Shown: positions 1-64,000 of the stretch, piece after piece
Position numbering within the stretch: the stretch's first letter is position 1
Layout of the letters: each line of letters begins with the position of its first letter
Assembly (NCBI RefSeq): GCF_000021945.1
Contig: NC_011831.1
Coordinates: 3,051,353 to 3,115,352 of the forward strand
Origin: Chloroflexus aggregans DSM 9485
GTDB lineage: Bacteria; Chloroflexota; Chloroflexia; Chloroflexales; Chloroflexaceae
Length of the DNA stretch: 64,000 bases
Direction: 5' to 3'
The notes under the pieces: generated by a model
Databases searched by the model: none
What the model was told of the DNA's origin: nothing
Seen by the model: the letters and a program-made list of their open reading frames with translations, nothing else
Translations under genes and position numbers: made by a program

Positions 1-200
1 ACCTCTCCACGCCGGCGAGCAATCGGACCATCGAGTGCGTCGGTGATCATGGTGATTGCCAACAACAGTAATGCCCGTTTGCGTCGATCGGTGCGTTGCA
101 TGTAGTAGATCGTTGCCGGTAAAAGCAGTAAGCGGCTAATGGTGAGCAGGTTTGAAGGGTAGAGGAGTTCGCGTGGCTGAATGAGATTGCGGAGCGCCAT
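1..200 (-). CDS. CDP-alcohol phosphatidyltransferase family protein, N-terminal part (cut by window edge)
   Basis: The gene runs off the left edge; 66 codons are visible from the ATG at 200. A strong AGGAGG ribosome-binding site lies just upstream. The visible protein begins MALRNLIQPRELLYPSNLLT, has two hydrophobic stretches (about residues 17-28 and 43-55) and then DALDGPIARR, the first half of the family signature D-G-x2-A-R that binds the metal and CDP. The family exchanges CMP on a CDP-linked lipid for an alcohol in the inner membrane and makes phospholipids such as phosphatidylglycerol phosphate. The alcohol substrate cannot be told from this fragment. It is the last visible member of a minus-strand group and starts 13 nt after the stop of the DUF4013 gene. 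Confidence 0.8.
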   Translation of the reverse strand, partial: MALRNLIQPRELLYPSNLLTISRLLLLPATIYYMQRTDRRKRALLLLAITMITDALDGPIARRRGE

Positions 201-213
201 TATGTCCTCCTCG

Positions 214-876
214 TTATTGCTGAGATGGCGATGATGAGACTTGGTGAACGGTTTGACCGAGTAAATGACCAAAGACCAGCGCCGCATAGACGGTGGTAAA
301 CAGGGAGCCAACGACAAAGATAATACTGCCTAGTCCACCGACGAAATTACACACTATCGAGAGTAACCAGAGGACCAGCCACTCGGCCGGGTTGCGCCGC
401 AATAGCGTGAAGACTTCGCCTAACTGTAGGGCCGCCTCCACCGATCCGGTTTGGACATAGCGACTATTGCCGATAATGAGCAGGAGCTGGGTAATGAGGA
501 TAAGTGGGATAAGGATGAGGTTTAGGCAGAGCAACAGGCCGAAGAAAATGCCCGGCTGAGGATCGTTATTGCCGGATGCGACAATAATGGCGACCAGGAT
601 ACAGCTTAAGATACACACTATCGCCAAGATGGGTAGGTAGTAGACGATTGCAATGAGTAGGCCGTAGATTCCCTCGCTGAGCACAGTACCGAGTTGGTTG
701 AGTCGCGGCAGCGGTTGTGGATTACCTTGCGCAACGGCGCGTGCTGTCTGCAAGAGACACCCAATTAATGCGATCTGACCGATGATCGGTATAAATTGCA
801 AGAGACCGATAACGAGGATGATTTTCCACCAGTCGGGGTCGTCAAAGACAAAGCTAAAGGCGCGAGTAAGGTTCAT
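214..876 (-). CDS. DUF4013-type polytopic membrane protein
   Basis: The 220-residue protein starts at the ATG at 876 (MNLTRAFSFVFDDPDWWKII), which has an AGAGGAG site 5 nt upstream; an in-frame ATG at 933 lacks one. The opening (F-x-F-x-x-D-P-D-W-W-K) followed by long hydrophobic helices separated by short loops matches DUF4013 membrane proteins, whose function is unknown. At least four or five membrane segments can be seen (about residues 16-38, 70-95, 105-140, 165-205). It is a paralogue in type of the gene at 1558-2283, which has a similar DPTWWQK opening. No enzymatic motif is visible. Confidence 0.7.
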   Translation of the reverse strand: MNLTRAFSFVFDDPDWWKIILVIGLLQFIPIIGQIALIGCLLQTARAVAQGNPQPLPRLNQLGTVLSEGIYGLLIAIVYYLPILAIVCILSCILVAIIVASGNNDPQPGIFFGLLLCLNLILIPLILITQLLLIIGNSRYVQTGSVEAALQLGEVFTLLRRNPAEWLVLWLLSIVCNFVGGLGSIIFVVGSLFTTVYAALVFGHLLGQTVHQVSSSPSQQ

Positions 877-1205
877 ATTACTCCTCTGATGGATGATACT
901 TGCGGATTGACATAAGCTGCCGGTTGAAACCATCGTTACAAACGTAGACTCCGCATGGCGGTTGGGTGGTCAGCGGTGTGGGAGATGATGCGGTAACGTT
1001 CACAATGAAATCCTCCGATGGTGATAACAAAGGGCGACATCCTTTTAGGACGTGCAATTCGCAAGTGGTTGGGCAAGTTGTGCGTAGCAGGCAGCAGCCT
1101 CGGTTAAGACTTACATGCCGCACAACAGGTTGGGTACGAGCGTTATTGCATCAACTGTACCATAAGAAGTGGGTGGTACGTGCAAGAGAGATCTGGAGAC
1201 AGTAG

Positions 1206-1350
1206 TGACGAGCTAAGTATCGCGGTCTGAAGCCATCGCTGTAGCTGAGAAGCTCCTGAACGGCCTGGCAGTCCTCAGCTCAGACGTTAGCATGAGCCTG
1301 GCTTACAAAACAGGCGCGCGAAAGCCCACACCCTTTAGGGGTGGGATGAA
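1206..1350 (+). mobile_element. Relic of an IS605-type right end, first hairpin
   Basis: At 1325-1345 the + strand reads CCCAC-A-CCC-TTTA-GGG-GTGGG, a perfect two-part stem with a single bulged A and a TTTA loop, followed by ATGAAG. Hairpins with a TTTA-type loop closing on a G-rich 3' arm are typical of the end of the TnpB omega-RNA scaffold, immediately before the guide segment, and of the element's right end. No tnpB is left upstream. The exact element borders cannot be fixed. Confidence 0.45.
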
Positions 1351-1397
1351 GCGCGATACTGATGTGTAGATACGCATTGCACATCCATACAACATCA

Positions 1398-1426
1398 TCG
1401 ACACAATCTATGATACACTGTATCCT
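1398..1426 (+). promoter_or_regulatory. Candidate promoter of the orphan omega-RNA-like transcript
   Basis: TCGACA at 1398-1403 and TATCCT at 1421-1426 are separated by exactly 17 nt, a good fit to a housekeeping promoter. Transcription would begin near 1433, right at the start of the structured GC-rich stretch that ends in the second hairpin. The match is by eye and short; either box alone would be unconvincing. Confidence 0.4.
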
Positions 1427-1432
1427 AAAGAA

Positions 1433-1517
1433 AGGCGGGGCACCGCCTTCGGGGAGGCTCAGCCGTTAGGCGGGCCGCAGAACCGAGAACCCCACAGGCT
1501 TTAGCCGTGGGAGTTTC
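1433..1517 (+). ncRNA. Orphan omega-RNA-like structured RNA (no tnpB attached)
   Basis: The stretch holds a hairpin near its start (GGCGG-GGCA-CCGCC, about 1433-1447), several GC-rich pairing segments, and at 1487-1517 a terminal hairpin reading GAAC, CCCAC-A-GGC-TTTA-GCC-GTGGG, GTTTC. This terminal hairpin has the same layout as that at 1325-1345, but the inner three pairs have changed together (CCC/GGG to GGC/GCC). In TnpB elements the bases just after such a hairpin act as the guide, here from about 1518. No tnpB remains beside it; an intact but different TnpB lies at 53374-54486. Being a dead IS end is the main alternative. Confidence 0.45.
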
Positions 1518-1557
1518 AGCGGAGCATTACTGCATCAACCGCTCTACCTAAAACCGG

Positions 1558-2283
1558 CTATAGACGTTGGGTGGCATGTGCCTGCTGTTCCGCCGCAACG
1601 TAGAGTTGTACACCGACAAGTTGGGCAAAGATGCCAACGCTGCACAACAGCCAAATGGCTATGACAATCACAAGCAGGGGTGCGTTATTGACAATCAGGA
1701 TACCGGTTAGTCCGGCCATAGCCGCTGCCGGTATATATGCAGCGAGGCTGGCTAAGCGGGCATGCCAGAAGTAGGTCCGGTACGGTGGGGTAAATGCACG
1801 GCGTAACGTTTCGCTGCTTAAAGCTCGCTCTATCTGTCCCTCCTCAGCAAAGATCAGCCGACCAATCGGCGCTACTCCGATCAGAAAGAAGCTCAGCCAA
1901 ACCAATGCCATTAATGCGAGGATGCCACCCATGACTACCTCGAGCAGATCGGTTTGACCGGCCAAGACCAATGCTAATCCGCTACAGGCGAGCAGAAGAC
2001 CACCGATCATCAAAGGAAGGAGAAAGAACGCGAGATCGATGAGGAGGACAAAAATCCCGGTGAGGGCACGAAGTGTCCAATCGCGCCACGGTGGAAGGGG
2101 GATGGGAAAGCCACGCCGCGAATTGTCATAGCTCTCCATAATGAAGCCTACTGCCAACGGCAAACCGATAATGGTAGTAGCCAACGCACCATGGAGCAGA
2201 CATTTCTGCCACCATGTTGGATCACGGCACACTACGGCTACCGCAGCGGGTAGGGTTGTCGGAGGTGGTGGCGGCGCGAACAC
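1558..2283 (-). CDS. DUF4013-like polytopic membrane protein
   Basis: The 241-residue protein opens with a proline-rich segment and then CRDPTWWQKCLLHGAL, like the DP-x-WW-K opening of DUF4013 proteins, and has about five to six hydrophobic helices (roughly residues 32-52, 72-95, 100-140, 175-235). The start is GTG at 2283, whose G is also the last base of the cinA stop codon, so the two genes overlap by one base and are probably translationally coupled. Function unknown. Its relationship to the gene at 214-876 is by type rather than clear sequence identity. Confidence 0.65.
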   Translation of the reverse strand: MFAPPPPPTTLPAAVAVVCRDPTWWQKCLLHGALATTIIGLPLAVGFIMESYDNSRRGFPIPLPPWRDWTLRALTGIFVLLIDLAFFLLPLMIGGLLLACSGLALVLAGQTDLLEVVMGGILALMALVWLSFFLIGVAPIGRLIFAEEGQIERALSSETLRRAFTPPYRTYFWHARLASLAAYIPAAAMAGLTGILIVNNAPLLVIVIAIWLLCSVGIFAQLVGVQLYVAAEQQAHATQRL

Positions 2284-3470
2284 TACTCCGACTCCTCGGC
2301 CAGATAGCGGCGTAAGAGATCGAGTGCCGCTGTCCCGGCAAACTCACGGCCTTCAGATGAGCGCAGATCGAATGGCCGGGTCAACCGTCGTTCACCGGTT
2401 GGCGTGATTAAAGCGAAGGCAACGGCCGTAAAGCCTTGTTCGTTTGGAAATGTCGCCGGTTGCACCCCCAGGCCGAGATCGCTTTGCCAACGATCGGCGA
2501 CCGCAGATGCGCCGGCGGCGGCAAGATCGGAGGCAGCTTGTTCATCAGCGGGTCGGTCAAGCGGATGAATTTCGACCCCACGCAGTTGCGCTGCGATGTC
2601 GGGGGCAGCTAAGAGTGCCTGCAATACCGGCGCTTGGATCATTCCCTCGTAGAGCGCCAGGGTCAGCTTGCGCTGACGGAGTAATTGGGCCACGACAACC
2701 GGTAATTCCTCCTCGCCAAGCAGGTACGGACCGAGGCGCTCACGGATGATCGCTTCGGTTTGAGTAATTAATGCTTCAGCCTCGGCGTGACTTTCGGCAC
2801 GAGCACCGATGCGTAACTCATACCGTGCCCGTTTCGCCGAAATGCCAACGGTCGGGTTCGCTTGTTGCATGAGATCGGCGATCCGTTCGCCGATCACACT
2901 CTCGCCAAGGCCGACGGCGTGAAGGGTACGGACGAGGATAACAGTTGTGATCCCGCGTTCATTACGCAGGTAGGGGATCACCTCCGTCTCGAACAGATAG
3001 CGCATCTCACTAGGGACGCCGGGTAGTACGATGACGGTACCGCGTTCATCTTCAATCAAGAACGCCGGAGCGGTGCCACGCGGATTTGGGATGATACGGG
3101 CACCGGCCGGTACGTAGGCTTGGCGACGATTACTTTCACTCATCGGGCGGTTCATCGCTGCGAAGCGCGCTGCAATCTGGTCGAGCAATGCTTGATGAAA
3201 CTCAAGCGGACGGTCGAACGCGGCAGCGACTGCTTCGCGCGTAACATCATCGAGAGTGGGACCAAGACCGCCGGTGCAGATCACGAGATCGGCACGACCT
3301 AACGCCTCGCGGATAGCGGCGGTGATGCGCTCAGTATTGTCGCCAACCACCGTCTTGCGATAAACATTTACGCCGGCAGCCGCCAATTGACGTGCGATGT
3401 AAGCGCTGTTGGTGTCAATTGTTACACCAAGCAGCAGTTCGGAACCGATGGCAATAATTTCGGCGTCCAT
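2283..3470 (-). CDS. cinA: CinA-like nucleotide pyrophosphatase with degenerate C-terminal amidase domain
   Basis: Of 395 residues, about 1-170 form the MoaB/MogA-like fold of CinA (COG1058): AEIIAIGSELLLG at the start, the ligand loop CTGGLGPTLDDVT, and LPGVPSEMRYL. In CinA this domain cleaves ADP-ribose and similar pyrophosphates in NAD recycling. The C-terminal domain should be the nicotinamide-nucleotide amidase (PncC), with a TAESCTGG motif carrying the catalytic Ser. Here the equivalent place reads LTLALYEGMIQAPVL and neither the Ser nor the downstream GxAGP motif can be found. The protein therefore probably keeps only the pyrophosphatase. It starts with ATG at 3470 and leads into the DUF4013-like gene with a one-base overlap. 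Confidence 0.85.
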   Translation of the reverse strand: MDAEIIAIGSELLLGVTIDTNSAYIARQLAAAGVNVYRKTVVGDNTERITAAIREALGRADLVICTGGLGPTLDDVTREAVAAAFDRPLEFHQALLDQIAARFAAMNRPMSESNRRQAYVPAGARIIPNPRGTAPAFLIEDERGTVIVLPGVPSEMRYLFETEVIPYLRNERGITTVILVRTLHAVGLGESVIGERIADLMQQANPTVGISAKRARYELRIGARAESHAEAEALITQTEAIIRERLGPYLLGEEELPVVVAQLLRQRKLTLALYEGMIQAPVLQALLAAPDIAAQLRGVEIHPLDRPADEQAASDLAAAGASAVADRWQSDLGLGVQPATFPNEQGFTAVAFALITPTGERRLTRPFDLRSSEGREFAGTAALDLLRRYLAEESE

Positions 3471-3661
3471 AGGCTTTCTCTACCATGACCGCACTGAGTG
3501 GGTTGTGGAATGTGAGAGCAGTGTAGTGCTTTGGCGATCGGCACGTGGAGCACAGGGGCACAGGCGCCGCTGTGCCCCATAAAAAACGGAACAACTGCAT
3601 GATAGACTCATGCGACACACCTGCATCTGCTCACGCAATACGCGACGATGGTTGGCAACTA

Positions 3662-4084
3662 TCACGAAGATTGATCTGGTGACGGTGGCTCGCTGAGTCG
3701 TTTACGATACTCGCGCCACAACTCTTGCTCACGTTCGGCAGCCGCGCGCTGACCGGCGGCAATGGCAGCGCGCAATCGCTCGGCAAACGACCGGCGTGTC
3801 ACTCCAGCCCGTGCTGCGAGGATCTGGCGTAGATCAGGGCCTGAACGTGGGTTCAGCAAGGCAACGGCAGCCACACCTAAGGCCGCCCCGATCAATAATC
3901 CGGCGACAAATGCACCGGCTGCCGATGCGGTTTGGCGTTCGTGCTCACGGCGAAGAGCAGCCAACAGGCGTTGGGCAGCTTCACGCTCAGCGGCTAGCGC
4001 TTCGATGGTTGCAGTTCGTTCGGCGTGGATCGACTCGGCAAACCGGCGCGCTATTTCAGTAATGGCATCTTGCTCGACCGTCAT
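3662..4084 (-). CDS. Small single-pass membrane protein with charged helices (YtxH-like)
   Basis: The 140-residue protein starts at ATG 4084 (MTVEQDAITEIARRF), with GAGGAG upstream overlapping the thrS stop codon; a start at 4099 would overlap thrS and lacks a site. It has an amphipathic Glu/Arg/Ala-rich N-terminal half (about 1-60), a small-residue transmembrane segment (AGAFVAGLLIGAALGVAAVALL, split here only for description; about residues 63-84) and an Arg/Glu-rich tail. This is the plan of YtxH or gas-vesicle-like small proteins, but there is no strong family motif. It is the last gene of the thrS operon. Function unknown. Confidence 0.65.
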   Translation of the reverse strand: MTVEQDAITEIARRFAESIHAERTATIEALAAEREAAQRLLAALRREHERQTASAAGAFVAGLLIGAALGVAAVALLNPRSGPDLRQILAARAGVTRRSFAERLRAAIAAGQRAAAEREQELWREYRKRLSEPPSPDQSS

Positions 4085-4095
4085 GAGGCAACTCC

Positions 4096-5880
4096 TCAAC
4101 TGCGGGTGCGGATTTCTTCAAGGGCGCGAGCCAAAAATGCCTCGACCGGCATCGCGCCAAGGTCGTCACCGGCGCGGGTGCGCACAGCAACTGCATCAGC
4201 AGATTCCTCTCTGGCGCCGATTATAAGCATATACGGTATCTTCTGCAACTGTGCCCGCCGGATCTTACCTTGCATCCGGTCACGGTTCTCGTCGAGTTCG
4301 ACACGCAAGCCGGCGGCAAACAGGCGTTGACGCACCTTGCGCGCATATTCCATCTGCTTGTCGGTAATGGGAATGATCACCGCTTGCACCGGTGCGAGCC
4401 AAAGCGGAAATGCACCGGCGTAGTGCTCGATGAGGATGCCCATAAACCGCTCGGTTGTTCCGGTGACGGCCCGGTGCAAGACGACCGGTGTGTGCGGTTT
4501 GTCGTCTTCGCCGATATATTCGCAGCCCAAGCGTGCCGGTTGGATGAAGTCGACCTGGATAGTGCTCAATTGCCATTCGCGCCCCAACACATCACGGGCC
4601 AGAAAATCGGCTTTGGGACCATAGAACGCTGCTTCGCCTTCGGCCTCAAAATACTCAACACCGTTAGCTTCAAGTGCAGCACGCAAGGCGGCCGTCGCCA
4701 GTTCCCACTTCTCATCATCTTGCACGTACTTGCCCTCCTTGCCGCGCAACGACAAGCGCACCTTGTAATCGGTAAACTTGTACGTTCCCAGCACCTCGCG
4801 GATCACTTGCAGGGCAAGACTAAACTCCTCTTGAATCTGATCGGGTCGGCAGAAAATATGGCAATCGTCTTGGGTCAATGCCCGCACGCGCGTCAACCCG
4901 CTCAACGCGCCGCTGTCTTCGTAACGGTAGAGTGTAGCAAACTCGGCAAAGCGCAGCGGTAGATCGCGATAACTGATCACGCCAAGCTGGTTGTAGAGCG
5001 TCATATGGCTCGGACAGTTCATCGGCTTGAGGCGAAAGATGAGGTCTTCGCTCTCAACCATCGGTGGGAACATACTATCGCGATAGTTATCGTAGTGCCC
5101 CGACTTCCGATAGAGCTGCTCCTTGACGACATTTCCTGTCCATACGTGCTGATACCCGTAGCGCGTTTGCACCTCACGCACAAATTTTTCCATTTCGTGG
5201 CGGATAATCTCGCCCTTCGGACTAAAGATCGGCAATCCGGGACCAATATCGTCTGAGAAGAAGAACAGCCCCAGCTCCTTACCGAGACGGCGATGGTCAC
5301 GTCGGCGGGACTCTTCCAAACGATGCAGATACGCTTCTAGCTCTTCTTTGGTATTCCAACCGGTACCGTAAATACGCTGCAATTGGCGATTTTTCTCATC
5401 GCCGCGCCAGTATGCCCCGGCGATGCTCATGAGCTTAAAGGCTTCGGGATTGATCTCGCCGGTATGGTTAAGGTGTGGGCCGCGACACAGATCCTCGAAC
5501 GTATCTTGACGGTAGGTTGAGATGACAGTGTCGCCGTGATGTGTCTCACCGTATTCGTCAAGCCCCTTCGCCAAACCCTCAATCAATTCGAGTTTGTAGG
5601 GCTGGTTGGCAAAGATTTGGCGGGCCTCTTCAGCAGTGACTTCACGATAGATAAACGGATGGTTGCCGGCAATAATCCGCTTCATCCGCTTTTCGATCTC
5701 GGTCAGATCTTCAGGGGTCAGCGGACGCGGCAGGTCGAAGTCGTAGTAAAAGCCATTTTCAATCGGTGGCCCGATGGCGATTTTGGCATCGGGAAAGATT
5801 TCGAGAACAGCTTGCGCCATCACATGCGCCAACGAGTGGCGGAGACGGTAATAGGGATCACTTTTTGGATCGACCGGCAT
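4096..5880 (-). CDS. thrS: Threonyl-tRNA synthetase lacking the N-terminal TGS domain
   Basis: The enzyme charges tRNA-Thr with threonine. The 594-residue chain begins directly at the N2 editing domain (RHSLAHVMAQAV gives the HxxxH pair at residues 15 and 19; FEDLCRGPHLNHTG supplies the Cys/His end of the same zinc-like editing site). The class II core follows with LKPMNCPSHMTLYN (zinc Cys), RYEDSGALSGLTRVR (motif 2) and TERFMGILIEHY (motif 3), then the anticodon-binding domain. Usual bacterial ThrRS is about 640 residues because of a TGS domain of some 60 residues; that is absent here and no in-frame extension encodes it. It follows the 5895-6473 gene by 14 nt and precedes the small membrane gene, forming an operon probably governed by the T-box at 7887-8148. 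Confidence 0.95.
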   Translation of the reverse strand: MPVDPKSDPYYRLRHSLAHVMAQAVLEIFPDAKIAIGPPIENGFYYDFDLPRPLTPEDLTEIEKRMKRIIAGNHPFIYREVTAEEARQIFANQPYKLELIEGLAKGLDEYGETHHGDTVISTYRQDTFEDLCRGPHLNHTGEINPEAFKLMSIAGAYWRGDEKNRQLQRIYGTGWNTKEELEAYLHRLEESRRRDHRRLGKELGLFFFSDDIGPGLPIFSPKGEIIRHEMEKFVREVQTRYGYQHVWTGNVVKEQLYRKSGHYDNYRDSMFPPMVESEDLIFRLKPMNCPSHMTLYNQLGVISYRDLPLRFAEFATLYRYEDSGALSGLTRVRALTQDDCHIFCRPDQIQEEFSLALQVIREVLGTYKFTDYKVRLSLRGKEGKYVQDDEKWELATAALRAALEANGVEYFEAEGEAAFYGPKADFLARDVLGREWQLSTIQVDFIQPARLGCEYIGEDDKPHTPVVLHRAVTGTTERFMGILIEHYAGAFPLWLAPVQAVIIPITDKQMEYARKVRQRLFAAGLRVELDENRDRMQGKIRRAQLQKIPYMLIIGAREESADAVAVRTRAGDDLGAMPVEAFLARALEEIRTRS

Positions 5881-5894
5881 AGAAGCATCTCCTG

Positions 5895-6473
5895 TTATCT
5901 GGTTACGATAGTTAACGTCCCGTTATCAACGTGGACGGCGACAATCTGGCGCCCTTGTCGAACAAATTCGGCATTCAGCCGTTCATTGAGCACCTCGGTC
6001 AGCTCTCGCACCGAGAGCATAGCCGCCAGTGGCCCTTCGAGCTGTGGATCGATCATGACCAATCTGCCATCCTGGACTGTGATACCACTACTGACGACGC
6101 TGGTCACCCCATACGCACGGACGCTGGCAATCACGCGGTCGGAGACCAGACGGACACTGACCGATTCGACCGGCAACGCTGCCTCGATCTCGTTGAGATA
6201 GCCGTTGATAGCGGCTTCACTTACGGTGATCGTGCCGTTGGGCAGGGCTGCGATCAGGGCGGGTACCGGTGCGATGGCGGTTTCACGCGATGGTACCAGC
6301 AGATCGGCAATACGATGGCCGATAGCCGCACTCAATTGGGGACGGGTCAGTAGCAGGGCAAGCCCGGCAATGACCAATAGCCCCACACTAAGACGGACCA
6401 ACTGACCAAAGCACCCGCTCGATTTGCGGTATCTTACCGGCAACTGATGGCCTCTCCCTCTCGTTCTTTTCAC
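5895..6473 (-). CDS. Membrane-anchored protein of unknown function, first gene of the thrS operon
   Basis: I place the start at the GTG at 6473 (VKRTRGRGHQLPVRYRKSSG), which has GAGGACGAGG just upstream. The only in-frame ATG, at 6659, lies in the 98-bp repeat array and would give a repeat-encoded N-terminus. The resulting 192-residue protein has a basic N-terminus, one transmembrane segment (about residues 27-44, QLVRLSVGLLVIAGLALLL) and an extracytoplasmic domain of about 145 residues rich in V, I and A with a segment NGTITVSEAAINGYLNEIE. This resembles LmeA/DUF2993-type or similar lipid-binding envelope proteins only loosely. I do not recognise the family. Confidence 0.6.
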   Translation of the reverse strand: MKRTRGRGHQLPVRYRKSSGCFGQLVRLSVGLLVIAGLALLLTRPQLSAAIGHRIADLLVPSRETAIAPVPALIAALPNGTITVSEAAINGYLNEIEAALPVESVSVRLVSDRVIASVRAYGVTSVVSSGITVQDGRLVMIDPQLEGPLAAMLSVRELTEVLNERLNAEFVRQGRQIVAVHVDNGTLTIVTR

Positions 6474-6519
6474 ACCTCGTCCTCGGTTGTTGTTACCCTC
6501 ACCCCAATCTTGCTCCAGT

Positions 6520-7873
6520 GGGGCACGGCATGCCGTGCCCCTACAGCCTTTGGTGGGGGCACGACGTGCCGTGCCCCTACGGGTGACGCTCTGTGCGTGA
6601 GGGACCTTCGCGCCCTCTGCGCCCTTTGCGTTAGCGTCCTTTGCCCTTCGTGTGGGCACGGCACCGCCGTGCCCCTACGGGTGACGCTCTGTGCGTGAGG
6701 TGCCTTCGCGCCCTCTGCGCCCTTTGCGTTAGCGTCCTTTGCCCTTCGTGTGGGCACGGCACCGCCGTGCCCCTACGGGTGACGCTCTGTGCGTGAGGGG
6801 CCTTCGCGCCCTCTGCGCCCTTTGCGTTAGCGTCCTTTGCCCTTCGTGTGGGCACGACGTGCCGTGCCCCTACGGGTGACGCTCTGTGCGTGAGGGGCCT
6901 TCGCGCCCTCTGCGCCCTTTGCGTTAGCGTCCTTTGCCCTTCGTGTGGGCACGGCACCGCCGTGCCCCTACGGGTGACGCTCTGTGCGTGAGGGGCCTTC
7001 GCGCCCTCTGCGCCCTTTGCGTTAGCGTCCTTTGCCCTTCGTGTGGGCACGGCACCGCCGTGCCCCTACGGGTGACGCTCTGTGCGTGAGGGGCCTTCGC
7101 GCCCTCTGCGCCCTTTGCGTTAGCGTCCTTTGCCCTTCGTGTGGGCACGGCACCGCCGTGCCCCTACGGGTGGCGCTCTGTGCGTGAGGGACCTTCGCGC
7201 CCTCTGCGCCCTTTGCGCTAGCGTCCTTTGCCCTTCGTGTGGGCACGGCACCGCCGTGCCCCTACGGGTGGCGCTCTGTGCGTGAGGGGCCTTCGCGCCC
7301 TCTGCGCCCTTTGCGCCCTTTGCGTCTTTGCGTTAACCCCTTTGCGCCTTTGCGTTAGCGTCCTTTGCCCTTCGTGTGGGCACGGCACCGCCGTGCCCCT
7401 ACGGGTGACGCTCTGTGCGTGAGGGGCCTTCGCGCCCTCTGCGCCCTTTGCGTTAGCGTCCTTTGCCCTTCGTGTGGGCACGGCACCGCCGTGCCCCTAC
7501 GGGTGACGCTCTGTGCGTGAGGGACCTTCGCGCCCTCTGCGCCCTTTGCGTTAGCGTCCTTTGCCCTGTGTGAGGGCACGGCACCGCCGTGCCCCTACGG
7601 GTGACGCTCTGTGCGTGAGGGACCTTCGCGCCCTCTGCGCCCTTTGCGTTAGCGTCCTTTGCCCTGTGTGAGGGCACGGCACCGCCGTGCCCCTACGGGT
7701 GACGCTCTGTGCGTGAGGGGCCTTCGCGCCCTCTGCGCCCTTTGCGTTAGCGTCCTTTGCCCTTCGTGTGGGCACGGCACCGCCGTGCCCCTACGGGTGA
7801 CGCTCTGTGCGTGAGAGGCCTTCGCGCCCTCTGCGCCCTTTGCGTCTTTGCGTTACGGTCTTTGCGTGAGCGT
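6520..7873. repeat. 98-bp tandem repeat array, about 13 units
   Basis: The unit carries the palindrome GGGCACGGC-ACC-GCCGTGCCC, then CCTACGGGTGACGCTCTG, TGCGTGAGG and a run of C-rich heptad-like words (GCGCCCTCTGCGCCCTTTGC, GTTAGCGTCCTTTGCCC). The landmark GGGTGACGCTCTG recurs near 6579, 6677, 6775, 6873, 6971, 7069, 7167, 7265, 7401, 7499, 7597, 7695 and 7793, so the step is 98 except one of 136 where a 38-bp internal expansion (7310-7350) sits. Units differ by a few bases, for example GGGTGGCGC in two. The first part (6520-6541) is a lone palindrome with a CAT centre. No unit has a credible ribosome-binding site. The array lies between the T-box and the first gene of the thrS operon. Confidence 0.95.
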
Positions 7874-7886
7874 CACCTAGGCCACT

Positions 7887-7924
7887 AACTCAAACAGCTC
7901 TCCGTCCGCACCGGGACGAAGAGC
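7887..7924 (-). terminator. T-box terminator stem
   Basis: On the minus strand GCTCTTCGTCC (7924-7914), loop CGGTGC, GGACGGAGAGC (7907-7897) form an 11-bp stem with one G-T wobble, followed by TGTTTGAGTT. Its left arm shares CGTCC with the antiterminator, so the two structures exclude each other, as in transcription-control T-boxes. The T-run is weak. Confidence 0.75.
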
Positions 7925-8148
7925 CGCTTCGTGGTTCCACCCTGTGTTCACGTCACACCGATACACGGCGTGACGCCTCATTGGTCGCGATAACGGGCGA
8001 ACCCGTGCTCCCTTACTGGCCGGTGGCGTTCTGGGAGCCGCTCAGAGGGGGTTTTCACCGGGTCCATCGCCAGGCGCGCTCTCAGTCGCGACGCGCCCTC
8101 CCTGTGGCCGGAAGCCGGTTACTCGTCCTCTTCAGCGCTTTATATATC
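7887..8148 (-). promoter_or_regulatory. T-box riboswitch leader, probably of the thrS operon
   Basis: Read on the minus strand, the leader shows the T-box landmarks in order: GAAGAGGACGAGTAA (8133-8119) at the foot of stem I; a distal hairpin GGCGCG/CGCGCC; the specifier side AGAACGCCACCGGCC (about 8032-8018); AGTAAGG then the hairpin CGGG-TTCG-CCCG followed by TTA (stem III region); and the T-box sequence AGGGTGGAACCACG (7943-7930), which pairs with CGTCCC to form the antiterminator. A terminator follows. T-box RNAs bind uncharged tRNA and allow readthrough when it accumulates. Two triplets sit in the specifier bulge: GCC (Ala, 8027-8025) and ACC (Thr, 8024-8022). Alignment with the usual GAAC-NNN-A pattern favours GCC, while the only downstream synthetase gene, thrS, favours ACC. 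Confidence 0.85.
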
Positions 8149-8154
8149 GCATAC

Positions 8155-8183
8155 ATGGTAGCGTGAAGTGCATGGTACGTCAA
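8155..8183 (-). promoter_or_regulatory. Promoter of the T-box leader
   Basis: On the minus strand TTGACG (8183-8178) and TACCAT (8160-8155) are 17 nt apart. The predicted start near 8148 is about 15 nt before the foot of stem I, as expected for a T-box leader. Confidence 0.6.
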
Positions 8184-8248
8184 ATAGTTTCTCTCCACCC
8201 TTCTGATCACATTCCCTTGCGCCATAGTCAGGGAGCTGCAACCCTTGT

Positions 8249-9037
8249 CTATGCGCCTACCGCGCTGTAGCGATATACCCCGTTCGTCCACAACCAGCGC
8301 AAGAGCAGGCCCAATAGCACGGCCCAGCCGATCTGATGCGCCAGACCCACTGCAATCGCCGGTGGATCGAGCCGGCCTAGCAGGAGTTCGAGCGGGAACG
8401 ACAGCATGGCGCGGAAGGGTAGCCATACCAGCACAGCCGTTACCGGCGGTGGCAGGAGATCAAGCGGAACGAGGTAACCGCTGCTAAACGCATACAAACC
8501 GAACCAAAAATCCTGCAATGCGAGGACCTGCGTCCACCAAAAACTGAGGACGCCGATGCAGCACTGGTTAAGAAAATAGACGGTGAAGGCCAAGACAATC
8601 GCGAGAGGTAAGATGGCCCAACTGAGTAGATCAGGACGAGGAATCGCGCCAGGTGCAATGAGTGATGCGATCAGGGCAATCGGTGCTACCATCGCCAAGC
8701 GGAGAGGTTTATCGGCCAGCGCCATCGCCAAATATCGCCACAGTGGGTGAATGGGTCGTAGCAGATGGGGTGATAACTCACCCAAGCGAATGTCGCGCTC
8801 CATATCCCAAATAATCCAGACTCCGGTCAATTGACGAATACAGAGCGCACCGACAAAGTAGGCGACGAAATCATCACTCGCGTAGCCACCGATGACACCA
8901 TCACCGGCTATAGTACGCCAGACGGCTAACATTATCAGCGGTAGCATACCGGTAACTACCCAGATGAACAGTTGGGCGCGATAGGCGAGCGCATCGGCCC
9001 ATGCGGCCCGCACAAGAGCGGCAAATTTGGCTGGCAT
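8249..9037 (-). CDS. ABC-2 type exporter permease (COG4587-like)
   Basis: The 262-residue protein has six hydrophobic segments and the layout of the ABC-2 permeases of the COG4587/COG3694 pair: a short cytoplasmic N-terminus with LVRAAWADALAYRAQLFIW, then MERDIRLGELSPHLLRPIHP between the second and third helices. These permeases work with an ATPase of the COG4586 type, which is exactly what the gene at 10305-11279 encodes, but on the other strand and beyond a glycosyltransferase. The second permease of the usual trio is not in the window. The start is the ATG at 9037, with a weak AAGGTC site upstream. The substrate is unknown. Confidence 0.8.
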   Translation of the reverse strand: MPAKFAALVRAAWADALAYRAQLFIWVVTGMLPLIMLAVWRTIAGDGVIGGYASDDFVAYFVGALCIRQLTGVWIIWDMERDIRLGELSPHLLRPIHPLWRYLAMALADKPLRLAMVAPIALIASLIAPGAIPRPDLLSWAILPLAIVLAFTVYFLNQCCIGVLSFWWTQVLALQDFWFGLYAFSSGYLVPLDLLPPPVTAVLVWLPFRAMLSFPLELLLGRLDPPAIAVGLAHQIGWAVLLGLLLRWLWTNGVYRYSAVGA

Positions 9038-9172
9038 AGAGTTGTGACCTTACAACACGAAGACGCGAGGCTGATGGTAGTGTATGCAATCCGCATATGT
9101 GTATTGTATCAAACAACTGCATAGCTTTCGATTATGATAGATAATGGTATCGCTGTAATACTCGGAGACCTC

Positions 9173-10228
9173 ATGCGCATTGCATTTCTCGACTCGTGGT
9201 TGCAACAAGTGGCGGAAGGTAGTGGGACTGCTGCTGCGATTGGGGGGCTTGGTCGTGCCTTACGCGCCCATGGTCATCATGTGGCCCGGATTGCGCCTCC
9301 GGTGGCTTGGCCGCCTAATCTTACCCTCCGGCGGCTGTGGTTTAATCTGTACGTTCCGGCGTTGTTGCGTACATTGTCATACGATCTAATTGTCGGGGTA
9401 GATATTGATGGTGTGCTCGTAGCCGGGCGCATTACAACGCCGTATGTGTGTAGTATCAAAGGCGTCATTGCCGAAGAACTGCAACATGAGCGTGGTAATG
9501 TCCGCCGCTTACTGTGGCTCCTTTCACGTCTTGAACGGATCAATGCGCGTCGTGCGCCGTTGGTGATTACGACGAGCGATTATTGCCGCCAGAGTGTCCA
9601 CCGTCACTACGGTGTACCGACCGAGCGGATTCGGCTCGTACCGGAAGGGATCGATCTCGCATCGTGGCCGATGCCACCGACGCGCCCACTCGGCCAGACG
9701 ATTCTCTGCGTGGCTCGTCAGTATCCGCGTAAACACATCGCCGATCTGATCCGCGCCTTTGCCCAAGTACGGCAACGCTTTCCGGCGGCTGAACTAGTGA
9801 TTATCGGCGATGGCCCTGAACATCATCGTTTGCGCGCGTTAACCACTACGTTGGGTCTTGGAGCGGCCTGTCATTTGCTCGGTGCGGTACCTAACGATGA
9901 TGAAGTGAAAGCGTGGTACTATCGCGCCGACCTCTTTTGTTTACCCAGCGTGCAAGAGGGTTTTGGGATCGTCTTTCTGGAAGCGATGGCAGCCGGTCTA
10001 CCGGTAGTCGCTACGACTGCCGCTGCGATTCCCGAAGTCGTACCGCACGGCGAGGCCGGGCTGTTGGTACCGCCCGGCGATGTTCCGGCACTGGCCGATG
10101 CATTAGCTACCCTCCTGGCCGATCCGGTACGTCGGCAGCGCTACGGCGCGTTTGGGCGAGCATACGTCGCTCGCTTTGACTGGATGCGGGTCGCCGAGCG
10201 TTTTTTGGAGGTAATACGGGGGTGGTGA
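9173..10228 (+). CDS. GT4-family glycosyltransferase
   Basis: The ATG at 9173 (MRIAFLDSWLQQVAEGSGTA) has CGGAG 5 nt upstream; an upstream ATG at 9134 has none. The 351-residue enzyme has the two-Rossmann GT-B plan: an N-terminal acceptor domain and a C-terminal nucleotide-sugar domain with ILCVARQYPRKHIADLIRAF, LVIIGDGPEHHRLRAL and the E-x7-E motif region PSVQEGFGIVFLEAMAAGLP. GT4 enzymes are retaining transferases moving a sugar from UDP- or GDP-sugar to lipids, glycans or small acceptors. Donor and acceptor cannot be read from sequence. It is divergent from the ABC permease and 76 nt ahead of the ABC ATPase; a role in an exported glycoconjugate is possible but not shown. Confidence 0.9.
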   Translation: MRIAFLDSWLQQVAEGSGTAAAIGGLGRALRAHGHHVARIAPPVAWPPNLTLRRLWFNLYVPALLRTLSYDLIVGVDIDGVLVAGRITTPYVCSIKGVIAEELQHERGNVRRLLWLLSRLERINARRAPLVITTSDYCRQSVHRHYGVPTERIRLVPEGIDLASWPMPPTRPLGQTILCVARQYPRKHIADLIRAFAQVRQRFPAAELVIIGDGPEHHRLRALTTTLGLGAACHLLGAVPNDDEVKAWYYRADLFCLPSVQEGFGIVFLEAMAAGLPVVATTAAAIPEVVPHGEAGLLVPPGDVPALADALATLLADPVRRQRYGAFGRAYVARFDWMRVAERFLEVIRGW

Positions 10229-10304
10229 GCATTGCTGCACTCCTGTGGGAAAGTCGTTTGCCGGTGCTTGCTGTGGTTCATTATGCGCAGCAAGGGGATG
10301 AAGT

Positions 10305-11279
10305 ATGTCAATTGAAGTTCGCGGTCTGCGCAAATATTACCAGGTCCACCGCAAAGAGGCAGGACTGATCGGGTCGCTCCGTGCGTTCGTGAGCCGTCGC
10401 TACGAGACGGTGAAAGCGGTTGATGGGATCGATTTCACCATTGCCGCCGGTGAAATGGTCGGTTTCCTCGGCCCGAATGGAGCCGGTAAGACAACGACGC
10501 TCAAAGTGTTGGCCGGCTTGCTCCATCCGACCGCCGGTGAAGTTCGTGTGCTCGGGTTCGTGCCGTTTTCACGTCAGACTGCTTTTCTAAAACAGATTAC
10601 GTTAGTGATGGGGCAAAAACAGCAGTTGCTGTGGGATCTGCCGGCCATCGAAACCTTTGAAGTGAATCGAGTCATTTTTGAGGTGCCGCTCGCCGAGTAT
10701 CGACGTACATTGAACGAGTTGATCGACCTGCTTGAGCTGGGTGATCTGCTCAATAAGCAGGTGCGTAAGTTGAGTTTGGGTGAGCGGATGAAGTGTGAAT
10801 TGGCCGCCGCCCTGCTCCATCGCCCGAAGGTGCTCTTCCTCGATGAGCCGACGATTGGCCTTGATGTGACGATGCAGGCGCGTGTGCGTGAGTTTGTTGC
10901 CGAGTATAACCGGCGCTATGGCGCGACGGTGCTGTTGACCAGTCACTACATGGCCGATGTGACGGCACTCTGCCGGCGAGTGATTGTGATCAACCACGGA
11001 CGTTTGCTCTACGATGGCAATCTCCAGAGTATGGTCGAGCAGATGGCCCCGCACAAAATGATTCACTTGGTCTTGAGTGAGCCGGTTGCGGTTGAGATGT
11101 TGGCTCAGTATGGTGAGGTGCAGCGGGTCGATGGGTTGGAAGTGGAGCTAAAGGTAGCTCGTCACGAGACGACCCGCATCGGTGCCCGTCTGTTGGCAGA
11201 GTTGCCGGTGGCCGATGTGAATATTGCCGAACCACCGATTGAGGAGATTATCGGTGAGGTGTTTGGTCAGCCGGTGTAG
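10305..11279 (+). CDS. ABC transporter ATP-binding protein (COG4586-like)
   Basis: This 324-residue ATPase has Walker A GPNGAGKTT, Q-loop VMGQKQQLLWDLP, signature LSLGERMK, Walker B VLFLDEPTIGLD and a switch His in LLTSHYMADV. The long first strand with an insertion (YYQVHRKEAGLIGSLRAFVSR, described in part) before Walker A and the C-terminal domain of about 80 residues are typical of the COG4586 exporters that pair with COG3694 and COG4587 permeases. One such permease is at 8249-9037. It would energise export of an unknown compound at the inner face of the membrane. The ATG at 10305 follows AAGGGGA. Confidence 0.9.
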   Translation: MSIEVRGLRKYYQVHRKEAGLIGSLRAFVSRRYETVKAVDGIDFTIAAGEMVGFLGPNGAGKTTTLKVLAGLLHPTAGEVRVLGFVPFSRQTAFLKQITLVMGQKQQLLWDLPAIETFEVNRVIFEVPLAEYRRTLNELIDLLELGDLLNKQVRKLSLGERMKCELAAALLHRPKVLFLDEPTIGLDVTMQARVREFVAEYNRRYGATVLLTSHYMADVTALCRRVIVINHGRLLYDGNLQSMVEQMAPHKMIHLVLSEPVAVEMLAQYGEVQRVDGLEVELKVARHETTRIGARLLAELPVADVNIAEPPIEEIIGEVFGQPV

Positions 11280-11286
11280 CTCTCGA

Positions 11287-11318
11287 CAACCGGTCAGGTT
11301 TTGTCATCTGACCGGTTG
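11287..11318. terminator. Bidirectional terminator-like hairpin between convergent genes
   Basis: CAACCGGTCAG at 11287-11297 and CTGACCGGTTG at 11308-11318 form a perfect 11-bp stem with a 10-nt loop. It lies between the ABC ATPase (+) and the nucleotidyltransferase (-). There is no clear T-run on either side. Confidence 0.6.
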
Positions 11319-11329
11319 CCGTGATGCGA

Positions 11330-12496
11330 TTAACGGACAATACTCTCCGGCGGTAGCACCGTCTGTGGGGCAACCACTGCTTTGGCAGCGATGATGACTC
11401 CGCGCGTGCGTACATCGGCAGGCGTGAGAAGGTTGTTGACCACGGCAGCCGGCTGGGTGGCAGTTGCCGACGCTTCTAGCACGGCATGGTGACCAACCTG
11501 TGCCTCATCGTCGAGCCACGAATGGCTGATAGCGGCTGACGCACCGACGATGGCCTTTGCACCGACGACTGAGCCACCGACCATTGCACCGGCGCCAATG
11601 GTTGCGCCGCTCTCGATGGCCGATGCAATGACCAATGCGCCCGGTCCGATGACGGCGTTCTGCCCGATGACCGTCGGTCCGACGATTCGGGCCTGGGCAT
11701 CAATCACCGCACCTTCACCGACCACAACCGCGCCCTCAAGCTCGGCGTGTGCATCAACTCGCGCATTGACGGCAACATACGGCTCTGATCTGACCTGTGC
11801 CATTCGTGCGAGCAAGAAGCGGGCTGCTAAAAGAGCTTCCCACGGTGTTCCAACCGGAATCCAGTGGCCGGTGCAGACGTGGCAAGCTACCGGGTGGTGA
11901 GCGGACAACAGGGCGATGAGATCGGTTAGTTCGAGTTCGCCACGCGGCGAGGGAATAATCTGGCGAAGGAGTGGGAAGACTTCCTCATCAAAGTGGTAAA
12001 TGCCGGGGTTGGCGAGTGCATCCGGTGGTGGATCGGTCGGTTTTTCGATGATCCGATAGACGAGGCCGTCCTGGACAGCGAGGACACCAAATGAACGCGG
12101 ATCGGCCACCGGGAGGCCGGCCACGGCATACCGATATTGACCGACCCCTATTACATCGGCACGGTCGATCAGATTATCGCCGTAGAGCAGGTAGAACGGT
12201 TCGTCAATTGGTGCGGCGGCTAGCAGTGCTCCCGCCGTACCGTTGATCTCGGTTTGGTGAACGTAGCGCAGTGTCATCCCACGATACGTATCTCCGAACG
12301 TAGCTATGATCTGTTCGGCTCGATAGCCGACGACCAACGTTACCCGTTCAACCAAGCCGACCAGTTCATCGAGGATGTGGGCAAGAAGTGGTCGGCCTAA
12401 GAGCGGAATAAGTGGTTTAGGACGGTGATCGGTGAGTGGACGAGTGCGGGTTGATGCACCGGCGACTAAGATGACGGCATGGCGTGCAGCGGGCAT
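11330..12496 (-). CDS. Sugar-1-phosphate nucleotidyltransferase with left-handed beta-helix domain
   Basis: Residues 1-235 form an NTP-transferase domain: AVILVAGASTRTRPLTDHRPKPLIPLLGRP (pyrophosphorylase loop with the Arg and the catalytic PKP Lys, written in part), YLLYGDNLI with the metal Asp, and IIEKPTDPP. Residues 250-388 are hexapeptide repeats of a left-handed beta helix (for example GAVVVGEGAVIDAQARIVGP), as in GlmU or archaeal bifunctional enzymes. It activates a sugar phosphate to an NDP-sugar; the beta helix may add an acetyl transfer or only trimerise. The sugar is not clear from sequence. The ATG at 12496 has AAGGAGG upstream. Confidence 0.85.
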   Translation of the reverse strand: MPAARHAVILVAGASTRTRPLTDHRPKPLIPLLGRPLLAHILDELVGLVERVTLVVGYRAEQIIATFGDTYRGMTLRYVHQTEINGTAGALLAAAPIDEPFYLLYGDNLIDRADVIGVGQYRYAVAGLPVADPRSFGVLAVQDGLVYRIIEKPTDPPPDALANPGIYHFDEEVFPLLRQIIPSPRGELELTDLIALLSAHHPVACHVCTGHWIPVGTPWEALLAARFLLARMAQVRSEPYVAVNARVDAHAELEGAVVVGEGAVIDAQARIVGPTVIGQNAVIGPGALVIASAIESGATIGAGAMVGGSVVGAKAIVGASAAISHSWLDDEAQVGHHAVLEASATATQPAAVVNNLLTPADVRTRGVIIAAKAVVAPQTVLPPESIVR

Positions 12497-12563
12497 GGCA
12501 TCCTCCTTCTACGGAATGCTCCGCTTTTCAGGATACCATGAGGGATGTCGCCGCGCGATGTCT

Positions 12564-13148
12564 TTAACTATGATCCGCCAGTTGGTTGGTCAACAAGATG
12601 GCCTGAGCCACTTCACGCATCGTCTTGCGGGTACGCATTGCCAGTTGCTGAATCCGGCGAAAGGCTTCGGTTTCGCTGAGTCCATATCGCTCGATGAGCA
12701 AGGCCTTCGCCCGCTCGATCTCTGTGCGGGTATCGAGACGGTTACGTAACGCAATCATCTCGTTGCGGCACTTCTGATAGACATTCCAGCGGGCTAGCAC
12801 TACCTCAATGTGTGGCATCAGCTCGGCATCGCGAAATGGCTTTATCAAGTAGCCAAACACACCTGCACGTCGTGCCCTATCGATCACCTCATGCGATGGT
12901 GAACTCGTGAGCAAGACGACCGGCGCCAGGCTTTCACGGGAGATAACGGTTGCCGCTTCAAGACCATCGAGGAGCGGCATTTTGTCATCGAGTAGGACGA
13001 GATCAGGTCGCAGTTGGCGGGTCATTGCTACGGCTTGCTGACCATCCATCGCTTCACCGACAATCACATAGCCGTGCGCGAGTAGTGCGTCACGCAGGCC
13101 TTGCCGGATCGATATTTCATCATCGGCAATCAAGAGTCGCGCTGTCAT
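12564..13148 (-). CDS. Response regulator with ANTAR RNA-binding output domain
   Basis: From the ATG at 13148 (AGGAG upstream) the 194-residue protein has a receiver domain: LLIADDEISIRQGL (acidic pair), LVLLDDKMP with the phosphoryl Asp, LLTSS and the Lys of YLIKPF. The end (about residues 130-190) is an ANTAR domain: LDTRTEIERAKALLIERYG, SETEAFRRIQQLAMRTRKTM. ANTAR proteins bind twin hexaloop hairpins in leader RNAs and stop termination when phosphorylated by a partner kinase. No kinase is adjacent; an AmiR/NasT/EutV-like role is inferred. A dyad lies directly in its own leader (13172-13202). Confidence 0.9.
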   Translation of the reverse strand: MTARLLIADDEISIRQGLRDALLAHGYVIVGEAMDGQQAVAMTRQLRPDLVLLDDKMPLLDGLEAATVISRESLAPVVLLTSSPSHEVIDRARRAGVFGYLIKPFRDAELMPHIEVVLARWNVYQKCRNEMIALRNRLDTRTEIERAKALLIERYGLSETEAFRRIQQLAMRTRKTMREVAQAILLTNQLADHS

Positions 13149-13171
13149 GCATGCTCCTAAAAAATAATACG

Positions 13172-13202
13172 CACCTATCACTGCAACGGTGCAGCGTAGG
13201 TG
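13172..13202. promoter_or_regulatory. Nested inverted repeat in front of the ANTAR regulator gene
   Basis: CACCTA-TCA-CTGCA-ACGG-TGCAG-CG-TAGGTG at 13172-13202 is a dyad of two perfect arms (6 bp outer, 5 bp inner). It lies 24 nt upstream of the start codon. It could be an operator or a hairpin in the leader. Confidence 0.5.
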
Positions 13203-13366
13203 GCAACAGTGCGGCTGGCTATTCTTATGCAAGTATAACGTACAGGTGTAGCGAGGGCTATAGCTGAATTGCCTAATGTGTTATAGACAAGAGGAACAAG
13301 CGCGTGAGGTACGGCTCGTACAAGAGCGTTGCTTCGTTCACGGGGACGTGCTATCGGTGTGGATTA

Positions 13367-14455
13367 TCAGCCGTTGACCATCGCTATCGGTTCGACGCCG
13401 TGGCCGGCGGTAATGTGGCTCAGATCGATCACGCCGCCACGCATCTGAAACCCGCCTTGGAATGGATTTTCGGCTAAAAAGAGAGGTGTGTCGAGGTCAA
13501 CAAAGCGAAAACCGCCCAAACCGGCGGCAAAATGGGCCGACATCGTCATCGCGAGGATCGACTCGACCATACCACCGATCATTAAGCCGAGACCGGCAGC
13601 ACGTGCAATCGCTGCCATCTCAAGCGCCTCGACCACGCCGGTCTTCATCAGTTTAATGTTGATAACATCGGCGGCGCGCTCGTGAGCAATGCGCAGTACA
13701 CGCAATGCACTCGTAGCCGTCTCATCGGCGGCGATGGGGCTACCGCCCCACTGCACCAATTGGCGCATCCCGACCCAGTCATCTGCCGGCACCGGCTGCT
13801 CGATGAGGACCGGTACGATCTGTTGCAAGCGTAGCGCACCGAGCAGTTCGAGCATTGTCTCGGCGGTCAACCCGCCGTTACCGTCGAGAATGAGGGGGGC
13901 GTCAGGGGCCACGGCTCGAATGGCGGTAATCCGTGCCAGATCGTGCTGGACATCACTGCCACCGATCTTCACCTTGATCTGGCGGATGCCCCGTGCCAGA
14001 ATGTCAAGGGCAGCGAGGGCTGCTGCCTCGACTGTACCGGTCGTGATGGTCATATCGGTTTCGAGCGTCTGACCGGCGCCACCGAAAAAGACGTACAGTG
14101 GTATGCGATAGAAGCGGGTTAGTGCGTCGAGGAGGGCAGTTTCGAGAGCGCAACGAGCTGAGCCATAATCGCCGATCCGTTCGCGCAAGAGTGCGGCAAT
14201 TGCTCGCCATTCACGTATGTCGGCACCCTCAAGCGTCGTGCGCACCGTTTCAATAGCAGCCAATGCACCGGCTTGCGTCTCACCATTAAACGCCGGAAAC
14301 GGCGCGGCTTCGCCGTAGCCGCGGATCCCGCCCTGCAATTCGAGTGTCACCAACAGATTGTAGGCAATCTCTTGCACACCACCGGCAATGCCAAAGGGAC
14401 TGCGCAACGGAATGTTGAGTGGGGTGACCGTAATCGAACGGATGGTGGTCTCCAT
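13367..14455 (-). CDS. Dipeptide epimerase / enolase-superfamily enzyme
   Basis: The 362-residue enzyme has the muconate-lactonizing subgroup plan. The acid-base Lys pair sits in IRQIKVKIGG (KxK), metal ligands are in LILDGNGGLT (Asp), VLIEQPVPADD (Glu) and IAADETA (Asp), and the second base is the Lys of INIKLMKTG. That pattern fits L-Ala-D/L-Glu epimerases and relatives, which recycle or remodel peptidoglycan dipeptides; other dipeptides are also possible. It lies 15 nt downstream of the DMT transporter gene, and both are probably one transcript. The start is the ATG at 14455. Confidence 0.85.
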   Translation of the reverse strand: METTIRSITVTPLNIPLRSPFGIAGGVQEIAYNLLVTLELQGGIRGYGEAAPFPAFNGETQAGALAAIETVRTTLEGADIREWRAIAALLRERIGDYGSARCALETALLDALTRFYRIPLYVFFGGAGQTLETDMTITTGTVEAAALAALDILARGIRQIKVKIGGSDVQHDLARITAIRAVAPDAPLILDGNGGLTAETMLELLGALRLQQIVPVLIEQPVPADDWVGMRQLVQWGGSPIAADETATSALRVLRIAHERAADVINIKLMKTGVVEALEMAAIARAAGLGLMIGGMVESILAMTMSAHFAAGLGGFRFVDLDTPLFLAENPFQGGFQMRGGVIDLSHITAGHGVEPIAMVNG

Positions 14456-14470
14456 ACTGCACTGCCAACC

Positions 14471-15412
14471 TCAGACCCGATACTGCCGACGCACATATAC
14501 GGTAATGGTAGCTACCACGATCATCGCGCCTAATATTTGCCACCCATTCTGCAACTGTTCACCGAGAAGCAGCGCAGCTAAGCCCAGCGCGCTGATCAAG
14601 CGCCAACCCATGGTACTGCTCACCAGCGGCGCACCGAGCTGACGCAACGCGACAATCTGACCAAGGTTCGCGCCAAGAAGGACAAAGATCACGAATGCCG
14701 CAAAAACCAGCCAGTCTACGTAACCAATGACGGTAAACTGTTGCCACTGTTCGCCCAACAGCATACTCATCGCACCGCACGTGATAGTCAACGCAATCAG
14801 TTGGATGAGTAACATCGCTTCGGCTCGGACTTGGCCGGCAGCAGTCGCTCGTGGTACAAGGATCATATAGAGTGCAAGCGCACAGGCCGAAACCAACGCT
14901 ATCGCAATTCCGATCAGATCACTGGTGGTCAGTTGTAACACTGCACCACGATGGAGATCACTGCTCATCAGCAATACCGAACCGATGAGTGAAAACCCAA
15001 TTGCCGGTAAGGTCAACGGCGGTAATCGCTCGTGAAAGAACAGTTTGCTAAGGAGAGCAACGATCAGCGGGGTGAGGAGCGTGATCAGTTGCACATAGAT
15101 CGCGAGCGTAAAGCGGGCGGAGGTCAGATTGGTCATGGCGCGCACACTGACCACCAGTGCGAAGAGCCAGATGATGGGTGTGCGCCAGACGGTACGGTCA
15201 ATGTAGCGGTAGGCAAACGGCAAGTAGACGAGCAGTGCTAAGGCATTGCCCAGCGTCAAGATGGCCATACTCGGCAGATGGCTAATCGTTTGCAAATAGC
15301 GGGCGAGCACGGGGTAGGCACCCCAGCCGGTGTGGGCAAAGAGGGCTACCATGAGCCAGAACCAGGCGACTCCGGTGCGAGTGGTGGCAGTAGCGGCAGA
15401 TGGATTACTCAT
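14471..15412 (-). CDS. DMT/EamA-family transporter
   Basis: The 313-residue protein has about ten hydrophobic helices in two EamA-like halves: AYPVLARYLQ in the first and LGANLGQIVALRQLGAPLVS in the second. Members export or import small metabolites through the inner membrane. The substrate cannot be deduced, although the downstream epimerase suggests an amino acid or dipeptide. The ATG at 15412 is only 7 nt from a TATAAT box, so its transcript may be leaderless. Confidence 0.8.
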   Translation of the reverse strand: MSNPSAATATTRTGVAWFWLMVALFAHTGWGAYPVLARYLQTISHLPSMAILTLGNALALLVYLPFAYRYIDRTVWRTPIIWLFALVVSVRAMTNLTSARFTLAIYVQLITLLTPLIVALLSKLFFHERLPPLTLPAIGFSLIGSVLLMSSDLHRGAVLQLTTSDLIGIAIALVSACALALYMILVPRATAAGQVRAEAMLLIQLIALTITCGAMSMLLGEQWQQFTVIGYVDWLVFAAFVIFVLLGANLGQIVALRQLGAPLVSSTMGWRLISALGLAALLLGEQLQNGWQILGAMIVVATITVYVRRQYRV

Positions 15413-15419
15413 AACGAGT

Positions 15420-15428
15420 ATTATAGCA
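15420..15428 (-). promoter_or_regulatory. Extended -10 promoter for a possibly leaderless transporter mRNA
   Basis: On the minus strand TGCTATAAT (15428-15420) is a perfect extended -10. The start codon of the DMT gene at 15412 is 7 nt downstream, where transcription should begin. No ribosome-binding site fits in that space. Confidence 0.55.
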
Positions 15429-15471
15429 AAAGTTGACTTGACGAATGATTACCCATAGTGAGGAGTCGGGT

Positions 15472-17907
15472 ATGACCATCACACTCGCCGAACTGTTGGA
15501 TGCAGGTGGTACACTGGTTGGCCCATCCGTCACCGACACCTTTACCGATTGGAGTTATGACTCGCGCTTAACCGCACCCGGGGAGTGCTTTATTGCCATC
15601 CGCACCGCCCGTGCCGACGGCCACGACTACATTCCGGCGGCGCTGGCTGCCGGTGCCCGTGGTGTGTTATGCCGTCGTCCGCCGCACGCTGCCGATAACG
15701 CAACCGTGATCGTCTGTTCTGATCCACAGACTGTCCTCTTGCGTTGGGCGAGCAATCGGCTCCGTGCATTGCACCCAACGGTGGTTGCCGTCACCGGCGG
15801 TATCGGCAAGACACTCGCCCGACGAGCCATTGCCGCAGTACTCACCCAGCTTGCTCCCACCTTTCAGAGTCGACGCAATTTCAATTCGTTGTTAGGTTTA
15901 CCCATCGCGCTTGCTCGTTTACGTGCGCATGATCGTTATGCGGTGCTTGAGTTTGCCGGTGAGCACCTCTCGCCGTTGGTTGCTGCGTTTCCGCCGCACC
16001 TGGCTGTGATAACGCCGGGGGCCGATCCGCAGACGGTGACGTTGTTGCAACAACATGGGGTGCGGGTCCTCTCTGCTGCAGCCGCCGATTGCTACACTAT
16101 TGCCGGTGAGTTTGCTATACGTGCAACCGACATCAGTTTCCGCCGTGATGGCGTGACCTTCATCGCGCGTGGGCCGGGGCTTGAACTGCCGATCTTCACC
16201 CCATTGCTCGGCCCACCCGGCGTGAGTGCTGCTTTAGCGGCGATAGCGGTCGGTTTGTCCTACCATATGTCACCGGAACCTATCCAACAGGCCTTGACCC
16301 GGCTCGAACCGCCTGCCGGACGCTTGCGCCCACTGAGGGGCAAAAACGGCGAGATGATCATTGACGATAGTTTCAATGCGACATTACCGGCGATGGTAGC
16401 TGCTTTACAAACATTGGCGGCGCTGCCGGCGCAACGACGAATTGCCGTCTTGGGTACGCCGGCTGAATTGCCGGCCATTGACCCGACACCGATGTTGAGT
16501 GATCTTGGTGGGCAAGCCGCACGCAGCGCCGATTATCTCGTCCTCAAGGGAACGGGGGCTGCCACCATGGTACACGCGGCACGTTTGGTCAAGCCGACCA
16601 TCCCCATTCACGTGGTTGATACCAATACTGCTGCGCAAATGTCGCTCCCAAGCGACCGTGGGGCCGGCGATCTGGTCTTGGTCTCGGGTGGCGCCGGTGA
16701 ACGTCTTGAACAAGTCGTTGCACCACTGTTAGCCGATGACGAACTACCAACGGATTGTCTTGTACGGCAAGAACCGGCGTGGCGTAGTGTACGGATCGGC
16801 GATCCGGGGCGTCCGACGTGGGTGCATCTTGACCTGACCGCTATCGCCGATAATGTGCGCGCGTTACGGCATCATACGGGCGTACCGCTCATGGTGGTGC
16901 TAAAAGGTGATGGCTACGGCCACGGGGCTGCCCGGGTCGCACGGGCAGCGTTAGCGGCAGGCGCCGAGATGGTAGCAGTAGCCACGGTTGGTGAAGGTCG
17001 TAGCTTACGTGCGCAAGGCATTAGCGCGCCGATCCTGGTGTTGGGCTACACACCGCCGTGGCAAGTAGCCGAAGCAATCCGGCTGGATCTGATGGTCACG
17101 CTGTTCGATGACGACACGGCACAGGCGCTCAGTGCTGCCGCGCTCGAACTCGGTCGTCCAGCACGTGTGCATATCAAAGTAGATACCGGTATGGCCCGGC
17201 TAGGAGTATCGCCCGCTGCCGTTGGCCCATTCCTCTATTACCTACGTGACCTACCCGGTATTGAGCCGGTTGGTCTCTACACCCACTTTGCCCGCGCCGA
17301 CGAAGCCGATCCAGAGCCGACCAAACATCAGTTGCAGCTCTTGCAAACCGTTCTGGCCGAAATTACTGCGGCCGGTTTGCGTCCACCGCTCGTGCACGCC
17401 GCCAATAGTGCGGCTACCCTCCGCTTTCCGATGACCTACTTCGACATGGTGCGACCCGGTCTGGCGTGTTATGGGATCGCGCCAAGCCCGGTAGTGCCGC
17501 TCTTACCCGGTATGCACCCGGCGCTGAGCTTCTACAGTGAAGTAGCGCAGGTTCGCGAACACCCTGCCGGAACTCCCATCTCGTATGGTGGCGCCTACGT
17601 CACCTCACGTCCATCGCGCATCGCTACCATACCGGTCGGTTACGCCGACGGACTGCGCCGTTCGCCGGCGTGGCGTGAAGTGCTCATTCGCGGTCGCCGG
17701 GCGCCAATTGTCGGACGGATCTGCATGGATTACGCCATGGTCGATGTCACCGATATTCCCGGTGTGCAACGGGGCGATCCGGTGACCATCATCGGTCGGC
17801 AGGGGGAGGAGGTGATCGGTGTTGATGAGATTGCCGGGTGGCTTGGTACCATCAGCTACGAAGTGCTGACCGGTATCTTGCCACGGGTACCGCGCGAAAT
17901 TGGATAA
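15472..17907 (+). CDS. Fusion of a MurF-like domain and alanine racemase
   Basis: The ATG at 15472 has GAGGAG 6 nt upstream; an ATG at 15445 does not. Of 811 residues, the first 440 or so resemble MurF, the ligase that adds D-Ala-D-Ala to UDP-MurNAc-tripeptide: DSRLTAPGECFIAI, a P-loop AVTGGIGKT and IIDDSFNATLPAM. But the usual GxHNxxN motif is GPPGVSAAL here and the metal Glu segment is EFAGEHLSPL, so ligase activity is doubtful. Residues 445-811 are a complete alanine racemase: PLP Lys in VVLKGDGYGHGAA, Tyr in PVGYADG, and CMDYAMVDVT. MurF-Alr fusions are known from Bacteroidetes. It makes D-Ala for peptidoglycan. Confidence 0.9.
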   Translation: MTITLAELLDAGGTLVGPSVTDTFTDWSYDSRLTAPGECFIAIRTARADGHDYIPAALAAGARGVLCRRPPHAADNATVIVCSDPQTVLLRWASNRLRALHPTVVAVTGGIGKTLARRAIAAVLTQLAPTFQSRRNFNSLLGLPIALARLRAHDRYAVLEFAGEHLSPLVAAFPPHLAVITPGADPQTVTLLQQHGVRVLSAAAADCYTIAGEFAIRATDISFRRDGVTFIARGPGLELPIFTPLLGPPGVSAALAAIAVGLSYHMSPEPIQQALTRLEPPAGRLRPLRGKNGEMIIDDSFNATLPAMVAALQTLAALPAQRRIAVLGTPAELPAIDPTPMLSDLGGQAARSADYLVLKGTGAATMVHAARLVKPTIPIHVVDTNTAAQMSLPSDRGAGDLVLVSGGAGERLEQVVAPLLADDELPTDCLVRQEPAWRSVRIGDPGRPTWVHLDLTAIADNVRALRHHTGVPLMVVLKGDGYGHGAARVARAALAAGAEMVAVATVGEGRSLRAQGISAPILVLGYTPPWQVAEAIRLDLMVTLFDDDTAQALSAAALELGRPARVHIKVDTGMARLGVSPAAVGPFLYYLRDLPGIEPVGLYTHFARADEADPEPTKHQLQLLQTVLAEITAAGLRPPLVHAANSAATLRFPMTYFDMVRPGLACYGIAPSPVVPLLPGMHPALSFYSEVAQVREHPAGTPISYGGAYVTSRPSRIATIPVGYADGLRRSPAWREVLIRGRRAPIVGRICMDYAMVDVTDIPGVQRGDPVTIIGRQGEEVIGVDEIAGWLGTISYEVLTGILPRVPREIG

Positions 17908-17924
17908 CACGTGCGCGACATAAG

Positions 17925-17953
17925 TTGGCAAAACACAACGATTATGTTATAAT
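17925..17953 (+). promoter_or_regulatory. Promoter of rpsO
   Basis: TTGGCA at 17925-17930 and a perfect TATAAT at 17948-17953 are 17 nt apart. The leader of about 60 nt that follows has a GC-rich hairpin (17979-17996), a possible site for S15 autocontrol. Confidence 0.75.
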
Positions 17954-18021
17954 GGCGATGCCTATATAAGGAACGCCGGGCTGCGCCGGCCCGCGCGCGA
18001 TTACACGAGGAGGAACAGCTC

Positions 18022-18291
18022 GTGGCGCTTGAGAAAGAAGAAAAATCACAGATCATCAACAATTATCAACTGCACGAGACAGATACGGGTTCGCCTGAAG
18101 TACAGGTTGCTCTCTTGACCGAGCGCATTAACCAGCTTATCGAGCATCTACGTGTCCACATCCACGATCACCACTCACGGCGTGGGTTGCTCAAACTCGT
18201 CGGGCGACGACGACGGCTGCTCAATTATCTCCAGTCTAAGGATCGCGAGCGTTACCGCAAGGTGATTAATAGCCTCGGTCTGCGCCGTTAG
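18022..18291 (+). CDS. rpsO: 30S ribosomal protein S15
   Basis: The 89-residue protein has the full S15 plan: [45 protein letters not shown] (in part) and a closing SLGLRR. It binds 16S rRNA early in 30S assembly. The start is a GTG at 18022 with GAGGAGG upstream. It precedes pnp, the common rpsO-pnp order. Confidence 0.97.
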
Positions 18292-18327
18292 TATGATAGA
18301 GGCAACCGTCAGTATGAGATAGGTCAC

Positions 18328-18366
18328 AGAGGGCGCCAGCGGCATCTGCCGCCCGGCGCTCTTTGC
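18328..18366 (+). terminator. Terminator-like hairpin after rpsO
   Basis: AGAGGGCGCC (18328-18337) pairs with GGCGCTCT (18355-18362) with two bulged G, with an inner GGCA-TCT-TGCC-like stem, followed by TTGCTTGT. It may partly separate rpsO from pnp. Confidence 0.5.
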
Positions 18367-18483
18367 TTGTCAGTTGTGAGGCGCGGTGGTTCGGGATTGG
18401 CGCATGCGCATACGATAGGTGCGTATACGCCAGTGCCGAACTCCGCGCCAAGGCCGATACAATGCGGCTATCTGAAAACAGGT

Positions 18484-18501
18484 GGGCGCATCGGTGCGCC
18501 C
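18484..18501 (+). promoter_or_regulatory. Leader hairpin of pnp
   Basis: GGGCGCA-TCGG-TGCGCCC is a perfect 7-bp stem with a tetraloop 25 nt before the pnp start codon and just before its AGGAG site. In other bacteria pnp leaders fold into an RNase III/PNPase-controlled stem; that role here is inference. Confidence 0.5.
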
Positions 18502-18526
18502 CGCTAGGCAGGAGTAAGAACAACGT

Positions 18527-20794
18527 ATGACAGAACGGCAGATTTATACGGTCAGCGCTGAAATTGCCGGCCGTACCCTGACCCTCGAAGCGGGTCGGTT
18601 TGCCGAGCAAGCAGATGGTGCCGTGGTGGCCCGTTACGGTGATACAATGTTACTGGCCACCGTCGTATGTGCCAAAGAGGCTCGTGAGGGTACCGATTTC
18701 TTCCCACTCACCGTCGATTACGAAGAGAAAATGTACGCAGTGGGCAAGATTCCGGCTAATTTCTTCAAGCGTGAAGGACGACCGACTACGACCGCAATTC
18801 TTATCTCACGGTTAACCGACCGCCCGCTTCGTCCGCTCTTTCCTAAGGGCTTCTACAACGAAGTACAAGTGATCATTACCACCTTCTCCATCGATATGGA
18901 AAATGATCCCGGCCCGCTGGCGATTATCGCCGCTTCGGCAGCACTGGCGATTAGCGATATTCCCTTCGCCGGTCCGGTTGGGGCGGTGCAGATGGGTCAT
19001 CTCGACGGTAAGTTGGTGGTGAACCCAAAGATGGGGGAGATCGAAAAGAGTCGGCTCGATCTGGTGGTTGCCGGTACTAAGGATGCGGTGCTGATGGTCG
19101 AAGCCGGTGCGTATGAGCTGAGCGAAGATGAGATGCTCCAGGCGGTCATCGAAGGTCACGCCGTCTGCAAGCAAATCTGCGAATTGCAAGAGCAACTAGT
19201 GCAGCTCTGCGGTAAGCCCAAACGGCCTTTCACCCCACCCGTAGTTGATACTTCACTCGAAGAGGCTATCAGTGCATGGATGGGTGACCGGTTGCGCAAA
19301 GCTGTGCGCAGCCCGGTGAAGCAGGAGCGTGAGGCTCAGACCGAAGCGCTGAAGGCGGAGGTAATTGCCCACTTTACCGCCGATGAGCCGGAAGAAGAGA
19401 TACCCAACCGTACCAAAGAGGTGAGTAAGGCGTTCGAGAAGTTACTGAAGGATGAGGTGCGCAACGCGATCCTCGATGAAGGTATCCGCGTTGATGGCCG
19501 CGCTCTTGATGAGATTCGCCCGATCAGTATCGAGGTTGGGGTAGTACCACGAGTTCACGGCTCAGCCCTCTTTACCCGCGGCCAAACTCAGGTACTTACT
19601 ATTGCGACGCTTGGCTCACCGGGTGATGAGCAGAAAGTCGATGATCTTGGGATCGAGACGACGAAACGCTACATTCACCACTACAACTTCCCGCCGTTTA
19701 GCACCGGTGAGATCCGACGCCTCGGTACGCCGCGCCGGCGCGATATAGGTCACGGCGCGCTCGCCGAACGTTCGTTGTATGCGGTGTTGCCGAGCGAAGA
19801 GGAGTTCCCGTATACGATCCGGCTCGTCTCCGAAGTCCTCTCCTCGAACGGCTCATCGTCGATGGCCTCGGTCTGCGGTTCGTCGCTCAGCCTGATGGAT
19901 GCCGGGGTGCCGATTAAGGCGCCGGTGGCCGGTGTGGCTATGGGCCTCATTACCGGTGAAGATGGGCGTTGGCGGGTGCTGACCGATATTCAGGGGATCG
20001 AGGACGCCCTCGGCGATATGGACTTTAAAGTAGCCGGGACGGCCAACGGTGTGACCGGTTTGCAGATGGATATTAAGACGACCGGGATTACCTACGAGAT
20101 TATGCGGCAGGCGTTTGCGCAGGCCCGCGCCGGTCGGTTGTTTATCCTGGAGAAGATGAACGCGGTGATCAGCGCGCCTCGCCCAGAATTGTCGATCTAT
20201 GCGCCACGTATTATGACGATCCAGATTCCGGTGGATAAAATCGGCGCACTGATCGGTCCCGGTGGCAAGACGATCCGCAACATCTGTGATACGACCGGTG
20301 CGCAGATCGATATCGAAGACGACGGGCGTGTCTTTATTACCGCACCCGATGGTGAGGCCGCGAAGAAGGCGATCAGTATGATCGAGGGCCTTACCCGTGA
20401 GGCGAAAGTCGGTGATATTTTCCTCGGTAAAGTGGTAAGTATTAAGCCGTTCGGTGCCTTCGTCAACATTCTACCCGGTAAGGACGGCATGGTACACGTG
20501 TCAGAGCTTGACGAGAAGCGGGTCGAGAACGTCGAGGACGTGGTCTCGCTTGGTGATGAGATCAACGTGATGGTGATTGACATTGACCGTAATACCGGCA
20601 AGATCAGTCTGAGCCGACGAGCGGTACTCACCGGCGAGACACCTGAAGCACGCAAGGCAGCCGGAGCAGCCCCCCGCCCACGTCCGCGTGAGGAACAGCG
20701 TGGTGGCCGTGAAGAGCCGCGTAGTCTGCGTGAAGAGTTACGTGGGCCACGCCGTGATGGTGAACGCCCACGCCCGCGGCGGCGTGATGATTAG
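18527..20794 (+). CDS. pnp: Polyribonucleotide nucleotidyltransferase (PNPase)
   Basis: PNPase degrades RNA 3' to 5' with phosphate. The 755-residue chain has two RNase PH domains (about residues 5-230 and 325-545, with FTRGQTQVLTIATLGSPGDE and DIGHGALAERSL), a KH domain (IGALIGPGGKTIRNI, about 570-620) and an S1 domain (VGDIFLGKVVSIKPFGAFVN, about 630-705). A strongly Arg-rich tail (about 715-755, RPRPREEQRGGREEPRSLRE) extends past S1 and could bind RNA. The start is ATG 18527 with AGGAG 12 nt upstream. Confidence 0.97.
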   Translation: MTERQIYTVSAEIAGRTLTLEAGRFAEQADGAVVARYGDTMLLATVVCAKEAREGTDFFPLTVDYEEKMYAVGKIPANFFKREGRPTTTAILISRLTDRPLRPLFPKGFYNEVQVIITTFSIDMENDPGPLAIIAASAALAISDIPFAGPVGAVQMGHLDGKLVVNPKMGEIEKSRLDLVVAGTKDAVLMVEAGAYELSEDEMLQAVIEGHAVCKQICELQEQLVQLCGKPKRPFTPPVVDTSLEEAISAWMGDRLRKAVRSPVKQEREAQTEALKAEVIAHFTADEPEEEIPNRTKEVSKAFEKLLKDEVRNAILDEGIRVDGRALDEIRPISIEVGVVPRVHGSALFTRGQTQVLTIATLGSPGDEQKVDDLGIETTKRYIHHYNFPPFSTGEIRRLGTPRRRDIGHGALAERSLYAVLPSEEEFPYTIRLVSEVLSSNGSSSMASVCGSSLSLMDAGVPIKAPVAGVAMGLITGEDGRWRVLTDIQGIEDALGDMDFKVAGTANGVTGLQMDIKTTGITYEIMRQAFAQARAGRLFILEKMNAVISAPRPELSIYAPRIMTIQIPVDKIGALIGPGGKTIRNICDTTGAQIDIEDDGRVFITAPDGEAAKKAISMIEGLTREAKVGDIFLGKVVSIKPFGAFVNILPGKDGMVHVSELDEKRVENVEDVVSLGDEINVMVIDIDRNTGKISLSRRAVLTGETPEARKAAGAAPRPRPREEQRGGREEPRSLREELRGPRRDGERPRPRRRDD

Positions 20795-20854
20795 CGTCAC
20801 GCGTATTTGGTCATCGGGTTTGCGCCATCTTCGTCTTACAACATAGTCACAGCG

Positions 20855-21694
20855 ATGATCACACACTCCGCCGCAGCAACCTATCGTGAGCTCGGGGGCT
20901 ATGGCCCCCGTCTCATCCATATCGCGCCGGCCAATGGCTTTCCACCGGAAGCCTATGTCCCTCTCGCCGCCGGTTTAGCGCCTTTAGGGCGCATTATCGG
21001 CTACCGGCCACGTCCGTTGCGCGTCGATGGTGACGCGGAACCGGGAGGGACATGGCGCGATTTGGCTGCCGAACTGATCACCGATTTGCAGGCGGTCGCG
21101 TCCCAACCGGTCATTGGGATCGGCCATTCATTGGGTGGAATCTTAACCCTCTATGCCGCTGTCGCGCGCCCCGATCTGTTTCAGGGATTGGTACTTATCG
21201 ATCCGGTGCTCTTCCGTCGCCGTCTGCAAGTGCTGATCTGGCTGTTGCGCAAAAGTGGGCAAGGGTATCGTTTTCCCCTTGCTCAGGGTGCATTGCGCCG
21301 TCGTGACCATTTTGCCAGCATCGATGAGGCGCGGCAGCGTTGGCAAGGGCGTGGTGTCTTTGCCGATTTTACCCCCGATGCGCTTGAGGGTTATCTCAAC
21401 GGTGGCCTCCGTCCGCACGGCAATGGCTACACGCTCGCGTGGCCCAAACGGTGGGAATCTCACATCTTCGCTTCATCACCGATCGATGCGTGGCGTGATT
21501 TACGCCGGTTGCAACGACCGCTCCTGATTGTGCGTGGGACACGCTCTGAGTTGATAACCGATTCGGTCTGGAAACGACTACAGCGGGTGGTTCCCCACGC
21601 CGCGCTGGCCGAAGTGGAGGCCGGACACATGGTACCGATGGAACGACCCGCCGACGTAACAGCGATTGTTGCCGATTGGGTGCAGCGGTTGTAG
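20855..21694 (+). CDS. Alpha/beta hydrolase
   Basis: I chose the ATG at 20855 (MITHSAAATYRELGGYGPRL); an earlier ATG at 20807 would begin 13 nt after pnp but gives an odd N-terminus, and neither has a clear ribosome-binding site. The 279-residue protein has the nucleophile elbow GIGHSLGG, an oxyanion region HIAPANGFPPE and a catalytic His in EVEAGHMVPMERP. The catalytic Asp is probably in the segment before IVRGTRSELI. Esterase or lipase activity on a small substrate is likely; the exact substrate is unknown. Confidence 0.8.
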   Translation: MITHSAAATYRELGGYGPRLIHIAPANGFPPEAYVPLAAGLAPLGRIIGYRPRPLRVDGDAEPGGTWRDLAAELITDLQAVASQPVIGIGHSLGGILTLYAAVARPDLFQGLVLIDPVLFRRRLQVLIWLLRKSGQGYRFPLAQGALRRRDHFASIDEARQRWQGRGVFADFTPDALEGYLNGGLRPHGNGYTLAWPKRWESHIFASSPIDAWRDLRRLQRPLLIVRGTRSELITDSVWKRLQRVVPHAALAEVEAGHMVPMERPADVTAIVADWVQRL

Positions 21695-21700
21695 GTTGGA

Positions 21701-22570
21701 CTACGCTTCGCTCGGTTTTATCCGATGGATGGCCGATGCCAGAGCAATACCGGTGATGAGGAAGGCTAGTCCTGTGTAAACCAGCCATGGCGACGGTACG
21801 GTCAAATCACCCACCGATGAGGGCACGCTCCACAACCAGATCCCAGAACCCGTTTCGAGACTGGTTGCCGTGATACCGAGCGCGATAAATGGGTGCAGGC
21901 AGAGAAATAACCCCATAGTGTAGACGTACAGTGGGGTTGGCGCACCGTTGAAGGCGCCGACCAAGGTAGAAATCACGAAAAAGAGGAACGGTACTAGCAA
22001 CAGAATGGCTATCACGGTACCTTGCGCCGTCACCGTTGCGCCTAACGTCGAGCGCATCACCGTTGACCAAAAGAGTCCGATCGCTGCGTAACTCACCGCC
22101 GTTACCAAGAGACCGACCACCCCAATCAGCAACTCTTGGGCCGTGACACCACCGAAGATAAGGGCAAAACCGGCGATCGGTAATGAGGCCATTATCAAGA
22201 GGAGCGCAAAGGCAATCGCCGAAATCAACTTGCCGGTCACAATTTGCCAGGGTGATAAGAGTGAGGCCATCAACAGATCGTAGGTCTGGCGCTCTTTTTC
22301 ACCGACAATCGCGCCGGCAGTTAACGATGGTGAGAGAAAACAGACTTGGATCAAGGCTGCGATCATTACCGTAAAGAAGATGGTTTTGCCGATAGTTCCT
22401 GATGTATTGGGATCGTTCAAGCTGGCCGACGTGACGAAGACGGCGTAGATCAGCAGGGTAATCGCACCGATGATAGTCAGATAACCGGTGAGAATCCACC
22501 ACGCATTGCGGCCACGAATCCGACCAAACAGTTCACGGGTCAATACAGGGTTGGCAATCAGATTGCTCAT
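21701..22570 (-). CDS. ABC-2 type transporter permease (COG1277-like)
   Basis: From the ATG at 22570 (MSNLIANPVLTRELFGRIRG) the 289-residue protein has six hydrophobic segments and the AGAIVGEKERQTYDLLMASL motif that precedes the third helix in COG1277 permeases. These export compounds with a separate ATPase, which is not next to it. It converges with the hydrolase gene, leaving 6 nt between the stops. An in-frame start at 22642 would extend the protein into the tnpB relic and is unlikely. Confidence 0.8.
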   Translation of the reverse strand: MSNLIANPVLTRELFGRIRGRNAWWILTGYLTIIGAITLLIYAVFVTSASLNDPNTSGTIGKTIFFTVMIAALIQVCFLSPSLTAGAIVGEKERQTYDLLMASLLSPWQIVTGKLISAIAFALLLIMASLPIAGFALIFGGVTAQELLIGVVGLLVTAVSYAAIGLFWSTVMRSTLGATVTAQGTVIAILLLVPFLFFVISTLVGAFNGAPTPLYVYTMGLFLCLHPFIALGITATSLETGSGIWLWSVPSSVGDLTVPSPWLVYTGLAFLITGIALASAIHRIKPSEA

Positions 22571-22582
22571 GGATGCTGCTAT

Positions 22583-22815
22583 CAAAAAATGCGCGAAGAC
22601 GCGCACAGTTCTCTGCCTGCCCCGACGTATCTTGCCGACCACTCGTAGCTGACAGGCGTCATTTTCCCGACTATAACACCGATCTTCTCTGTCGCAGCGC
22701 CATCGTTACCGGACGGACTCGCCGGGTAGGGCAGTTGCGGTTGCCGGCCGTTGCAAATTGATCGCTGCCTTGAGATCGCGGTCGTGGTGCGTACCGCAGT
22801 ATCGTGGTTTGCGTA
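22583..22815 (-). pseudogene. Relic of a tnpB (IS1341/IS605-type) C-terminus
   Basis: The minus strand from about 22801 reads YCGTHHDRDLKAAINLQ, the last zinc-ribbon Cys and the final RuvC Asp segment of TnpB, and continues RPATATALPGES to a stop near 22706. After a shift in frame it resumes as SPSGNDGAATEKIGVIVGKM and TPVSYEW, the usual tail of IS1341-type TnpB proteins. The front of the gene is missing. It lies between the ABC-2 permease and panE genes and is dead. Confidence 0.7.
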
Positions 22816-22908
22816 ACCACAATTATACATCATCAAGCACTATCTGCAATACTAGAGTTTAGCTCCTTGTGTCGTTGTGAACTCTGCGACCGCATGATCC
22901 CAAGGTCG

Positions 22909-23889
22909 TTACGAACCACAATTAACACGGTCGAGTAACGATGTCACGGCATAGATCGATCGGAGAGTTGGAGCAGGAACACCGGTCAGATCGGCTAATT
23001 CGACCACTGCACCCAACAGGGCATCAATCTCAGTCGGGCGCTTGGCCTCAATATCCTGCAACATCGAAGTTTTGTGTGCTCCGATCTCGACGGCCATCTG
23101 AAGCCGTTGCTCGATAGAGACGAGAAACCGTACACCGAGCGCTTCCGCCACTTGCTGAGCCTCAGCCATCATCGTTGCGGCGAGGGTATAAGTGCCTTGA
23201 TCGGCAATAATCCGGTCGAGGGTGGCGCGGGTCAAGGCACTAATTGGGTTGAGCGAGAGATTACCCCACAGTTTGAGCCAGATTTCATTGCGAATATCAG
23301 TTTTGACCGGGGCGCGCAAACCTGCCGCTGCAAGCAATTGGCTGAGACGCCGTGTGCGTTCGCTCCGACTACCATCGGGTTCGCCGAGCGTGAATCGATT
23401 CCCTTCAATATGCCGAATGACGCCGGGCTGTTCGATGATGGCTGCCGGATAGACCACGCAACCGATGACTCGTTCGATTTCGGTATGGGCAGCAATTACC
23501 CCACCGGGATCAACTGCTTCGATTCGGCGTCCCTCGTAAGGACCACCATGCCGAAAGAAGTACCACCACGGAATACCGTTTTGGGCAAAGACCACCGCCG
23601 TATCAGGGCCGTAAAGGGCACGCATCGGTGCGACAAGCTGTGTTAACGAGTGGGCCTTGACCGTTACGATGACCATATCGTGTGGGCCGGCGACGGTCAT
23701 ATCATCGGTGGCGAGTGTTGGATGGACGATCTCGCGCCGACCATCACCGTACACGATCGTGACGCCATGCGTTTGTATAGCGGCCAAATGTGCTCCACGC
23801 GCAATGAGCGTGATCTCAGCACCGGCCTGCATCAGTTTTGCCCCTAGCCAGCCACCGATCGCGCCGGCTCCCACAATACAAATCCGCAT
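22909..23889 (-). CDS. panE: 2-dehydropantoate 2-reductase (ketopantoate reductase)
   Basis: The ATG at 23889 has AAGGAG upstream. The 326-residue enzyme reduces ketopantoate to pantoate with NADPH in pantothenate and CoA synthesis. It has the dinucleotide loop MRICIVGAGAIGGWLGAKL, the substrate-binding LIARGAHLAAIQTHG, catalytic Lys and substrate Asn/Ser in EIWLKLWGNLSLNPISAL, and a C-terminal helical domain with EIGAHKTSMLQDIEAKRPTE. It is 24 nt downstream of the pantothenate kinase gene, so two CoA pathway steps are co-located. Confidence 0.9.
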   Translation of the reverse strand: MRICIVGAGAIGGWLGAKLMQAGAEITLIARGAHLAAIQTHGVTIVYGDGRREIVHPTLATDDMTVAGPHDMVIVTVKAHSLTQLVAPMRALYGPDTAVVFAQNGIPWWYFFRHGGPYEGRRIEAVDPGGVIAAHTEIERVIGCVVYPAAIIEQPGVIRHIEGNRFTLGEPDGSRSERTRRLSQLLAAAGLRAPVKTDIRNEIWLKLWGNLSLNPISALTRATLDRIIADQGTYTLAATMMAEAQQVAEALGVRFLVSIEQRLQMAVEIGAHKTSMLQDIEAKRPTEIDALLGAVVELADLTGVPAPTLRSIYAVTSLLDRVNCGS

Positions 23890-23913
23890 AGTCTCCTTAC
23901 CTGTATCTATCAC

Positions 23914-24870
23914 TTACAACTTACGCAAATAGACTCGCTCGAGTTCGTGGCGTGGACCTTTCACGAGAATGAGGTCAGCGCTCCAGCGCGTCGGCTCGAT
24001 GTTTTGCTTGAGGTTAACATAATTAATCTCGCGCCAGATACGCCGTGCGGTTGCAATGGCTTCGATCTCGCTCAGATCGGCGTAACGACGAAAATAGGAC
24101 GACGGATCGCGGAAGGCAGTCTGACGCAAACGCAAAAACCGTTCGATGTACCATTGTTCAAGGTCGCGTTCATTAGCATCAACGTAGATCGCAAAGTCAA
24201 AGAAATCCGATACGTAGAGCTGTGGTTCACGTCGTGTATTCATGCCACGCTGCAAGACATTCAAGCCTTCAACGATCAGCACATCGGGATGATCGACTAC
24301 CTGGAATTGGTCGGGCACAATATCGTAGATCAGGTGTGAATAGACCGGAGCGGAGACGGGGCCGTAGCCCGACTTAATATCGGCCATGAATTTCAACAAG
24401 CGTCGTCGGTCGTAGCTCTCCGGGAAGCCCTTTCGGTGCATGATCCCCCGTTCCTGTAAGACGCGGTTGGGATAGAGAAAGCCATCGGTGGTTATCAGAT
24501 TGACCTTAAGGTGATAAGGACTGCGCGAGAGTAATGCCTGGAGAATACGGGCGGTGCTGCTCTTACCTACGGCAACACTGCCGGCTATCCCGATAACATA
24601 AGGCACACGGCCTGTCGCCGAGCCAAAAAATGTGCTGGTCGCCTGGTACAAACGGGTGGCGTTGTCGTAGTAGAGTTGGAGTAGGCGCACTAACGGCAGA
24701 TAAATGTCGGCAACATCCTCTATCGACACACTATCGTTCAGACTCACGAGAGAGGCGAGTTCATCGGCACTAAGTGGCAATGGAGTGCCGTTGCGCAACG
24801 CTGACCATTCTGCGCGTGAAAAACTCAGGTATGGTGAAAGACGCTGTTCTAGTTCAGGCTTGGGGATCAT
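23914..24870 (-). CDS. coaA: Pantothenate kinase, type I
   Basis: This 318-residue enzyme phosphorylates pantothenate with ATP, the first committed step of CoA synthesis. The P-loop is [49 protein letters not shown] and [11 protein letters not shown] are all typical of CoaA. I chose the ATG at 24870 ([20 protein letters not shown]), with GGAAG upstream, because the 60 residues before it in the open frame do not resemble the family. The length then matches E. coli CoaA (about 316). Confidence 0.95.
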
Positions 24871-25071
24871 GCCACTTCCTGTTTGGGTACGCCGGAGTCG
24901 GTGGCCGGCAGAGTTGTTGTCCGTGACAGGCGCATACACGAAGCGCCCCAACTGTTGTATGATACCGCACTTCTGATACAAATGATGGTGTCGTATACAG
25001 CCTACCGCTGTGTATGTTAGGTTGCACGTGCGGTCAACACAATATACCACGATAGGCTGTTGTTGCTCTCA

Positions 25072-26586
25072 TTATGTTAAACCTAAAGTCTTTGCCATAG
25101 TGATCCGTTGCAGCTTACCGGTGGCGCCGCGTGGCAACGCACTCAGAATATGGATAGCGCGTGGTACCTTGAAATCTGCCAGCAGGCGAGCGCAGTGATC
25201 GCGCAATTCGCGCTCGCTCACGCTCATCCCTTCACGCAGCACTACTGCTGCATGCACCTCTTCACCAAGGGTTGCATGCGGTACGGCAAACGCTAATGCC
25301 TCGGCGACTGCCGGATGACGGAGCAGCACATCGTCGATTTCGAGTGGTGAAATCTTCTCGCCACCGCGATTGATCAGTTCCTTGATCCGACCGGTCAGAC
25401 ACAGATAACCATCTGCCTCCAGATACCCCTGATCGCCGGTGCGGAACCACCCGTTAACGAAAGTAGTGGCATTCGCTTCCGGGTTGTTTTCGTACCCATC
25501 AACGACGTTTGGCCCACGCACTACCACTTCACCCCTAACCCCGTTTGGCAGAAACTGACCGTTGTCGTCCATAATTCCCACGTCGACCCCGAAGCCAATC
25601 CCAACCGAACCGGGTTTACGCCGACCGGGCGGCAAGGGGTTGGAGGTCATCTGATGAGAGGCTTCGGTCATCCCGTAGCTTTCGAGGACCGGCGCGCCAA
25701 AGACCGCTTCCATACGTTCCATCACCACCGGCGGCAACGGCGCACTCGATGAGCGGATGAAGCGGAACCGGTGCGCGGCGATAAGTGCAGCGTTACGTTC
25801 AGCCCGGGCCAGCAGTACCTGATGCATCGTCGGGACTGCCGAGTACCACGTGGGTCGAGTTTGCTCGACCCAGCTCCAGAACTTGAGACCATCGAACCCA
25901 GGGGGGCAGACCACAGCACCACCGGCCGCTAATTGACTAAGCAGCGACGCAACGATACCGTGAATATGGAAGAGCGGCATCACACACAGCGAACGGTCGG
26001 CGGGACTAAGCTGGTAGGTCGCGATGATATTATTCGTCGAAGCGACCAGGTTACGGTGACGGATGGGAACCCGCTTTGGTCGGCTGGTTGTCCCACTCGT
26101 ATGCAAGATCATAGCAATATCGTCTGATTCGGCAAAACCGTCACGCCGTGGTGAACCGGCGGTGTCGGTGGTTGTGAAGGTGAGGCGACCGGTGGCATCG
26201 AGAGCGGCTTCGATCAAGATCATGCCTGGACGTAACGCAGCGCGGGCCTCTTCACTCTCACCGGGGGCAACAATGAGGGCGCGGGCATTGGTGTCTTCGT
26301 AGTAGAAGGCAAACTCATCACGACGATACTTAGGATTCAGCGGTGCTGCCGTTGCTGCGGTAGCAGCGGCCAAAAAGGTGATCGCCATAGCCGGCCCATT
26401 CCCAAGCGCTATCGCGATCCGGTCACCGCGTCCAAGACCATGGTGTTGCAACCAGGCGGCCAATTGCTCGACCTGTGAGCGGAGATCGGCAAATGTCCAT
26501 GTCGGACCATCTGGCATGATCAAAGCCGGATCGCCGGGAGCACCGGCGTGAATCAGATCAAAGAGGGTTGCCCTACGGGTATTCAT
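25072..26586 (-). CDS. Acyl-CoA synthetase (AMP-forming), oxalyl-CoA synthetase-like
   Basis: The 504-residue enzyme activates a carboxylic acid through an acyl-adenylate. Motifs: AMP-binding loop ILHTSGTTSRPKRVP, ESYGMTEASHQMTSN, GWFRTGDQGYLEADGY, GRIKELINRGGEKISPLE and the C-terminal catalytic Lys in PRGATGKLQR. Short length and PLPPGRRKPGSVG recall the AAE3/Pcs60 group, but the acid is not certain. The ATG at 26586 has AGGAG upstream. Its first 245 or so codons lie in a 1,061-bp segment that is repeated immediately upstream, giving a chimeric second ORF. Confidence 0.9.
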   Translation of the reverse strand: MNTRRATLFDLIHAGAPGDPALIMPDGPTWTFADLRSQVEQLAAWLQHHGLGRGDRIAIALGNGPAMAITFLAAATAATAAPLNPKYRRDEFAFYYEDTNARALIVAPGESEEARAALRPGMILIEAALDATGRLTFTTTDTAGSPRRDGFAESDDIAMILHTSGTTSRPKRVPIRHRNLVASTNNIIATYQLSPADRSLCVMPLFHIHGIVASLLSQLAAGGAVVCPPGFDGLKFWSWVEQTRPTWYSAVPTMHQVLLARAERNAALIAAHRFRFIRSSSAPLPPVVMERMEAVFGAPVLESYGMTEASHQMTSNPLPPGRRKPGSVGIGFGVDVGIMDDNGQFLPNGVRGEVVVRGPNVVDGYENNPEANATTFVNGWFRTGDQGYLEADGYLCLTGRIKELINRGGEKISPLEIDDVLLRHPAVAEALAFAVPHATLGEEVHAAVVLREGMSVSERELRDHCARLLADFKVPRAIHILSALPRGATGKLQRITMAKTLGLT

Positions 26587-27971
26587 CTCGTCTCTTACTC
26601 CTGCCAGTACACACGTACCTACCAACCTATTGCCAACCCATCGCATCGTGGTTCCGTCCCGGCTACATAGCTACCACTCGCCAGCCGCCAAATGACCTGT
26701 CCACGACCAAACCCGCCCAATTCACTCTCAACCACCACCTGATGACCACGGGCGGTGAGGCCCTCGATCACGTGGCGCGGGGTCTCCAATTCGAGCCGTA
26801 GGGTACCGTCGCGTTCCCAACGCCAGCGCGGGGCATCGAGCGCCGCTTGCGGATGCAAGCCGTAATCGAGGGTGTTGACGATCACTTGCACGTGACCTTG
26901 GGGCTGCATAGTGGGTCGAGTTTGCTCGACCCAGCTCCAGAACTTGAGACCATCGAACCCAGGGGGGCAGACCACAGCACCACCGGCCGCTAATTGACTA
27001 AGCAGCGACGCAACGATACCGTGAATATGGAAGAGCGGCATCACACACAGCGAACGGTCGGCGGGACTAAGCTGGTAGGTCGCGATGATATTATTCGTCG
27101 AAGCGACCAGGTTACGGTGACGGATGGGAACCCGCTTTGGTCGGCTGGTTGTCCCACTCGTATGCAAGATCATAGCAATATCGTCTGATTCGGCAAAACC
27201 GTCACGCCGTGGTGAACCGGCGGTGTCGGTGGTTGTGAAGGTGAGGCGACCGGTGGCATCGAGAGCGGCTTCGATCAAGATCATGCCTGGACGTAACGCA
27301 GCGCGGGCCTCTTCACTCTCACCGGGGGCAACAATGAGGGCGCGGGCATTGGTGTCTTCGTAGTAGAAGGCAAACTCATCACGACGATACTTAGGATTCA
27401 GCGGTGCTGCCGTTGCTGCGGTAGCAGCGGCCAAAAAGGTGATCGCCATAGCCGGCCCATTCCCAAGCGCTATCGCGATCCGGTCACCGCGTCCAAGACC
27501 ATGGTGTTGCAACCAGGCGGCCAATTGCTCGACCTGTGAGCGGAGATCGGCAAATGTCCATGTCGGACCATCTGGCATGATCAAAGCCGGATCGCCGGGA
27601 GCACCGGCGTGAATCAGATCAAAGAGGGTTGCCCTACGGGTATTCATCTCGTCTCTTACTCCTGCCAGTACACACGTACCTACCAACCTATTGCCAACCC
27701 ATCGCATCGTGGTTCCGTCCCGGCTACATAGCTACCACTCGCCAGCCGCCAAATGACCTGTCCACGACCAAACCCGCCCAATTCACTCTCAACCACCACC
27801 TGATGACCACGGGCGGTGAGGCCCTCGATCACGTGGCGCGGGGTCTCCAATTCGAGCCGTAGGGTACCGTCGCGTTCCCAACGCCAGCGCGGGGCATCGA
27901 GCGCCGCTTGCGGATGCAAGCCGTAATCGAGGGTGTTGACGATCACTTGCACGTGACCTTGGGGCTGCATA
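25850..27971. repeat. Tandem duplication of 1,061 bp (two copies) across the ggt/acyl-CoA synthetase border
   Basis: Copy 1 is 25850-26910 and copy 2 is 26911-27971; every landmark I compared recurs at a distance of exactly 1,061 and I saw no mismatch. Each copy contains the last 290 or so bases of ggt, the 93-bp spacer and the first 740 or so bases of the synthetase gene. The outer genes stay whole because copy 2 completes ggt and copy 1 completes the synthetase. At the joint (26905-26915) GCATA meets GTGGG. TGGG occurs at both original break sites, so slippage on a very short homology is plausible. Confidence 0.95.
26619..27647 (-). CDS. Chimeric ORF: synthetase N-terminus joined to gamma-glutamyltransferase C-terminus
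   Basis: Copy 2 carries the synthetase start (ATG at 27647, AGGAG upstream), so this frame opens exactly like the real enzyme for about 245 residues up to SWVEQTRPT, including the ILHTSGTTSRPKRVP loop. It then runs in frame, across the duplication joint, into MQPQGHVQVIVNTLDYGL and the rest of the GGT C-terminus (about 95 residues). The 342-residue product would lack the synthetase C-terminal domain and the GGT active site. It is probably translated but non-functional, a by-product of the duplication. Confidence 0.6.
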   Translation of the reverse strand: MNTRRATLFDLIHAGAPGDPALIMPDGPTWTFADLRSQVEQLAAWLQHHGLGRGDRIAIALGNGPAMAITFLAAATAATAAPLNPKYRRDEFAFYYEDTNARALIVAPGESEEARAALRPGMILIEAALDATGRLTFTTTDTAGSPRRDGFAESDDIAMILHTSGTTSRPKRVPIRHRNLVASTNNIIATYQLSPADRSLCVMPLFHIHGIVASLLSQLAAGGAVVCPPGFDGLKFWSWVEQTRPTMQPQGHVQVIVNTLDYGLHPQAALDAPRWRWERDGTLRLELETPRHVIEGLTARGHQVVVESELGGFGRGQVIWRLASGSYVAGTEPRCDGLAIGW

Positions 27972-29290
27972 TGGGCGCCCATAACGCCAAAGGGGCCGAT
28001 GGGTAGACCGTTTTTACTCAAGAAGCCGGGAATAATGGTATGGAACGGACGTTTGCCCGGCGCAACCCGATTAGGATGATCGGGATCGAGCACAAACCCA
28101 CAGCCACGATTATGCAGCGCGATGCCGTATTCCGGTACAACCACGCCTGAACCAAAACCCATATAGGTCGATTGAATCATGCTCACCATCATCCCATCGC
28201 GGTCAGCCGTTGCAAAATAGACGGTGCCACCTTGCGGTAAAGCAGCCGGCCCATAGGTCTGGGCACGTTCACCGATCAACTGCCGACGCGCTGCCAATCG
28301 CTCGCGATTGAGCATTTCTTTGACCGGTACGGCAACTTTTGCCGGGTCGGCGACATAGGCGAAGGCATCGGCAAAGGCCAGCTTCATTGCTTCAATCTGC
28401 CAATGGAATGAAGCTGCCGACTCCCGCGGCCAGCGGTTCAGATCAACGTGATCGAGTATACCCAGCGCCATCAGCGCCGCGATCCCTTGCCCGTTAGGTG
28501 GAATTTCGTGAACGGTATAGCCACGGTAATGGATGCTAATCGGTTTCACCCACTCCGAACGGTGGCTGACCAGATCGGTTGCCCGCAACAACCCGCCGGT
28601 CGCACGCGCGAAGCGGTCAATCGCTTCGGCAATCTCCCCTTGGTAAAACACATCGGTACCGTGGCGGGCGATGAGCCGCAGTGTGCGGGCGTGGCCGGGA
28701 CTGACAAAGCGTTCGCCGGGACGCGGCGCACGGCCATCAATGCTGAAAGTAGGTAAAAAACCCTCAAACTCAGGGCCACGACGGGTATGAGCGGCTGCTA
28801 CACCACGCGCCCAGAAATAGGCGACCATCGGTGGTACCGGCGCGCCCTCTTCGGCATAACCGATCGCCGGTGCCAATATCTGCGCAAGGGGTAACCGTCC
28901 AAACCGTGCGTGCATATTGCCCCACAACCGCACCACTCCCGGTACGGTCACCGGCCACCAGCCATACATTGGCATCTCTTGATAACCGGCTGCCGCCAAC
29001 GCCTCTGCCGATAGACCGGCGGGAGCAGCGCCTGACCCATTGATACCGTACAGGGTATCACCGGCCCAAATGAGGGCAAACCCGTCTCCACCTAGCCCGT
29101 TTGACGTCGGCTCAAGCACTGTCAAGGCGGCGGCGGTCGCGATGGCGGCATCGACCGCGTTCCCGCCAGACTGTAGGATCTGCATCCCAGCTTGCGAGGC
29201 TAAAGGATGGCTGCTGGCAACGATACCGCGTTCGGCAATAACCGGCACCCGGCGCCCGGGATAGGGGAAATGGTGCAGGTTAAAATCCAT
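27680..29290 (-). CDS. ggt: Gamma-glutamyltransferase / Ntn-hydrolase family
   Basis: The 536-residue precursor should cleave itself to give a catalytic Thr at the new N-terminus; the usual site is seen as GGTVYFATADRDGMMVSMIQ. Other conserved parts are VASSHPLASQAGMQILQSGG with NAVDAAIATA, GLGGDGFALIW, EIPPNGQGIAALMAL, and MGFGSGVVVPEYG, followed by PFGVMGAHMQPQGH. The family hydrolyses or transfers gamma-glutamyl groups, e.g. of glutathione; FwaG-like or cephalosporin-acylase-like relatives act on other amides. I chose the ATG at 29290 (AAGGAG upstream). No signal peptide is evident. Its last part is duplicated (see the repeat entry). Confidence 0.9.
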   Translation of the reverse strand: MDFNLHHFPYPGRRVPVIAERGIVASSHPLASQAGMQILQSGGNAVDAAIATAAALTVLEPTSNGLGGDGFALIWAGDTLYGINGSGAAPAGLSAEALAAAGYQEMPMYGWWPVTVPGVVRLWGNMHARFGRLPLAQILAPAIGYAEEGAPVPPMVAYFWARGVAAAHTRRGPEFEGFLPTFSIDGRAPRPGERFVSPGHARTLRLIARHGTDVFYQGEIAEAIDRFARATGGLLRATDLVSHRSEWVKPISIHYRGYTVHEIPPNGQGIAALMALGILDHVDLNRWPRESAASFHWQIEAMKLAFADAFAYVADPAKVAVPVKEMLNRERLAARRQLIGERAQTYGPAALPQGGTVYFATADRDGMMVSMIQSTYMGFGSGVVVPEYGIALHNRGCGFVLDPDHPNRVAPGKRPFHTIIPGFLSKNGLPIGPFGVMGAHMQPQGHVQVIVNTLDYGLHPQAALDAPRWRWERDGTLRLELETPRHVIEGLTARGHQVVVESELGGFGRGQVIWRLASGSYVAGTEPRCDGLAIGW

Positions 29291-29465
29291 GGCAAGGCTC
29301 CTTCGCACACAAGTCGCACCACGAATGAGATATTTGATTATACAATGAATATCAGAGGTGTCTGACGTCCGGCCACGATGCGGAGGATAACGGCAGATCG
29401 GTCATACCATACCGACAGTATTTATGAGAGACGCGGTATGTTTCGTATTGAAACAATGCATCAGC

Positions 29466-29494
29466 TTGACATACCTGTTAGCCGGTGTTATCCT
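29466..29494 (+). promoter_or_regulatory. Strong promoter in the ggt-rel gap
   Basis: A perfect TTGACA at 29466-29471 and TATCCT at 29489-29494 are separated by 17 nt. Transcription would begin near 29501 and meet the terminator at 29548-29574 after about 50 nt. Confidence 0.7.
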
Positions 29495-29500
29495 AACATA

Positions 29501-29574
29501 GCGAGGCAATCGGTTGTGATCGCTGATGATCGTTGGGAAAGGATGCGGCCTGGCGTTGCACGCCGGGCGTTTTT
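29501..29574 (+). ncRNA. Short terminated transcript: small RNA or attenuated leader of rel
   Basis: Between the promoter at 29466-29494 and an intrinsic terminator there is room for an RNA of about 75 nt that encodes no credible peptide (no start codon with a ribosome-binding site). The rel start codon is 180 nt further on. Either it is an independent small RNA, or the terminator attenuates readthrough into rel. I recognise no known riboswitch in the 45 nt before the terminator. Confidence 0.45.
29548..29574 (+). terminator. Intrinsic terminator upstream of rel
   Basis: GCCTGGCGT (29548-29556), loop TGC, ACGCCGGGC (29560-29568) make a 9-bp stem with one G-T pair, followed by GTTTTT. No + strand gene precedes it. 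Confidence 0.75.
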
Positions 29575-29599
29575 GATCAGATGTCGTAACCGATGCAAC

Positions 29600-29605
29600 T
29601 ATAAT
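29600..29605 (+). promoter_or_regulatory. Possible second -10 box for rel
   Basis: A perfect TATAAT lies at 29600-29605, after the terminator and 150 nt before rel. I see no good -35 box at 17 nt, so this is tentative. Confidence 0.3.
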
Positions 29606-29755
29606 CGAGGAACACTCACCCGTCCTCGTAACGAGTGGTAGGCCATTGTTAGCCAACGATGCGAGCATTGCAGATAGATACCGGGAATATCAACCAAACG
29701 TGCAGGTTTGTCGTGGTGATGGCTCGCAAATCGCCTACATCAAGGAGCGGCTATC

Positions 29756-32125
29756 ATGGACGATGTAATAACTACCGATCAATCTCCCGATACAATAACA
29801 GACGCACCGGATCGTCCAGCGTCGAGTGATGAACTTCCCCCTCCAGCCGATCTCCTGTTACAGCACAACGTTATGCTCCTCATCGTTGAGCAACAAAAAC
29901 GACGGGGGTGTCAAGCATCGCTCGAAACGGTACAAGCCGATTTTGTCAGTGCCTATCACTCGCCATCGGTTGAAGCGCTTATTTATCGCCACCGCGAATA
30001 TCTCCCCTCTGCTGATTTCGATCTCATCCGCCGCGCCTATGCTCTCGCCGCCGTTGCCCACGAAGGCCAACGACGCCAATCAGGTCAACCTTATATCGAT
30101 CATCCGATTGAAGTTGCGATCATTTTGCTCGATTTACGACTCGATACCGAGTCGATTGCTGCCGCGCTGTTGCACGATGTCGTCGAAGATACCGGTGTCC
30201 CGATTGAGGTGATCGAGCGCTTTTTCGGCAAACAAGTCGCGAATTTGGTTGACGGCGTTACTAAACTTTCCGGTTACGAAAATAAAACGAGAGAGGAGAT
30301 ACAGGCCGGCACCTACCGTAAGTTAATTATCGCTTCGGCTGACGATCCGCGGGTAGTGCTGATCAAATTGGCCGACCGCCTGCACAACATGCGCACGATC
30401 CACGCGACGCCCCCCAACAAACAGCAGCGAGTAGCCCGTGAGACGCTCGACATCTACGCACCGCTCGCTCACCGTCTCGGTATGTGGCAGATGAAGTCGG
30501 AGTTGGAAGATCTCGCGTTTAAAGTCTTGCACCCCGACCGGTATCAAGAGATAGCGCGTGGGCTTGCCATGCGTAAAGAGGCGCGCGATCGGATCGTGCA
30601 ACGGGTGATAGCGCAGTTGAAGGAGGCCTTGGCGCGTGAAGGGATTAAGGCTGAAGTCACCGGACGATCAAAACATATCTATTCGATTTGGCGCAAGATG
30701 GAGCGCAAAGGGGTGCCGCTTGAGCGTATCTACGACCAACTGGCCGTGCGCATTATCGTCGATGATCCTAACAACGAAGTGGGGGCTTGCTACCAGGCGC
30801 TGGGTGTTGTCCATAGTAAGATGAACTGGACGCCGGTGATGCAAGAATTTGACGACTACATCGCTGCCCCTAAAGAAAGTTCGTATCGCTCGATCCATAC
30901 TACCGTGATTTTGCCGGAGGGGCTGCATTGCGAAGTGCAGATCCGCTCGCGGAAAATGCATGAAGAAGCCGAACACGGGATCGCTGCGCACTGGCGCTAC
31001 AAAGAGGGTTTTAATACTCGTAGTGATAAAGATTATGAAAATAAAATTCGCTGGTTGCGAGAGTTGATCTCGTGGCGCAATGAGACCACCGACAGCGAAT
31101 TTATCGACATGCTGCGCGCCGAGTTTGAAGAGCGCGTGTTTGTATTTACACCAAAAGGCAAGATTATCGATCTGCCCGAGGGTTCCACCCCGATCGATTT
31201 TGCCTATCGCATTCACTCTGAAGTTGGGAACAATTGCATTGGCGCCAAAGTCAACGATCGGATGGTGCCGCTCGATTATGAGTTGCACAGCGGCGAAATC
31301 GTCGAGATTCTGACCTCGAAGACGCCACGTGGGCCAAGCCGCGACTGGCTTCGGATCGTGAAGACTCCCTCGGCGCGTAATCACATCAAGCGCTACTTCC
31401 GACGGCTCGAACGCGAAGAGAATATCGCTGCGGGGCGGGAGATGTTGGAGAAAGAATTAAAGCGCGTTGGGCTGACCCATGTGAGCTTTGAGAAGCTGGT
31501 TGAGTTGGCCGGGCCGACGGTGCGCTCAGTTGAGGATCTCTTTTACCAAATCGGGGTTGACGACCTCAACGAGCGGACTCTCGTGCAGAAGTTGTTGGCC
31601 TCGCAGGAGGCGGCGCCCGAATCGGTCGCTGTGCCGACGCCTACCCAGCCCTCGGCGCGCGTCAGTGCTAACGGTGAAATCTATCTCGATAAAAACGTGA
31701 AGATACCTTCACGCATCGCACGTTGTTGCAATCCGGTGTTTGGTGAGCCAATTATCGGTTTTACAACTCGTGGCCGCGGTGTTACCGTCCATCGCGCCGA
31801 TTGCCGAACTATTCAGCACCTCAGTGCTACCGAGCGTGAACGGCTCATGCCGGTTTGCTGGGGCAGCGCGACGGGGTCGAATCAGCAATTCCCGGTGCCA
31901 CTACGGATTGAGGCATGGGATCGGGTTGGTTTGTGGCGTGATATTTCTAACGTGATTGCTGAGGCCGGGATTAATATCACCGATGTCAATCACGGAAAAC
32001 GCCGAGCGAATGGACGCACGGTCTTGAATGTCACGGTTGCGCTACAATCGATGACCCAACTGTCACCGCTCATCGAAAAACTCAACCGCATTCCTGACGT
32101 AATCGACGTATATCGTAAAACGTAG
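29756..32125 (+). CDS. rel: Bifunctional (p)ppGpp synthetase/hydrolase
   Basis: The 789-residue protein makes and degrades the alarmone (p)ppGpp. In order: HD hydrolase domain (about 95-250) with AVAHEGQRRQSGQPYIDHP and LLHDVVEDT; synthetase domain (about 275-400) with GRSKHIYSIWRKMERK and YDQLAVRIIV; HCEVQIRSRKMHEEAEHGIA; TGS (about 430-500); the Cys-rich zinc-finger region IPSRIARCCNPVFGEPIIGF; and a final ACT domain. The HD motif is intact, so hydrolysis should be retained. The ATG at 29756 has AAGGAG upstream, and an intrinsic terminator 180 nt upstream may attenuate it. Confidence 0.95.
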   Translation: MDDVITTDQSPDTITDAPDRPASSDELPPPADLLLQHNVMLLIVEQQKRRGCQASLETVQADFVSAYHSPSVEALIYRHREYLPSADFDLIRRAYALAAVAHEGQRRQSGQPYIDHPIEVAIILLDLRLDTESIAAALLHDVVEDTGVPIEVIERFFGKQVANLVDGVTKLSGYENKTREEIQAGTYRKLIIASADDPRVVLIKLADRLHNMRTIHATPPNKQQRVARETLDIYAPLAHRLGMWQMKSELEDLAFKVLHPDRYQEIARGLAMRKEARDRIVQRVIAQLKEALAREGIKAEVTGRSKHIYSIWRKMERKGVPLERIYDQLAVRIIVDDPNNEVGACYQALGVVHSKMNWTPVMQEFDDYIAAPKESSYRSIHTTVILPEGLHCEVQIRSRKMHEEAEHGIAAHWRYKEGFNTRSDKDYENKIRWLRELISWRNETTDSEFIDMLRAEFEERVFVFTPKGKIIDLPEGSTPIDFAYRIHSEVGNNCIGAKVNDRMVPLDYELHSGEIVEILTSKTPRGPSRDWLRIVKTPSARNHIKRYFRRLEREENIAAGREMLEKELKRVGLTHVSFEKLVELAGPTVRSVEDLFYQIGVDDLNERTLVQKLLASQEAAPESVAVPTPTQPSARVSANGEIYLDKNVKIPSRIARCCNPVFGEPIIGFTTRGRGVTVHRADCRTIQHLSATERERLMPVCWGSATGSNQQFPVPLRIEAWDRVGLWRDISNVIAEAGINITDVNHGKRRANGRTVLNVTVALQSMTQLSPLIEKLNRIPDVIDVYRKT

Positions 32126-32141
32126 CACCAACCGATTGAGC

Positions 32142-33068
32142 ATGATTGAGCAAATCCGTTCCGATCTGCTCCACTGGTTTCATTCCTACGCTCGTGACTT
32201 GCCTTGGCGACGAACTCGCGATCCGTATGCGATTATGGTTGCCGAGGTGATGCTGCAACAGACGCAAGTCGACCGGGTAATTCCCAAGTATCAGGCATTT
32301 CTCAGCGCGTTTCCTACCGTAGCCGCCCTGGCCGCCGCGCCGACCGCCGAAGTGATCCGGTTGTGGGCTGGGCTGGGCTATAATCGGCGTGCGGTGAATC
32401 TGCAACGGGCCGCTCAAGTGATTATGGAGCAGTACGGGGGGCAGGTGCCGTCGGCGGTGGCCGATCTGCGCGCATTGCCCGGTATTGGCCCTTATACTGC
32501 CGGTGCGATAGCCTGTTTTGCGTTTGAGCAGGATGTAGCCTTCCTCGATACCAACATTCGCCGGGTGGTGCGACGATTGTGCGTTGGCCCCGATGACCGG
32601 TCCACGCCCTCCGATGGCGAGTTGTTGGCACACGCCACGGCTCTGATTCCGCCGGGACAGGGTTGGACGTGGAATCAGGCGATTATGGAGTTGGGTGCTT
32701 TAATCTGTACGTCGACGAACCCGGCGTGTTGGCGCTGCCCACTCCGTAGCTATTGCCGGTCCTATGCCACTGCGGTTGCCGACGATACGGCGCTGGCTGC
32801 GACAATGATGTCACCGCCGCTCAAGCGAGTCGCCGAATCGCGCACTGCTGAGCCATTCGTTGGGTCACGCCGTTGGTACCGCGGCAAGATCGTCGCCGTG
32901 TTGCGCGAGCTGCCCGCCGGTGAAGTATTACCGTTGCCGATCTTAGGAGAACGGATACGCGCCGACTTTACCCCCGATCACGAACCCTGGTTACAAGGAC
33001 TGGTAGCCGATCTGGCCCGCGATGGGTTGCTGGTGATGACCGAGGAAGGGGTACGCTTGCCGCAGTGA
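32142..33068 (+). CDS. mutY: A/G-specific adenine glycosylase, short form
   Basis: This base-excision enzyme removes adenine opposite 8-oxoguanine. The 308-residue chain has the catalytic Glu in EVMLQQTQV, a helix-hairpin-helix LPGIGPYTAGAIACFAF, the catalytic Asp in FLDTNIRRV and a [4Fe-4S] loop with four Cys at CTSTNPACWRCPLRSYC. After the cluster only some 95 residues follow (GSRRWYRGKIVAVLREL), not the NUDIX-like 8-oxoG domain of E. coli MutY (350 residues). I chose the ATG at 32142; a TTG at 32136 is the alternative. It follows rel by 16 nt and probably shares its transcript. Confidence 0.9.
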   Translation: MIEQIRSDLLHWFHSYARDLPWRRTRDPYAIMVAEVMLQQTQVDRVIPKYQAFLSAFPTVAALAAAPTAEVIRLWAGLGYNRRAVNLQRAAQVIMEQYGGQVPSAVADLRALPGIGPYTAGAIACFAFEQDVAFLDTNIRRVVRRLCVGPDDRSTPSDGELLAHATALIPPGQGWTWNQAIMELGALICTSTNPACWRCPLRSYCRSYATAVADDTALAATMMSPPLKRVAESRTAEPFVGSRRWYRGKIVAVLRELPAGEVLPLPILGERIRADFTPDHEPWLQGLVADLARDGLLVMTEEGVRLPQ

Positions 33069-33242
33069 GCTGCGATTGTCGGGTGATGAGGATACGTCTT
33101 CGCTGTTGCATCGGGTCGGTGTGGGAATCTCCGCTCGGTCATTACGTGTACGACCCTGCCTCTCGCTACCCTATGACAAAAACTTCATCACAATGACAAC
33201 AATTCGTATGATTGTCGTTGCTCACGTTTAGTGCGATAGTAG

Positions 33243-33260
33243 ATATACTAGGTAGTATAT
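33243..33260. promoter_or_regulatory. Perfect 18-bp palindrome upstream of the hybrid kinase gene
   Basis: ATATACTA-GG-TAGTATAT is a perfect inverted repeat 70 nt before the kinase start codon. It overlaps a possible -10 box (TATACT, 33244-33249). The surrounding 261-nt gap otherwise shows no gene. It looks like an operator. Confidence 0.55.
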
Positions 33261-33329
33261 GTCGTTCAATTGACTCGCTGAACGCCGTACTTCGGCTCGT
33301 CTAGCGGCTCTGAATGAGGAGACGCTTGC

Positions 33330-35714
33330 ATGCAAACCGTTCCACTACCCTTACGTGGATCGCTCATAGGCTTAGTTGGCGCTGCGGTGTTAGTAGGTGT
33401 CATTTCAACCCTCTTGGCGCCACCAATTCCGCTTGATCTCGCCGCTTGGCTTGCGGCGACGCTGTTTGCCGTTGGCTTGACCATCTTTGAAGCGTTGACC
33501 ATCGTGCGCCAAAACGACCGTCCACTGGCGGTAACGTTGGTGTTGCTGATAGCCGGCATGATCATTCTGCCGTGGCCGCTATTTTTGCTGGCCGTAGCGA
33601 TCGGTGCGGTTGCCGGATCGTTGGCGCGGGCTATGTCTTGGTGGCAGGCAGTAGCGCTGGCAGCAGTACGTTGGATCGCGCTGACTGCCGGTAGTGTTGT
33701 CTTGATGATCTTTGTCCAGCAACCGGTCTATGGCGCGAACGTCGCTTCGCCGGCAGCCCTGTTCGGCTTAATCGGGAGTGGGTTGGTCATTTATCTGATT
33801 GATCGACTCGCCAGTGCGAGTTTGGCAGTACCCTTGACCGGCAAACAGTTATCGGAGGTCTTTCAACTACGGCTTGATGATGCGGGTTGGTATGCTCTGA
33901 TTTTTACCCCGTTGGGGGGGATGCTGGCCATCCTCTGGCAACAAGAGATATGGGCCTTTGCCCTTGGGATCGCCCCACTGGCGATGGTTCAAATCAGTTT
34001 GCGCCGGCAGCATAAACTTGAAGAGGCGTTGACCATCGCCGACACGCAATTGCGTAGCGCTAATGAACGGTTGCTGACGTTGTCGCGTCAGAGCGACCAT
34101 TTGCAGAGTCTGGTCGTCTCACTGATGACCAGTCGTGATGTACCGACGATGCTAAATCTGCTGGGTGAGCGGCTGAGTGCGCTGATGGAGGCTGATAGTG
34201 CATGGGTGACGCTCTACGATGAGCAAGGCCGGCTCCAATTGGTTGCCTCGCACCACTTGCCGGCCCCGACCGCAGGGCTTGGTCCACAACCCATCCCCCT
34301 ACCGCACAGCTATGAAACAGCTCTCGAACGGCGGCGCGTTACCCTCTTCACCGATCAGCATGTGCAATCGCTGGGGCCGGTACCGGTGCTGACCCAACAA
34401 TCGCCGTGGCAAGCAATTATTCTGTTACCGTTGCTCGATGAGCAACAGCCGCTCGGCGCCATCTGTTTGGCGTTTGAGACGGTGCGCGGCCTAAAAGAGG
34501 AAGAACAGCGATTGTTGGCTGCGTTTGCTCGGCATGCAGCGGCGGTGATTCACAATGCCCGTCTCTTCCGCCGTTGGCAAGAGTCGCAAAGTGAGCTAGG
34601 CCGCTCGGCGAAGCTTGCTGCCGTTGGTACATTTGCTGCCAGCATCGCCCACGAGTTCAATAATTTGCTGTCGGGCATGTTGGGTTATGCTCAGCTCGGT
34701 CTGACCGACGACGACGTTGAAATGAAGAATGAGGCATTGAAGGTTGTGCTCGATACGTGCAAGCGCGGTCGCAGCATTACCGGAAGTCTGCTCACCTTTG
34801 CCCGCCGACGCGATTCGCGGCGTGAATTGTCGGATCTACGTGAAGTGGTTGAGGGTACGCTGACCCTGATGGAGATTGACTTGCGCAAACACAGTGTGCG
34901 CGTCGTGCGCCAGATCGAGATGGTACCGCCGACTATCTGCGATGCCGGTCAAATCTCGCAAGTGTTTCTCAACCTGCTTACCAATGCCCGTGATGCGATG
35001 AAACCCAAGGGGGGCACGCTGACCGTGACCCTGAAAGCCGAAGGTGAATGGATCATGTTGCAGGTTGCTGATACCGGTTGTGGTATTCCCGAAGCCATTC
35101 GCCGCCGGATTTTTCAACCGTTTGTCACCACCAAAAACAGTACCGGTAGTCAATCGGGGACCGGTTTGGGGTTGGCCGTGTCATATGGGATTGTCCAGAA
35201 CCACAACGGTCGCTTTGAAGTCGAGAGTGAAGTCGGCAAAGGGACCACAATGACGATTTGGTTGCCGATTATCCAAGAGGAAGCGGCAGAGCCGGTGAGT
35301 GTGCCGATCCCCGCTTTGCGCATACTGGTGATCGATGACGACGAAGCGGCGGCGCGTACACTAAGCAATCTGCTCGAACAGGCCGGTCATCACGTTACCT
35401 ATTGTGCGCGGAGTGCCGAGGCTATCGAGATTTACAATGCCAACCCCTTCGATATTGTCTTGAGCGACGTGGTGATGCCCGAACTCGATGGGATCAGCCT
35501 CCTGAATGTTTTACGCACATACGACCCCACGGCGACAATAATTCTCTTTACGGGTCAAGTTGAGCCTGATCAGGTAGCGGCCATGGCGGCCAGTGGTGCG
35601 TATGCCGTGCTGCGGAAGCCATTTGCCGCCGACGAGCTGATGGCTACCGTGCAATCGGCGTATCACGACCGTGAACGCGCGCGGCGGTCGTTGGCCGGAA
35701 TCGCCGAACCGTAA
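33330..35714 (+). CDS. Hybrid sensor histidine kinase (membrane, GAF, HisKA, HATPase, receiver)
   Basis: The 794-residue protein has six or more transmembrane helices in the first 205 residues (MASE-like sensor), a GAF domain (about 265-410), HisKA (KLAAVGTFAASIAHEFNNLL, with the phospho-accepting His), HATPase (NLLTNARDAMKPKGGTL, VADTGCGIPEAIRRRIF and GTGLGLAVSYGIVQ) and a C-terminal receiver (LVIDDDEAAARTL, LSDVVMPELDG, LRKPF). It is therefore a single-chain phosphorelay. The signal is unknown. No separate regulator is adjacent. The ATG at 33330 has GAGGAG upstream, and a perfect palindrome lies in its promoter region. Confidence 0.9.
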   Translation: MQTVPLPLRGSLIGLVGAAVLVGVISTLLAPPIPLDLAAWLAATLFAVGLTIFEALTIVRQNDRPLAVTLVLLIAGMIILPWPLFLLAVAIGAVAGSLARAMSWWQAVALAAVRWIALTAGSVVLMIFVQQPVYGANVASPAALFGLIGSGLVIYLIDRLASASLAVPLTGKQLSEVFQLRLDDAGWYALIFTPLGGMLAILWQQEIWAFALGIAPLAMVQISLRRQHKLEEALTIADTQLRSANERLLTLSRQSDHLQSLVVSLMTSRDVPTMLNLLGERLSALMEADSAWVTLYDEQGRLQLVASHHLPAPTAGLGPQPIPLPHSYETALERRRVTLFTDQHVQSLGPVPVLTQQSPWQAIILLPLLDEQQPLGAICLAFETVRGLKEEEQRLLAAFARHAAAVIHNARLFRRWQESQSELGRSAKLAAVGTFAASIAHEFNNLLSGMLGYAQLGLTDDDVEMKNEALKVVLDTCKRGRSITGSLLTFARRRDSRRELSDLREVVEGTLTLMEIDLRKHSVRVVRQIEMVPPTICDAGQISQVFLNLLTNARDAMKPKGGTLTVTLKAEGEWIMLQVADTGCGIPEAIRRRIFQPFVTTKNSTGSQSGTGLGLAVSYGIVQNHNGRFEVESEVGKGTTMTIWLPIIQEEAAEPVSVPIPALRILVIDDDEAAARTLSNLLEQAGHHVTYCARSAEAIEIYNANPFDIVLSDVVMPELDGISLLNVLRTYDPTATIILFTGQVEPDQVAAMAASGAYAVLRKPFAADELMATVQSAYHDRERARRSLAGIAEP

Positions 35715-35859
35715 TTGCGGCGCTGAAACGGTAGCGTGAGTAAAGGTGGTGATCTGATTGCGCCCGCCGGTGGTAGAACGGCTGTAACGGTGTGGCGCGC
35801 ACGACCGTCTCAGCTTATGCAGTGACATTACCGATCTTGCAAAGGGGTTCAGAGATAGC

Positions 35860-35890
35860 GAGCGCGCAGATAGAGGAATATCGCGCGCTC
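35860..35890. terminator. Hairpin between convergent kinase and nadE genes
   Basis: GAGCGCGC (35860-35867) and GCGCGCTC (35883-35890) form an 8-bp stem. There is no T-run; it may terminate transcription from both sides. Confidence 0.4.
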
Positions 35891-35906
35891 TGCGGTTTAG
35901 CGTTGA

Positions 35907-37982
35907 TTACCCTTGCCTCTTCAAATCCTCGATCAACCGATCAATTTCGGCTAACCACACCGCCGCACTCGCATCGCTCGGCGCCCGCCAATCACCGCGT
36001 GGCGAGAGTGATCCACCTGAACCGACTTTCGGACCGTTTGGCATCGCCGAGCGTTTGAATTGACTTATCTGAAAGAAGCGATAGAGAAACACGCGCAGCC
36101 AGTGCAAAATAATCGGGAGATCGTAGGCGCGGCGTTTGTGTTCCGGTAAACCTTCCGGCCACGACCCCCGATCGGCATCACGCCATGCGTGCATGGCTAA
36201 AAAGGCGACTTTACTGGGCCGAAATCCGTAGCGGGTAATGTAGTAGAGGTTGAAGTCTTGCAGGTCATACGGGCCAATAATCTCTTCGGTACGCTGGGCC
36301 GGTTTGTCATCGTTGTTGTCCGCTGCTGGTACCAGTTCAGGCGAGATTTCGGTAGCAAGAATCTCTTCGAGTACTTTGTTAACCTCACCACCGAATTCGC
36401 CGCTGCGAATAACATACCTGATCAAGTGCTGAATGAGCGTTTTGGGCACCGACGCATTCACATTGTAGTGCGACATCTGATCACCCACACCGTAAGTACA
36501 CCAACCGAGCGCCAGCTCACTGAGGTCGCCGGTTCCCACCACAATCGCGTTGTGATAGTTGGCTAATCGGAAGAGATGTGACGTTCGTTCACCGGCTTGC
36601 ACGTTCTCGAAGGTAACATCGTAGACCGGTTTTCCTTCACCTGCCGGATGCCCAAGGTCGCGTAACATCTGGAGCGCCGAGGGACGAATATCGATTTCAT
36701 ACGCGCTGACTCCGAGAGCGGCCATCAGTGCTTGCGCATTACGGTGGGTTTGCGCGCTTGTCGCAAAGCCGGGCATCGTGTAAGCTAATACGTTCTGCCG
36801 TGACAAACCAAGCCTATCCATGGCGCGCACCGCCACGATCAGGGCTTGTGTGCTATCCAGCCCACCCGATACCCCGATCACAACCTTTGTGACCCCGGCA
36901 CTGCGCATCCGCTGAATAAGCCCATGAACCTGAATGTTATACGCTTCATAACAGCGTTCATCGCGGGTAGCCGGATCGTCAGGTACGTAGGGAAATCGGG
37001 CAACCGTGCGGCGGAGATCGGTCACAAATGGTGGCTTGATTGGGAGCGTGATCCGGCGCATTGCGCGCAATCGCTCGCGGTAATCGCCGATGCTGTCACT
37101 AAAGCTCGTTTGACGCATCCGGTCTTGGATCAGACGTTCGAGATCGACATCGGCGAAGATAATCTGTTCGTCGTCGCAAAAGCGGCGGGATTCGGCCAAT
37201 AATTCGCCGTTTTCACAGATCAGGGCATGACCATCCCACGCCAGATCGGTCGTGCTTTCTCCCAGCCCGGCAGCCGAATACAAGTAGGCGGCTATGGTGC
37301 GGGCCGATTGACTCAGGCAAAGAGCGCGTCGATAATCGGCTTTGCCAATCGTGATGTTCGAGGCTGATAGATTGCAAAGAACGGTTGCACCGGCCAGCGC
37401 GGCGAAGGTACTCGGCGGTAACGGTGTCCACAGGTCCTCACAAAGCTCAACGTATACCGCTAAGCCGGGAATAGCTTCGGCTTCGTACAGAATGTTCGTC
37501 CCGAACGGTGCTCGCTGTCCGGCAACACTGATCGTATCCCCGATAGCATCACGGGCCGCGGCGAAGTGGCGTTTTTCGTAAAATTCGCGATAATTAGGCA
37601 AATAGCTCTTGGGCGTCACGCCAACGATCTGTCCGCTGCAGAGGGCGACTGCACAGTTGAACAGCCGACCTTCGTGGCGGAGTGGTGCGCCCACGAGGAG
37701 CAGTGCGTTGAGATCGTGCGTTGCCGCCGCGAGATCGATCAATGCCTGCTCGACGGCGTCGAGCAAGGTCGTTTGCTGGAAGAGGTCATCGTTGCTGTAA
37801 GCCGAGAGACCAAGTTCAGGGAAGAGGACGACGACCGCCCCTTCATCCGCAGCGCGTCGCGCCAATGCCCTCGTCCGCTCACCGTTAAAAGCCGGCTCGG
37901 CGATCCGGACTGCCGGAATAGCGACGGCCAGGCGGGCAAAGCCGTGATAATAGATGGAATAAAACGGATGATTTCGGTGCAT
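35907..37982 (-). CDS. nadE: Glutamine-dependent NAD+ synthetase
   Basis: The 691-residue protein makes NAD+ from nicotinic acid adenine dinucleotide, ATP and glutamine. The N-terminal third is a nitrilase-type glutaminase: Glu in [13 protein letters not shown], Lys in [11 protein letters not shown] and the nucleophilic Cys in [10 protein letters not shown]. From about residue 330 follows the synthetase domain with the PP-loop [14 protein letters not shown] and [13 protein letters not shown], then [18 protein letters not shown]. The start is the ATG at 37982 with AAGGA upstream. The gene converges with the hybrid kinase gene and diverges from the dehydrogenase gene. Confidence 0.95.
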
Positions 37983-38173
37983 ACGAGTAATCCTTGGGGT
38001 GGGTATGTTGGCATACCGATTGCCGCTCCAGTATACCGCGTGATAGAGGCGCTGTACAATACAATCAATGGTGATGATCGGAATGCACAGACGCGATGGT
38101 GCAAAAGTTCATACGGCGGGCAAATCGTGACTGCGTAGCTACCTCTGTGCATTCAACGAGAAAGGAGTTTGGA

Positions 38174-39634
38174 ATGACTCTGGCAGTTGAAGGTTCCTTG
38201 ACAACCCTTCCCTTTCGATTGCTGATCAACGGTGAGTGGCGTGAGGCAGAGAGTGGAGCGACGTTCGCCGTGACGAATCCGGCTAACGGAACAGTGCTCG
38301 GTTATGTGCCTGATGCCGGTGTTGCCGAAACCCGGGCGGCAATTGCCGCTGCCGTTGCCGCTCAACCGGCGTGGGCAGCAACTCCGGCCGGTGAGCGAGC
38401 AGTGCTGCTGCGGCGGGTAGCCGCGATGATGCTCGAACGCCAACAGGAGCTGGCGACGATTATGACCCTCGAACAGGGAAAACCGTTGGCTGAAGCGCGT
38501 GGTGAGATTACCTACGCCGCCAGTTTTCTCAGTTGGTTCGCCGGTGAAGCCGAACGTATCTACGGCATGACGATCCCTGCTTCGACGAACGCCAAACGCA
38601 TCCTCGTCCTGCGACAACCGGTTGGTGTCGTAGCACTGATTACCCCGTGGAACTTTCCGAGCGCAATGATCACCCGCAAGCTCGGACCGGCCCTCGCCGC
38701 CGGCTGTACGGTGATTGCCAAACCTGCCGAGCAAACACCGCTTTCAGCGCTGGCTCTCGGTCAACTCTTTATGGAGGCGGGTGCTCCTCCCGGCGTCGTC
38801 AACATTGTCACTTGTCGTGATCCTCGCCCCTTCGCCGATACAATCTTCGCCGATACCCGTGTGCGTAAGATCAGCTTTACCGGTAGTACCGAGGTGGGCA
38901 AAGAGCTAATGCGCCGTTCCGCCGATACGCTCAAGCGAGTGTCACTCGAACTAGGTGGCAATGCGCCGTTCATCGTCTTTGCCGACGCCGATCTCGACGC
39001 CGCAGTGCGTGGTGCTATCGCCTCAAAGTTTCGTAATGCCGGTCAGACGTGTGTCTGCGCGAACCGGATTTTTGTCCAGCGCCCCATCTACGCTGCGTTT
39101 GCCGAACGGTTCGCTGCTGAAGTGGCACGCTTGACCGTCGGTGATGGGTTACAGCCCGGAGTACACATTGGCCCCCTCATCGATGAGCAAGCGCGCCAGA
39201 AGGTGGAACGTCACATTCACGATGCCCTCACTGCCGGTGCACGGGTCGTCGTTGGTGGAGGGCCGGCTCCGCTCGGTGGCAATTTCTGGTTGCCGACCGT
39301 ATTGCTCGATGCGAATACCGATATGCTCGTCGCTCGTGAAGAAACGTTTGGTCCGGTGGCTCCGCTGATCCCCTTCGATGATGAAGATGAGGTGATTCGC
39401 AAAGCGAACGATACGCTCTACGGCCTCGCCGCCTATGCCTTTACCCGTGACGTAGGCCGGGTCTGGCGATTGGCCGAGGGTTTGGAATACGGAATTATCG
39501 GGATTAATGATCCTATTCCTTCCACGGCCCAGGCCCCGTTTGGTGGGGTCAAGCAGAGTGGGATAGGTCGTGAGGGTGGTCCCACCGGCATTGATGAGTA
39601 TCTGGATATTAAGTATGTCTCAATCGGTATCTGA
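38174..39634 (+). CDS. gabD: NAD(P)-dependent succinate-semialdehyde dehydrogenase
   Basis: The ATG at 38174 has AAAGGAG upstream, while an in-frame ATG at 38096 has none. The 486-residue aldehyde dehydrogenase has LITPWNFPSAMITRKLGPAL, the cofactor loop FTGSTEVGKELM, catalytic Glu in VSLELGGNAPFIVF and catalytic Cys in NAGQTCVCANR. It best resembles GabD, which oxidises succinic semialdehyde to succinate. The next gene, an amine oxidase, overlaps its end by 20 nt, so a joint role in 4-aminobutyrate or polyamine breakdown is likely. Other semialdehydes cannot be excluded. Confidence 0.85.
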   Translation: MTLAVEGSLTTLPFRLLINGEWREAESGATFAVTNPANGTVLGYVPDAGVAETRAAIAAAVAAQPAWAATPAGERAVLLRRVAAMMLERQQELATIMTLEQGKPLAEARGEITYAASFLSWFAGEAERIYGMTIPASTNAKRILVLRQPVGVVALITPWNFPSAMITRKLGPALAAGCTVIAKPAEQTPLSALALGQLFMEAGAPPGVVNIVTCRDPRPFADTIFADTRVRKISFTGSTEVGKELMRRSADTLKRVSLELGGNAPFIVFADADLDAAVRGAIASKFRNAGQTCVCANRIFVQRPIYAAFAERFAAEVARLTVGDGLQPGVHIGPLIDEQARQKVERHIHDALTAGARVVVGGGPAPLGGNFWLPTVLLDANTDMLVAREETFGPVAPLIPFDDEDEVIRKANDTLYGLAAYAFTRDVGRVWRLAEGLEYGIIGINDPIPSTAQAPFGGVKQSGIGREGGPTGIDEYLDIKYVSIGI

Positions 39635-40904
39635 TCAACGAGATGTTATTGTCATTGGGGCCGGTGCAGCCGGTTTGGCCGCAGCGCGTACTCTCCACGA
39701 TGCCGGTCTGCGCGTGCTGGTGCTTGAGGCCCGTACCCGGATCGGTGGCCGGATCTGGACGAATCGGAGTTGTGGTCTATACCCGATCGAATTAGGGGCC
39801 GAGTTGATCCACGGCGCCCACACCAGTACCGTCGAGTTGGCGTCGGCCGCCGGATTAACTCTAGCCGAGGTTGATCGCTATCACGGTTTGCGCTGGGGAA
39901 CACCGGCCCGGCCCTTGAGCAATTTGCCACCGGATGATCCGGATCGGCAAGCAATTGAGCGGGTGCGGGCCATATGGAATAGGCTAGGGCAGCAGTACAC
40001 CGATGAGGCGGTTGATTGTGGACTTGCCACCGAGCTGCATCGGCAGGGTTGCGATCCTGCTACCCTGGCTATCGCCGATGTAGTGTTGGCCCAGACCTAC
40101 TGTGCTGAGATCGAGTCACTCAGTTGCGCTGATGTGGCCCGTGAACAACGTATCGACCGCGCGGGGCCGCGTGAGTTTCGGTTACGCGAACGCTACGATA
40201 CGCTCTTGACGTGGTTGGCACGCGATCTCGACATAAAATTGGGGTGGCCGGTACGGGCCATCACCGATACCGGTCAAGGCGTCATCATCGATACGACCGC
40301 CGCTTCGGTATCTGCGCGACAATGTATCATCACGGTACCGGTTGCCGTGTTAGCGGCAGGTATGATTCGCTTCGATCCACCACTTTCGGCAACCAAGCGA
40401 GCGGCCATTACAGCCTTCCGCACCCGCCCCGCTACCAAACACTTTTTCTGGTTTGACGCACCGCTGTGGGACGAAGGGTTCGCGTATGCCGCTCATACCG
40501 GTCTCTTTGCCCGTTGGTGGACGCCCGCCCACCCCGATCTTACGGCACCATTGCTGTGTTGTTATGTCACCGCTGAGCGAGCTGCCGTCCTTGATCGGCT
40601 GCCGGATAGAGTAGTATGCGAATGGGGATTGGCCGAATTGAGCCGATTGCTGGGCCGCAACGATGTCGCAACGCGGTGCGTCGGTTTTCGCCGCTACCGC
40701 TGGGCTTACGATGAATATGCACGTGGAGGGTATGCCCATCTCCCGCCGGGAATGGCATGGGCACGACCAGCCCTAGCTGCCGCCGAGGGTAATCTTCATT
40801 TCGCCGGTGAAGCGACGGCCTACGACAGCAACCCACAGACGGTTCATGGCGCGATTGATAGTGGGCGACGTGCTGCCCGTGACTGCCTTGCTGTGTTTCG
40901 ATAA
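39615..40904 (+). CDS. Flavin-dependent amine oxidase
   Basis: I chose the ATG at 39615 (MSQSVSDQRDVIVIGAGAAG), which overlaps the end of gabD by 20 nt. The 429-residue enzyme has the FAD loop VIVIGAGAAGLAAARTL, the second FAD motif VLEARTRIGGRIWT and the C-terminal flavin segment LHFAGEATAYDSNPQTVHGA. Members oxidise primary or secondary amines such as polyamines, giving an aldehyde, ammonia and H2O2. Coupled to the dehydrogenase it could take an amine to a carboxylic acid. The exact amine is not shown by sequence. Confidence 0.85.
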   Translation: MSQSVSDQRDVIVIGAGAAGLAAARTLHDAGLRVLVLEARTRIGGRIWTNRSCGLYPIELGAELIHGAHTSTVELASAAGLTLAEVDRYHGLRWGTPARPLSNLPPDDPDRQAIERVRAIWNRLGQQYTDEAVDCGLATELHRQGCDPATLAIADVVLAQTYCAEIESLSCADVAREQRIDRAGPREFRLRERYDTLLTWLARDLDIKLGWPVRAITDTGQGVIIDTTAASVSARQCIITVPVAVLAAGMIRFDPPLSATKRAAITAFRTRPATKHFFWFDAPLWDEGFAYAAHTGLFARWWTPAHPDLTAPLLCCYVTAERAAVLDRLPDRVVCEWGLAELSRLLGRNDVATRCVGFRRYRWAYDEYARGGYAHLPPGMAWARPALAAAEGNLHFAGEATAYDSNPQTVHGAIDSGRRAARDCLAVFR

Positions 40905-40920
40905 ATAACAGGGAGTTTCC

Positions 40921-42507
40921 ATGCCTCATGACATAATCATCGACCGACTGCGTGCCGCATTACGCGCCGCCGGGATTCCGGCCACTGAGGCTGATTTTTC
41001 CGGTATCATTGAAAAAGGTTTTCTTGCCCGTTTTCCCGATGTTGAGCGCCTGCTCGATGCGGTTGATCACGAACAACTGCCGGATATGCTCGATGCGGCT
41101 AGTCTGCCACCGGCAGCCAGTCCGCCCAACGGAGGAATACCCGCTGACGACGATCCAACCACCATTCTTGGGATAGCTACCCAATTACGGCGTCGGACTA
41201 TCTCACCGGTTGAGCTGGTCGAACAGGCGCTTGAGCGGATTGCGACCCACGACGCCGACCTTAACGTCTTCCAGATTGTCATGGCCGAGAGCGCACTCGC
41301 CGATGCGCGTGCGGCCGAAACCGAATTGGCCGCCGGGAAGATACGTGGCCCGTTGCACGGTGTGCCGGTGGCAGTTAAAGATCTGTTTGATGTAGCCGGT
41401 TATCCAACCGCAGCCGGTTCACGGATCCGTGCTGATGTTATGGCAACAATCGACGCGACCGTCGTCGAGCGGTTGCGTGCCGCCGGCGCCATCGTTATCG
41501 GCAAGACCCGTATGTCGGAGTTTGCTTACTCGCCCGGCTCGAACAATGCCCATTACGGACCAACTGCCAATCCCTACGACCGGCAACGTGACAGTGGTGG
41601 GAGTAGTAGTGGCAGTGGGGTCGCCACAGCAACCGGGATGGTATTTGCCGCTCTCGGTACCGATACCGGCGGCTCGATTCGGATTCCGGCTGCTCACTGT
41701 GGGATTGTCGGTCTGAAGCCAACCCATGGCCGGGTTAGTCTGGCCGGTGGCTTCACCCTTTCATGGTCCCTCGATCACGCAGGGCCAATGACCCGCTCGG
41801 TAGCCGACGCCGCGCTTATGCTCAGTGTCCTGGCCGGTCCCGATCCGCGTGATCCGCGCACCTTACGGCCGGCTCCCGACTTTACCGGTGGTGGTTTGGT
41901 TGCCGGTGTGCGGAATCTGCGGGTAGGTCTGCTCACCGCCGACGGTAGCGGACAACCGATGGCCGAAGCGGCCGAGTTAGCGGCAATGCAGCGCGTCGCC
42001 GATGTGTTGGCCGGGCAGGGAGCAATCGTAATCCCACTTGAACTCCCCGAACTTGAAGCCCTTCGACTGCTCAACCAAGCCTTGCTCGCTATGGAGGCTG
42101 CGGCTCTTCATCTTCCCTGGTTACGCACCCGGCTCGATGACTACGGTGAATTTATGCGGCACCGGATTCTCGCCGCGTTCATTTATTCACCGGTCGATGT
42201 TACGCGCGTCCAGCAAGCACGGGCCATCTTTCGGCGGCGGGTAGCGACACGTTTGGCCGAGGTTGATCTGCTCATTACCCCGACAGTTCCCGGACCTGTG
42301 CCGGCACTGGGGGTGCCGACTCCAACGTCGTTTACCGGGCCATGGAACTTTTTGGGTTGGCCGGCCCTAAGCTTACCGGCGATGCTCGGTGCCGATGGCC
42401 TGCCGCGTGCCGTCCAATTGGTTGCGCGTCCATGGAACGAACCGTTACTGTTACGAGCGGCGTTCGCCGCTGAACAAGCCCTTGGACGATGGGTGCCGTC
42501 ATTGTAA
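40921..42507 (+). CDS. Amidase (amidase-signature family)
   Basis: The 528-residue protein has the Ser-cisSer-Lys triad of the family: catalytic Lys in GVPVAVKDLFDVAG, cis-Ser in DSGGSSSGSGVATATG and nucleophile Ser in GTDTGGSIRIPAAHCG. About 75 residues precede the usual core; they hold no signal peptide and look like a small helical domain. It may hydrolyse a carboxylic amide or serve as GatA-like amidase, but no gatB or gatC is beside it. It begins 16 nt after the amine oxidase gene with GGGAG before the ATG, so one operon of amine and amide breakdown is plausible. Confidence 0.85.
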   Translation: MPHDIIIDRLRAALRAAGIPATEADFSGIIEKGFLARFPDVERLLDAVDHEQLPDMLDAASLPPAASPPNGGIPADDDPTTILGIATQLRRRTISPVELVEQALERIATHDADLNVFQIVMAESALADARAAETELAAGKIRGPLHGVPVAVKDLFDVAGYPTAAGSRIRADVMATIDATVVERLRAAGAIVIGKTRMSEFAYSPGSNNAHYGPTANPYDRQRDSGGSSSGSGVATATGMVFAALGTDTGGSIRIPAAHCGIVGLKPTHGRVSLAGGFTLSWSLDHAGPMTRSVADAALMLSVLAGPDPRDPRTLRPAPDFTGGGLVAGVRNLRVGLLTADGSGQPMAEAAELAAMQRVADVLAGQGAIVIPLELPELEALRLLNQALLAMEAAALHLPWLRTRLDDYGEFMRHRILAAFIYSPVDVTRVQQARAIFRRRVATRLAEVDLLITPTVPGPVPALGVPTPTSFTGPWNFLGWPALSLPAMLGADGLPRAVQLVARPWNEPLLLRAAFAAEQALGRWVPSL

Positions 42508-42522
42508 CACGATGCGCTATGC

Positions 42523-42528
42523 TACAAT
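42523..42528 (+). promoter_or_regulatory. Extended -10 box before the biotin carboxylase gene
   Basis: TGCTACAAT gives an extended -10 ending at 42528, 58 nt before the start codon. The TTGTAA upstream is only 15 nt away, so the -35 is uncertain. Confidence 0.4.
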
Positions 42529-42586
42529 TGGCATCCACGCCGCACAGAGTTGAAGCGGCGTCGAGCAGCATTGAGGAGCGGCTGCA

Positions 42587-44359
42587 ATGTTTCGTACCAT
42601 ATTGGTTGCTAACCGCGGCGAGATTGCGTTGCGTGTCATGCGTGCCTGCCGCGAATTGGGGTTGCGTTGCGTTGCCGTCTATTCCGAGGCCGATCGCGAC
42701 TCGCCCCACGTAGCTTATGCCGACGATGCGTATCTGATCGGCCCTGCCTCGCCGGCTGAAAGCTATCTCAACATTGAAGCGATTATTCGCGCGGCCAAAG
42801 CCACCGGTGCCGAGGCGATCCATCCCGGTTACGGCTTTTTGGCCGAAAACACCGGTTTTGTCCGAGCTGTTACCGCTGCCGGCCTGGTCTTTATTGGGCC
42901 ACCGGCTGAGGCTATGGAACGGATGGGAGGGAAAACGGCGGCCCGTCGTGAAGCGACGGCTGCCGGTGTACCGGTTGTGCCCGGCGTTCTTGAACCGGTG
43001 ACCGATGCGGCAGAAGTGCGCCGGTTGGGCAAGGAATTCGGCTACCCGATTGCCATTAAAGCAGTTGGTGGCGGTGGTGGACGTGGTCTGCGTGTGGTAC
43101 GTTCGCCTAATGAGGTGGACGAGGCGTTTGCTGCCGCTCGCCGCGAGGCGGAAGTTGCCTTCAAGAACGGTGAACTCTACGTCGAAAAGTATCTCGATGA
43201 TCCACGCCATATCGAGATCCAGGTTCTGGCCGATCGTTATGGGAATGCCGTTGCGTTGGGTGAACGCGACTGTTCGGTGCAGCGCCGCCATCAGAAATTG
43301 ATCGAGGAGTGTCCCTCACCGGCCCTTACTCCAGAACTACGGGCCGAGATGGGAGCGGCAGCGGTCCGGCTTGCCAAAGCGGTAGGCTATGTCAGTGCTG
43401 GAACGCTTGAGTTTCTCTATCAAGATGGCCGCTACTACTTCCTCGAAATGAACACGCGGATTCAAGTCGAGCATACCGTCACCGAGATGGTCTACGGGGT
43501 TGATCTCGTTGCGGCTCAGATCCGAATCGCCCAAGGTGAGCGCCTCTGGCTCAAACAAGAAGATTTGGTACCGCGCGGTCATGCGATTGAATGCCGAATC
43601 AACGCTGAAGATCCGCTCCACAATTTCCGTCCGGCCCTCGGTGCGATCGGCGCATACCATGAACCAACCGGGTTTGGCGTGCGTGTTGATAGCGGGGTGC
43701 GGGCCAATTACCTTGTCCCTTCACATTACGACTCACTACTGGCAAAATTGATTACCTGGGGAGCCGATCGTAACGAGGCGATTGCTCGGATGCGACGGGC
43801 ACTCGCCGAGTATCGGATTGAAGGGGTTACGACGATTATTCCCTTCCACCGGGCCGCACTCGAACACCCCGTTTTTGTGGCCGGCGAGGCGACGGTGAAT
43901 TTTATTCCCCGTCATCCCGAACTCTTCACCCGTACAGCCGAATTAATGCCACCATCCACCACACCGGCGCCTGTCGAACCTGCACCTGAACCTCGCCGGT
44001 TTACCGTGGAGGTCAATGGGCGACGGTTTGGCGTAGCCGTGTTTGGCGATGGCGTGAGCGTAGCCACCGTGCAGCCGGCGATACGTGCCTCAACACCACG
44101 TCGTGCCGTAACCAAGAAAACGATGCTTGCCGCACCGGTTGATGGCGTCATCAGCCCGATCCAGGGTCGCGTTGTGGCGGTACGAGTCGCGCATGGCCAG
44201 CATGTTGAAGCCGGCCAAGTCCTTTTCATCGTCGAAGCGATGAAGATGGAGAATGAGATCACCGCACCGCATAGTGGTACCATCGGCGAAGTACGAGTCG
44301 ATGTCGGCACGACGGTCGAAGCCGGTGCCGTGTTGGCGACGTACCAATCAACAACCTGA
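42587..44359 (+). CDS. Biotin carboxylase with fused biotin carrier domain (acetyl-/propionyl-CoA carboxylase alpha subunit type)
   Basis: The 590-residue chain starts MFRTILVANRGEIALRVMRA, has the ATP-grasp loop IKAVGGGGGRGLRVV, catalytic region EMNTRIQVEHTVTEMVYG, and ends in a lipoyl-like carrier domain with the biotinylated Lys in VEAMKMENEI. It carboxylates biotin with bicarbonate and ATP; a separate carboxyltransferase, not in the window, would move CO2 to acetyl- or propionyl-CoA. In Chloroflexus such carboxylases drive the 3-hydroxypropionate bicycle, a likely but unproven role for this one. The ATG at 42587 has GAGGAG upstream. Confidence 0.9.
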   Translation: MFRTILVANRGEIALRVMRACRELGLRCVAVYSEADRDSPHVAYADDAYLIGPASPAESYLNIEAIIRAAKATGAEAIHPGYGFLAENTGFVRAVTAAGLVFIGPPAEAMERMGGKTAARREATAAGVPVVPGVLEPVTDAAEVRRLGKEFGYPIAIKAVGGGGGRGLRVVRSPNEVDEAFAAARREAEVAFKNGELYVEKYLDDPRHIEIQVLADRYGNAVALGERDCSVQRRHQKLIEECPSPALTPELRAEMGAAAVRLAKAVGYVSAGTLEFLYQDGRYYFLEMNTRIQVEHTVTEMVYGVDLVAAQIRIAQGERLWLKQEDLVPRGHAIECRINAEDPLHNFRPALGAIGAYHEPTGFGVRVDSGVRANYLVPSHYDSLLAKLITWGADRNEAIARMRRALAEYRIEGVTTIIPFHRAALEHPVFVAGEATVNFIPRHPELFTRTAELMPPSTTPAPVEPAPEPRRFTVEVNGRRFGVAVFGDGVSVATVQPAIRASTPRRAVTKKTMLAAPVDGVISPIQGRVVAVRVAHGQHVEAGQVLFIVEAMKMENEITAPHSGTIGEVRVDVGTTVEAGAVLATYQSTT

Positions 44360-44443
44360 CGTCTCTTCGTCTCGATGGTGTAGCGCCCACCCTCCCGACG
44401 GTGTGGCGCTCATCGTCGCCTCCTTAACCTACAGGAGACACCC

Positions 44444-44767
44444 ATGCCCGAACGACCATGGATCGAATTATTTCCCGGTGTGTGGCGGCGGCGCATTGCA
44501 TTGACCGACCGCATGTACCAAATGGAGGTTCGTTTGGCCGCCGGAAGCCATGTGCCTCTCCACAGCCATCCTGAAGATCAGGTAGCGTATATCGTCAGTG
44601 GGCACCTACGCTTTCAGGTCGGCGATAATCTGCTCGAAGCCACTGCCGGTCAATCAGTGCCGATTCCCGGTGGTATCCCGCACGCCGTCTGGACACTCGC
44701 CGACACATTGGCCATTGATACCTTCAGCCCGCCGCGTACCGATTACCTCACCGCCGATGGTGACTGA
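44444..44767 (+). CDS. Small cupin-domain protein
   Basis: The 107-residue protein is a single cupin barrel: metal ligands in PLHSHPEDQVAYIVSGHLRF (two His and a Glu) and a second His in VPIPGGIPHAVWTL. Its role may be binding or isomerising a small metabolite or sensing. The ATG at 44444 follows CAGGAGAC. Its last 25 bases overlap the end of the convergent ArsR-ArsC gene. Confidence 0.8.
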   Translation: MPERPWIELFPGVWRRRIALTDRMYQMEVRLAAGSHVPLHSHPEDQVAYIVSGHLRFQVGDNLLEATAGQSVPIPGGIPHAVWTLADTLAIDTFSPPRTDYLTADGD

Positions 44768-45507
44768 TCGGCAAACCACCGTGGGAGTAGCGCCAGTAAG
44801 CCGCGTACCCGTTCATGTATCGTATCACGAGCGGCGACGAACGCGGCGCGGCATTCCTCTTCACTGCCGACAACGGCTGCGGGGTCGGCAATGCTCCAGT
44901 GAATGGAGCGGGTCGCTTCCGGCCAGACCGGGCAGGTTTCACGGGCAATATCGCAGACGGTCACGATCACATCTGGTTTCTGATTGAGAATTGCATCAAT
45001 TGGTTTGGCTACGTGCCGATCGATCGGCACGCCTGCCTCTTGCATGACGGCAATCGCTAATGGATGTACCGGTTGTGGGTGGGTACCGGCGCTGAGAGCC
45101 ACCACCTGACCATTACTCAGAACTCGCAACCATCCCTCTGCCATCTGCGAGCGCGCGCTGTTAGCACGACAGAGAAAAGCCACTTTCACATGCGGTAACG
45201 ATGGTGGTGGAGTGGTTGGTATCGCCAACTCCTCGCTTACCTGGGCCAGCAATCGCGCCAGTGCCGTCAAACTAAGGCTATAGTAGACGACTCGCCCGTC
45301 GGCATCACTGCGATGCGTGTTGACCAGTTCGGATTGGCGGAGTACGTGCAAATGGTACGAAACCAGGTTCTGTGCCAGGCCGGTGCGTGCAACCAATTCC
45401 GCGACTTGTCGGTCGCTCTCACGAAGTTCGCTGATGAGTTTCCAGCGTGTTTCATCGGCTAGCAGCCGCAGACCGGTAAAGGCTGATGACAGGTTTGGTG
45501 TTTTCAT
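44743..45507 (-). CDS. ArsR-type repressor fused to a low-molecular-weight phosphatase/arsenate reductase
   Basis: Residues 1-90 of 254 are a winged helix of the ArsR type: LLADETRWKLISELRESDRQ, LAQNLVSYHLHVLRQ and DGRVVYYSL. Residues 105-245 are an LMW protein tyrosine phosphatase/ArsC domain: the catalytic loop C-x5-R in VAFLCRANSARSQMAEG, and PDVIVTVCDIARETCPVW with the redox Cys pair. Such fusions regulate arsenic genes and reduce arsenate. An ArsR metal site of the usual CxC kind is not visible, so the signal is uncertain. No arsB/acr3 gene is next to it. It probably controls itself. Confidence 0.85.
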   Translation of the reverse strand: MKTPNLSSAFTGLRLLADETRWKLISELRESDRQVAELVARTGLAQNLVSYHLHVLRQSELVNTHRSDADGRVVYYSLSLTALARLLAQVSEELAIPTTPPPSLPHVKVAFLCRANSARSQMAEGWLRVLSNGQVVALSAGTHPQPVHPLAIAVMQEAGVPIDRHVAKPIDAILNQKPDVIVTVCDIARETCPVWPEATRSIHWSIADPAAVVGSEEECRAAFVAARDTIHERVRGLLALLPRWFADQSPSAVR

Positions 45508-45652
45508 AATCCTAGAGATAGGTTTGCGTGGAATGACGATGGTTATCGTAGCAGAGTCCGCTCAGATCGACAAGATTCATCGCCCGTTTGCCCCAAGCGT
45601 GCTTGCATATAGTGTTACTTTCTAACTATCGGCTGTAGTACATAGATCTGGC

Positions 45653-45658
45653 ATAATA
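45653..45658 (+). promoter_or_regulatory. -10 box directly upstream of prmC
   Basis: CATAAT at 45653-45658 is 6 nt before the ATG at 45665. If used, transcription begins at or beside the start codon, giving a leaderless mRNA. The -35 is weak. Confidence 0.35.
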
Positions 45659-45664
45659 GCAAGT

Positions 45665-46546
45665 ATGGACGGCGAAACATCACAGCACCAACCGATGATC
45701 ATTCAGCAAGCACTTCGTGTGGCTACTGCACGCTTACAATCTATCTCGCCAACGGCCCGCCTCGATGCCGAACTACTGTTGGCCCACATCTTAGGTTGGT
45801 CGCGGGCGCGGGTCGTTGCCGAGCGTGAGGTTGTGCTCACTCCGGCCCAGCAGGAAGCGTTTGGCGCGCTGGTTGAACGACGTGCTGCTCGCGAACCGGT
45901 AGCCTACCTCATCGGGCATTGGCCATTTTTTGGTCTCGATTTGGTGGTGGATCGACGTGTGCTCATTCCCCGCCCCGAAACCGAGTTACTGGTCGAATTG
46001 GCACTGACCGAAGCTCGGCGATACGCTGACACGCAGATAACGATTGCCGATATTGGTGTGGGTAGTGGCGCCATCGCGATTGCATTAGCGATCCATGTGC
46101 CGCACGCGACGGTGTACGGTGTTGATCGGAGTGCCGATGCGTTGGCGGTAGCAGCGCGTAATGTTGCCCGCTACAACCTGAGCGACCGGGTGGTCTTGTT
46201 AGAAGGTGATCTTCTTACTCCCGTACCCGGCCCTGTTGACCTTATCGTAAGTAATCCACCGTATACCATCTTGGCCGAGGTTGATGAGAGTGTGTACCGG
46301 TACGAGCCACATCTCGCGCTCGATGGTGGACCTGATGGGTTAGACTGTTATCGCCGGCTGATCGCTGCCGCACCGGCGTATCTCAAACCGGGTGGGGCAA
46401 TTTTGCTCGAAATCGGTGCGTGGCAGGCTGAGGCCGTGGCACACTTACTTAATCAGGCACTTCCCCATGCTGAGGTGGGGGTGCAACGCGATCTCGCCGG
46501 TCGCGATCGGGTAGTTTGGGCGCGTAATCGAGATGTCATCCGCTGA
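45665..46546 (+). CDS. prmC: Peptide chain release factor N5-glutamine methyltransferase
   Basis: PrmC methylates the GGQ glutamine of release factors RF1 and RF2 with S-adenosylmethionine. The 293-residue protein has the helical N-terminal domain ([40 protein letters not shown]), [12 protein letters not shown], the cofactor loop [16 protein letters not shown], and the catalytic NPPY in [10 protein letters not shown]. The ATG at 45665 has no ribosome-binding site and may be leaderless; an ATG at 45695 is the alternative. The gene diverges from the ArsR-ArsC gene. Confidence 0.9.
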
Positions 46547-46603
46547 TCTAGTTTGCCGATCTGAGATGTCGTTATACTAAGGCAGAAGATCAGGAGGATC
46601 GCT

Positions 46604-47251
46604 ATGACTGCACTCTTTGTCGCGCTCGGCATCGCTATTATCACGCTGCTCTTTATTCTGCTGTGGTATGTGCCGCATCTCTTGCAGCAGCAGGCCGGAC
46701 GGAGCGCGCGTGAAGCGGCACAGTTGCGCGATATGCTGCTCGACATGCTCAACGAACAGGAAGCTGTGATGCAGCGCCAAGCTCAGCTTAGTGCAGCGAT
46801 GACCAATTTACAACAACAATTGTCTCAATTGACTGCAATGTCACCATCGAGTTCGACCGGCGCTGTTGATACAGCAGTTGTGCGACAGTTGGAAGATCGG
46901 ATAACAGCGCTGCAACAACAGATTCAGCGCTGGATTGAAGTTCGTGGTCGGCAACAGCACCAGCACGACGTGAGCGAAAGTGAGGCATGGGCAAACTTGC
47001 TCGGTTTACTCGCTGCGATCCAAGAACGCATCGCCCAGCTTTCGACCGAACGCACGCTGGTGGCTGCCGGTTTGCAAGCACGTACCTTGCTTGAGGAACT
47101 CGAACACGAGATGGCCCATCTCCGTAGCATCTCGGAAGATATTGCCACCCTCCAATGGCGTCTACGCCGATCGCTGCACGAACGTGAAACCAGTGTTGCC
47201 CAATTGCGCGCCCGCGCAGTTGGTTCATCCTCAACGGCGAGGCCAGTATGA
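46604..47251 (+). CDS. Membrane-anchored coiled-coil protein, function unknown
   Basis: The 215-residue protein has an N-terminal transmembrane segment (LGIAIITLLFILLWYVP, about residues 8-25) and then long Gln/Glu/Leu/Arg-rich helices with heptad patterns (about 30-85, 95-120, 130-205; e.g. VRQLEDRITALQQQIQRWIE). No family motif is seen. It resembles bacterial scaffolding or RmuC-like helices only in composition. AGGAGG lies before the ATG. The next gene, a hydrolase, overlaps it by 4 nt, suggesting coupled translation. Confidence 0.65.
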   Translation: MTALFVALGIAIITLLFILLWYVPHLLQQQAGRSAREAAQLRDMLLDMLNEQEAVMQRQAQLSAAMTNLQQQLSQLTAMSPSSSTGAVDTAVVRQLEDRITALQQQIQRWIEVRGRQQHQHDVSESEAWANLLGLLAAIQERIAQLSTERTLVAAGLQARTLLEELEHEMAHLRSISEDIATLQWRLRRSLHERETSVAQLRARAVGSSSTARPV

Positions 47252-48180
47252 GTATCATCGTCATCGACAATCAACGAGTGCATTACGAAGTGTTCGGACG
47301 TGGTCGTCCGGTGGTGTTCCTCCATGGTTGGCTCGGTAGTTGGCGCTATTGGTATACGACCATGGAGATCGTATCACGCTACTTCCGCACCTATTCGTTC
47401 GATTTTTGGGGCTTTGGCGAGTCGCGTACCAGTGAGATGCCAACCATCAGTGGTTACTCTCAGCAAGTTATCCGCTTTCTCGATGCGATGGGTATCGAGA
47501 AAGCGGCATTGGTTGGGCACTCAATGGGTGGTATGGTCGCGATGAAAACGGCGATTGAGCATCCCGGCCGACTGATGCGCGTAGTGACGGTGGGTGCGCC
47601 GATTAACGGTAATTCGCTCTCGTGGATGTTAAAGTTGGTCGATCGTCCGTTTTTTGCCGAGTTCTTTGCCCGCCGACCTTGGTTGCGCCGTTCGTTATTC
47701 CGTTTCTTCTTCGGTGATTCACTTGACCCCGAAGTTGATGAAGTGCTAGAAGATAGCACGAAATCTACTGCCGATACGATTCGGGCGGCGATCCATTCGA
47801 TGTGGCGCACCGATCTCACACCGATGCTTGGTAATCTGCGTGTGCCGGCGCTCGTTGTACACGGTGCGCACGATGATATTGTTAACCCTAACCAACTTCA
47901 GCTCTTTACCCATATTCCAATGGCGCAAGTGGTTCGGATGGAGCAAAGCCGTCACTTCCCCTTTGTTGATGAAGCCGATCGGTTTCACGAGATATTGCTC
48001 GCTTTCTTACAACAACCAGATCCATTGACGCTTTCCGCACAGCGGACCACTGCATCGCAAGGCCCTTCTCAACCTACCAGCCCTTCCTCAGAACCAAATA
48101 ATATTGTCGATAGTGGTGAAGCTATGATCCCACCACCGATTGCCCCACCATCGCGATTGAGAGTGCCACCGGGCCGGTAG
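47248..48180 (+). CDS. Alpha/beta hydrolase
   Basis: The 310-residue protein has an N-terminal VVFLHGWLGSWRYW oxyanion region, the nucleophile in ALVGHSMGGMVAM, an acid in VVHGAHDDIVNP and the His in QSRHFPFVDEADRF, so the catalytic set is complete. A cap domain sits at about 140-200. The last 45 or so residues are Pro/Ser/Gln-rich and probably disordered. It could be an esterase, haloalkane dehalogenase or C-C hydrolase; the substrate is unknown. The start overlaps the stop of the coiled-coil gene (ATGA). Confidence 0.8.
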   Translation: MSIIVIDNQRVHYEVFGRGRPVVFLHGWLGSWRYWYTTMEIVSRYFRTYSFDFWGFGESRTSEMPTISGYSQQVIRFLDAMGIEKAALVGHSMGGMVAMKTAIEHPGRLMRVVTVGAPINGNSLSWMLKLVDRPFFAEFFARRPWLRRSLFRFFFGDSLDPEVDEVLEDSTKSTADTIRAAIHSMWRTDLTPMLGNLRVPALVVHGAHDDIVNPNQLQLFTHIPMAQVVRMEQSRHFPFVDEADRFHEILLAFLQQPDPLTLSAQRTTASQGPSQPTSPSSEPNNIVDSGEAMIPPPIAPPSRLRVPPGR

Positions 48181-48252
48181 GTTGTCACTGTACACCGCAA
48201 ACCATTTCTCACTTACAGCCGTACATCGTGCGGCTGTCTCTTTTCGTTGAGT

Positions 48253-48288
48253 TTGGTATAATCCGCATATGGGAGGAATATTCCTGCC
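48253..48288 (+). promoter_or_regulatory. Extended -10 promoter and near-perfect palindrome before ccmA
   Basis: TGGTATAAT (48253-48261) is an extended -10. Just downstream GGGAGGAATATTCCTGCC (48271-48288) is an 18-bp palindrome with one mismatch pair, containing perfect AGGAATATTCCT. It lies where the transcript begins, so it could be an operator or the first hairpin of the mRNA. Confidence 0.45.
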
Positions 48289-48305
48289 CGAACTGCGGAT
48301 ACCAT

Positions 48306-48920
48306 ATGCAACTTCACGTTTTGCAGCTTAGCGCCGGTTACGGTGGGCGTACTATTTTGCGTGATCTTGGTTTCACCCTCCACCGAGGTGAAGTATTGGT
48401 GGTCAGTGGTCCTAACGGCAGCGGCAAGAGTACTTTGCTGCGGATCCTGGCCGGTTTGCAAGTACCCTCTGGAGGGTTGGTGTACTATGAAATAGGTGAT
48501 CGGCGGTTCGATCCGCGTGACGCGCGCCACTTGATCGGTTGGGTCGCACCTGATCTGGCCCTCTATCGTGAGCTGAGTGGGCTTGAGAACTTGCGCTTCT
48601 TTGCGCAGGTGCGTGGTCTTACTATCTCTGACGAAGCTCTCAACGAATTACTCACCTATGTTGGTCTGGGTCAGCGGGGGAATGACCGACTTGCCGCTTA
48701 TTCTTCCGGCATGACCCAGCGTTTGCGTTACGCCTTTGCTCTGCTCCATCGTCCGCCGGTTTTATTGCTTGACGAGCCAACGGTGACCCTCGATGAGCGC
48801 GGGGCAGCGGTTGTTGAGCGGATTATCGCTGCGCAGCGTCAGCGTGGGTTGACGGTGATTGCCACGAACGATCCCCGTGAATTGCGGTATGCCGACCTAT
48901 TGGTGAAGTTGGGCGGCTAA
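48306..48920 (+). CDS. ccmA: Heme exporter ATP-binding protein
   Basis: I chose the ATG at 48306 (MQLHVLQLSAGYGGRTILRD), as the upstream frame back to 48228 has no ABC-like sequence. The 204-residue ATPase has Walker A VSGPNGSGKST, signature YSSGMTQR and Walker B VLLLDEPTVTLD. Its small size, the AYSSGMTQRLRYAFALLHRP segment and above all the following CcmB gene identify it as CcmA, the ATPase of the system that moves heme for cytochrome c maturation. CcmC and later ccm genes are not in the window. Confidence 0.85.
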   Translation: MQLHVLQLSAGYGGRTILRDLGFTLHRGEVLVVSGPNGSGKSTLLRILAGLQVPSGGLVYYEIGDRRFDPRDARHLIGWVAPDLALYRELSGLENLRFFAQVRGLTISDEALNELLTYVGLGQRGNDRLAAYSSGMTQRLRYAFALLHRPPVLLLDEPTVTLDERGAAVVERIIAAQRQRGLTVIATNDPRELRYADLLVKLGG

Positions 48921-48950
48921 ATAGCCCGATCTGTGATGCGAGAAGGTGCT

Positions 48951-49700
48951 ATGCACGAATCGATGGAGCATGAGACGTCCATTATCGATATTCCGGCGCC
49001 GCCACCGAGCGGGATCGGGGTCACGTTGCGGGCGGCATGGGCTATTTTTCGCAAGGATCTCGCGTGTGAGCTGCGCACGCGCTATGCGATTAACACACTT
49101 CTGCTGTTTGCCATCAGTGCGACGACTGCGGTGAGCCTTGGGGTTGGTTTCTTGGGCTTGCGACGGACCGAAGAGGCACTGCTGATTCAATCGGCTTTGT
49201 TATGGGTAGCGCTACTCTTTGCCGCTTTAAATGGTTTGTCGCGCAGCTTTGTGTACGAAGAGGAAGCGCGCACCCTCGCGGCGCTGCGTCTTTCGGCATC
49301 GCCGACCGCGGTTTTTTTAGGTAAGTTCTGCTTTAATCTGACACTGATCCTCGTCCTCGCTCTCGTTACCAGTTTGCTCTTTATCGTTCTACTGCGGGTG
49401 AAAGTTGGTAGTCCGCTGGCTTTTAGCGCAATCCTAGCCACCGGTGGGTTGGCGTTGACCTCAGCCACAACGATTATCGCAGCGATTATTGCGCGGGCGA
49501 GTTTTAAGGGCGCTCTCTTTGCCGTTCTGGCCTTTCCGCTGCTCGTTGCGCCACTGATTATCGCAATTCAGGGTACCGCCCAATCTCTCGAGAACGTCGC
49601 CGTTGATGTGGTTTTCGGACCGATCCGGTTTTTACTGGCGTATGTTGTGGTTACATTTATAGCATCGTTGATATTATTCCCGTTTGTGTGGGAAGCGTGA
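48951..49700 (+). CDS. ccmB: Heme exporter permease
   Basis: The ATG at 48951 (MHESMEHETSIIDIPAPPPS) has AGAAGG upstream. The 249-residue protein has an N-terminal cytoplasmic segment and six transmembrane helices; AIFRKDLACELRTRYAINTL and LSRSFVYEEEARTLAALRLS are conserved CcmB motifs. It teams with CcmA, and with CcmC elsewhere, to supply heme to the cytochrome c assembly machinery. An alternative start at 48933 (GTG/ATG) is less well placed. Confidence 0.85.
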   Translation: MHESMEHETSIIDIPAPPPSGIGVTLRAAWAIFRKDLACELRTRYAINTLLLFAISATTAVSLGVGFLGLRRTEEALLIQSALLWVALLFAALNGLSRSFVYEEEARTLAALRLSASPTAVFLGKFCFNLTLILVLALVTSLLFIVLLRVKVGSPLAFSAILATGGLALTSATTIIAAIIARASFKGALFAVLAFPLLVAPLIIAIQGTAQSLENVAVDVVFGPIRFLLAYVVVTFIASLILFPFVWEA

Positions 49701-49718
49701 GCACCGGTAAATATGGTA

Positions 49719-49747
49719 GGTCGGGGCAGCCATCGGCTATCCCGACC
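49719..49747. terminator. Two-part hairpin between convergent ccmB and mutase genes
   Basis: GGTCGGG (49719-49725) pairs with CCCGACC (49741-49747), and inside AGCC (49728-49731) pairs with GGCT (49735-49738). It probably terminates transcripts from both sides. Confidence 0.6.
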
Positions 49748-49754
49748 GTGGTGA

Positions 49755-51449
49755 TTAGACAATGACCGTATCCTGCTGATACACGCCGAACACCTCGCGC
49801 AACACATCACACATCTCGCCAAGAGTGCAGTAGGCGCGCACGCAATTGAGGATCGCCGGCATCATATTGTCGCTTCCCTGTGCCGCAGCACGTAGTTCGG
49901 CCAAGCGGCGGGCAACGAGATCCTGATCGCGTTCGCGGCGCACGCGGTTGAGGCGTTCGAGGTGACGTTTCTCACCCTCAGGATCCATCTGAAGAATCGG
50001 AATCTCCAGTGGTTCGTCGGCTTGGAAGGCATTAACTCCGACGATAATTCGTTCGCCTTTGTCGATCTCTTGTTGATAGCGGTAAGCTGCGTCGGCGATT
50101 TCGCGGTGGAAGTAACCGTTGCGGATTGCAGCAATTACACCACCTTGGGCGTTGATGGCGTCAAAGATCTGCTGTGCCTCACGCTCCATACGATCGGTAA
50201 GTGCCTCAACGAAGTAGCTACCGCCAAGAGGGTCGACGGTATTGGCGACGCCGCTCTCGTAGGCGATGATCTGCTGGGTGCGCAGGGCGATGGTGACCGC
50301 CTTTTCCGATGGTAACGCCAATGCCTCATCCATCGAATTGGTATGTAAGCTCTGTGTACCGCCCAGCACCGCGGCTAGAGCTTGAATTGCCGTGCGCACA
50401 ATATTGATTTCGGGTTGCTGGGCGGTGAGTGAGCAGCCGGCCGTTTGGGTATGGAACCGGAGCCACCACGACCGTTCGTTTTTGGCACCGTAGCGTTCGC
50501 GCATGGCGCGTGCCCAGATGCGGCGTGCTGCACGGTACTTTGCAATCTCCTCAAAGAAATCGTTGTGGGCATTGAAGAAGAAGCTGATCCGTGGGGCAAA
50601 CTCGTCGATGTCTAACCCGCGTTCGAGGGCAGCTTCAACGTAAGCGAAGCCGTCGGCGAGCGTGAAGGCCAGCTCTTGGACGGCGGTACTCCCGGCTTCA
50701 CGGATGTGGTAGCCGCTGACGCTAATGGGGTTCCACTGCGGTACGTGGCGGGTAGCGAACTCAATGGTATCGACTACCAACCGCATGCTTGGTTCGGGTG
50801 GGAAGATGTATTCGTTTTGGGCAATGTACTCTTTGAGAATATCGTTCTGGATGGTGCCACGCAGCTTACTCCATGGAATACCACGCTTTTCGGCAACGAC
50901 CAGATACATCGCCCAGATCATTGCTGCCGGTGAATTGATCGTCATCGAGGTGCTGACCTGATCGAGGGGTAGCCCATCGAGCAGAATCTCCATATCGGCC
51001 AGTGACGAGACGGCAACGCCGCACTTGCCAAACTCGCCTTCGACCAAGGGATGGTCGGTGTCGCGTCCGTACAGTGTCGGCATATCAAACGCAATTGACA
51101 GACCGGTCTGCCCTTGTTCTAGCAAAAACTTAAAGCGAGCATTGGTCTCTTCGGCGCTGCCGAAGCCGGCAAACATACGCATGGTCCAGAGCTTACCGCG
51201 ATAGCCGGTAGGATGAATACCGCGGGTGAACGGGTACTGGCCGGGATAGCCGATGTTGTGCAGAAAGTGTTCGGTGAGCGATTGACCGTTGGTCGCGAGG
51301 TCGAGCGGAGTGTAGAGCCGTTCGACAGGGGCACTACTGGTGGTCATGAAGGGTCCGGGTCGTTCGGGGGTACGTTTGAGCGTTGGCCAGAGACATTGCT
51401 GTTCCCATTGCTGCTGGGCCGCATTGAGCTGCTCGATCTCAGACATCAT
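49755..51449 (-). CDS. Coenzyme B12-dependent acyl-CoA mutase large subunit, IcmA-like
   Basis: The 564-residue chain is the substrate-binding barrel of the methylmalonyl-CoA mutase family without the B12 domain, so it needs a small subunit of about 140 residues (not in the window). Conserved parts: [60 protein letters not shown]. In methylmalonyl-CoA mutases Tyr89 and Arg207 bind the substrate carboxylate; isobutyryl-CoA mutase has Phe80 and Gln198. Here the places are RMFAGFG (Phe93) and [11 protein letters not shown] (Gln211), the isobutyryl type, and the length matches IcmA. Isobutyryl/n-butyryl-CoA conversion is therefore more likely. GGAGGG precedes the ATG at 51449. Confidence 0.85.
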
Positions 51450-52642
51450 CGTCCCTCCTAACTGACGAATGTGCTATGGCTGCCGGTTCGATCATATTGC
51501 GTGCATGCTTCTATTGTACACCGGAGTCGACCATCACCGAGCGGGCCAAGGCGAGGGCACTGCCCGAATGGGCGCCGGCGGTGCGGGCAGGGGGTGTGGC
51601 TCAGGGCGAGGGGCATCATCAATCATCGAGCGGGCCAAGGCGAGGGCACTGCCCGAATGGGTGCCGGCGGTGCGGGCTGGGGGTGTGGTTAAGGGCGAGG
51701 GGCATCATCAATTATCGAGCGGGCCAAGGCGAGGGCACTGCCCGAATGGGTGCCGGCGGTGCGGGCTGGGGGTGTGGCTCAGGGCGAGGGGCATCATCAA
51801 TCATCGAGCGGGCCAAGGCGAGGGCACTGCCCGAATGGGTGCCGGCGGTGCGGAGGGCGGCGGCGCAGGCGGCGAGGGTTGCGCCGGTGGTGAGGACGTC
51901 GTCGATGAGGATGATACGGGGCGGCGGTGGTGTCGGCCCGACCCAGACGAATGCTCCGGCGACGTTGGCGGTGCGGGCTGGGGTGTGGTTAAGGGCGAGG
52001 GGCATCATCAATCATCGAGCGGGCCAAGGCGAGGGCACTGACCGCGTGGGCGCCGGCGGTGCGGGCTGGGGGTGTGGCTCAGGGCGAGGGGCATCATCAA
52101 TCATCGAGCGGGCCAAGGCGAGGGCACTGCCCGAATGGGTGCCGGCGGTGCGGGCTGGGGGTGTGGCTCAGGGCGAGGGGCATCATCAATCATCGAGCGG
52201 GCCAAGGCGAGGGCACTGCCCGAATGGGTGCCGGCGGTGCGGGCTGGGGTGTGGTTAAGGGCGAGGGGCATCATCAATCATCGAGCGGGCCAAGGCGAGG
52301 GCACTGCCCGAATGGGTGCCGGCGGTGCGGAGGGCGGCGGCGCAGGCGGCGAGGGTTGCGCCGGTGGTGAGGACGTCGTCGATGAGGATGATACGGGGCG
52401 GCGGTGGTGTCGGCCCGACCCAGACGAATGCTCCGGCGACGTTGGCGGTGCGGGCTGGGGTGTGGTTAAGGGCGAGGGGCATCATCAATCATCGAGCGGG
52501 CCAAGGCGAGGGCACTGCCCGAATGGGCGCCGGCGGTGCGGGCTGGGGGTGTGGTTAAGGGCGAGGGGCATCATCAATTATCGAGCGGGCCAAGGCGAGG
52601 GCACTGACCGCGTGGGCGCCGGCGGTGCGGGCTGGGGTGTGG
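51450..52642. other. No functional gene: mutase upstream region and comF-derived repeats
   Basis: From 51450 to about 51532 lies the upstream region of the mutase gene. From 51533 the DNA is a nested tandem array derived from the 3' end of comF (see the repeat entry). Long open frames on the + strand are a by-product of the GC-rich repeats. Confidence 0.8.
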
Positions 52643-52670
52643 TTAAGGGCGAGGGGCATCATCAATCACC
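51533..52670. repeat. Nested tandem array of comF 3'-end duplications
   Basis: The landmark GAGCGGGCCAAGGCGAGGGC (reverse of the comF end) starts at 51539, 51628, 51717, 51806, 52017, 52106, 52195, 52283, 52494, 52583 and, in comF itself, at 52671. Steps are 88-89 bp (short) or 211 bp (long), in the order SSS-L-SSS-L-SS-gene, so a block of about 477 bp also repeats. Long units contain the PRPP-binding core of comF (minus strand RIILIDDVLTTGATLAAC), about 123 bp flanked by the direct repeat GGCGGTGCGG; short units look like long ones with that core removed at the repeat. Units end in TTAA (comF stop) or CTCA. Confidence 0.9.
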
Positions 52671-53266
52671 GAGCGGGCCAGAGCGAGGGCCCTGACCGCG
52701 TGGGCGCCGGCGGTGCGGAGGGCGGCGGCGCAGGCGGCGAGGGTTGCGCCGGTGGTGAGGACGTCGTCGATGAGGATGATACGGGGCGGCGGTGGTGTCG
52801 ACCCGACCCAGACGAATGCTCCGGCGACGTTGGCGGTGCGGGCTGGGGCTTCCAGCCGGGCTTGTTGGTTGGTGGCGCGCACGCGGGCAAGGCCGTCGAT
52901 TAGTGGTGGTGCGCCGGGACGTTGGAGCCGAGCCGCTAATTCGGCGGCCTGGTTGAAGCCACGTTCGCGCAGCCGAGTCGGGTGCAGCGGCACGGCAATG
53001 AGGGCATCGGCGTCGAGCGGGCCGGCGGCGGCGGCGAGGAGATCGCCGAGCGGACGCGCGATTCGCCGGCGATGACCGTATTTGAGCCGATGTATCGCGT
53101 GAGCGAGGCCGCCTTCGTAACGGAATGCTACCCGTGCCGCAGTTAAGCCGGTTGGCGGCGGGAATGGTGGGTAGGGTCGTAGAAGAGCGCGACAATTGGC
53201 GCAGAATAGCTCTCCGGTGAGACGACCGCATCCGGCACAGTAGTCTGGAAACAACCATCCAATCAT
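52643..53266 (-). CDS. comF: ComF-family phosphoribosyltransferase
   Basis: The 207-residue protein has the N-terminal zinc ribbon (DYCAGCGRLTGELFCANC, four Cys) and a type I phosphoribosyltransferase domain: IAVPLHPTRLRERGFNQA and the PRPP loop RIILIDDVLTTGATLAAC. Members take part in DNA uptake (ComFC of competence) or in nucleotide handling (GntX). The start is the ATG at 53266 and the stop is the TAA at 52645-52643. Its last 65 or so codons have been duplicated many times downstream (51533-52642). No other competence gene is adjacent, but a ComEA-like gene lies 2.5 kb away at 55785. Confidence 0.9.
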   Translation of the reverse strand: MIGWLFPDYCAGCGRLTGELFCANCRALLRPYPPFPPPTGLTAARVAFRYEGGLAHAIHRLKYGHRRRIARPLGDLLAAAAGPLDADALIAVPLHPTRLRERGFNQAAELAARLQRPGAPPLIDGLARVRATNQQARLEAPARTANVAGAFVWVGSTPPPPRIILIDDVLTTGATLAACAAALRTAGAHAVRALALARSVIDDAPRP

Positions 53267-53280
53267 GTGACTAATCCTAT

Positions 53281-53385
53281 TCCCCTTTTCAGGAATTAGG
53301 CTTCTAAAGATTTCTCCACGGCATAGCCGGGAAACAATCCTTCGTCCCAGTCCCCTTTTCAGGAGTTAGGCTTCTAGGGATTTCT
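53281..53385. repeat. Two imperfect 35-bp repeats at the 3' end of tnpB
   Basis: TCCCCTTTTCAGGARTTAGG plus CTTCTARRGATTTCT occurs at 53281-53315 and again at 53351-53385, differing at about three positions, so the period is 70. The second copy overlaps the tnpB stop codon. In between, on the minus strand (53335-53311), GTTTC-CCGGC-TAT-GCCG-TGG-AGAAA can fold as the terminal hairpin of an omega RNA. The duplication probably belongs to the IS end. Confidence 0.65.
53311..53376 (-). ncRNA. Candidate omega-RNA 3' segment of the TnpB element
   Basis: The stretch just after the tnpB stop codon on the same strand carries a GC-rich run and the hairpin GTTTC-CCGGC-TAT-GCCG-TGG-AGAAA at 53335-53311, similar in type to the omega-RNA ends at 1325 and 1487. 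TnpB guide RNAs are normally cut from the 3' end of the tnpB mRNA and the right end of the element. The guide would start below 53311. Exact limits cannot be fixed by eye. Confidence 0.4.
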
Positions 53386-54486
53386 ACCCAAGCTGTGTAG
53401 TCCCACAGCTAAAATATTTAGCGCAGCATTGTGATCACGGTCGATTTCTAAGCCGCAAGTTTGACATCGGTGCTGTCGCGTTGATAGATCTTTTTTGACG
53501 ATGCTACGACATCGGCTGCACCTTTGTGAGGTGCCGCGCGGATCAACTTCTACAAACATCCTACCGGCGCTTGCAGCCTTGTAGTGTGTGTAGGTGATGA
53601 GCTGTCGCCATGCTGCATCGGAGATGCTTTTTGCGAGGCGACGAGCCTTGATCATCTGTGCGATGCGTAGTTGCTCGAATACGATGACGTCGAATTCATT
53701 GACGAGCCGCCGACTGAGTTTGTGGGCAAAGTCTTTGCGTCGGTTTGTGATCCGTTCGTGAATGTGGGCTACCACTTTTTGTCGCTTCGCTCGTTCGGTT
53801 GTGTTTTGCTCGGTTTTCGCCAGCCGACGTTGGGCTTTGCGCAGGGCTTTCTCGTCTTTGCGAAAGAAGCGTGGATTGGCGATCACTTCTCCGGTTGATA
53901 GCGTGGCAAATTGGTGCAATCCAACATCAACGCCAACTGCGCGGTTGGTTGGTAGTAATGGTTTTGATTGCGTTTCGACTACGAATGATGCATACCATTT
54001 TCTTGTTCGTGTCCGACGAATTGTTAGGGTCTTTATAGTACCTTCGATGCGGCGATGTAAGATCATCCGTACTCGCCCAATGTTGAAAAGGTTGATCCAC
54101 TGCCCATTGATGCTGAGACTGTATCCCACTTGCCTGAATGTGAAGCTGTCATACCAGCCGCGTCCTTTGAAGCGCGGAAATCCCGCTTTTTGCCCTCGAT
54201 TGATGCGCCGCACGAAGGCTTCACATGCGCGATGTACTCGTTTCTGAATGTCTTGCAAGACGTGGTAGTGGATTCGTTTGAGTTCGGGATGGCTTGTTTT
54301 CCAACTCGCAAGTAAGGCATTGGTTTTGCCTGGCTCAATGTGCAGTCGCTGTTGTTCCCATATCTGTTTGCGGTAGGCTAGCGTTTCGTTATATACCCAA
54401 CGGCAAAGCTCAAGCGTCTGTTCGAGTAGACGAACTTGGCCTTTTGTTGGGGTGAGGCGATATTGGTACGCTTTTAGTTCTACCAT
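53374..54486 (-). CDS. tnpB: TnpB, RNA-guided nuclease of an IS200/IS605-family element (intact)
   Basis: From ATG 54486 (MVELKAYQYRLTPTKGQVRL, AAGGAGCGAGG upstream) the 370-residue protein is complete. The RuvC residues are Asp in AVGVDVGLHQFATLS, Glu in DVIVFEQLRIAQM and Asp in GLEIDRDHNAALNIL; the zinc ribbon is CSRC and CQTC in RCSRCRSIVKKDLSTRQ and HRCQTCGLEID. TnpB uses an omega RNA from the element's right end to cut DNA next to a short motif, favouring retention of the element. No tnpA transposase is next to it, so it would move in trans or be a solo IS1341-type element. It separates comF from the DUF2256 gene. Confidence 0.95.
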   Translation of the reverse strand: MVELKAYQYRLTPTKGQVRLLEQTLELCRWVYNETLAYRKQIWEQQRLHIEPGKTNALLASWKTSHPELKRIHYHVLQDIQKRVHRACEAFVRRINRGQKAGFPRFKGRGWYDSFTFRQVGYSLSINGQWINLFNIGRVRMILHRRIEGTIKTLTIRRTRTRKWYASFVVETQSKPLLPTNRAVGVDVGLHQFATLSTGEVIANPRFFRKDEKALRKAQRRLAKTEQNTTERAKRQKVVAHIHERITNRRKDFAHKLSRRLVNEFDVIVFEQLRIAQMIKARRLAKSISDAAWRQLITYTHYKAASAGRMFVEVDPRGTSQRCSRCRSIVKKDLSTRQHRCQTCGLEIDRDHNAALNILAVGLHSLGRNP

Positions 54487-54612
54487 CCTCGCTCCTTGTT
54501 TGTGGGTGAGGTTTTGGGTTGTACCTGTTGTTGCTGCCGGTTTGACCATCCATTGTTTGGTGAGTGGTGGTACTCTACTTATATACCGTTTGAGTCGGCA
54601 AAAGGATTCGCT

Positions 54613-54789
54613 ATGGCGCGCACAAAACTTACAAATGCTACCGCTCGTACTCCGAGACGTAAAGGCCAATTACCTACGAAAGTCTGTGCCGGGTGTAGTC
54701 GCCCGTTTGAATGGCGTAAAAAGTGGGCGCGCTGTTGGGATGAGGTGCGTTATTGCTCTGAGCGTTGTCGGCGTGCTTCACGCTTGTGA
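54613..54789 (+). CDS. DUF2256 zinc-ribbon mini-protein
   Basis: The 58-residue protein (start ATG 54613, AAAGGAT upstream) reads KVCAGCSRPFEWRKKWARCW, followed by DEVRYCSERCRR. Four Cys in CxxC and CxxxC pairs and the PFEWRKKW motif are the hallmark of DUF2256, a widespread small family of unknown function that probably binds zinc. The N-terminal 20 residues are basic. The upstream open frame from 54496 runs through the IS left end and is not part of the gene. Confidence 0.85.
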   Translation: MARTKLTNATARTPRRKGQLPTKVCAGCSRPFEWRKKWARCWDEVRYCSERCRRASRL

Positions 54790-54872
54790 TGTAGTGCGCG
54801 AAAGGTGCCGGCAAGGCGTGATATAATTGCTGTATCCGGTATCCGCCGGCAGATGAAGATGAGGAAGTTGGC

Positions 54873-55733
54873 ATGCCACGATTCGGCGCACATATGTCTA
54901 TCTCAGGTGGTGTCTCGAAGTCGTTTGCACGCGGCGAGTCGGTTGGGCTTGATGCCATGCAGATTTTCGCCAAGAATGAACGACAATGGACGGCGAAACC
55001 GATTTCTGCCGAAGAGATGGCTGCATTTCAGGCTGAACAGCAGCGTACCGGTATCCATCCCGTGATCGTCCACGACTCGTATCTGATCAATCTCGCTGCG
55101 CCCGCTGATGATCTGCGTGAGAAGTCGATTGTAGCCTTTGCTGATGAACTTGAACGCTGTGCCCAGCTTAAGATACCCTATCTCGTAACCCATCCCGGTG
55201 CTCATACTGGGATTGGTGAAGAGGCCGGTTTGGTCCGGGTTGCCGATGCGATCAGTCGCTTGCTCGCCGAGGGTGTGGGTGGTACAACGATGATCTTGCT
55301 CGAAACGACGGCTGGTCAAGGGACGGCTTTGGGGTATCGCTTTGAACATTTGGCTCGCTTGTTTGAGCTGATCCCTTACCACGACCGGCTCGGTGTCTGT
55401 GTCGATACGTGCCATATCTTTGCTGCCGGCTATGATATTCGTGACCCCGATACGTATGACGCAACGTTTGCTGAACTCGACCGCTTGGTTGGTCTGGAAC
55501 GGGTAAAGTGTTTTCATCTGAACGATTCGCAAAAGGATTTGGGGAGCCGGGTTGATCGTCACGCGCATATTGGGCAGGGGTGCATCGGTACGGAGGCATT
55601 CCGGCTATTGGTTAATGACCCGCGCTTTGCCCATCTGCCGATGATCATCGAGACGCCAAAGGGTGAAGATATGGCGGAGGATCGAATGAATCTGGCTCTG
55701 TTACGATCCTTGGTACGGATTACGGCAGCGTAG
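54873..55733 (+). CDS. nfo: Endonuclease IV (AP endonuclease)
   Basis: The 286-residue enzyme cuts the backbone at abasic sites in base-excision repair and uses three zinc ions. Zinc ligands and motifs: PRFGAHMSISGGVSKSF at the start, LVTHPGAHTG, MILLETTAGQGTALGYRFEH, GVCVDTCHIFAAGYDI, KCFHLNDSQKDLGSRVDRHA and IIETPKGEDMAEDRMNLALL. The length matches the family (about 280-290). AGGAAG precedes the ATG. It may be co-transcribed with the DUF2256 gene. Confidence 0.97.
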   Translation: MPRFGAHMSISGGVSKSFARGESVGLDAMQIFAKNERQWTAKPISAEEMAAFQAEQQRTGIHPVIVHDSYLINLAAPADDLREKSIVAFADELERCAQLKIPYLVTHPGAHTGIGEEAGLVRVADAISRLLAEGVGGTTMILLETTAGQGTALGYRFEHLARLFELIPYHDRLGVCVDTCHIFAAGYDIRDPDTYDATFAELDRLVGLERVKCFHLNDSQKDLGSRVDRHAHIGQGCIGTEAFRLLVNDPRFAHLPMIIETPKGEDMAEDRMNLALLRSLVRITAA

Positions 55734-55784
55734 GTGTCGAGATGTGATGTGGATTCGTGTGAGTATGACGGGGAGCACACGACT

Positions 55785-56681
55785 ATGTGGCGGAAGTTGT
55801 TATTTGTTGTTCTCCTAGTTGGAATTGGGTATCTGATCTGGCGCCGTATGCAAAGCGGTACCGAGGCATTGCCTTCGTTTGCACCGCCGCCCGGTAAACC
55901 GGCGACGCCGCAATCAACGCTGCCGACTTCCTCTTCGGCAGAAGGTGGGCCGCGTCCGGTGGTGACGCGGGTGCATCGTGGTGCGCCGCCGCCACCGACA
56001 CCAACGAGTGCTGCTCCTAGTGGTACCTCTACGAGTGGGCCGCGTCCGGTGGTGACGCGGGTGCATCGTGGTGCGCCGCCAGAGCCTCGTCGTCGCCCGA
56101 TGTCGACTGGTGAGACGATGGTTAATCGGAACGGTACCGGTGAGTCTTCGTCCGATCAGGTCTCATCTGCACCGGTTTTGTCTGAGGTGTCTCCGCCTCT
56201 GTCAGAGGTGCCGTCATCCGCTACTCTAGTAACTCAAGTACGCGAACCCGAGGCTGCGGTGCCGAGTGCGCCGGCGGCAAGCGCAGCGGCAGTACGCGAA
56301 CCCGAGGCTGCGGTGCCGAGTGCGCCGGCGGCAAGCGCAGCGGCAGTACGCGAACCCGAGGCTGCGGTGCCGAGTGCGCCGGCGGCAAGCGCAGCGGCAG
56401 CCGCTCCGGCGACTCCTGATACGAGGAGCGAGGAAGAAGAGATCGCTGCGTTAATCGAAGCTTCAGCGGCAGTAGAGTTCGTACCGGTTGATATTAATCG
56501 CGCCGACCGCGCCACGCTCATAACGTTACCCGGTATCGGGCCGGTACTGGCCGATCGAATCATCGCATATCGTGAAGCTCACGGCCCGTTTAAAAGTGTT
56601 GATGATCTGATAGCTGTGTCAGGCATTGGTGAACGTAATATTAACGCCTTCCGCAAGCTCGTCTACGTTACGCATGACTGA
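55785..56681 (+). CDS. ComEA-like DNA-binding protein with membrane anchor and repeat linker
   Basis: From ATG 55785 (MWRKLLFVVLLVGIGYLIWR, GGGGAG upstream) the 298-residue protein has one transmembrane helix, a long low-complexity linker and a C-terminal helix-hairpin-helix domain (VDINRADRATLITLPGIGPV and VSGIGERNINAFRKLVYV). ComEA binds incoming DNA at the outer face in natural transformation. The linker holds two copies of GPRPVVTRVHRGAPP and three copies of an 18-residue block starting VREPEAAVPSAP. The last 8 bases overlap the next gene (ATGACTGA). Without the competence channel genes nearby, a role in uptake is inferred. Confidence 0.8.
   Translation: MWRKLLFVVLLVGIGYLIWRRMQSGTEALPSFAPPPGKPATPQSTLPTSSSAEGGPRPVVTRVHRGAPPPPTPTSAAPSGTSTSGPRPVVTRVHRGAPPEPRRRPMSTGETMVNRNGTGESSSDQVSSAPVLSEVSPPLSEVPSSATLVTQVREPEAAVPSAPAASAAAVREPEAAVPSAPAASAAAVREPEAAVPSAPAASAAAAAPATPDTRSEEEEIAALIEASAAVEFVPVDINRADRATLITLPGIGPVLADRIIAYREAHGPFKSVDDLIAVSGIGERNINAFRKLVYVTHD
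56238..56399 (+). repeat. Three perfect 54-bp in-frame repeats in the ComEA-like gene
   Basis: Units start at 56238, 56292 and 56346 and each encodes 18 residues, VREPEAAVPSAPAASAAA. They appear identical at DNA level, which suggests recent expansion and a linker that can vary in length. Confidence 0.9.
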
Positions 56682-57459
56682 ACCGTATTTGCTGCCACGT
56701 GGCAACCATGCCTGCTTACTGATCCATGGTTTTGTCGGTGACCCTGGTGAGATGCGCAGCCTCGCTGATTATTTAGCTGAGGCTGGTCTTACTGTGCTTG
56801 GTGTGCGTCTACCCGGCCACACCGGCCATCCCGAAGACTTGATGGCGGTCAGTTGGCGTGATTGGCTTGCGGCTGTGCGGCAGGCATTTGATTGGTTGAC
56901 CGACTGTTATGCTACCGTTTCGGTGATTGGGTTTTCGCTCGGCGGGGCGTTGGCTGCCCTGCTTGCCGCCGAACGACCGGTGCATCGGTTGGTGATGTTG
57001 GCGACACCGTACCGCCTCGGTGGCGACTGGCGGATAGACGTGTTGGGTGTGGCGCGTTACGTTGTGCCGTGGTTTTATCTGTTGGCGCAAGCCGATTTTT
57101 CTAGTCCCGATCTGCGGGCTTCCATTTGGCGACGACAGCCTGACCTTGATCTCGATGATCCGGCAATTCAGCAGATGTTACGCCGATCGATTAAGGTGTC
57201 GGTGGCAGCGATTGATGAATTACGCCTGGCGTTGGCAGCAACTCGGCGTGTGCTACCGGAAGTACGAACACCGGTGTTGATCGTCCACGGTCGAGATGAT
57301 AATACTGCTGACCCGGCAAGTGCTTCAGCGATAGCGGCACGGATCGGTGGCGTGCGTTGCGAGATCGTCTATTATCCGGCGACCGGCCATCAACTGTTGC
57401 TGACCGGGCCGCACCGGCAGATGATTTTTCACCGGATTGGCCGGTTTTTGTCAAGGTAA
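56674..57459 (+). CDS. Carboxylesterase / monoacylglycerol lipase-like hydrolase
   Basis: The ATG at 56674 lies inside the end of the ComEA-like gene and the 261-residue protein begins MTEPYLLPRGNHACLLIHGF. It has the oxyanion region LLIHGFVGDPGEMRSL, nucleophile Ser in VIGFSLGGALAA, an Asp in LIVHGRDDNTADP and His in YYPATGHQLLLTGP. Size and motifs match the Est30/YvaK group of thermostable carboxylesterases. The natural substrate is unknown. Confidence 0.85.
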   Translation: MTEPYLLPRGNHACLLIHGFVGDPGEMRSLADYLAEAGLTVLGVRLPGHTGHPEDLMAVSWRDWLAAVRQAFDWLTDCYATVSVIGFSLGGALAALLAAERPVHRLVMLATPYRLGGDWRIDVLGVARYVVPWFYLLAQADFSSPDLRASIWRRQPDLDLDDPAIQQMLRRSIKVSVAAIDELRLALAATRRVLPEVRTPVLIVHGRDDNTADPASASAIAARIGGVRCEIVYYPATGHQLLLTGPHRQMIFHRIGRFLSR

Positions 57460-57621
57460 AAGGCGGGCATTCCTATATCCCTACATAGTTGTTGTGCAGC
57501 CAACAGGTCCAATGGTCGGAGCTGTTTCGTTGTGCGCGTTCATTTTCCGTCAATAGTTGCCGGTGCTCTCGCACAAAGATTGCATTCGCCATCGGAATGA
57601 GCGCTGTTGCTACCTCCAAAC

Positions 57622-60615
57622 TTATGTTGACGCACGTTTAATCACGATCAGCGTAATATCGTCAAACGGTGGTTGGCCGTGACTATGACGAGCAACGGCA
57701 GCCAAAATTGCTTGCATAATAGTTGCTGCCGATCCTGTGGCGTAGGCCTTGATCACAGCCCGTAAACCATCAACATCAAAAGGCACAAGCAGTTCATTGA
57801 TCGTCTCAGTTGCACCATCTGTGTAACAGACCAACACATCCTCCGGTGCTAACCGTGTCTCCGCCTCCGCTAATGTCACTTCCGGCAACACTCCTAACGC
57901 AATACCGGGTGTACGTAGCTCTTCGATCTCACCGGTAGCTGCGCGGTACAACAGTGGAGGATTATGTCCGGCACACGTATAGCAAAGCTGACCGGTGATA
58001 AGATCGAGGCGGGCGTAAAAGAGGGTAACAAACATTCCTGACTCGGAATCGCGGTAAAGCCAGCGGTTAGCGCGTTCCATCGCTCGTGCCGGCGCCGAGC
58101 CATCGAGTGCCGCAGCTCGTACCAGCGAGCGTGCCATCGTCATAAACATGGCAGCCGGTATGCCCTTATCACTCACATCGGCGATGACGAACCCTAGTTC
58201 GCGAGGTGGTTCGGTTCCGGTCGGCAATGACCAAAAATCGTAGAAATCGCCGCCGACCAGCCGGGCCGATTGCCACGTAGCTTCAATCTGCCAACCGGCA
58301 ACGTTCGGTAAACGAGAGGGTAGCAGCGATTGCTGAATCTCGCGCGCTACACGTAACTCTTGTTCGAGACGAGCAGCTTCGGCAGCTTCGGCAGCGAGCA
58401 GCAAACTTTCCAGCGCACCGGCAATCTGAGCCGCAGCACCGGTGCAGAGGTTCTGCTGGCGCGTGCTCGGTGAAACGAACGGATCGTTGTAATCCAGCAC
58501 CAAAACACCGAGAAGTGTGTTACGGGCACTGATCGGTAAGCCAACCAAAGTACCGCTGCGCGCTGCGGTTATCAGTGTCGGCCACTGATCGGCATTGTCT
58601 TGGGCCTGCCAGAGCAATTCGAGCCGTGATTGATCCGTCTCGGCGGCCCGTTCACGTAACCGCCAGAGAAACGGTGAACGTGTCGGCTGGTTGAGAACAC
58701 CGGTACGTGCTGTGGTCGGCAAACCGTACACTGCACGTACCACAAAATCACCCTGTTCGCGATCCCACAAGGCAACATAACAGCGTGGACACCCCATCAG
58801 GAGTGATGGTAGGCGAACTACCGTTGCCAGTAGATCGGAGAGTGTCGTCGCTCGACCGATATTTTCGGCGATCTGGAGCAGTGCATTCAGCGTCCAGGCC
58901 TCCTCTTGTTGAGCAGTGTAGGCATTAGCACTCTCAATCGCAATCGCAATCTGATCGGCCAACGTCCGGATCACGAACAGATCATCTTCATCGAAATCGT
59001 CCGGTTCATCGCTCTGCACATCAAGCACACCGATCACCGTCGTACCCACACGCAACGGTACCGCCAATTCCGAGCGCGTCTGCAAGGTATCGCGAATCGC
59101 ACGATGATCGTTCAGCACATCACCGACCAACACCGGTTCGCCGCGTTGCACTGCTTCACCGACCAACCCCTGACCGATACGCAGTGAAAGCGCACGTAAC
59201 CGTTCGAGATCGGCACCATCGGCGGTAGAAGCACGAAAGTAGATCCGCTCATCGTCGGGTGAGAGGGTGAAAATGTGTACCGGGTGATAGCCGAAACGCT
59301 CACGAATAAGTTGCACGATCGAGGGTAACAACCGATCGAGATTGAGAATAGCGGTAATTTGCTGGCTTACCTCACGAATCGCTTGCAACTGATTGGCCCG
59401 CTGACGTGCTTCGTGAAAGGCCCGCGCCCGTGCGATTGCCACAGCGGCCTGATCGGCGATGAGTGAGATCAGCCGCAGATCGTTAGCGTCAAATGCCGAC
59501 GGTTCGTAGCTTTGCACCGAAATCGAACCGATCACGGTTTCACCGGCAATGAGCGGCACATAGATACCCGAACGTGGTGGTCGTTCGCTCTGATAACGTG
59601 GACGGGCGGGGAGGCGATCCATCTCGCGTGTAAAATCCTCGACCAGAATCGCCCGTCCGGTTTCGCGAATCCAGCCGATCAGACCGCTATTTTCCGACAG
59701 ATCGACCGTGAGCCGTGGCAACCGTACCCGATCTTGGACCCGCACCACGAGAGTGTAGGAATGACCGTTGAAGAGACCGAGGTGAAACGACGAGGTGTCA
59801 ACTATTCGGCTCGCCTCGCGGTAGATCAACTCACAAAGGGCATCGACATCAAGTTCGCTACGAATGATCGCCCGGCTCACTTCGTTAAGCCGTGCCAACT
59901 CGCGCATCGAGCGACGCTGGCGTTGGAGGTTGAGCGATGAGCGACGCAAAATCGCTGCTGATGCAACTAATGCTCCTCCGGCCAATATCAGATGGAGCAT
60001 TCCGAGATCGTGGGCAATCGCTGCTCCCAGCCATGCCAGTGGCAGCGGGGCTATCTCTGCACCGAGGATGGCCGGCCACGCCGAGCGCCACCACGTTGCC
60101 AGCCCGCTGTAGCCACCCTGCAACAGCTCACGCACAATCCGCCCAAGCTGAGTCACGAAGGGAAAGCTGAGCAGTGTCCAGCCAAATACATGCGACATCG
60201 GTAATGCCGTCAGTGGTTGACCGCTTGACATCGTGGCGAGCCATGCGCCGACAAGCAAGCCAAGCGCACGTAAACCGCTCCGTAACAACGGTCGTCCCAA
60301 GAGCGAAAACAGAGTACGCGGACGGTTGGTCTGCAACAGAATCGTCACGCCGGAGACAAATCCTTCGACGGCTGCGATCCATGCCGCGGGAATAGGTCCT
60401 AGCGCGAGACTGGCGCTGACCAGCACCAACGGGGCAAGACTATGCACATCGGCAGGCGGGGTGCGGAACGCGAGCAGATCGACAGCGAAAGCCAGTACGG
60501 CGAACAACACCACCAACGCCGGTACTGTCGGTACGGTTGGTAACAGTAGCAGCCAGCCCCATACCACCCCGCCGACGATCAAACCGTACCATGTCAGCAG
60601 GTGTTCGCGCGACAC
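57622..60615 (-). CDS. Membrane-bound SpoIIE-type phosphatase with three GAF domains (RsbU-like)
   Basis: The 997-residue protein begins with GTG at 60615, directly after the stop of the RsbW-RsbV fusion gene. It has six to eight transmembrane helices (about 8-240), three GAF domains (about 250-400, 410-565, 575-740) and a PP2C/SpoIIE phosphatase (about 755-995) with metal sites in RLVGGDFYDFW, GFVIADVSDKGIPAAMFMTM and VLVCYTDGATETI. RsbU-like phosphatases dephosphorylate an RsbV-type anti-anti-sigma protein, which lies in this operon, and so release a sigma factor or other target. The GAFs sense unknown signals. Confidence 0.9.
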   Translation of the reverse strand: MSREHLLTWYGLIVGGVVWGWLLLLPTVPTVPALVVLFAVLAFAVDLLAFRTPPADVHSLAPLVLVSASLALGPIPAAWIAAVEGFVSGVTILLQTNRPRTLFSLLGRPLLRSGLRALGLLVGAWLATMSSGQPLTALPMSHVFGWTLLSFPFVTQLGRIVRELLQGGYSGLATWWRSAWPAILGAEIAPLPLAWLGAAIAHDLGMLHLILAGGALVASAAILRRSSLNLQRQRRSMRELARLNEVSRAIIRSELDVDALCELIYREASRIVDTSSFHLGLFNGHSYTLVVRVQDRVRLPRLTVDLSENSGLIGWIRETGRAILVEDFTREMDRLPARPRYQSERPPRSGIYVPLIAGETVIGSISVQSYEPSAFDANDLRLISLIADQAAVAIARARAFHEARQRANQLQAIREVSQQITAILNLDRLLPSIVQLIRERFGYHPVHIFTLSPDDERIYFRASTADGADLERLRALSLRIGQGLVGEAVQRGEPVLVGDVLNDHRAIRDTLQTRSELAVPLRVGTTVIGVLDVQSDEPDDFDEDDLFVIRTLADQIAIAIESANAYTAQQEEAWTLNALLQIAENIGRATTLSDLLATVVRLPSLLMGCPRCYVALWDREQGDFVVRAVYGLPTTARTGVLNQPTRSPFLWRLRERAAETDQSRLELLWQAQDNADQWPTLITAARSGTLVGLPISARNTLLGVLVLDYNDPFVSPSTRQQNLCTGAAAQIAGALESLLLAAEAAEAARLEQELRVAREIQQSLLPSRLPNVAGWQIEATWQSARLVGGDFYDFWSLPTGTEPPRELGFVIADVSDKGIPAAMFMTMARSLVRAAALDGSAPARAMERANRWLYRDSESGMFVTLFYARLDLITGQLCYTCAGHNPPLLYRAATGEIEELRTPGIALGVLPEVTLAEAETRLAPEDVLVCYTDGATETINELLVPFDVDGLRAVIKAYATGSAATIMQAILAAVARHSHGQPPFDDITLIVIKRAST

Positions 60616-61365
60616 TCAACGCCTCTGGGAAAATGCTGTCCGAGCTTCAGCCACAGAAGGATGAATGTTGAACACCTGGGTGAAGCCGGTGATAGTAAAG
60701 ACTTCATAGACTTGAGGTTGAAGCGCCGCTAGTCGTAGCTCACCACCGAGCGTCATCAACTCTTTGCGGATGAGGAGAAGTGCGCGCAAGCCACTGCTCG
60801 ACAAGAACGACACAGCGCTCAGATCGAGCACAATCTGACGCGCACCCTGGCTAATCCGTTCGCTCACCAACTTGGTTAGGCGAGGCGCCGTAAGCGCATC
60901 GATCCGATCATGCACCTGAATGACCTGCACTTCATCAGAAGAATCCGGCTGATCGTGGGGCAGGTACTTTACCATAGTCAGTAAATTGCCGCCCTGTGGC
61001 GAAAACTCAAAGCGGACTTCATCCATCAAGCGGGTAATCAGATAAATCCCTAAGCCGCCGACCTGACGCTCTTCAAGCGGTGATGTGATGTCTGGCACCG
61101 GCACGGCATTGGGGTCAAATTGGCGACCGTGATCACGAACGGTCACAATAAACCGATGATCATGACACTGCCAACTCAGGGTTAGATCGCCGGGCTGATC
61201 GGGATCGTAAGCGTGCTGAATAACATTTGTGACGGCCTCATCAACAGCGAGCTGGACTTGCCATGTTGCTCGCTCATCAAGACCGCAACGTTCGGCAGCG
61301 GCAGTAATAAACGCGCTAATTTTAGCTAATGCATCGAGATCGGCGGTAAGGGTAATACTCTCCAT
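60616..61365 (-). CDS. RsbW-RsbV fusion: anti-sigma kinase joined to STAS antagonist
   Basis: Residues 1-140 of 249 are a HATPase_c domain of the RsbW/SpoIIAB type: VDEAVTNVIQHAYDPDQPGD (N-box) and ERQVGGLGIYLITRLMDEVR (G-box). Residues 145-245 are a STAS domain: IVLDLSAVSFLSSSGLRALL, with the Ser that the kinase would phosphorylate. Kinase and substrate in one chain is unusual; normally RsbW phosphorylates a free RsbV. A second, free STAS protein is encoded 45 nt upstream in the same operon. It presumably acts in a partner switch with the phosphatase that follows. Confidence 0.85.
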   Translation of the reverse strand: MESITLTADLDALAKISAFITAAAERCGLDERATWQVQLAVDEAVTNVIQHAYDPDQPGDLTLSWQCHDHRFIVTVRDHGRQFDPNAVPVPDITSPLEERQVGGLGIYLITRLMDEVRFEFSPQGGNLLTMVKYLPHDQPDSSDEVQVIQVHDRIDALTAPRLTKLVSERISQGARQIVLDLSAVSFLSSSGLRALLLIRKELMTLGGELRLAALQPQVYEVFTITGFTQVFNIHPSVAEARTAFSQRR

Positions 61366-61409
61366 GGCGATCGGGTAGACCGGTGCATGCGAACCGGCAT
61401 TGAGCAGGG

Positions 61410-61760
61410 CTAAAACGATCCAACTGCTTCGACGGTATCGCCATAGATCTCGAACAGCGAGCTAAAGCCGGTTAGGTCGAAGACTTCTTTTATCCGAGGT
61501 GGTAAGTTGGCAATACGTACATCACCACCTTCAAGATCGGTGATCTTCCATTCCCGGGCCTTTTTGCGCGCTTCGATCAAGACGCGCAAACCGGGGCTAC
61601 TAATATATTCAAGCCGGCTGAGATCCAGGACAATGCGATAACGACCGTCGTTAAAAATGGACTCGATGAGTTGCTTGAGTTGGGGAGCAGTAGCTGCGTC
61701 AACGCGCCCGATAACCTCAATGAGATCAACTCGATTGAGCCGGCGATGAGTAAGTTCCAT
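61410..61760 (-). CDS. Free STAS-domain anti-anti-sigma factor (RsbV-like)
   Basis: The ATG at 61760 (MELTHRRLNRVDLIEVIGRV) follows GAGGAGG. The 116-residue protein is one STAS domain with IVLDLSRLEYISSPGLRVLI, in which the Ser of the SSPG turn is the probable phosphorylation site. It would bind the RsbW domain when unphosphorylated and is likely dephosphorylated by the SpoIIE protein of the same operon. A start at 61802 would overlap the promoter. Confidence 0.85.
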   Translation of the reverse strand: MELTHRRLNRVDLIEVIGRVDAATAPQLKQLIESIFNDGRYRIVLDLSRLEYISSPGLRVLIEARKKAREWKITDLEGGDVRIANLPPRIKEVFDLTGFSSLFEIYGDTVEAVGSF

Positions 61761-61813
61761 CCTTAGTTCCTCCTCAACAGGCGCTTGCGACGCATCAAGC
61801 AATACTAAAGTAC

Positions 61814-61822
61814 ATTATACCA
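61814..61822 (-). promoter_or_regulatory. Extended -10 promoter of the RsbV operon
   Basis: TGGTATAAT on the minus strand (61822-61814) is a perfect extended -10 about 50 nt before the rsbV start. Confidence 0.6.
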
Positions 61823-61858
61823 TACAGTTGCCGAGTACAGAAAAAGAGGCAATGTCCG

Positions 61859-61867
61859 TGCTATAAT
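61859..61867 (+). promoter_or_regulatory. Extended -10 promoter of the DUF697 gene
   Basis: TGCTATAAT (61859-61867) is a perfect extended -10, 45 nt before the ATG at 61912. With the minus-strand one it makes a divergent pair. Confidence 0.6.
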
Positions 61868-61911
61868 GACGCCGCCGGTAGGATCGGCCGGTTATCTAGA
61901 GGTATGTTGTT

Positions 61912-62973
61912 ATGCCGAAATGGAACGATCTCAGTGTTGCTTTTAACACACTACGCGAAATTGATGTTGCGGCAATCCGTACCGAAGCCGAACGACCACT
62001 GACCATCGTCTGTGTGGGGGCAGTGGGGGTGTGTCAGGAGATTGCGACCCGTCTCGAGCGTGGTACCCAACGGTACGGGCCGATCGGGCCTTCACCAATC
62101 CAGCTCGCGAGTTTGGCGACGATCATATCCGATGAGCTACGCAGTGTCGATCTTATCATCATCGGACTTGAACGTACTACTCGTCTCTCAGCGCGTGAAT
62201 TGACGACGATCGATCAATTAGCTGCTTTAGCATTACCGACCGTTGTCGTAGTGTGGGGGACGGCGCTACCGGCTGACGCCGGGCCATTGCATCCGCGCGT
62301 TGCCCATGCCCGGTTGTTGGTGGTGCCCGATCCAATGGCACCTGATGTTGATGAACAATTGGCAAGCGCAATCCTCGACCGCTTACCGGCTGAGTTGCAC
62401 CTTGCGGCAGCTCGGCGGTTACCCGGTCTGCGGGCAACCGTGGCGCGCCAATTGATCAATAACGTCTCGTTTACCAACGCTTCATATGTACTGGCAACTG
62501 CCTTACCGGCGCAGATTCCAATCTTTAATGTGCCGTTTGCCGCAGCCGATATACTGGTCTTGACCAAAAATCAAGCGATACTCGTATATCGGCTCGCTCT
62601 TGCCTACGGAGCACCGCCCGATATTCGAGAGCGATTGCGGGAAGTTTTGCCGGTGATCGGAGGTGCTTTCATCTGGCGCCAATTAGCACGCTCGCTCGTC
62701 GGGCTGATCCCGATCTGGGGGGTAGCGCCAAAGGTAGCAATTGCCTACGCCGGCACATATACCACCGGAATGGCAGCGTGGCGCTGGTTTACCGAAGGCG
62801 AAATTATCGATCAAGCGCGTTTAAAAGAACTAGGACGCGAAGCATTGGCATTGGGCCGCGCACGAGCTGCCGATCTGATTGCACAAGCTCGTCGTACCGG
62901 TGCCGTCCAAGTCGATCGTTGGCAACGTTGGGGAGAGGCGTTGCGCAGCCGGTTTCGCCGGAAAGAAAAGTAA
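61912..62973 (+). CDS. DUF697 protein with degenerate GTPase-like N-terminus
   Basis: The 353-residue protein has an N-terminal alpha/beta domain resembling a dynamin-like GTPase that has lost its nucleotide motifs: TIVCVGAVGVCQEIATRL in place of a GKS/T P-loop and VVVVWGTALPADAG in place of NKxD. From about residue 180 it has the helical membrane domain of DUF697/YcjF (TNASYVLATALPAQIPIFNV, ADILVLTKNQAILVYRLALA, GLIPIWGVAPKVAIAYAGTY). DUF697 proteins go with membrane GTPases; the function is unknown. It diverges from the RsbV operon. Confidence 0.75.
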   Translation: MPKWNDLSVAFNTLREIDVAAIRTEAERPLTIVCVGAVGVCQEIATRLERGTQRYGPIGPSPIQLASLATIISDELRSVDLIIIGLERTTRLSARELTTIDQLAALALPTVVVVWGTALPADAGPLHPRVAHARLLVVPDPMAPDVDEQLASAILDRLPAELHLAAARRLPGLRATVARQLINNVSFTNASYVLATALPAQIPIFNVPFAAADILVLTKNQAILVYRLALAYGAPPDIRERLREVLPVIGGAFIWRQLARSLVGLIPIWGVAPKVAIAYAGTYTTGMAAWRWFTEGEIIDQARLKELGREALALGRARAADLIAQARRTGAVQVDRWQRWGEALRSRFRRKEK

Positions 62974-63063
62974 CCGCTTGGCAAACATCGGCTCGCCCTG
63001 TGCCGTATGCCGCGGACGCCAACGGCTGATTGAGGATTCAACACCACAATAGGAATAAACCGT

Positions 63064-64000
63064 ATGGATCATTTTGTGATTGAAGGGGGGTACCGACTGT
63101 CCGGTTCGATCCGGCCGGCCGGCAACAAGAATGCCGCCCTCCCGTTACTTGCCGCCAGTTTATTGACCGATAAGCCGGTAACGTTGCGTAACATCCCGGA
63201 TATCGGTGATGTGCGCACCAAACTTGCGTTACTGAACAACCTTGGTGTTCAGATTGAGCAACCGGCACCGAATGTGGTGCAATTGCATGCCGCTCACCTG
63301 GCCAAACACGACCCTGATGTTGCGCTAGCCCGTCGTATCCGTACCTCACCCCTGTTAGCCGGTCCGCTCTTGTTTCGGCGTGGCTACGTCACATTACCGC
63401 GTCCCGGCGGAGATGCAATCGGTCGGCGGCGGCTCGATACCCACTTGCTGGCGTTACAGGCATTGGGTGTGCATGTTGAAGTGACGCCAACCAGCTACAT
63501 CTTGACAACCGAAGGGTTGCGCGGCGCTGACCTGTTTCTCGATGAGATGAGCGTGACCGGTACCGAGCAAGCGATCATCGCTGCTTCAGTTGCCGAAGGA
63601 CATACCACGATTGCCAACGCGGCTTCTGAGCCACACGTCCAAGATCTCTGTCATTTTCTCAACCAGATGGGGGCGCGGATCAGTGGTATCGGCACCAACC
63701 TGCTCGAAATCGAGGGGGTTAGCCGTTTACGCGGGGCGGATTACACGATCGGACCCGACTTTATGGAGGTAGGGTCGCTGATCGGGTTGGCAGCGGTCAC
63801 CCGTAGTGAATTGCGGATCGTTGATGCGCGGCCACGTGAGCATCGCATGACCAGGATTATGTTCGGGCGCCTGGGAGTGACGTGGCGTGAAGAGGGTAAC
63901 GACATTATCGTTCCCGCCGATCAAGAGTTAGTCGTGCGTCATGATCTTCACGGGGCGATCCCAAAGATCGATTCGGCGCCATGGCCCGGCTTTAACCCCG
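63064..64000 (+). CDS. murA: UDP-N-acetylglucosamine 1-carboxyvinyltransferase, partial, with Asp at the active-site Cys position
   Basis: The gene runs off the right edge; 312 codons are visible from ATG 63064 (MDHFVIEGGYRLSGSIRPAG). MurA joins enolpyruvate to UDP-GlcNAc in the first committed step of peptidoglycan. The substrate Lys-Asn pair is in GNKNAALPLL, and EMSVTGTEQAI, VQDLCHFLNQMGA and DFMEVGSLIGLAAVT match the family. The flexible loop reads YVTLPRPGGDAIG: Asp117 stands where E. coli has Cys115, the residue alkylated by fosfomycin. Cys to Asp changes are known from naturally fosfomycin-insensitive MurA of Mycobacterium and Chlamydia. Confidence 0.9.
   Translation, partial: MDHFVIEGGYRLSGSIRPAGNKNAALPLLAASLLTDKPVTLRNIPDIGDVRTKLALLNNLGVQIEQPAPNVVQLHAAHLAKHDPDVALARRIRTSPLLAGPLLFRRGYVTLPRPGGDAIGRRRLDTHLLALQALGVHVEVTPTSYILTTEGLRGADLFLDEMSVTGTEQAIIAASVAEGHTTIANAASEPHVQDLCHFLNQMGARISGIGTNLLEIEGVSRLRGADYTIGPDFMEVGSLIGLAAVTRSELRIVDARPREHRMTRIMFGRLGVTWREEGNDIIVPADQELVVRHDLHGAIPKIDSAPWPGFNP

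Follow-up and report, generated by a model that had tools for sequence, protein, structure and literature searches.

The threonyl-tRNA synthetase gene thrS of Chloroflexus aggregans DSM 9485 (594 aa; 4096-5880 on the minus strand, with its ATG at 5880) lies in the 64-kb stretch of DNA analysed here (bases 3,051,353-3,115,352 of the genome), which we term the window. It is preceded by a gene of 192 aa (5895-6473, minus strand) that has no Pfam family over the cut-off and for which a similar gene, as judged by eye, lies behind the T-box in the congeners. The first-pass annotation put the first start codon of the operon at 6473, where there is indeed a GTG. The order on the minus strand is a T-box leader, a tandem repeat array, the 192-aa gene and thrS, with 44 nt between the array and the GTG; if the array is read through, the leader from the promoter at 8183-8155 to this first start codon would be about 1.67 kb long.

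The T-box had been proposed as complete, and an Rfam search finds it as RF00230 at 8144-7909 on the minus strand (93.5 bits, E 3.7e-19), which is only 0.5 bit above the gathering cut-off of 93 and is the sole gathering-threshold Rfam match within the window. In the Rfam alignment, the specifier loop reads GAA-A-ACC (GAA, one base, codon), so that the specifier is ACC (8050-8052, minus strand), a threonine codon. This agrees with the downstream synthetase gene, and GAAAACC is present in the alignments of all eight genomes of the genus; together, the Rfam match and the alignment of relatives make this a T-box of the threonine type. The T-box motif, AGGGTGGAACCACG, is at 7943-7930, where it had been placed, and contains UGGA (7936-7939, minus strand). 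Three tRNA-Thr (GGT, TGT and CGT) occur among the 30 of the genome's 47 tRNA matches that were fetched, and all three have the complementary end, UCCA. The promoter (TTGACG-N17-TACCAT; 8155-8183, minus strand), also as annotated, is the one sigma-70-like site that the scan gives for 5800-8400, where shuffles lead one to expect 0.3; its TTGAC and TACCAT are retained in 8/8 genus genomes. There is no second sigma-70-like site immediately ahead of the genes (6520-6473), a place where a promoter serving them had been considered. The terminator, annotated at 7924-7897, stands as a hairpin: the structure at 7929-7892 (minus strand) folds at -27 kcal/mol (z -4.8) and beats all 200 shuffles. It stands less firmly as a terminator, since its tail, UGUUUGAGUU, is a weak U tract and the terminator pattern scan lists no site there. 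Help may therefore be needed for termination.

This leader has the parts of a known thrS T-box of the RF00230 family, namely a Stem I with ACC, the AGUA/GAA loop bases, UGGA, an antiterminator/terminator region and an aminoacyl-tRNA synthetase operon downstream. It differs in how far thrS lies from the end of the T-box match: 2,028 nt here versus 44-1,082 nt in 26 other genomes, the gap being long because the repeat cluster is inserted in it. T-boxes as such were reported in Chloroflexi in 2008, with an ileS and two trp cases in Dehalococcoides (PMC2494555). The genome has three other T-box matches, which precede genes named by eye as trpE, ileS and glyS; each of these T-boxes overlaps or directly precedes its ORF and so leaves no room for an array, which argues against the array as a general T-box feature.

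The comparison within the genus used seven congeners (G001-G007), giving eight genomes with this one. A T-box match precedes thrS in all eight; it exceeds the gathering cut-off in this genome and in G001 and falls below it in the others, and three of the eight have no T-box match over the cut-off. Among more distant relatives, Rfam was run on 21 of 33 (one of the remainder, with a contig that begins inside thrS, was omitted, and 11 were without a fetched locus), and 19 of these 21 have a T-box at the thrS locus with an E of 0.01 or better, the two without being L011 and L026. The thrS loci from a separate contig scan, mostly of distant phyla, were left out of the comparison. An alignment of the T-box of this genome with those of 10 relatives contains at least one compensatory change in 27 of 68 predicted pairs. 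Two adjacent pairs in the stem before the T-box motif are privately changed on both sides in this genome, to U-A and C-G where the congeners have mainly C-G and A-U, so that the helix is retained; this genome alone has also lost one pair of the consensus fold (C-C at columns 31/86). The fold of the switch has thus been kept on the lineage that carries the array, although the array may be younger than these changes.

The array itself extends from 7874 to 6518 (minus strand), inside the leader, between the T-box terminator and the first start codon, as the first-pass annotation had it. The estimate of about 13 units of 98 bp in 1.35 kb also proved close: the span, with junctions placed by eye, is 1,357 bp, and a count of GTAGGGGCACGGC anchors gives 14, which delimit twelve full periods (ten of 98 bp, one of 97 bp and one of 137 bp, the last beginning at 7402). 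For 6568-7315 and 7338-7845, TRF independently reports a period of 98 bp at 97% matches. One partial unit lies ahead of the anchors at the start of the array, and a 36-bp step leads to the closing palindrome at its end. The units are head to tail, and 11 of the 12 full ones contain the palindrome GTAG-GGGCACGGC-GGT-GCCGTGCCC, a variant of which occupies the remaining full unit and the 13th copy, while the 14th palindrome has an AT loop. GTAG is on the same side in 14/14. The eleven comparable units have a mean identity of 97.4%, and the closest other array averages 83% to them. The RNA of a unit folds at -45 kcal/mol (z -3.1). The array RNA is rich in G: the share of 78-nt windows with more C than G is 16%, compared with 36% for the T-box, 30% for the 192-aa gene and 37% for thrS.

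Several other identities for the array were considered and rejected. It is not a CRISPR, since its units are 97% alike and there are no unique spacers, and it is not coding, since its three sense frames contain 9, 9 and 10 stops; an ORF of 254 aa from 6659 is the array running into the 192-aa gene, and the congeners have no array there. Nor is it a series of intrinsic terminators: U tracts are absent by eye and the terminator scan finds none, so the palindromes should not terminate transcription alone. An Rfam match to mir-9229 at 6520-6578 is far under its cut-off. Two other tandem arrays were noted in the window. One, at 51533-52848, is long, with a period of about 89 bp and higher-order periods of 300, 388 and 477 bp, and is unlike the thrS array in unit sequence, as judged by eye. 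The other, at 56237-56400, consists of three perfect copies of a 54-bp unit, a period that is a multiple of three and that therefore possibly corresponds to in-frame protein repeats.

The array is absent from the leaders of all seven congeners and from 19 other T-box leaders (0/26), and neither the GTAGGGGCACGGC anchor nor GCAAAGG is found in the stretches from T-box to thrS of these 26 relatives. The sequence of the congeners is shared with this genome down to about 7886. In them, some 30-180 nt lie between the same hairpin and the start of the first gene, with AAGGAG ahead of the start in 5/7; in G002, where this gap is longest (L004), about 150 nt of unrelated sequence, including eight consecutive T, are inserted between the T-box and the first gene. 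In a thrS tree, this genome is nested among array-free genomes (support is 0.90 for the node that unites it with four congeners and 0.39 for another node), so the simplest history is that the array was gained once, on this branch. With the array missing in 7/7 congeners, it is not a conserved part of the leader; among the genomes compared, and as judged from their sequences, it is a gain of this species.

Where did the array come from? The first-pass annotation had suggested that it may be an expansion inside a regulated leader. As an expansion of part of the leader itself this fails, for the array is one of at least 50 dispersed blocks of the same type and is missing from the congeners. A 401-base piece of it matches its own genome at least 116 times, counting itself, and a single unit has at least 179 matches, as against 1-19 weaker ones in each congener. 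The palindrome as a pattern has 131 matches in this genome when both strands are counted, so that symmetric copies are counted twice. At the level of the order, 12 of 60 genomes contain it (57 matches in G003); at that of the phylum, 14 of 301 genomes contain the ACGCAAAG part of the unit. The blocks, at least 50 in number and five of them shorter than 90 bp, were found in 38 stretches, namely the window and 37 stretches chosen for their matches. Such numbers mean that the repeat is not special to thrS. Unit length varies among arrays. Of the 12 other arrays with at least two units of 60-160 bp (mean identities within arrays of 0.64-0.99), 11 are more alike within than to the thrS array, the exception being L153 with two units. 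This comparison of sequences points to local amplification of a founder, rather than repeated insertion, as the favoured origin of the arrays.

The places where these blocks sit were then compared, using crude codon-based gene calls, for the 44 blocks of at least 90 bp outside the window. Of these, 23 lie between tandem genes, 9 between convergent and 6 between divergent genes, and 6 are unclear. With the divergent and unclear cases set aside, 32 blocks have a neighbouring stop codon, and the expectation was obtained by moving each array to random positions within its gap. The stop codon is within 10 nt of the block, or overlaps it, in 21/32 cases versus 11.2 expected, a number reached in none of 20,000 simulations; it is within 30 nt in 24/32 versus 17.8 expected. 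In the tandem gaps, the array is nearer to the upstream stop in 16/23 (p 0.09), or in 9/13 when more than 60 nt are free (p 0.27). Since this bias is not significant, the preference for gene 3' ends rests on the distance-to-stop test, with its crude gene calls. The stop codon itself is the TAG of GTAG in two blocks and the TAA of TTAACGCAAAG in three. In 11 of the 23 tandem cases the next called start is at most 50 nt from the array or overlaps it, which suggests that arrays of this kind may often be read through in this genome.

Between the T-box hairpin and the start of the thrS array there are 17 nt, which puts the array past the 3' end that the leader RNA has when it is terminated. Its location thus fits the habit of the repeat family, the exception being the regulated operon that lies beyond it. 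Two other blocks may be mentioned here. One (L143; genome position 343475), classed as divergent, begins about 40 nt behind a tRNA-Gly gene, an RNA 3' end without a stop codon. Another (L154, 2938-3362; genome positions 2615437-2615861) is a REP-type array that follows, after about 20 nt, the stop codon of a gene read as trpE; this trpE is itself behind a T-box, the order there being switch, gene, array.

The features of the repeat are those of the GTAG-tagged REPs. In the part of their account used here, Di Nocera et al. (2013; PMC3733652) describe these REPs as having stems of 6-13 bp and loops often of 2-3 bp, with Chloroflexi among the hosts, and describe large clusters as tandem reiterations of the REP with flanking DNA, near gene 3' ends and often supplying TAG stops. 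Here, likewise, an unpaired GTAG accompanies a 9-bp stem, GGGCACGGC/GCCGTGCCC, and a 3-nt loop; there are more than 100 matches, dispersed, in tandem with flanking DNA and close to gene 3' ends; most blocks have their own type of unit and often abut stop codons; and in the two blocks mentioned above GTAG provides the TAG. There are also differences from what that part of the account describes: all units here are head to tail, whereas such dimers are given there as absent or under-represented in most genomes; the cluster here occupies a 5' leader behind an attenuator; and no RAYT gene flanked by the REP, which is a frequent though not obligatory companion, is found here. In the 16 places with a Y1_Tnp match, GTAGGGGCACGGC with fewer than two mismatches does not occur within about 1.5 kb on each side; two single matches with two mismatches occur, in L224 and L220, and by eye the former is not a palindrome. 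Two ORFs at Y1 transposase places are RAYT-like by eye. One place (L225, 1444-1803, minus strand) has a RAYT-like fragment with a translation that contains GAGLKPAPT, a peptide characteristic of GTAG REPs that are translated within genes.

Another class of palindrome cluster, the BIME, also lies in intergenic DNA. However, BIMEs alternate in orientation, at least as outlined in the part of PMC2817692 drawn on here, and the units here do not: with the orientation of GTAG constant in 14/14 palindromes, a BIME can be rejected. From its sequence, and by the published description of the family, the array is most likely a head-to-tail cluster of GTAG-tagged REPs.

How, then, is the operon expressed? 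In the T-box family it is established that a low level of charged tRNA leads to tRNA pairing and so to antitermination. We consider it probable that an ordinary tRNA-Thr T-box drives the operon of the 192-aa gene and thrS, and that a GTAG-REP cluster has amplified behind its terminator and is tolerated. A GTAG-tagged REP, with neighbouring ACGCAAAG-rich DNA, would have arrived about 17 nt behind the terminator hairpin on the lineage of this species, and this founder would have been amplified in place to give a head-to-tail cluster of 12-13 units. By analogy with other T-boxes, uncharged tRNA-Thr would pair with ACC and UGGA, so that the terminator does not form, and the polymerase from the 8183-8155 promoter would then cross 1.36 kb of untranslated cluster before transcribing both genes. 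The cluster would most likely be a passenger. We infer the function of the T-box in vivo, read-through and the neutrality of the cluster. Since there is no second sigma-70-like promoter, the genes can be reached only via the cluster, barring a promoter of an unrecognised kind.

Such a promoter is the basis of the first alternative, in which the operon is uncoupled: thrS is driven from a promoter within the array or beyond it, and all that the T-box yields is a short terminated RNA. The GTG is only 44 nt from the array, the scan covers sigma-70-like promoters alone, and arrays precede co-directional genes elsewhere (the 11/23 tandem cases above), so that hidden promoters in arrays are conceivable. 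However, the T-box promoter is the sole sigma-70-like site in 5800-8400, and the T-box has kept its specifier, its UGGA and its promoter and shows two private compensatory pairs in its fold, which makes uncoupling unlikely.

A second alternative is that the array is a functional layer between the T-box and thrS, acting as a copy-number-dependent attenuator, a delay line or a Rho checkpoint. A stretch of 1,357 bp that has stops in every sense frame and units that fold strongly might act in this way, and tandem arrays are expected to change in copy number. The first-pass annotation had likewise suggested that thrS output could change with copy number; the single assembly of the species speaks neither for nor against this. 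The genome has two Rho genes over the TIGR00767 cut-off (4406935-4408185 and 1680476-1681570), and Rho could act on 1.36 kb of RNA that is not translated. However, with C exceeding G in so few of its windows, the G-rich RNA of the array is not rut-like and the array is not an obvious Rho site; moreover, the same kind of repeat is present in at least 50 blocks and the relatives lack the array. We regard this second layer as quite improbable, and equally doubtful is its more specific form, the recruitment of the REP cluster as a copy-number-adjustable second stage of thrS attenuation, such as a Rho or pausing checkpoint that sets the read-through reaching thrS.

Finally, an array length due to an assembly error is very improbable: near-identical 98-bp units are hard to assemble and one assembly of the species was compared, but the genome is a single contig of 4,684,931 bases and unit variants are spread along the array. 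The presence of the array is certain, its exact copy number perhaps less so.

The T-box and the REP cluster are each of a known kind; their combination is a new arrangement. In the literature covered, which leaves out most subscription papers, we met no description of a REP cluster placed between an attenuator and the genes it serves. Titles on a T-box riboswitch with a tandem repeat, or on a REP with a riboswitch leader, include none on such an arrangement, a title that combines T-box and Chloroflexus concerns riboflavin transporters, and in the same literature we did not meet the letters of the ACGCAAAG repeat or anything on Chloroflexus REPs in intergenic DNA. In the main text of a metatranscriptome study of C. 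aggregans (PMC8004040), the part of that source considered here, neither 'threonyl' nor 'tRNA' occurs.

If transcription crosses the cluster, the locus would be a natural test of the distance over which a tRNA-sensing attenuator can still control its genes, for which the seven array-free congeners would be the controls. If read-through fails, an essential synthetase operon would have been rewired by a repeat. More generally, REP-type repeats may settle behind the 3' ends of RNAs, including those made by attenuators, and not behind stop codons alone.
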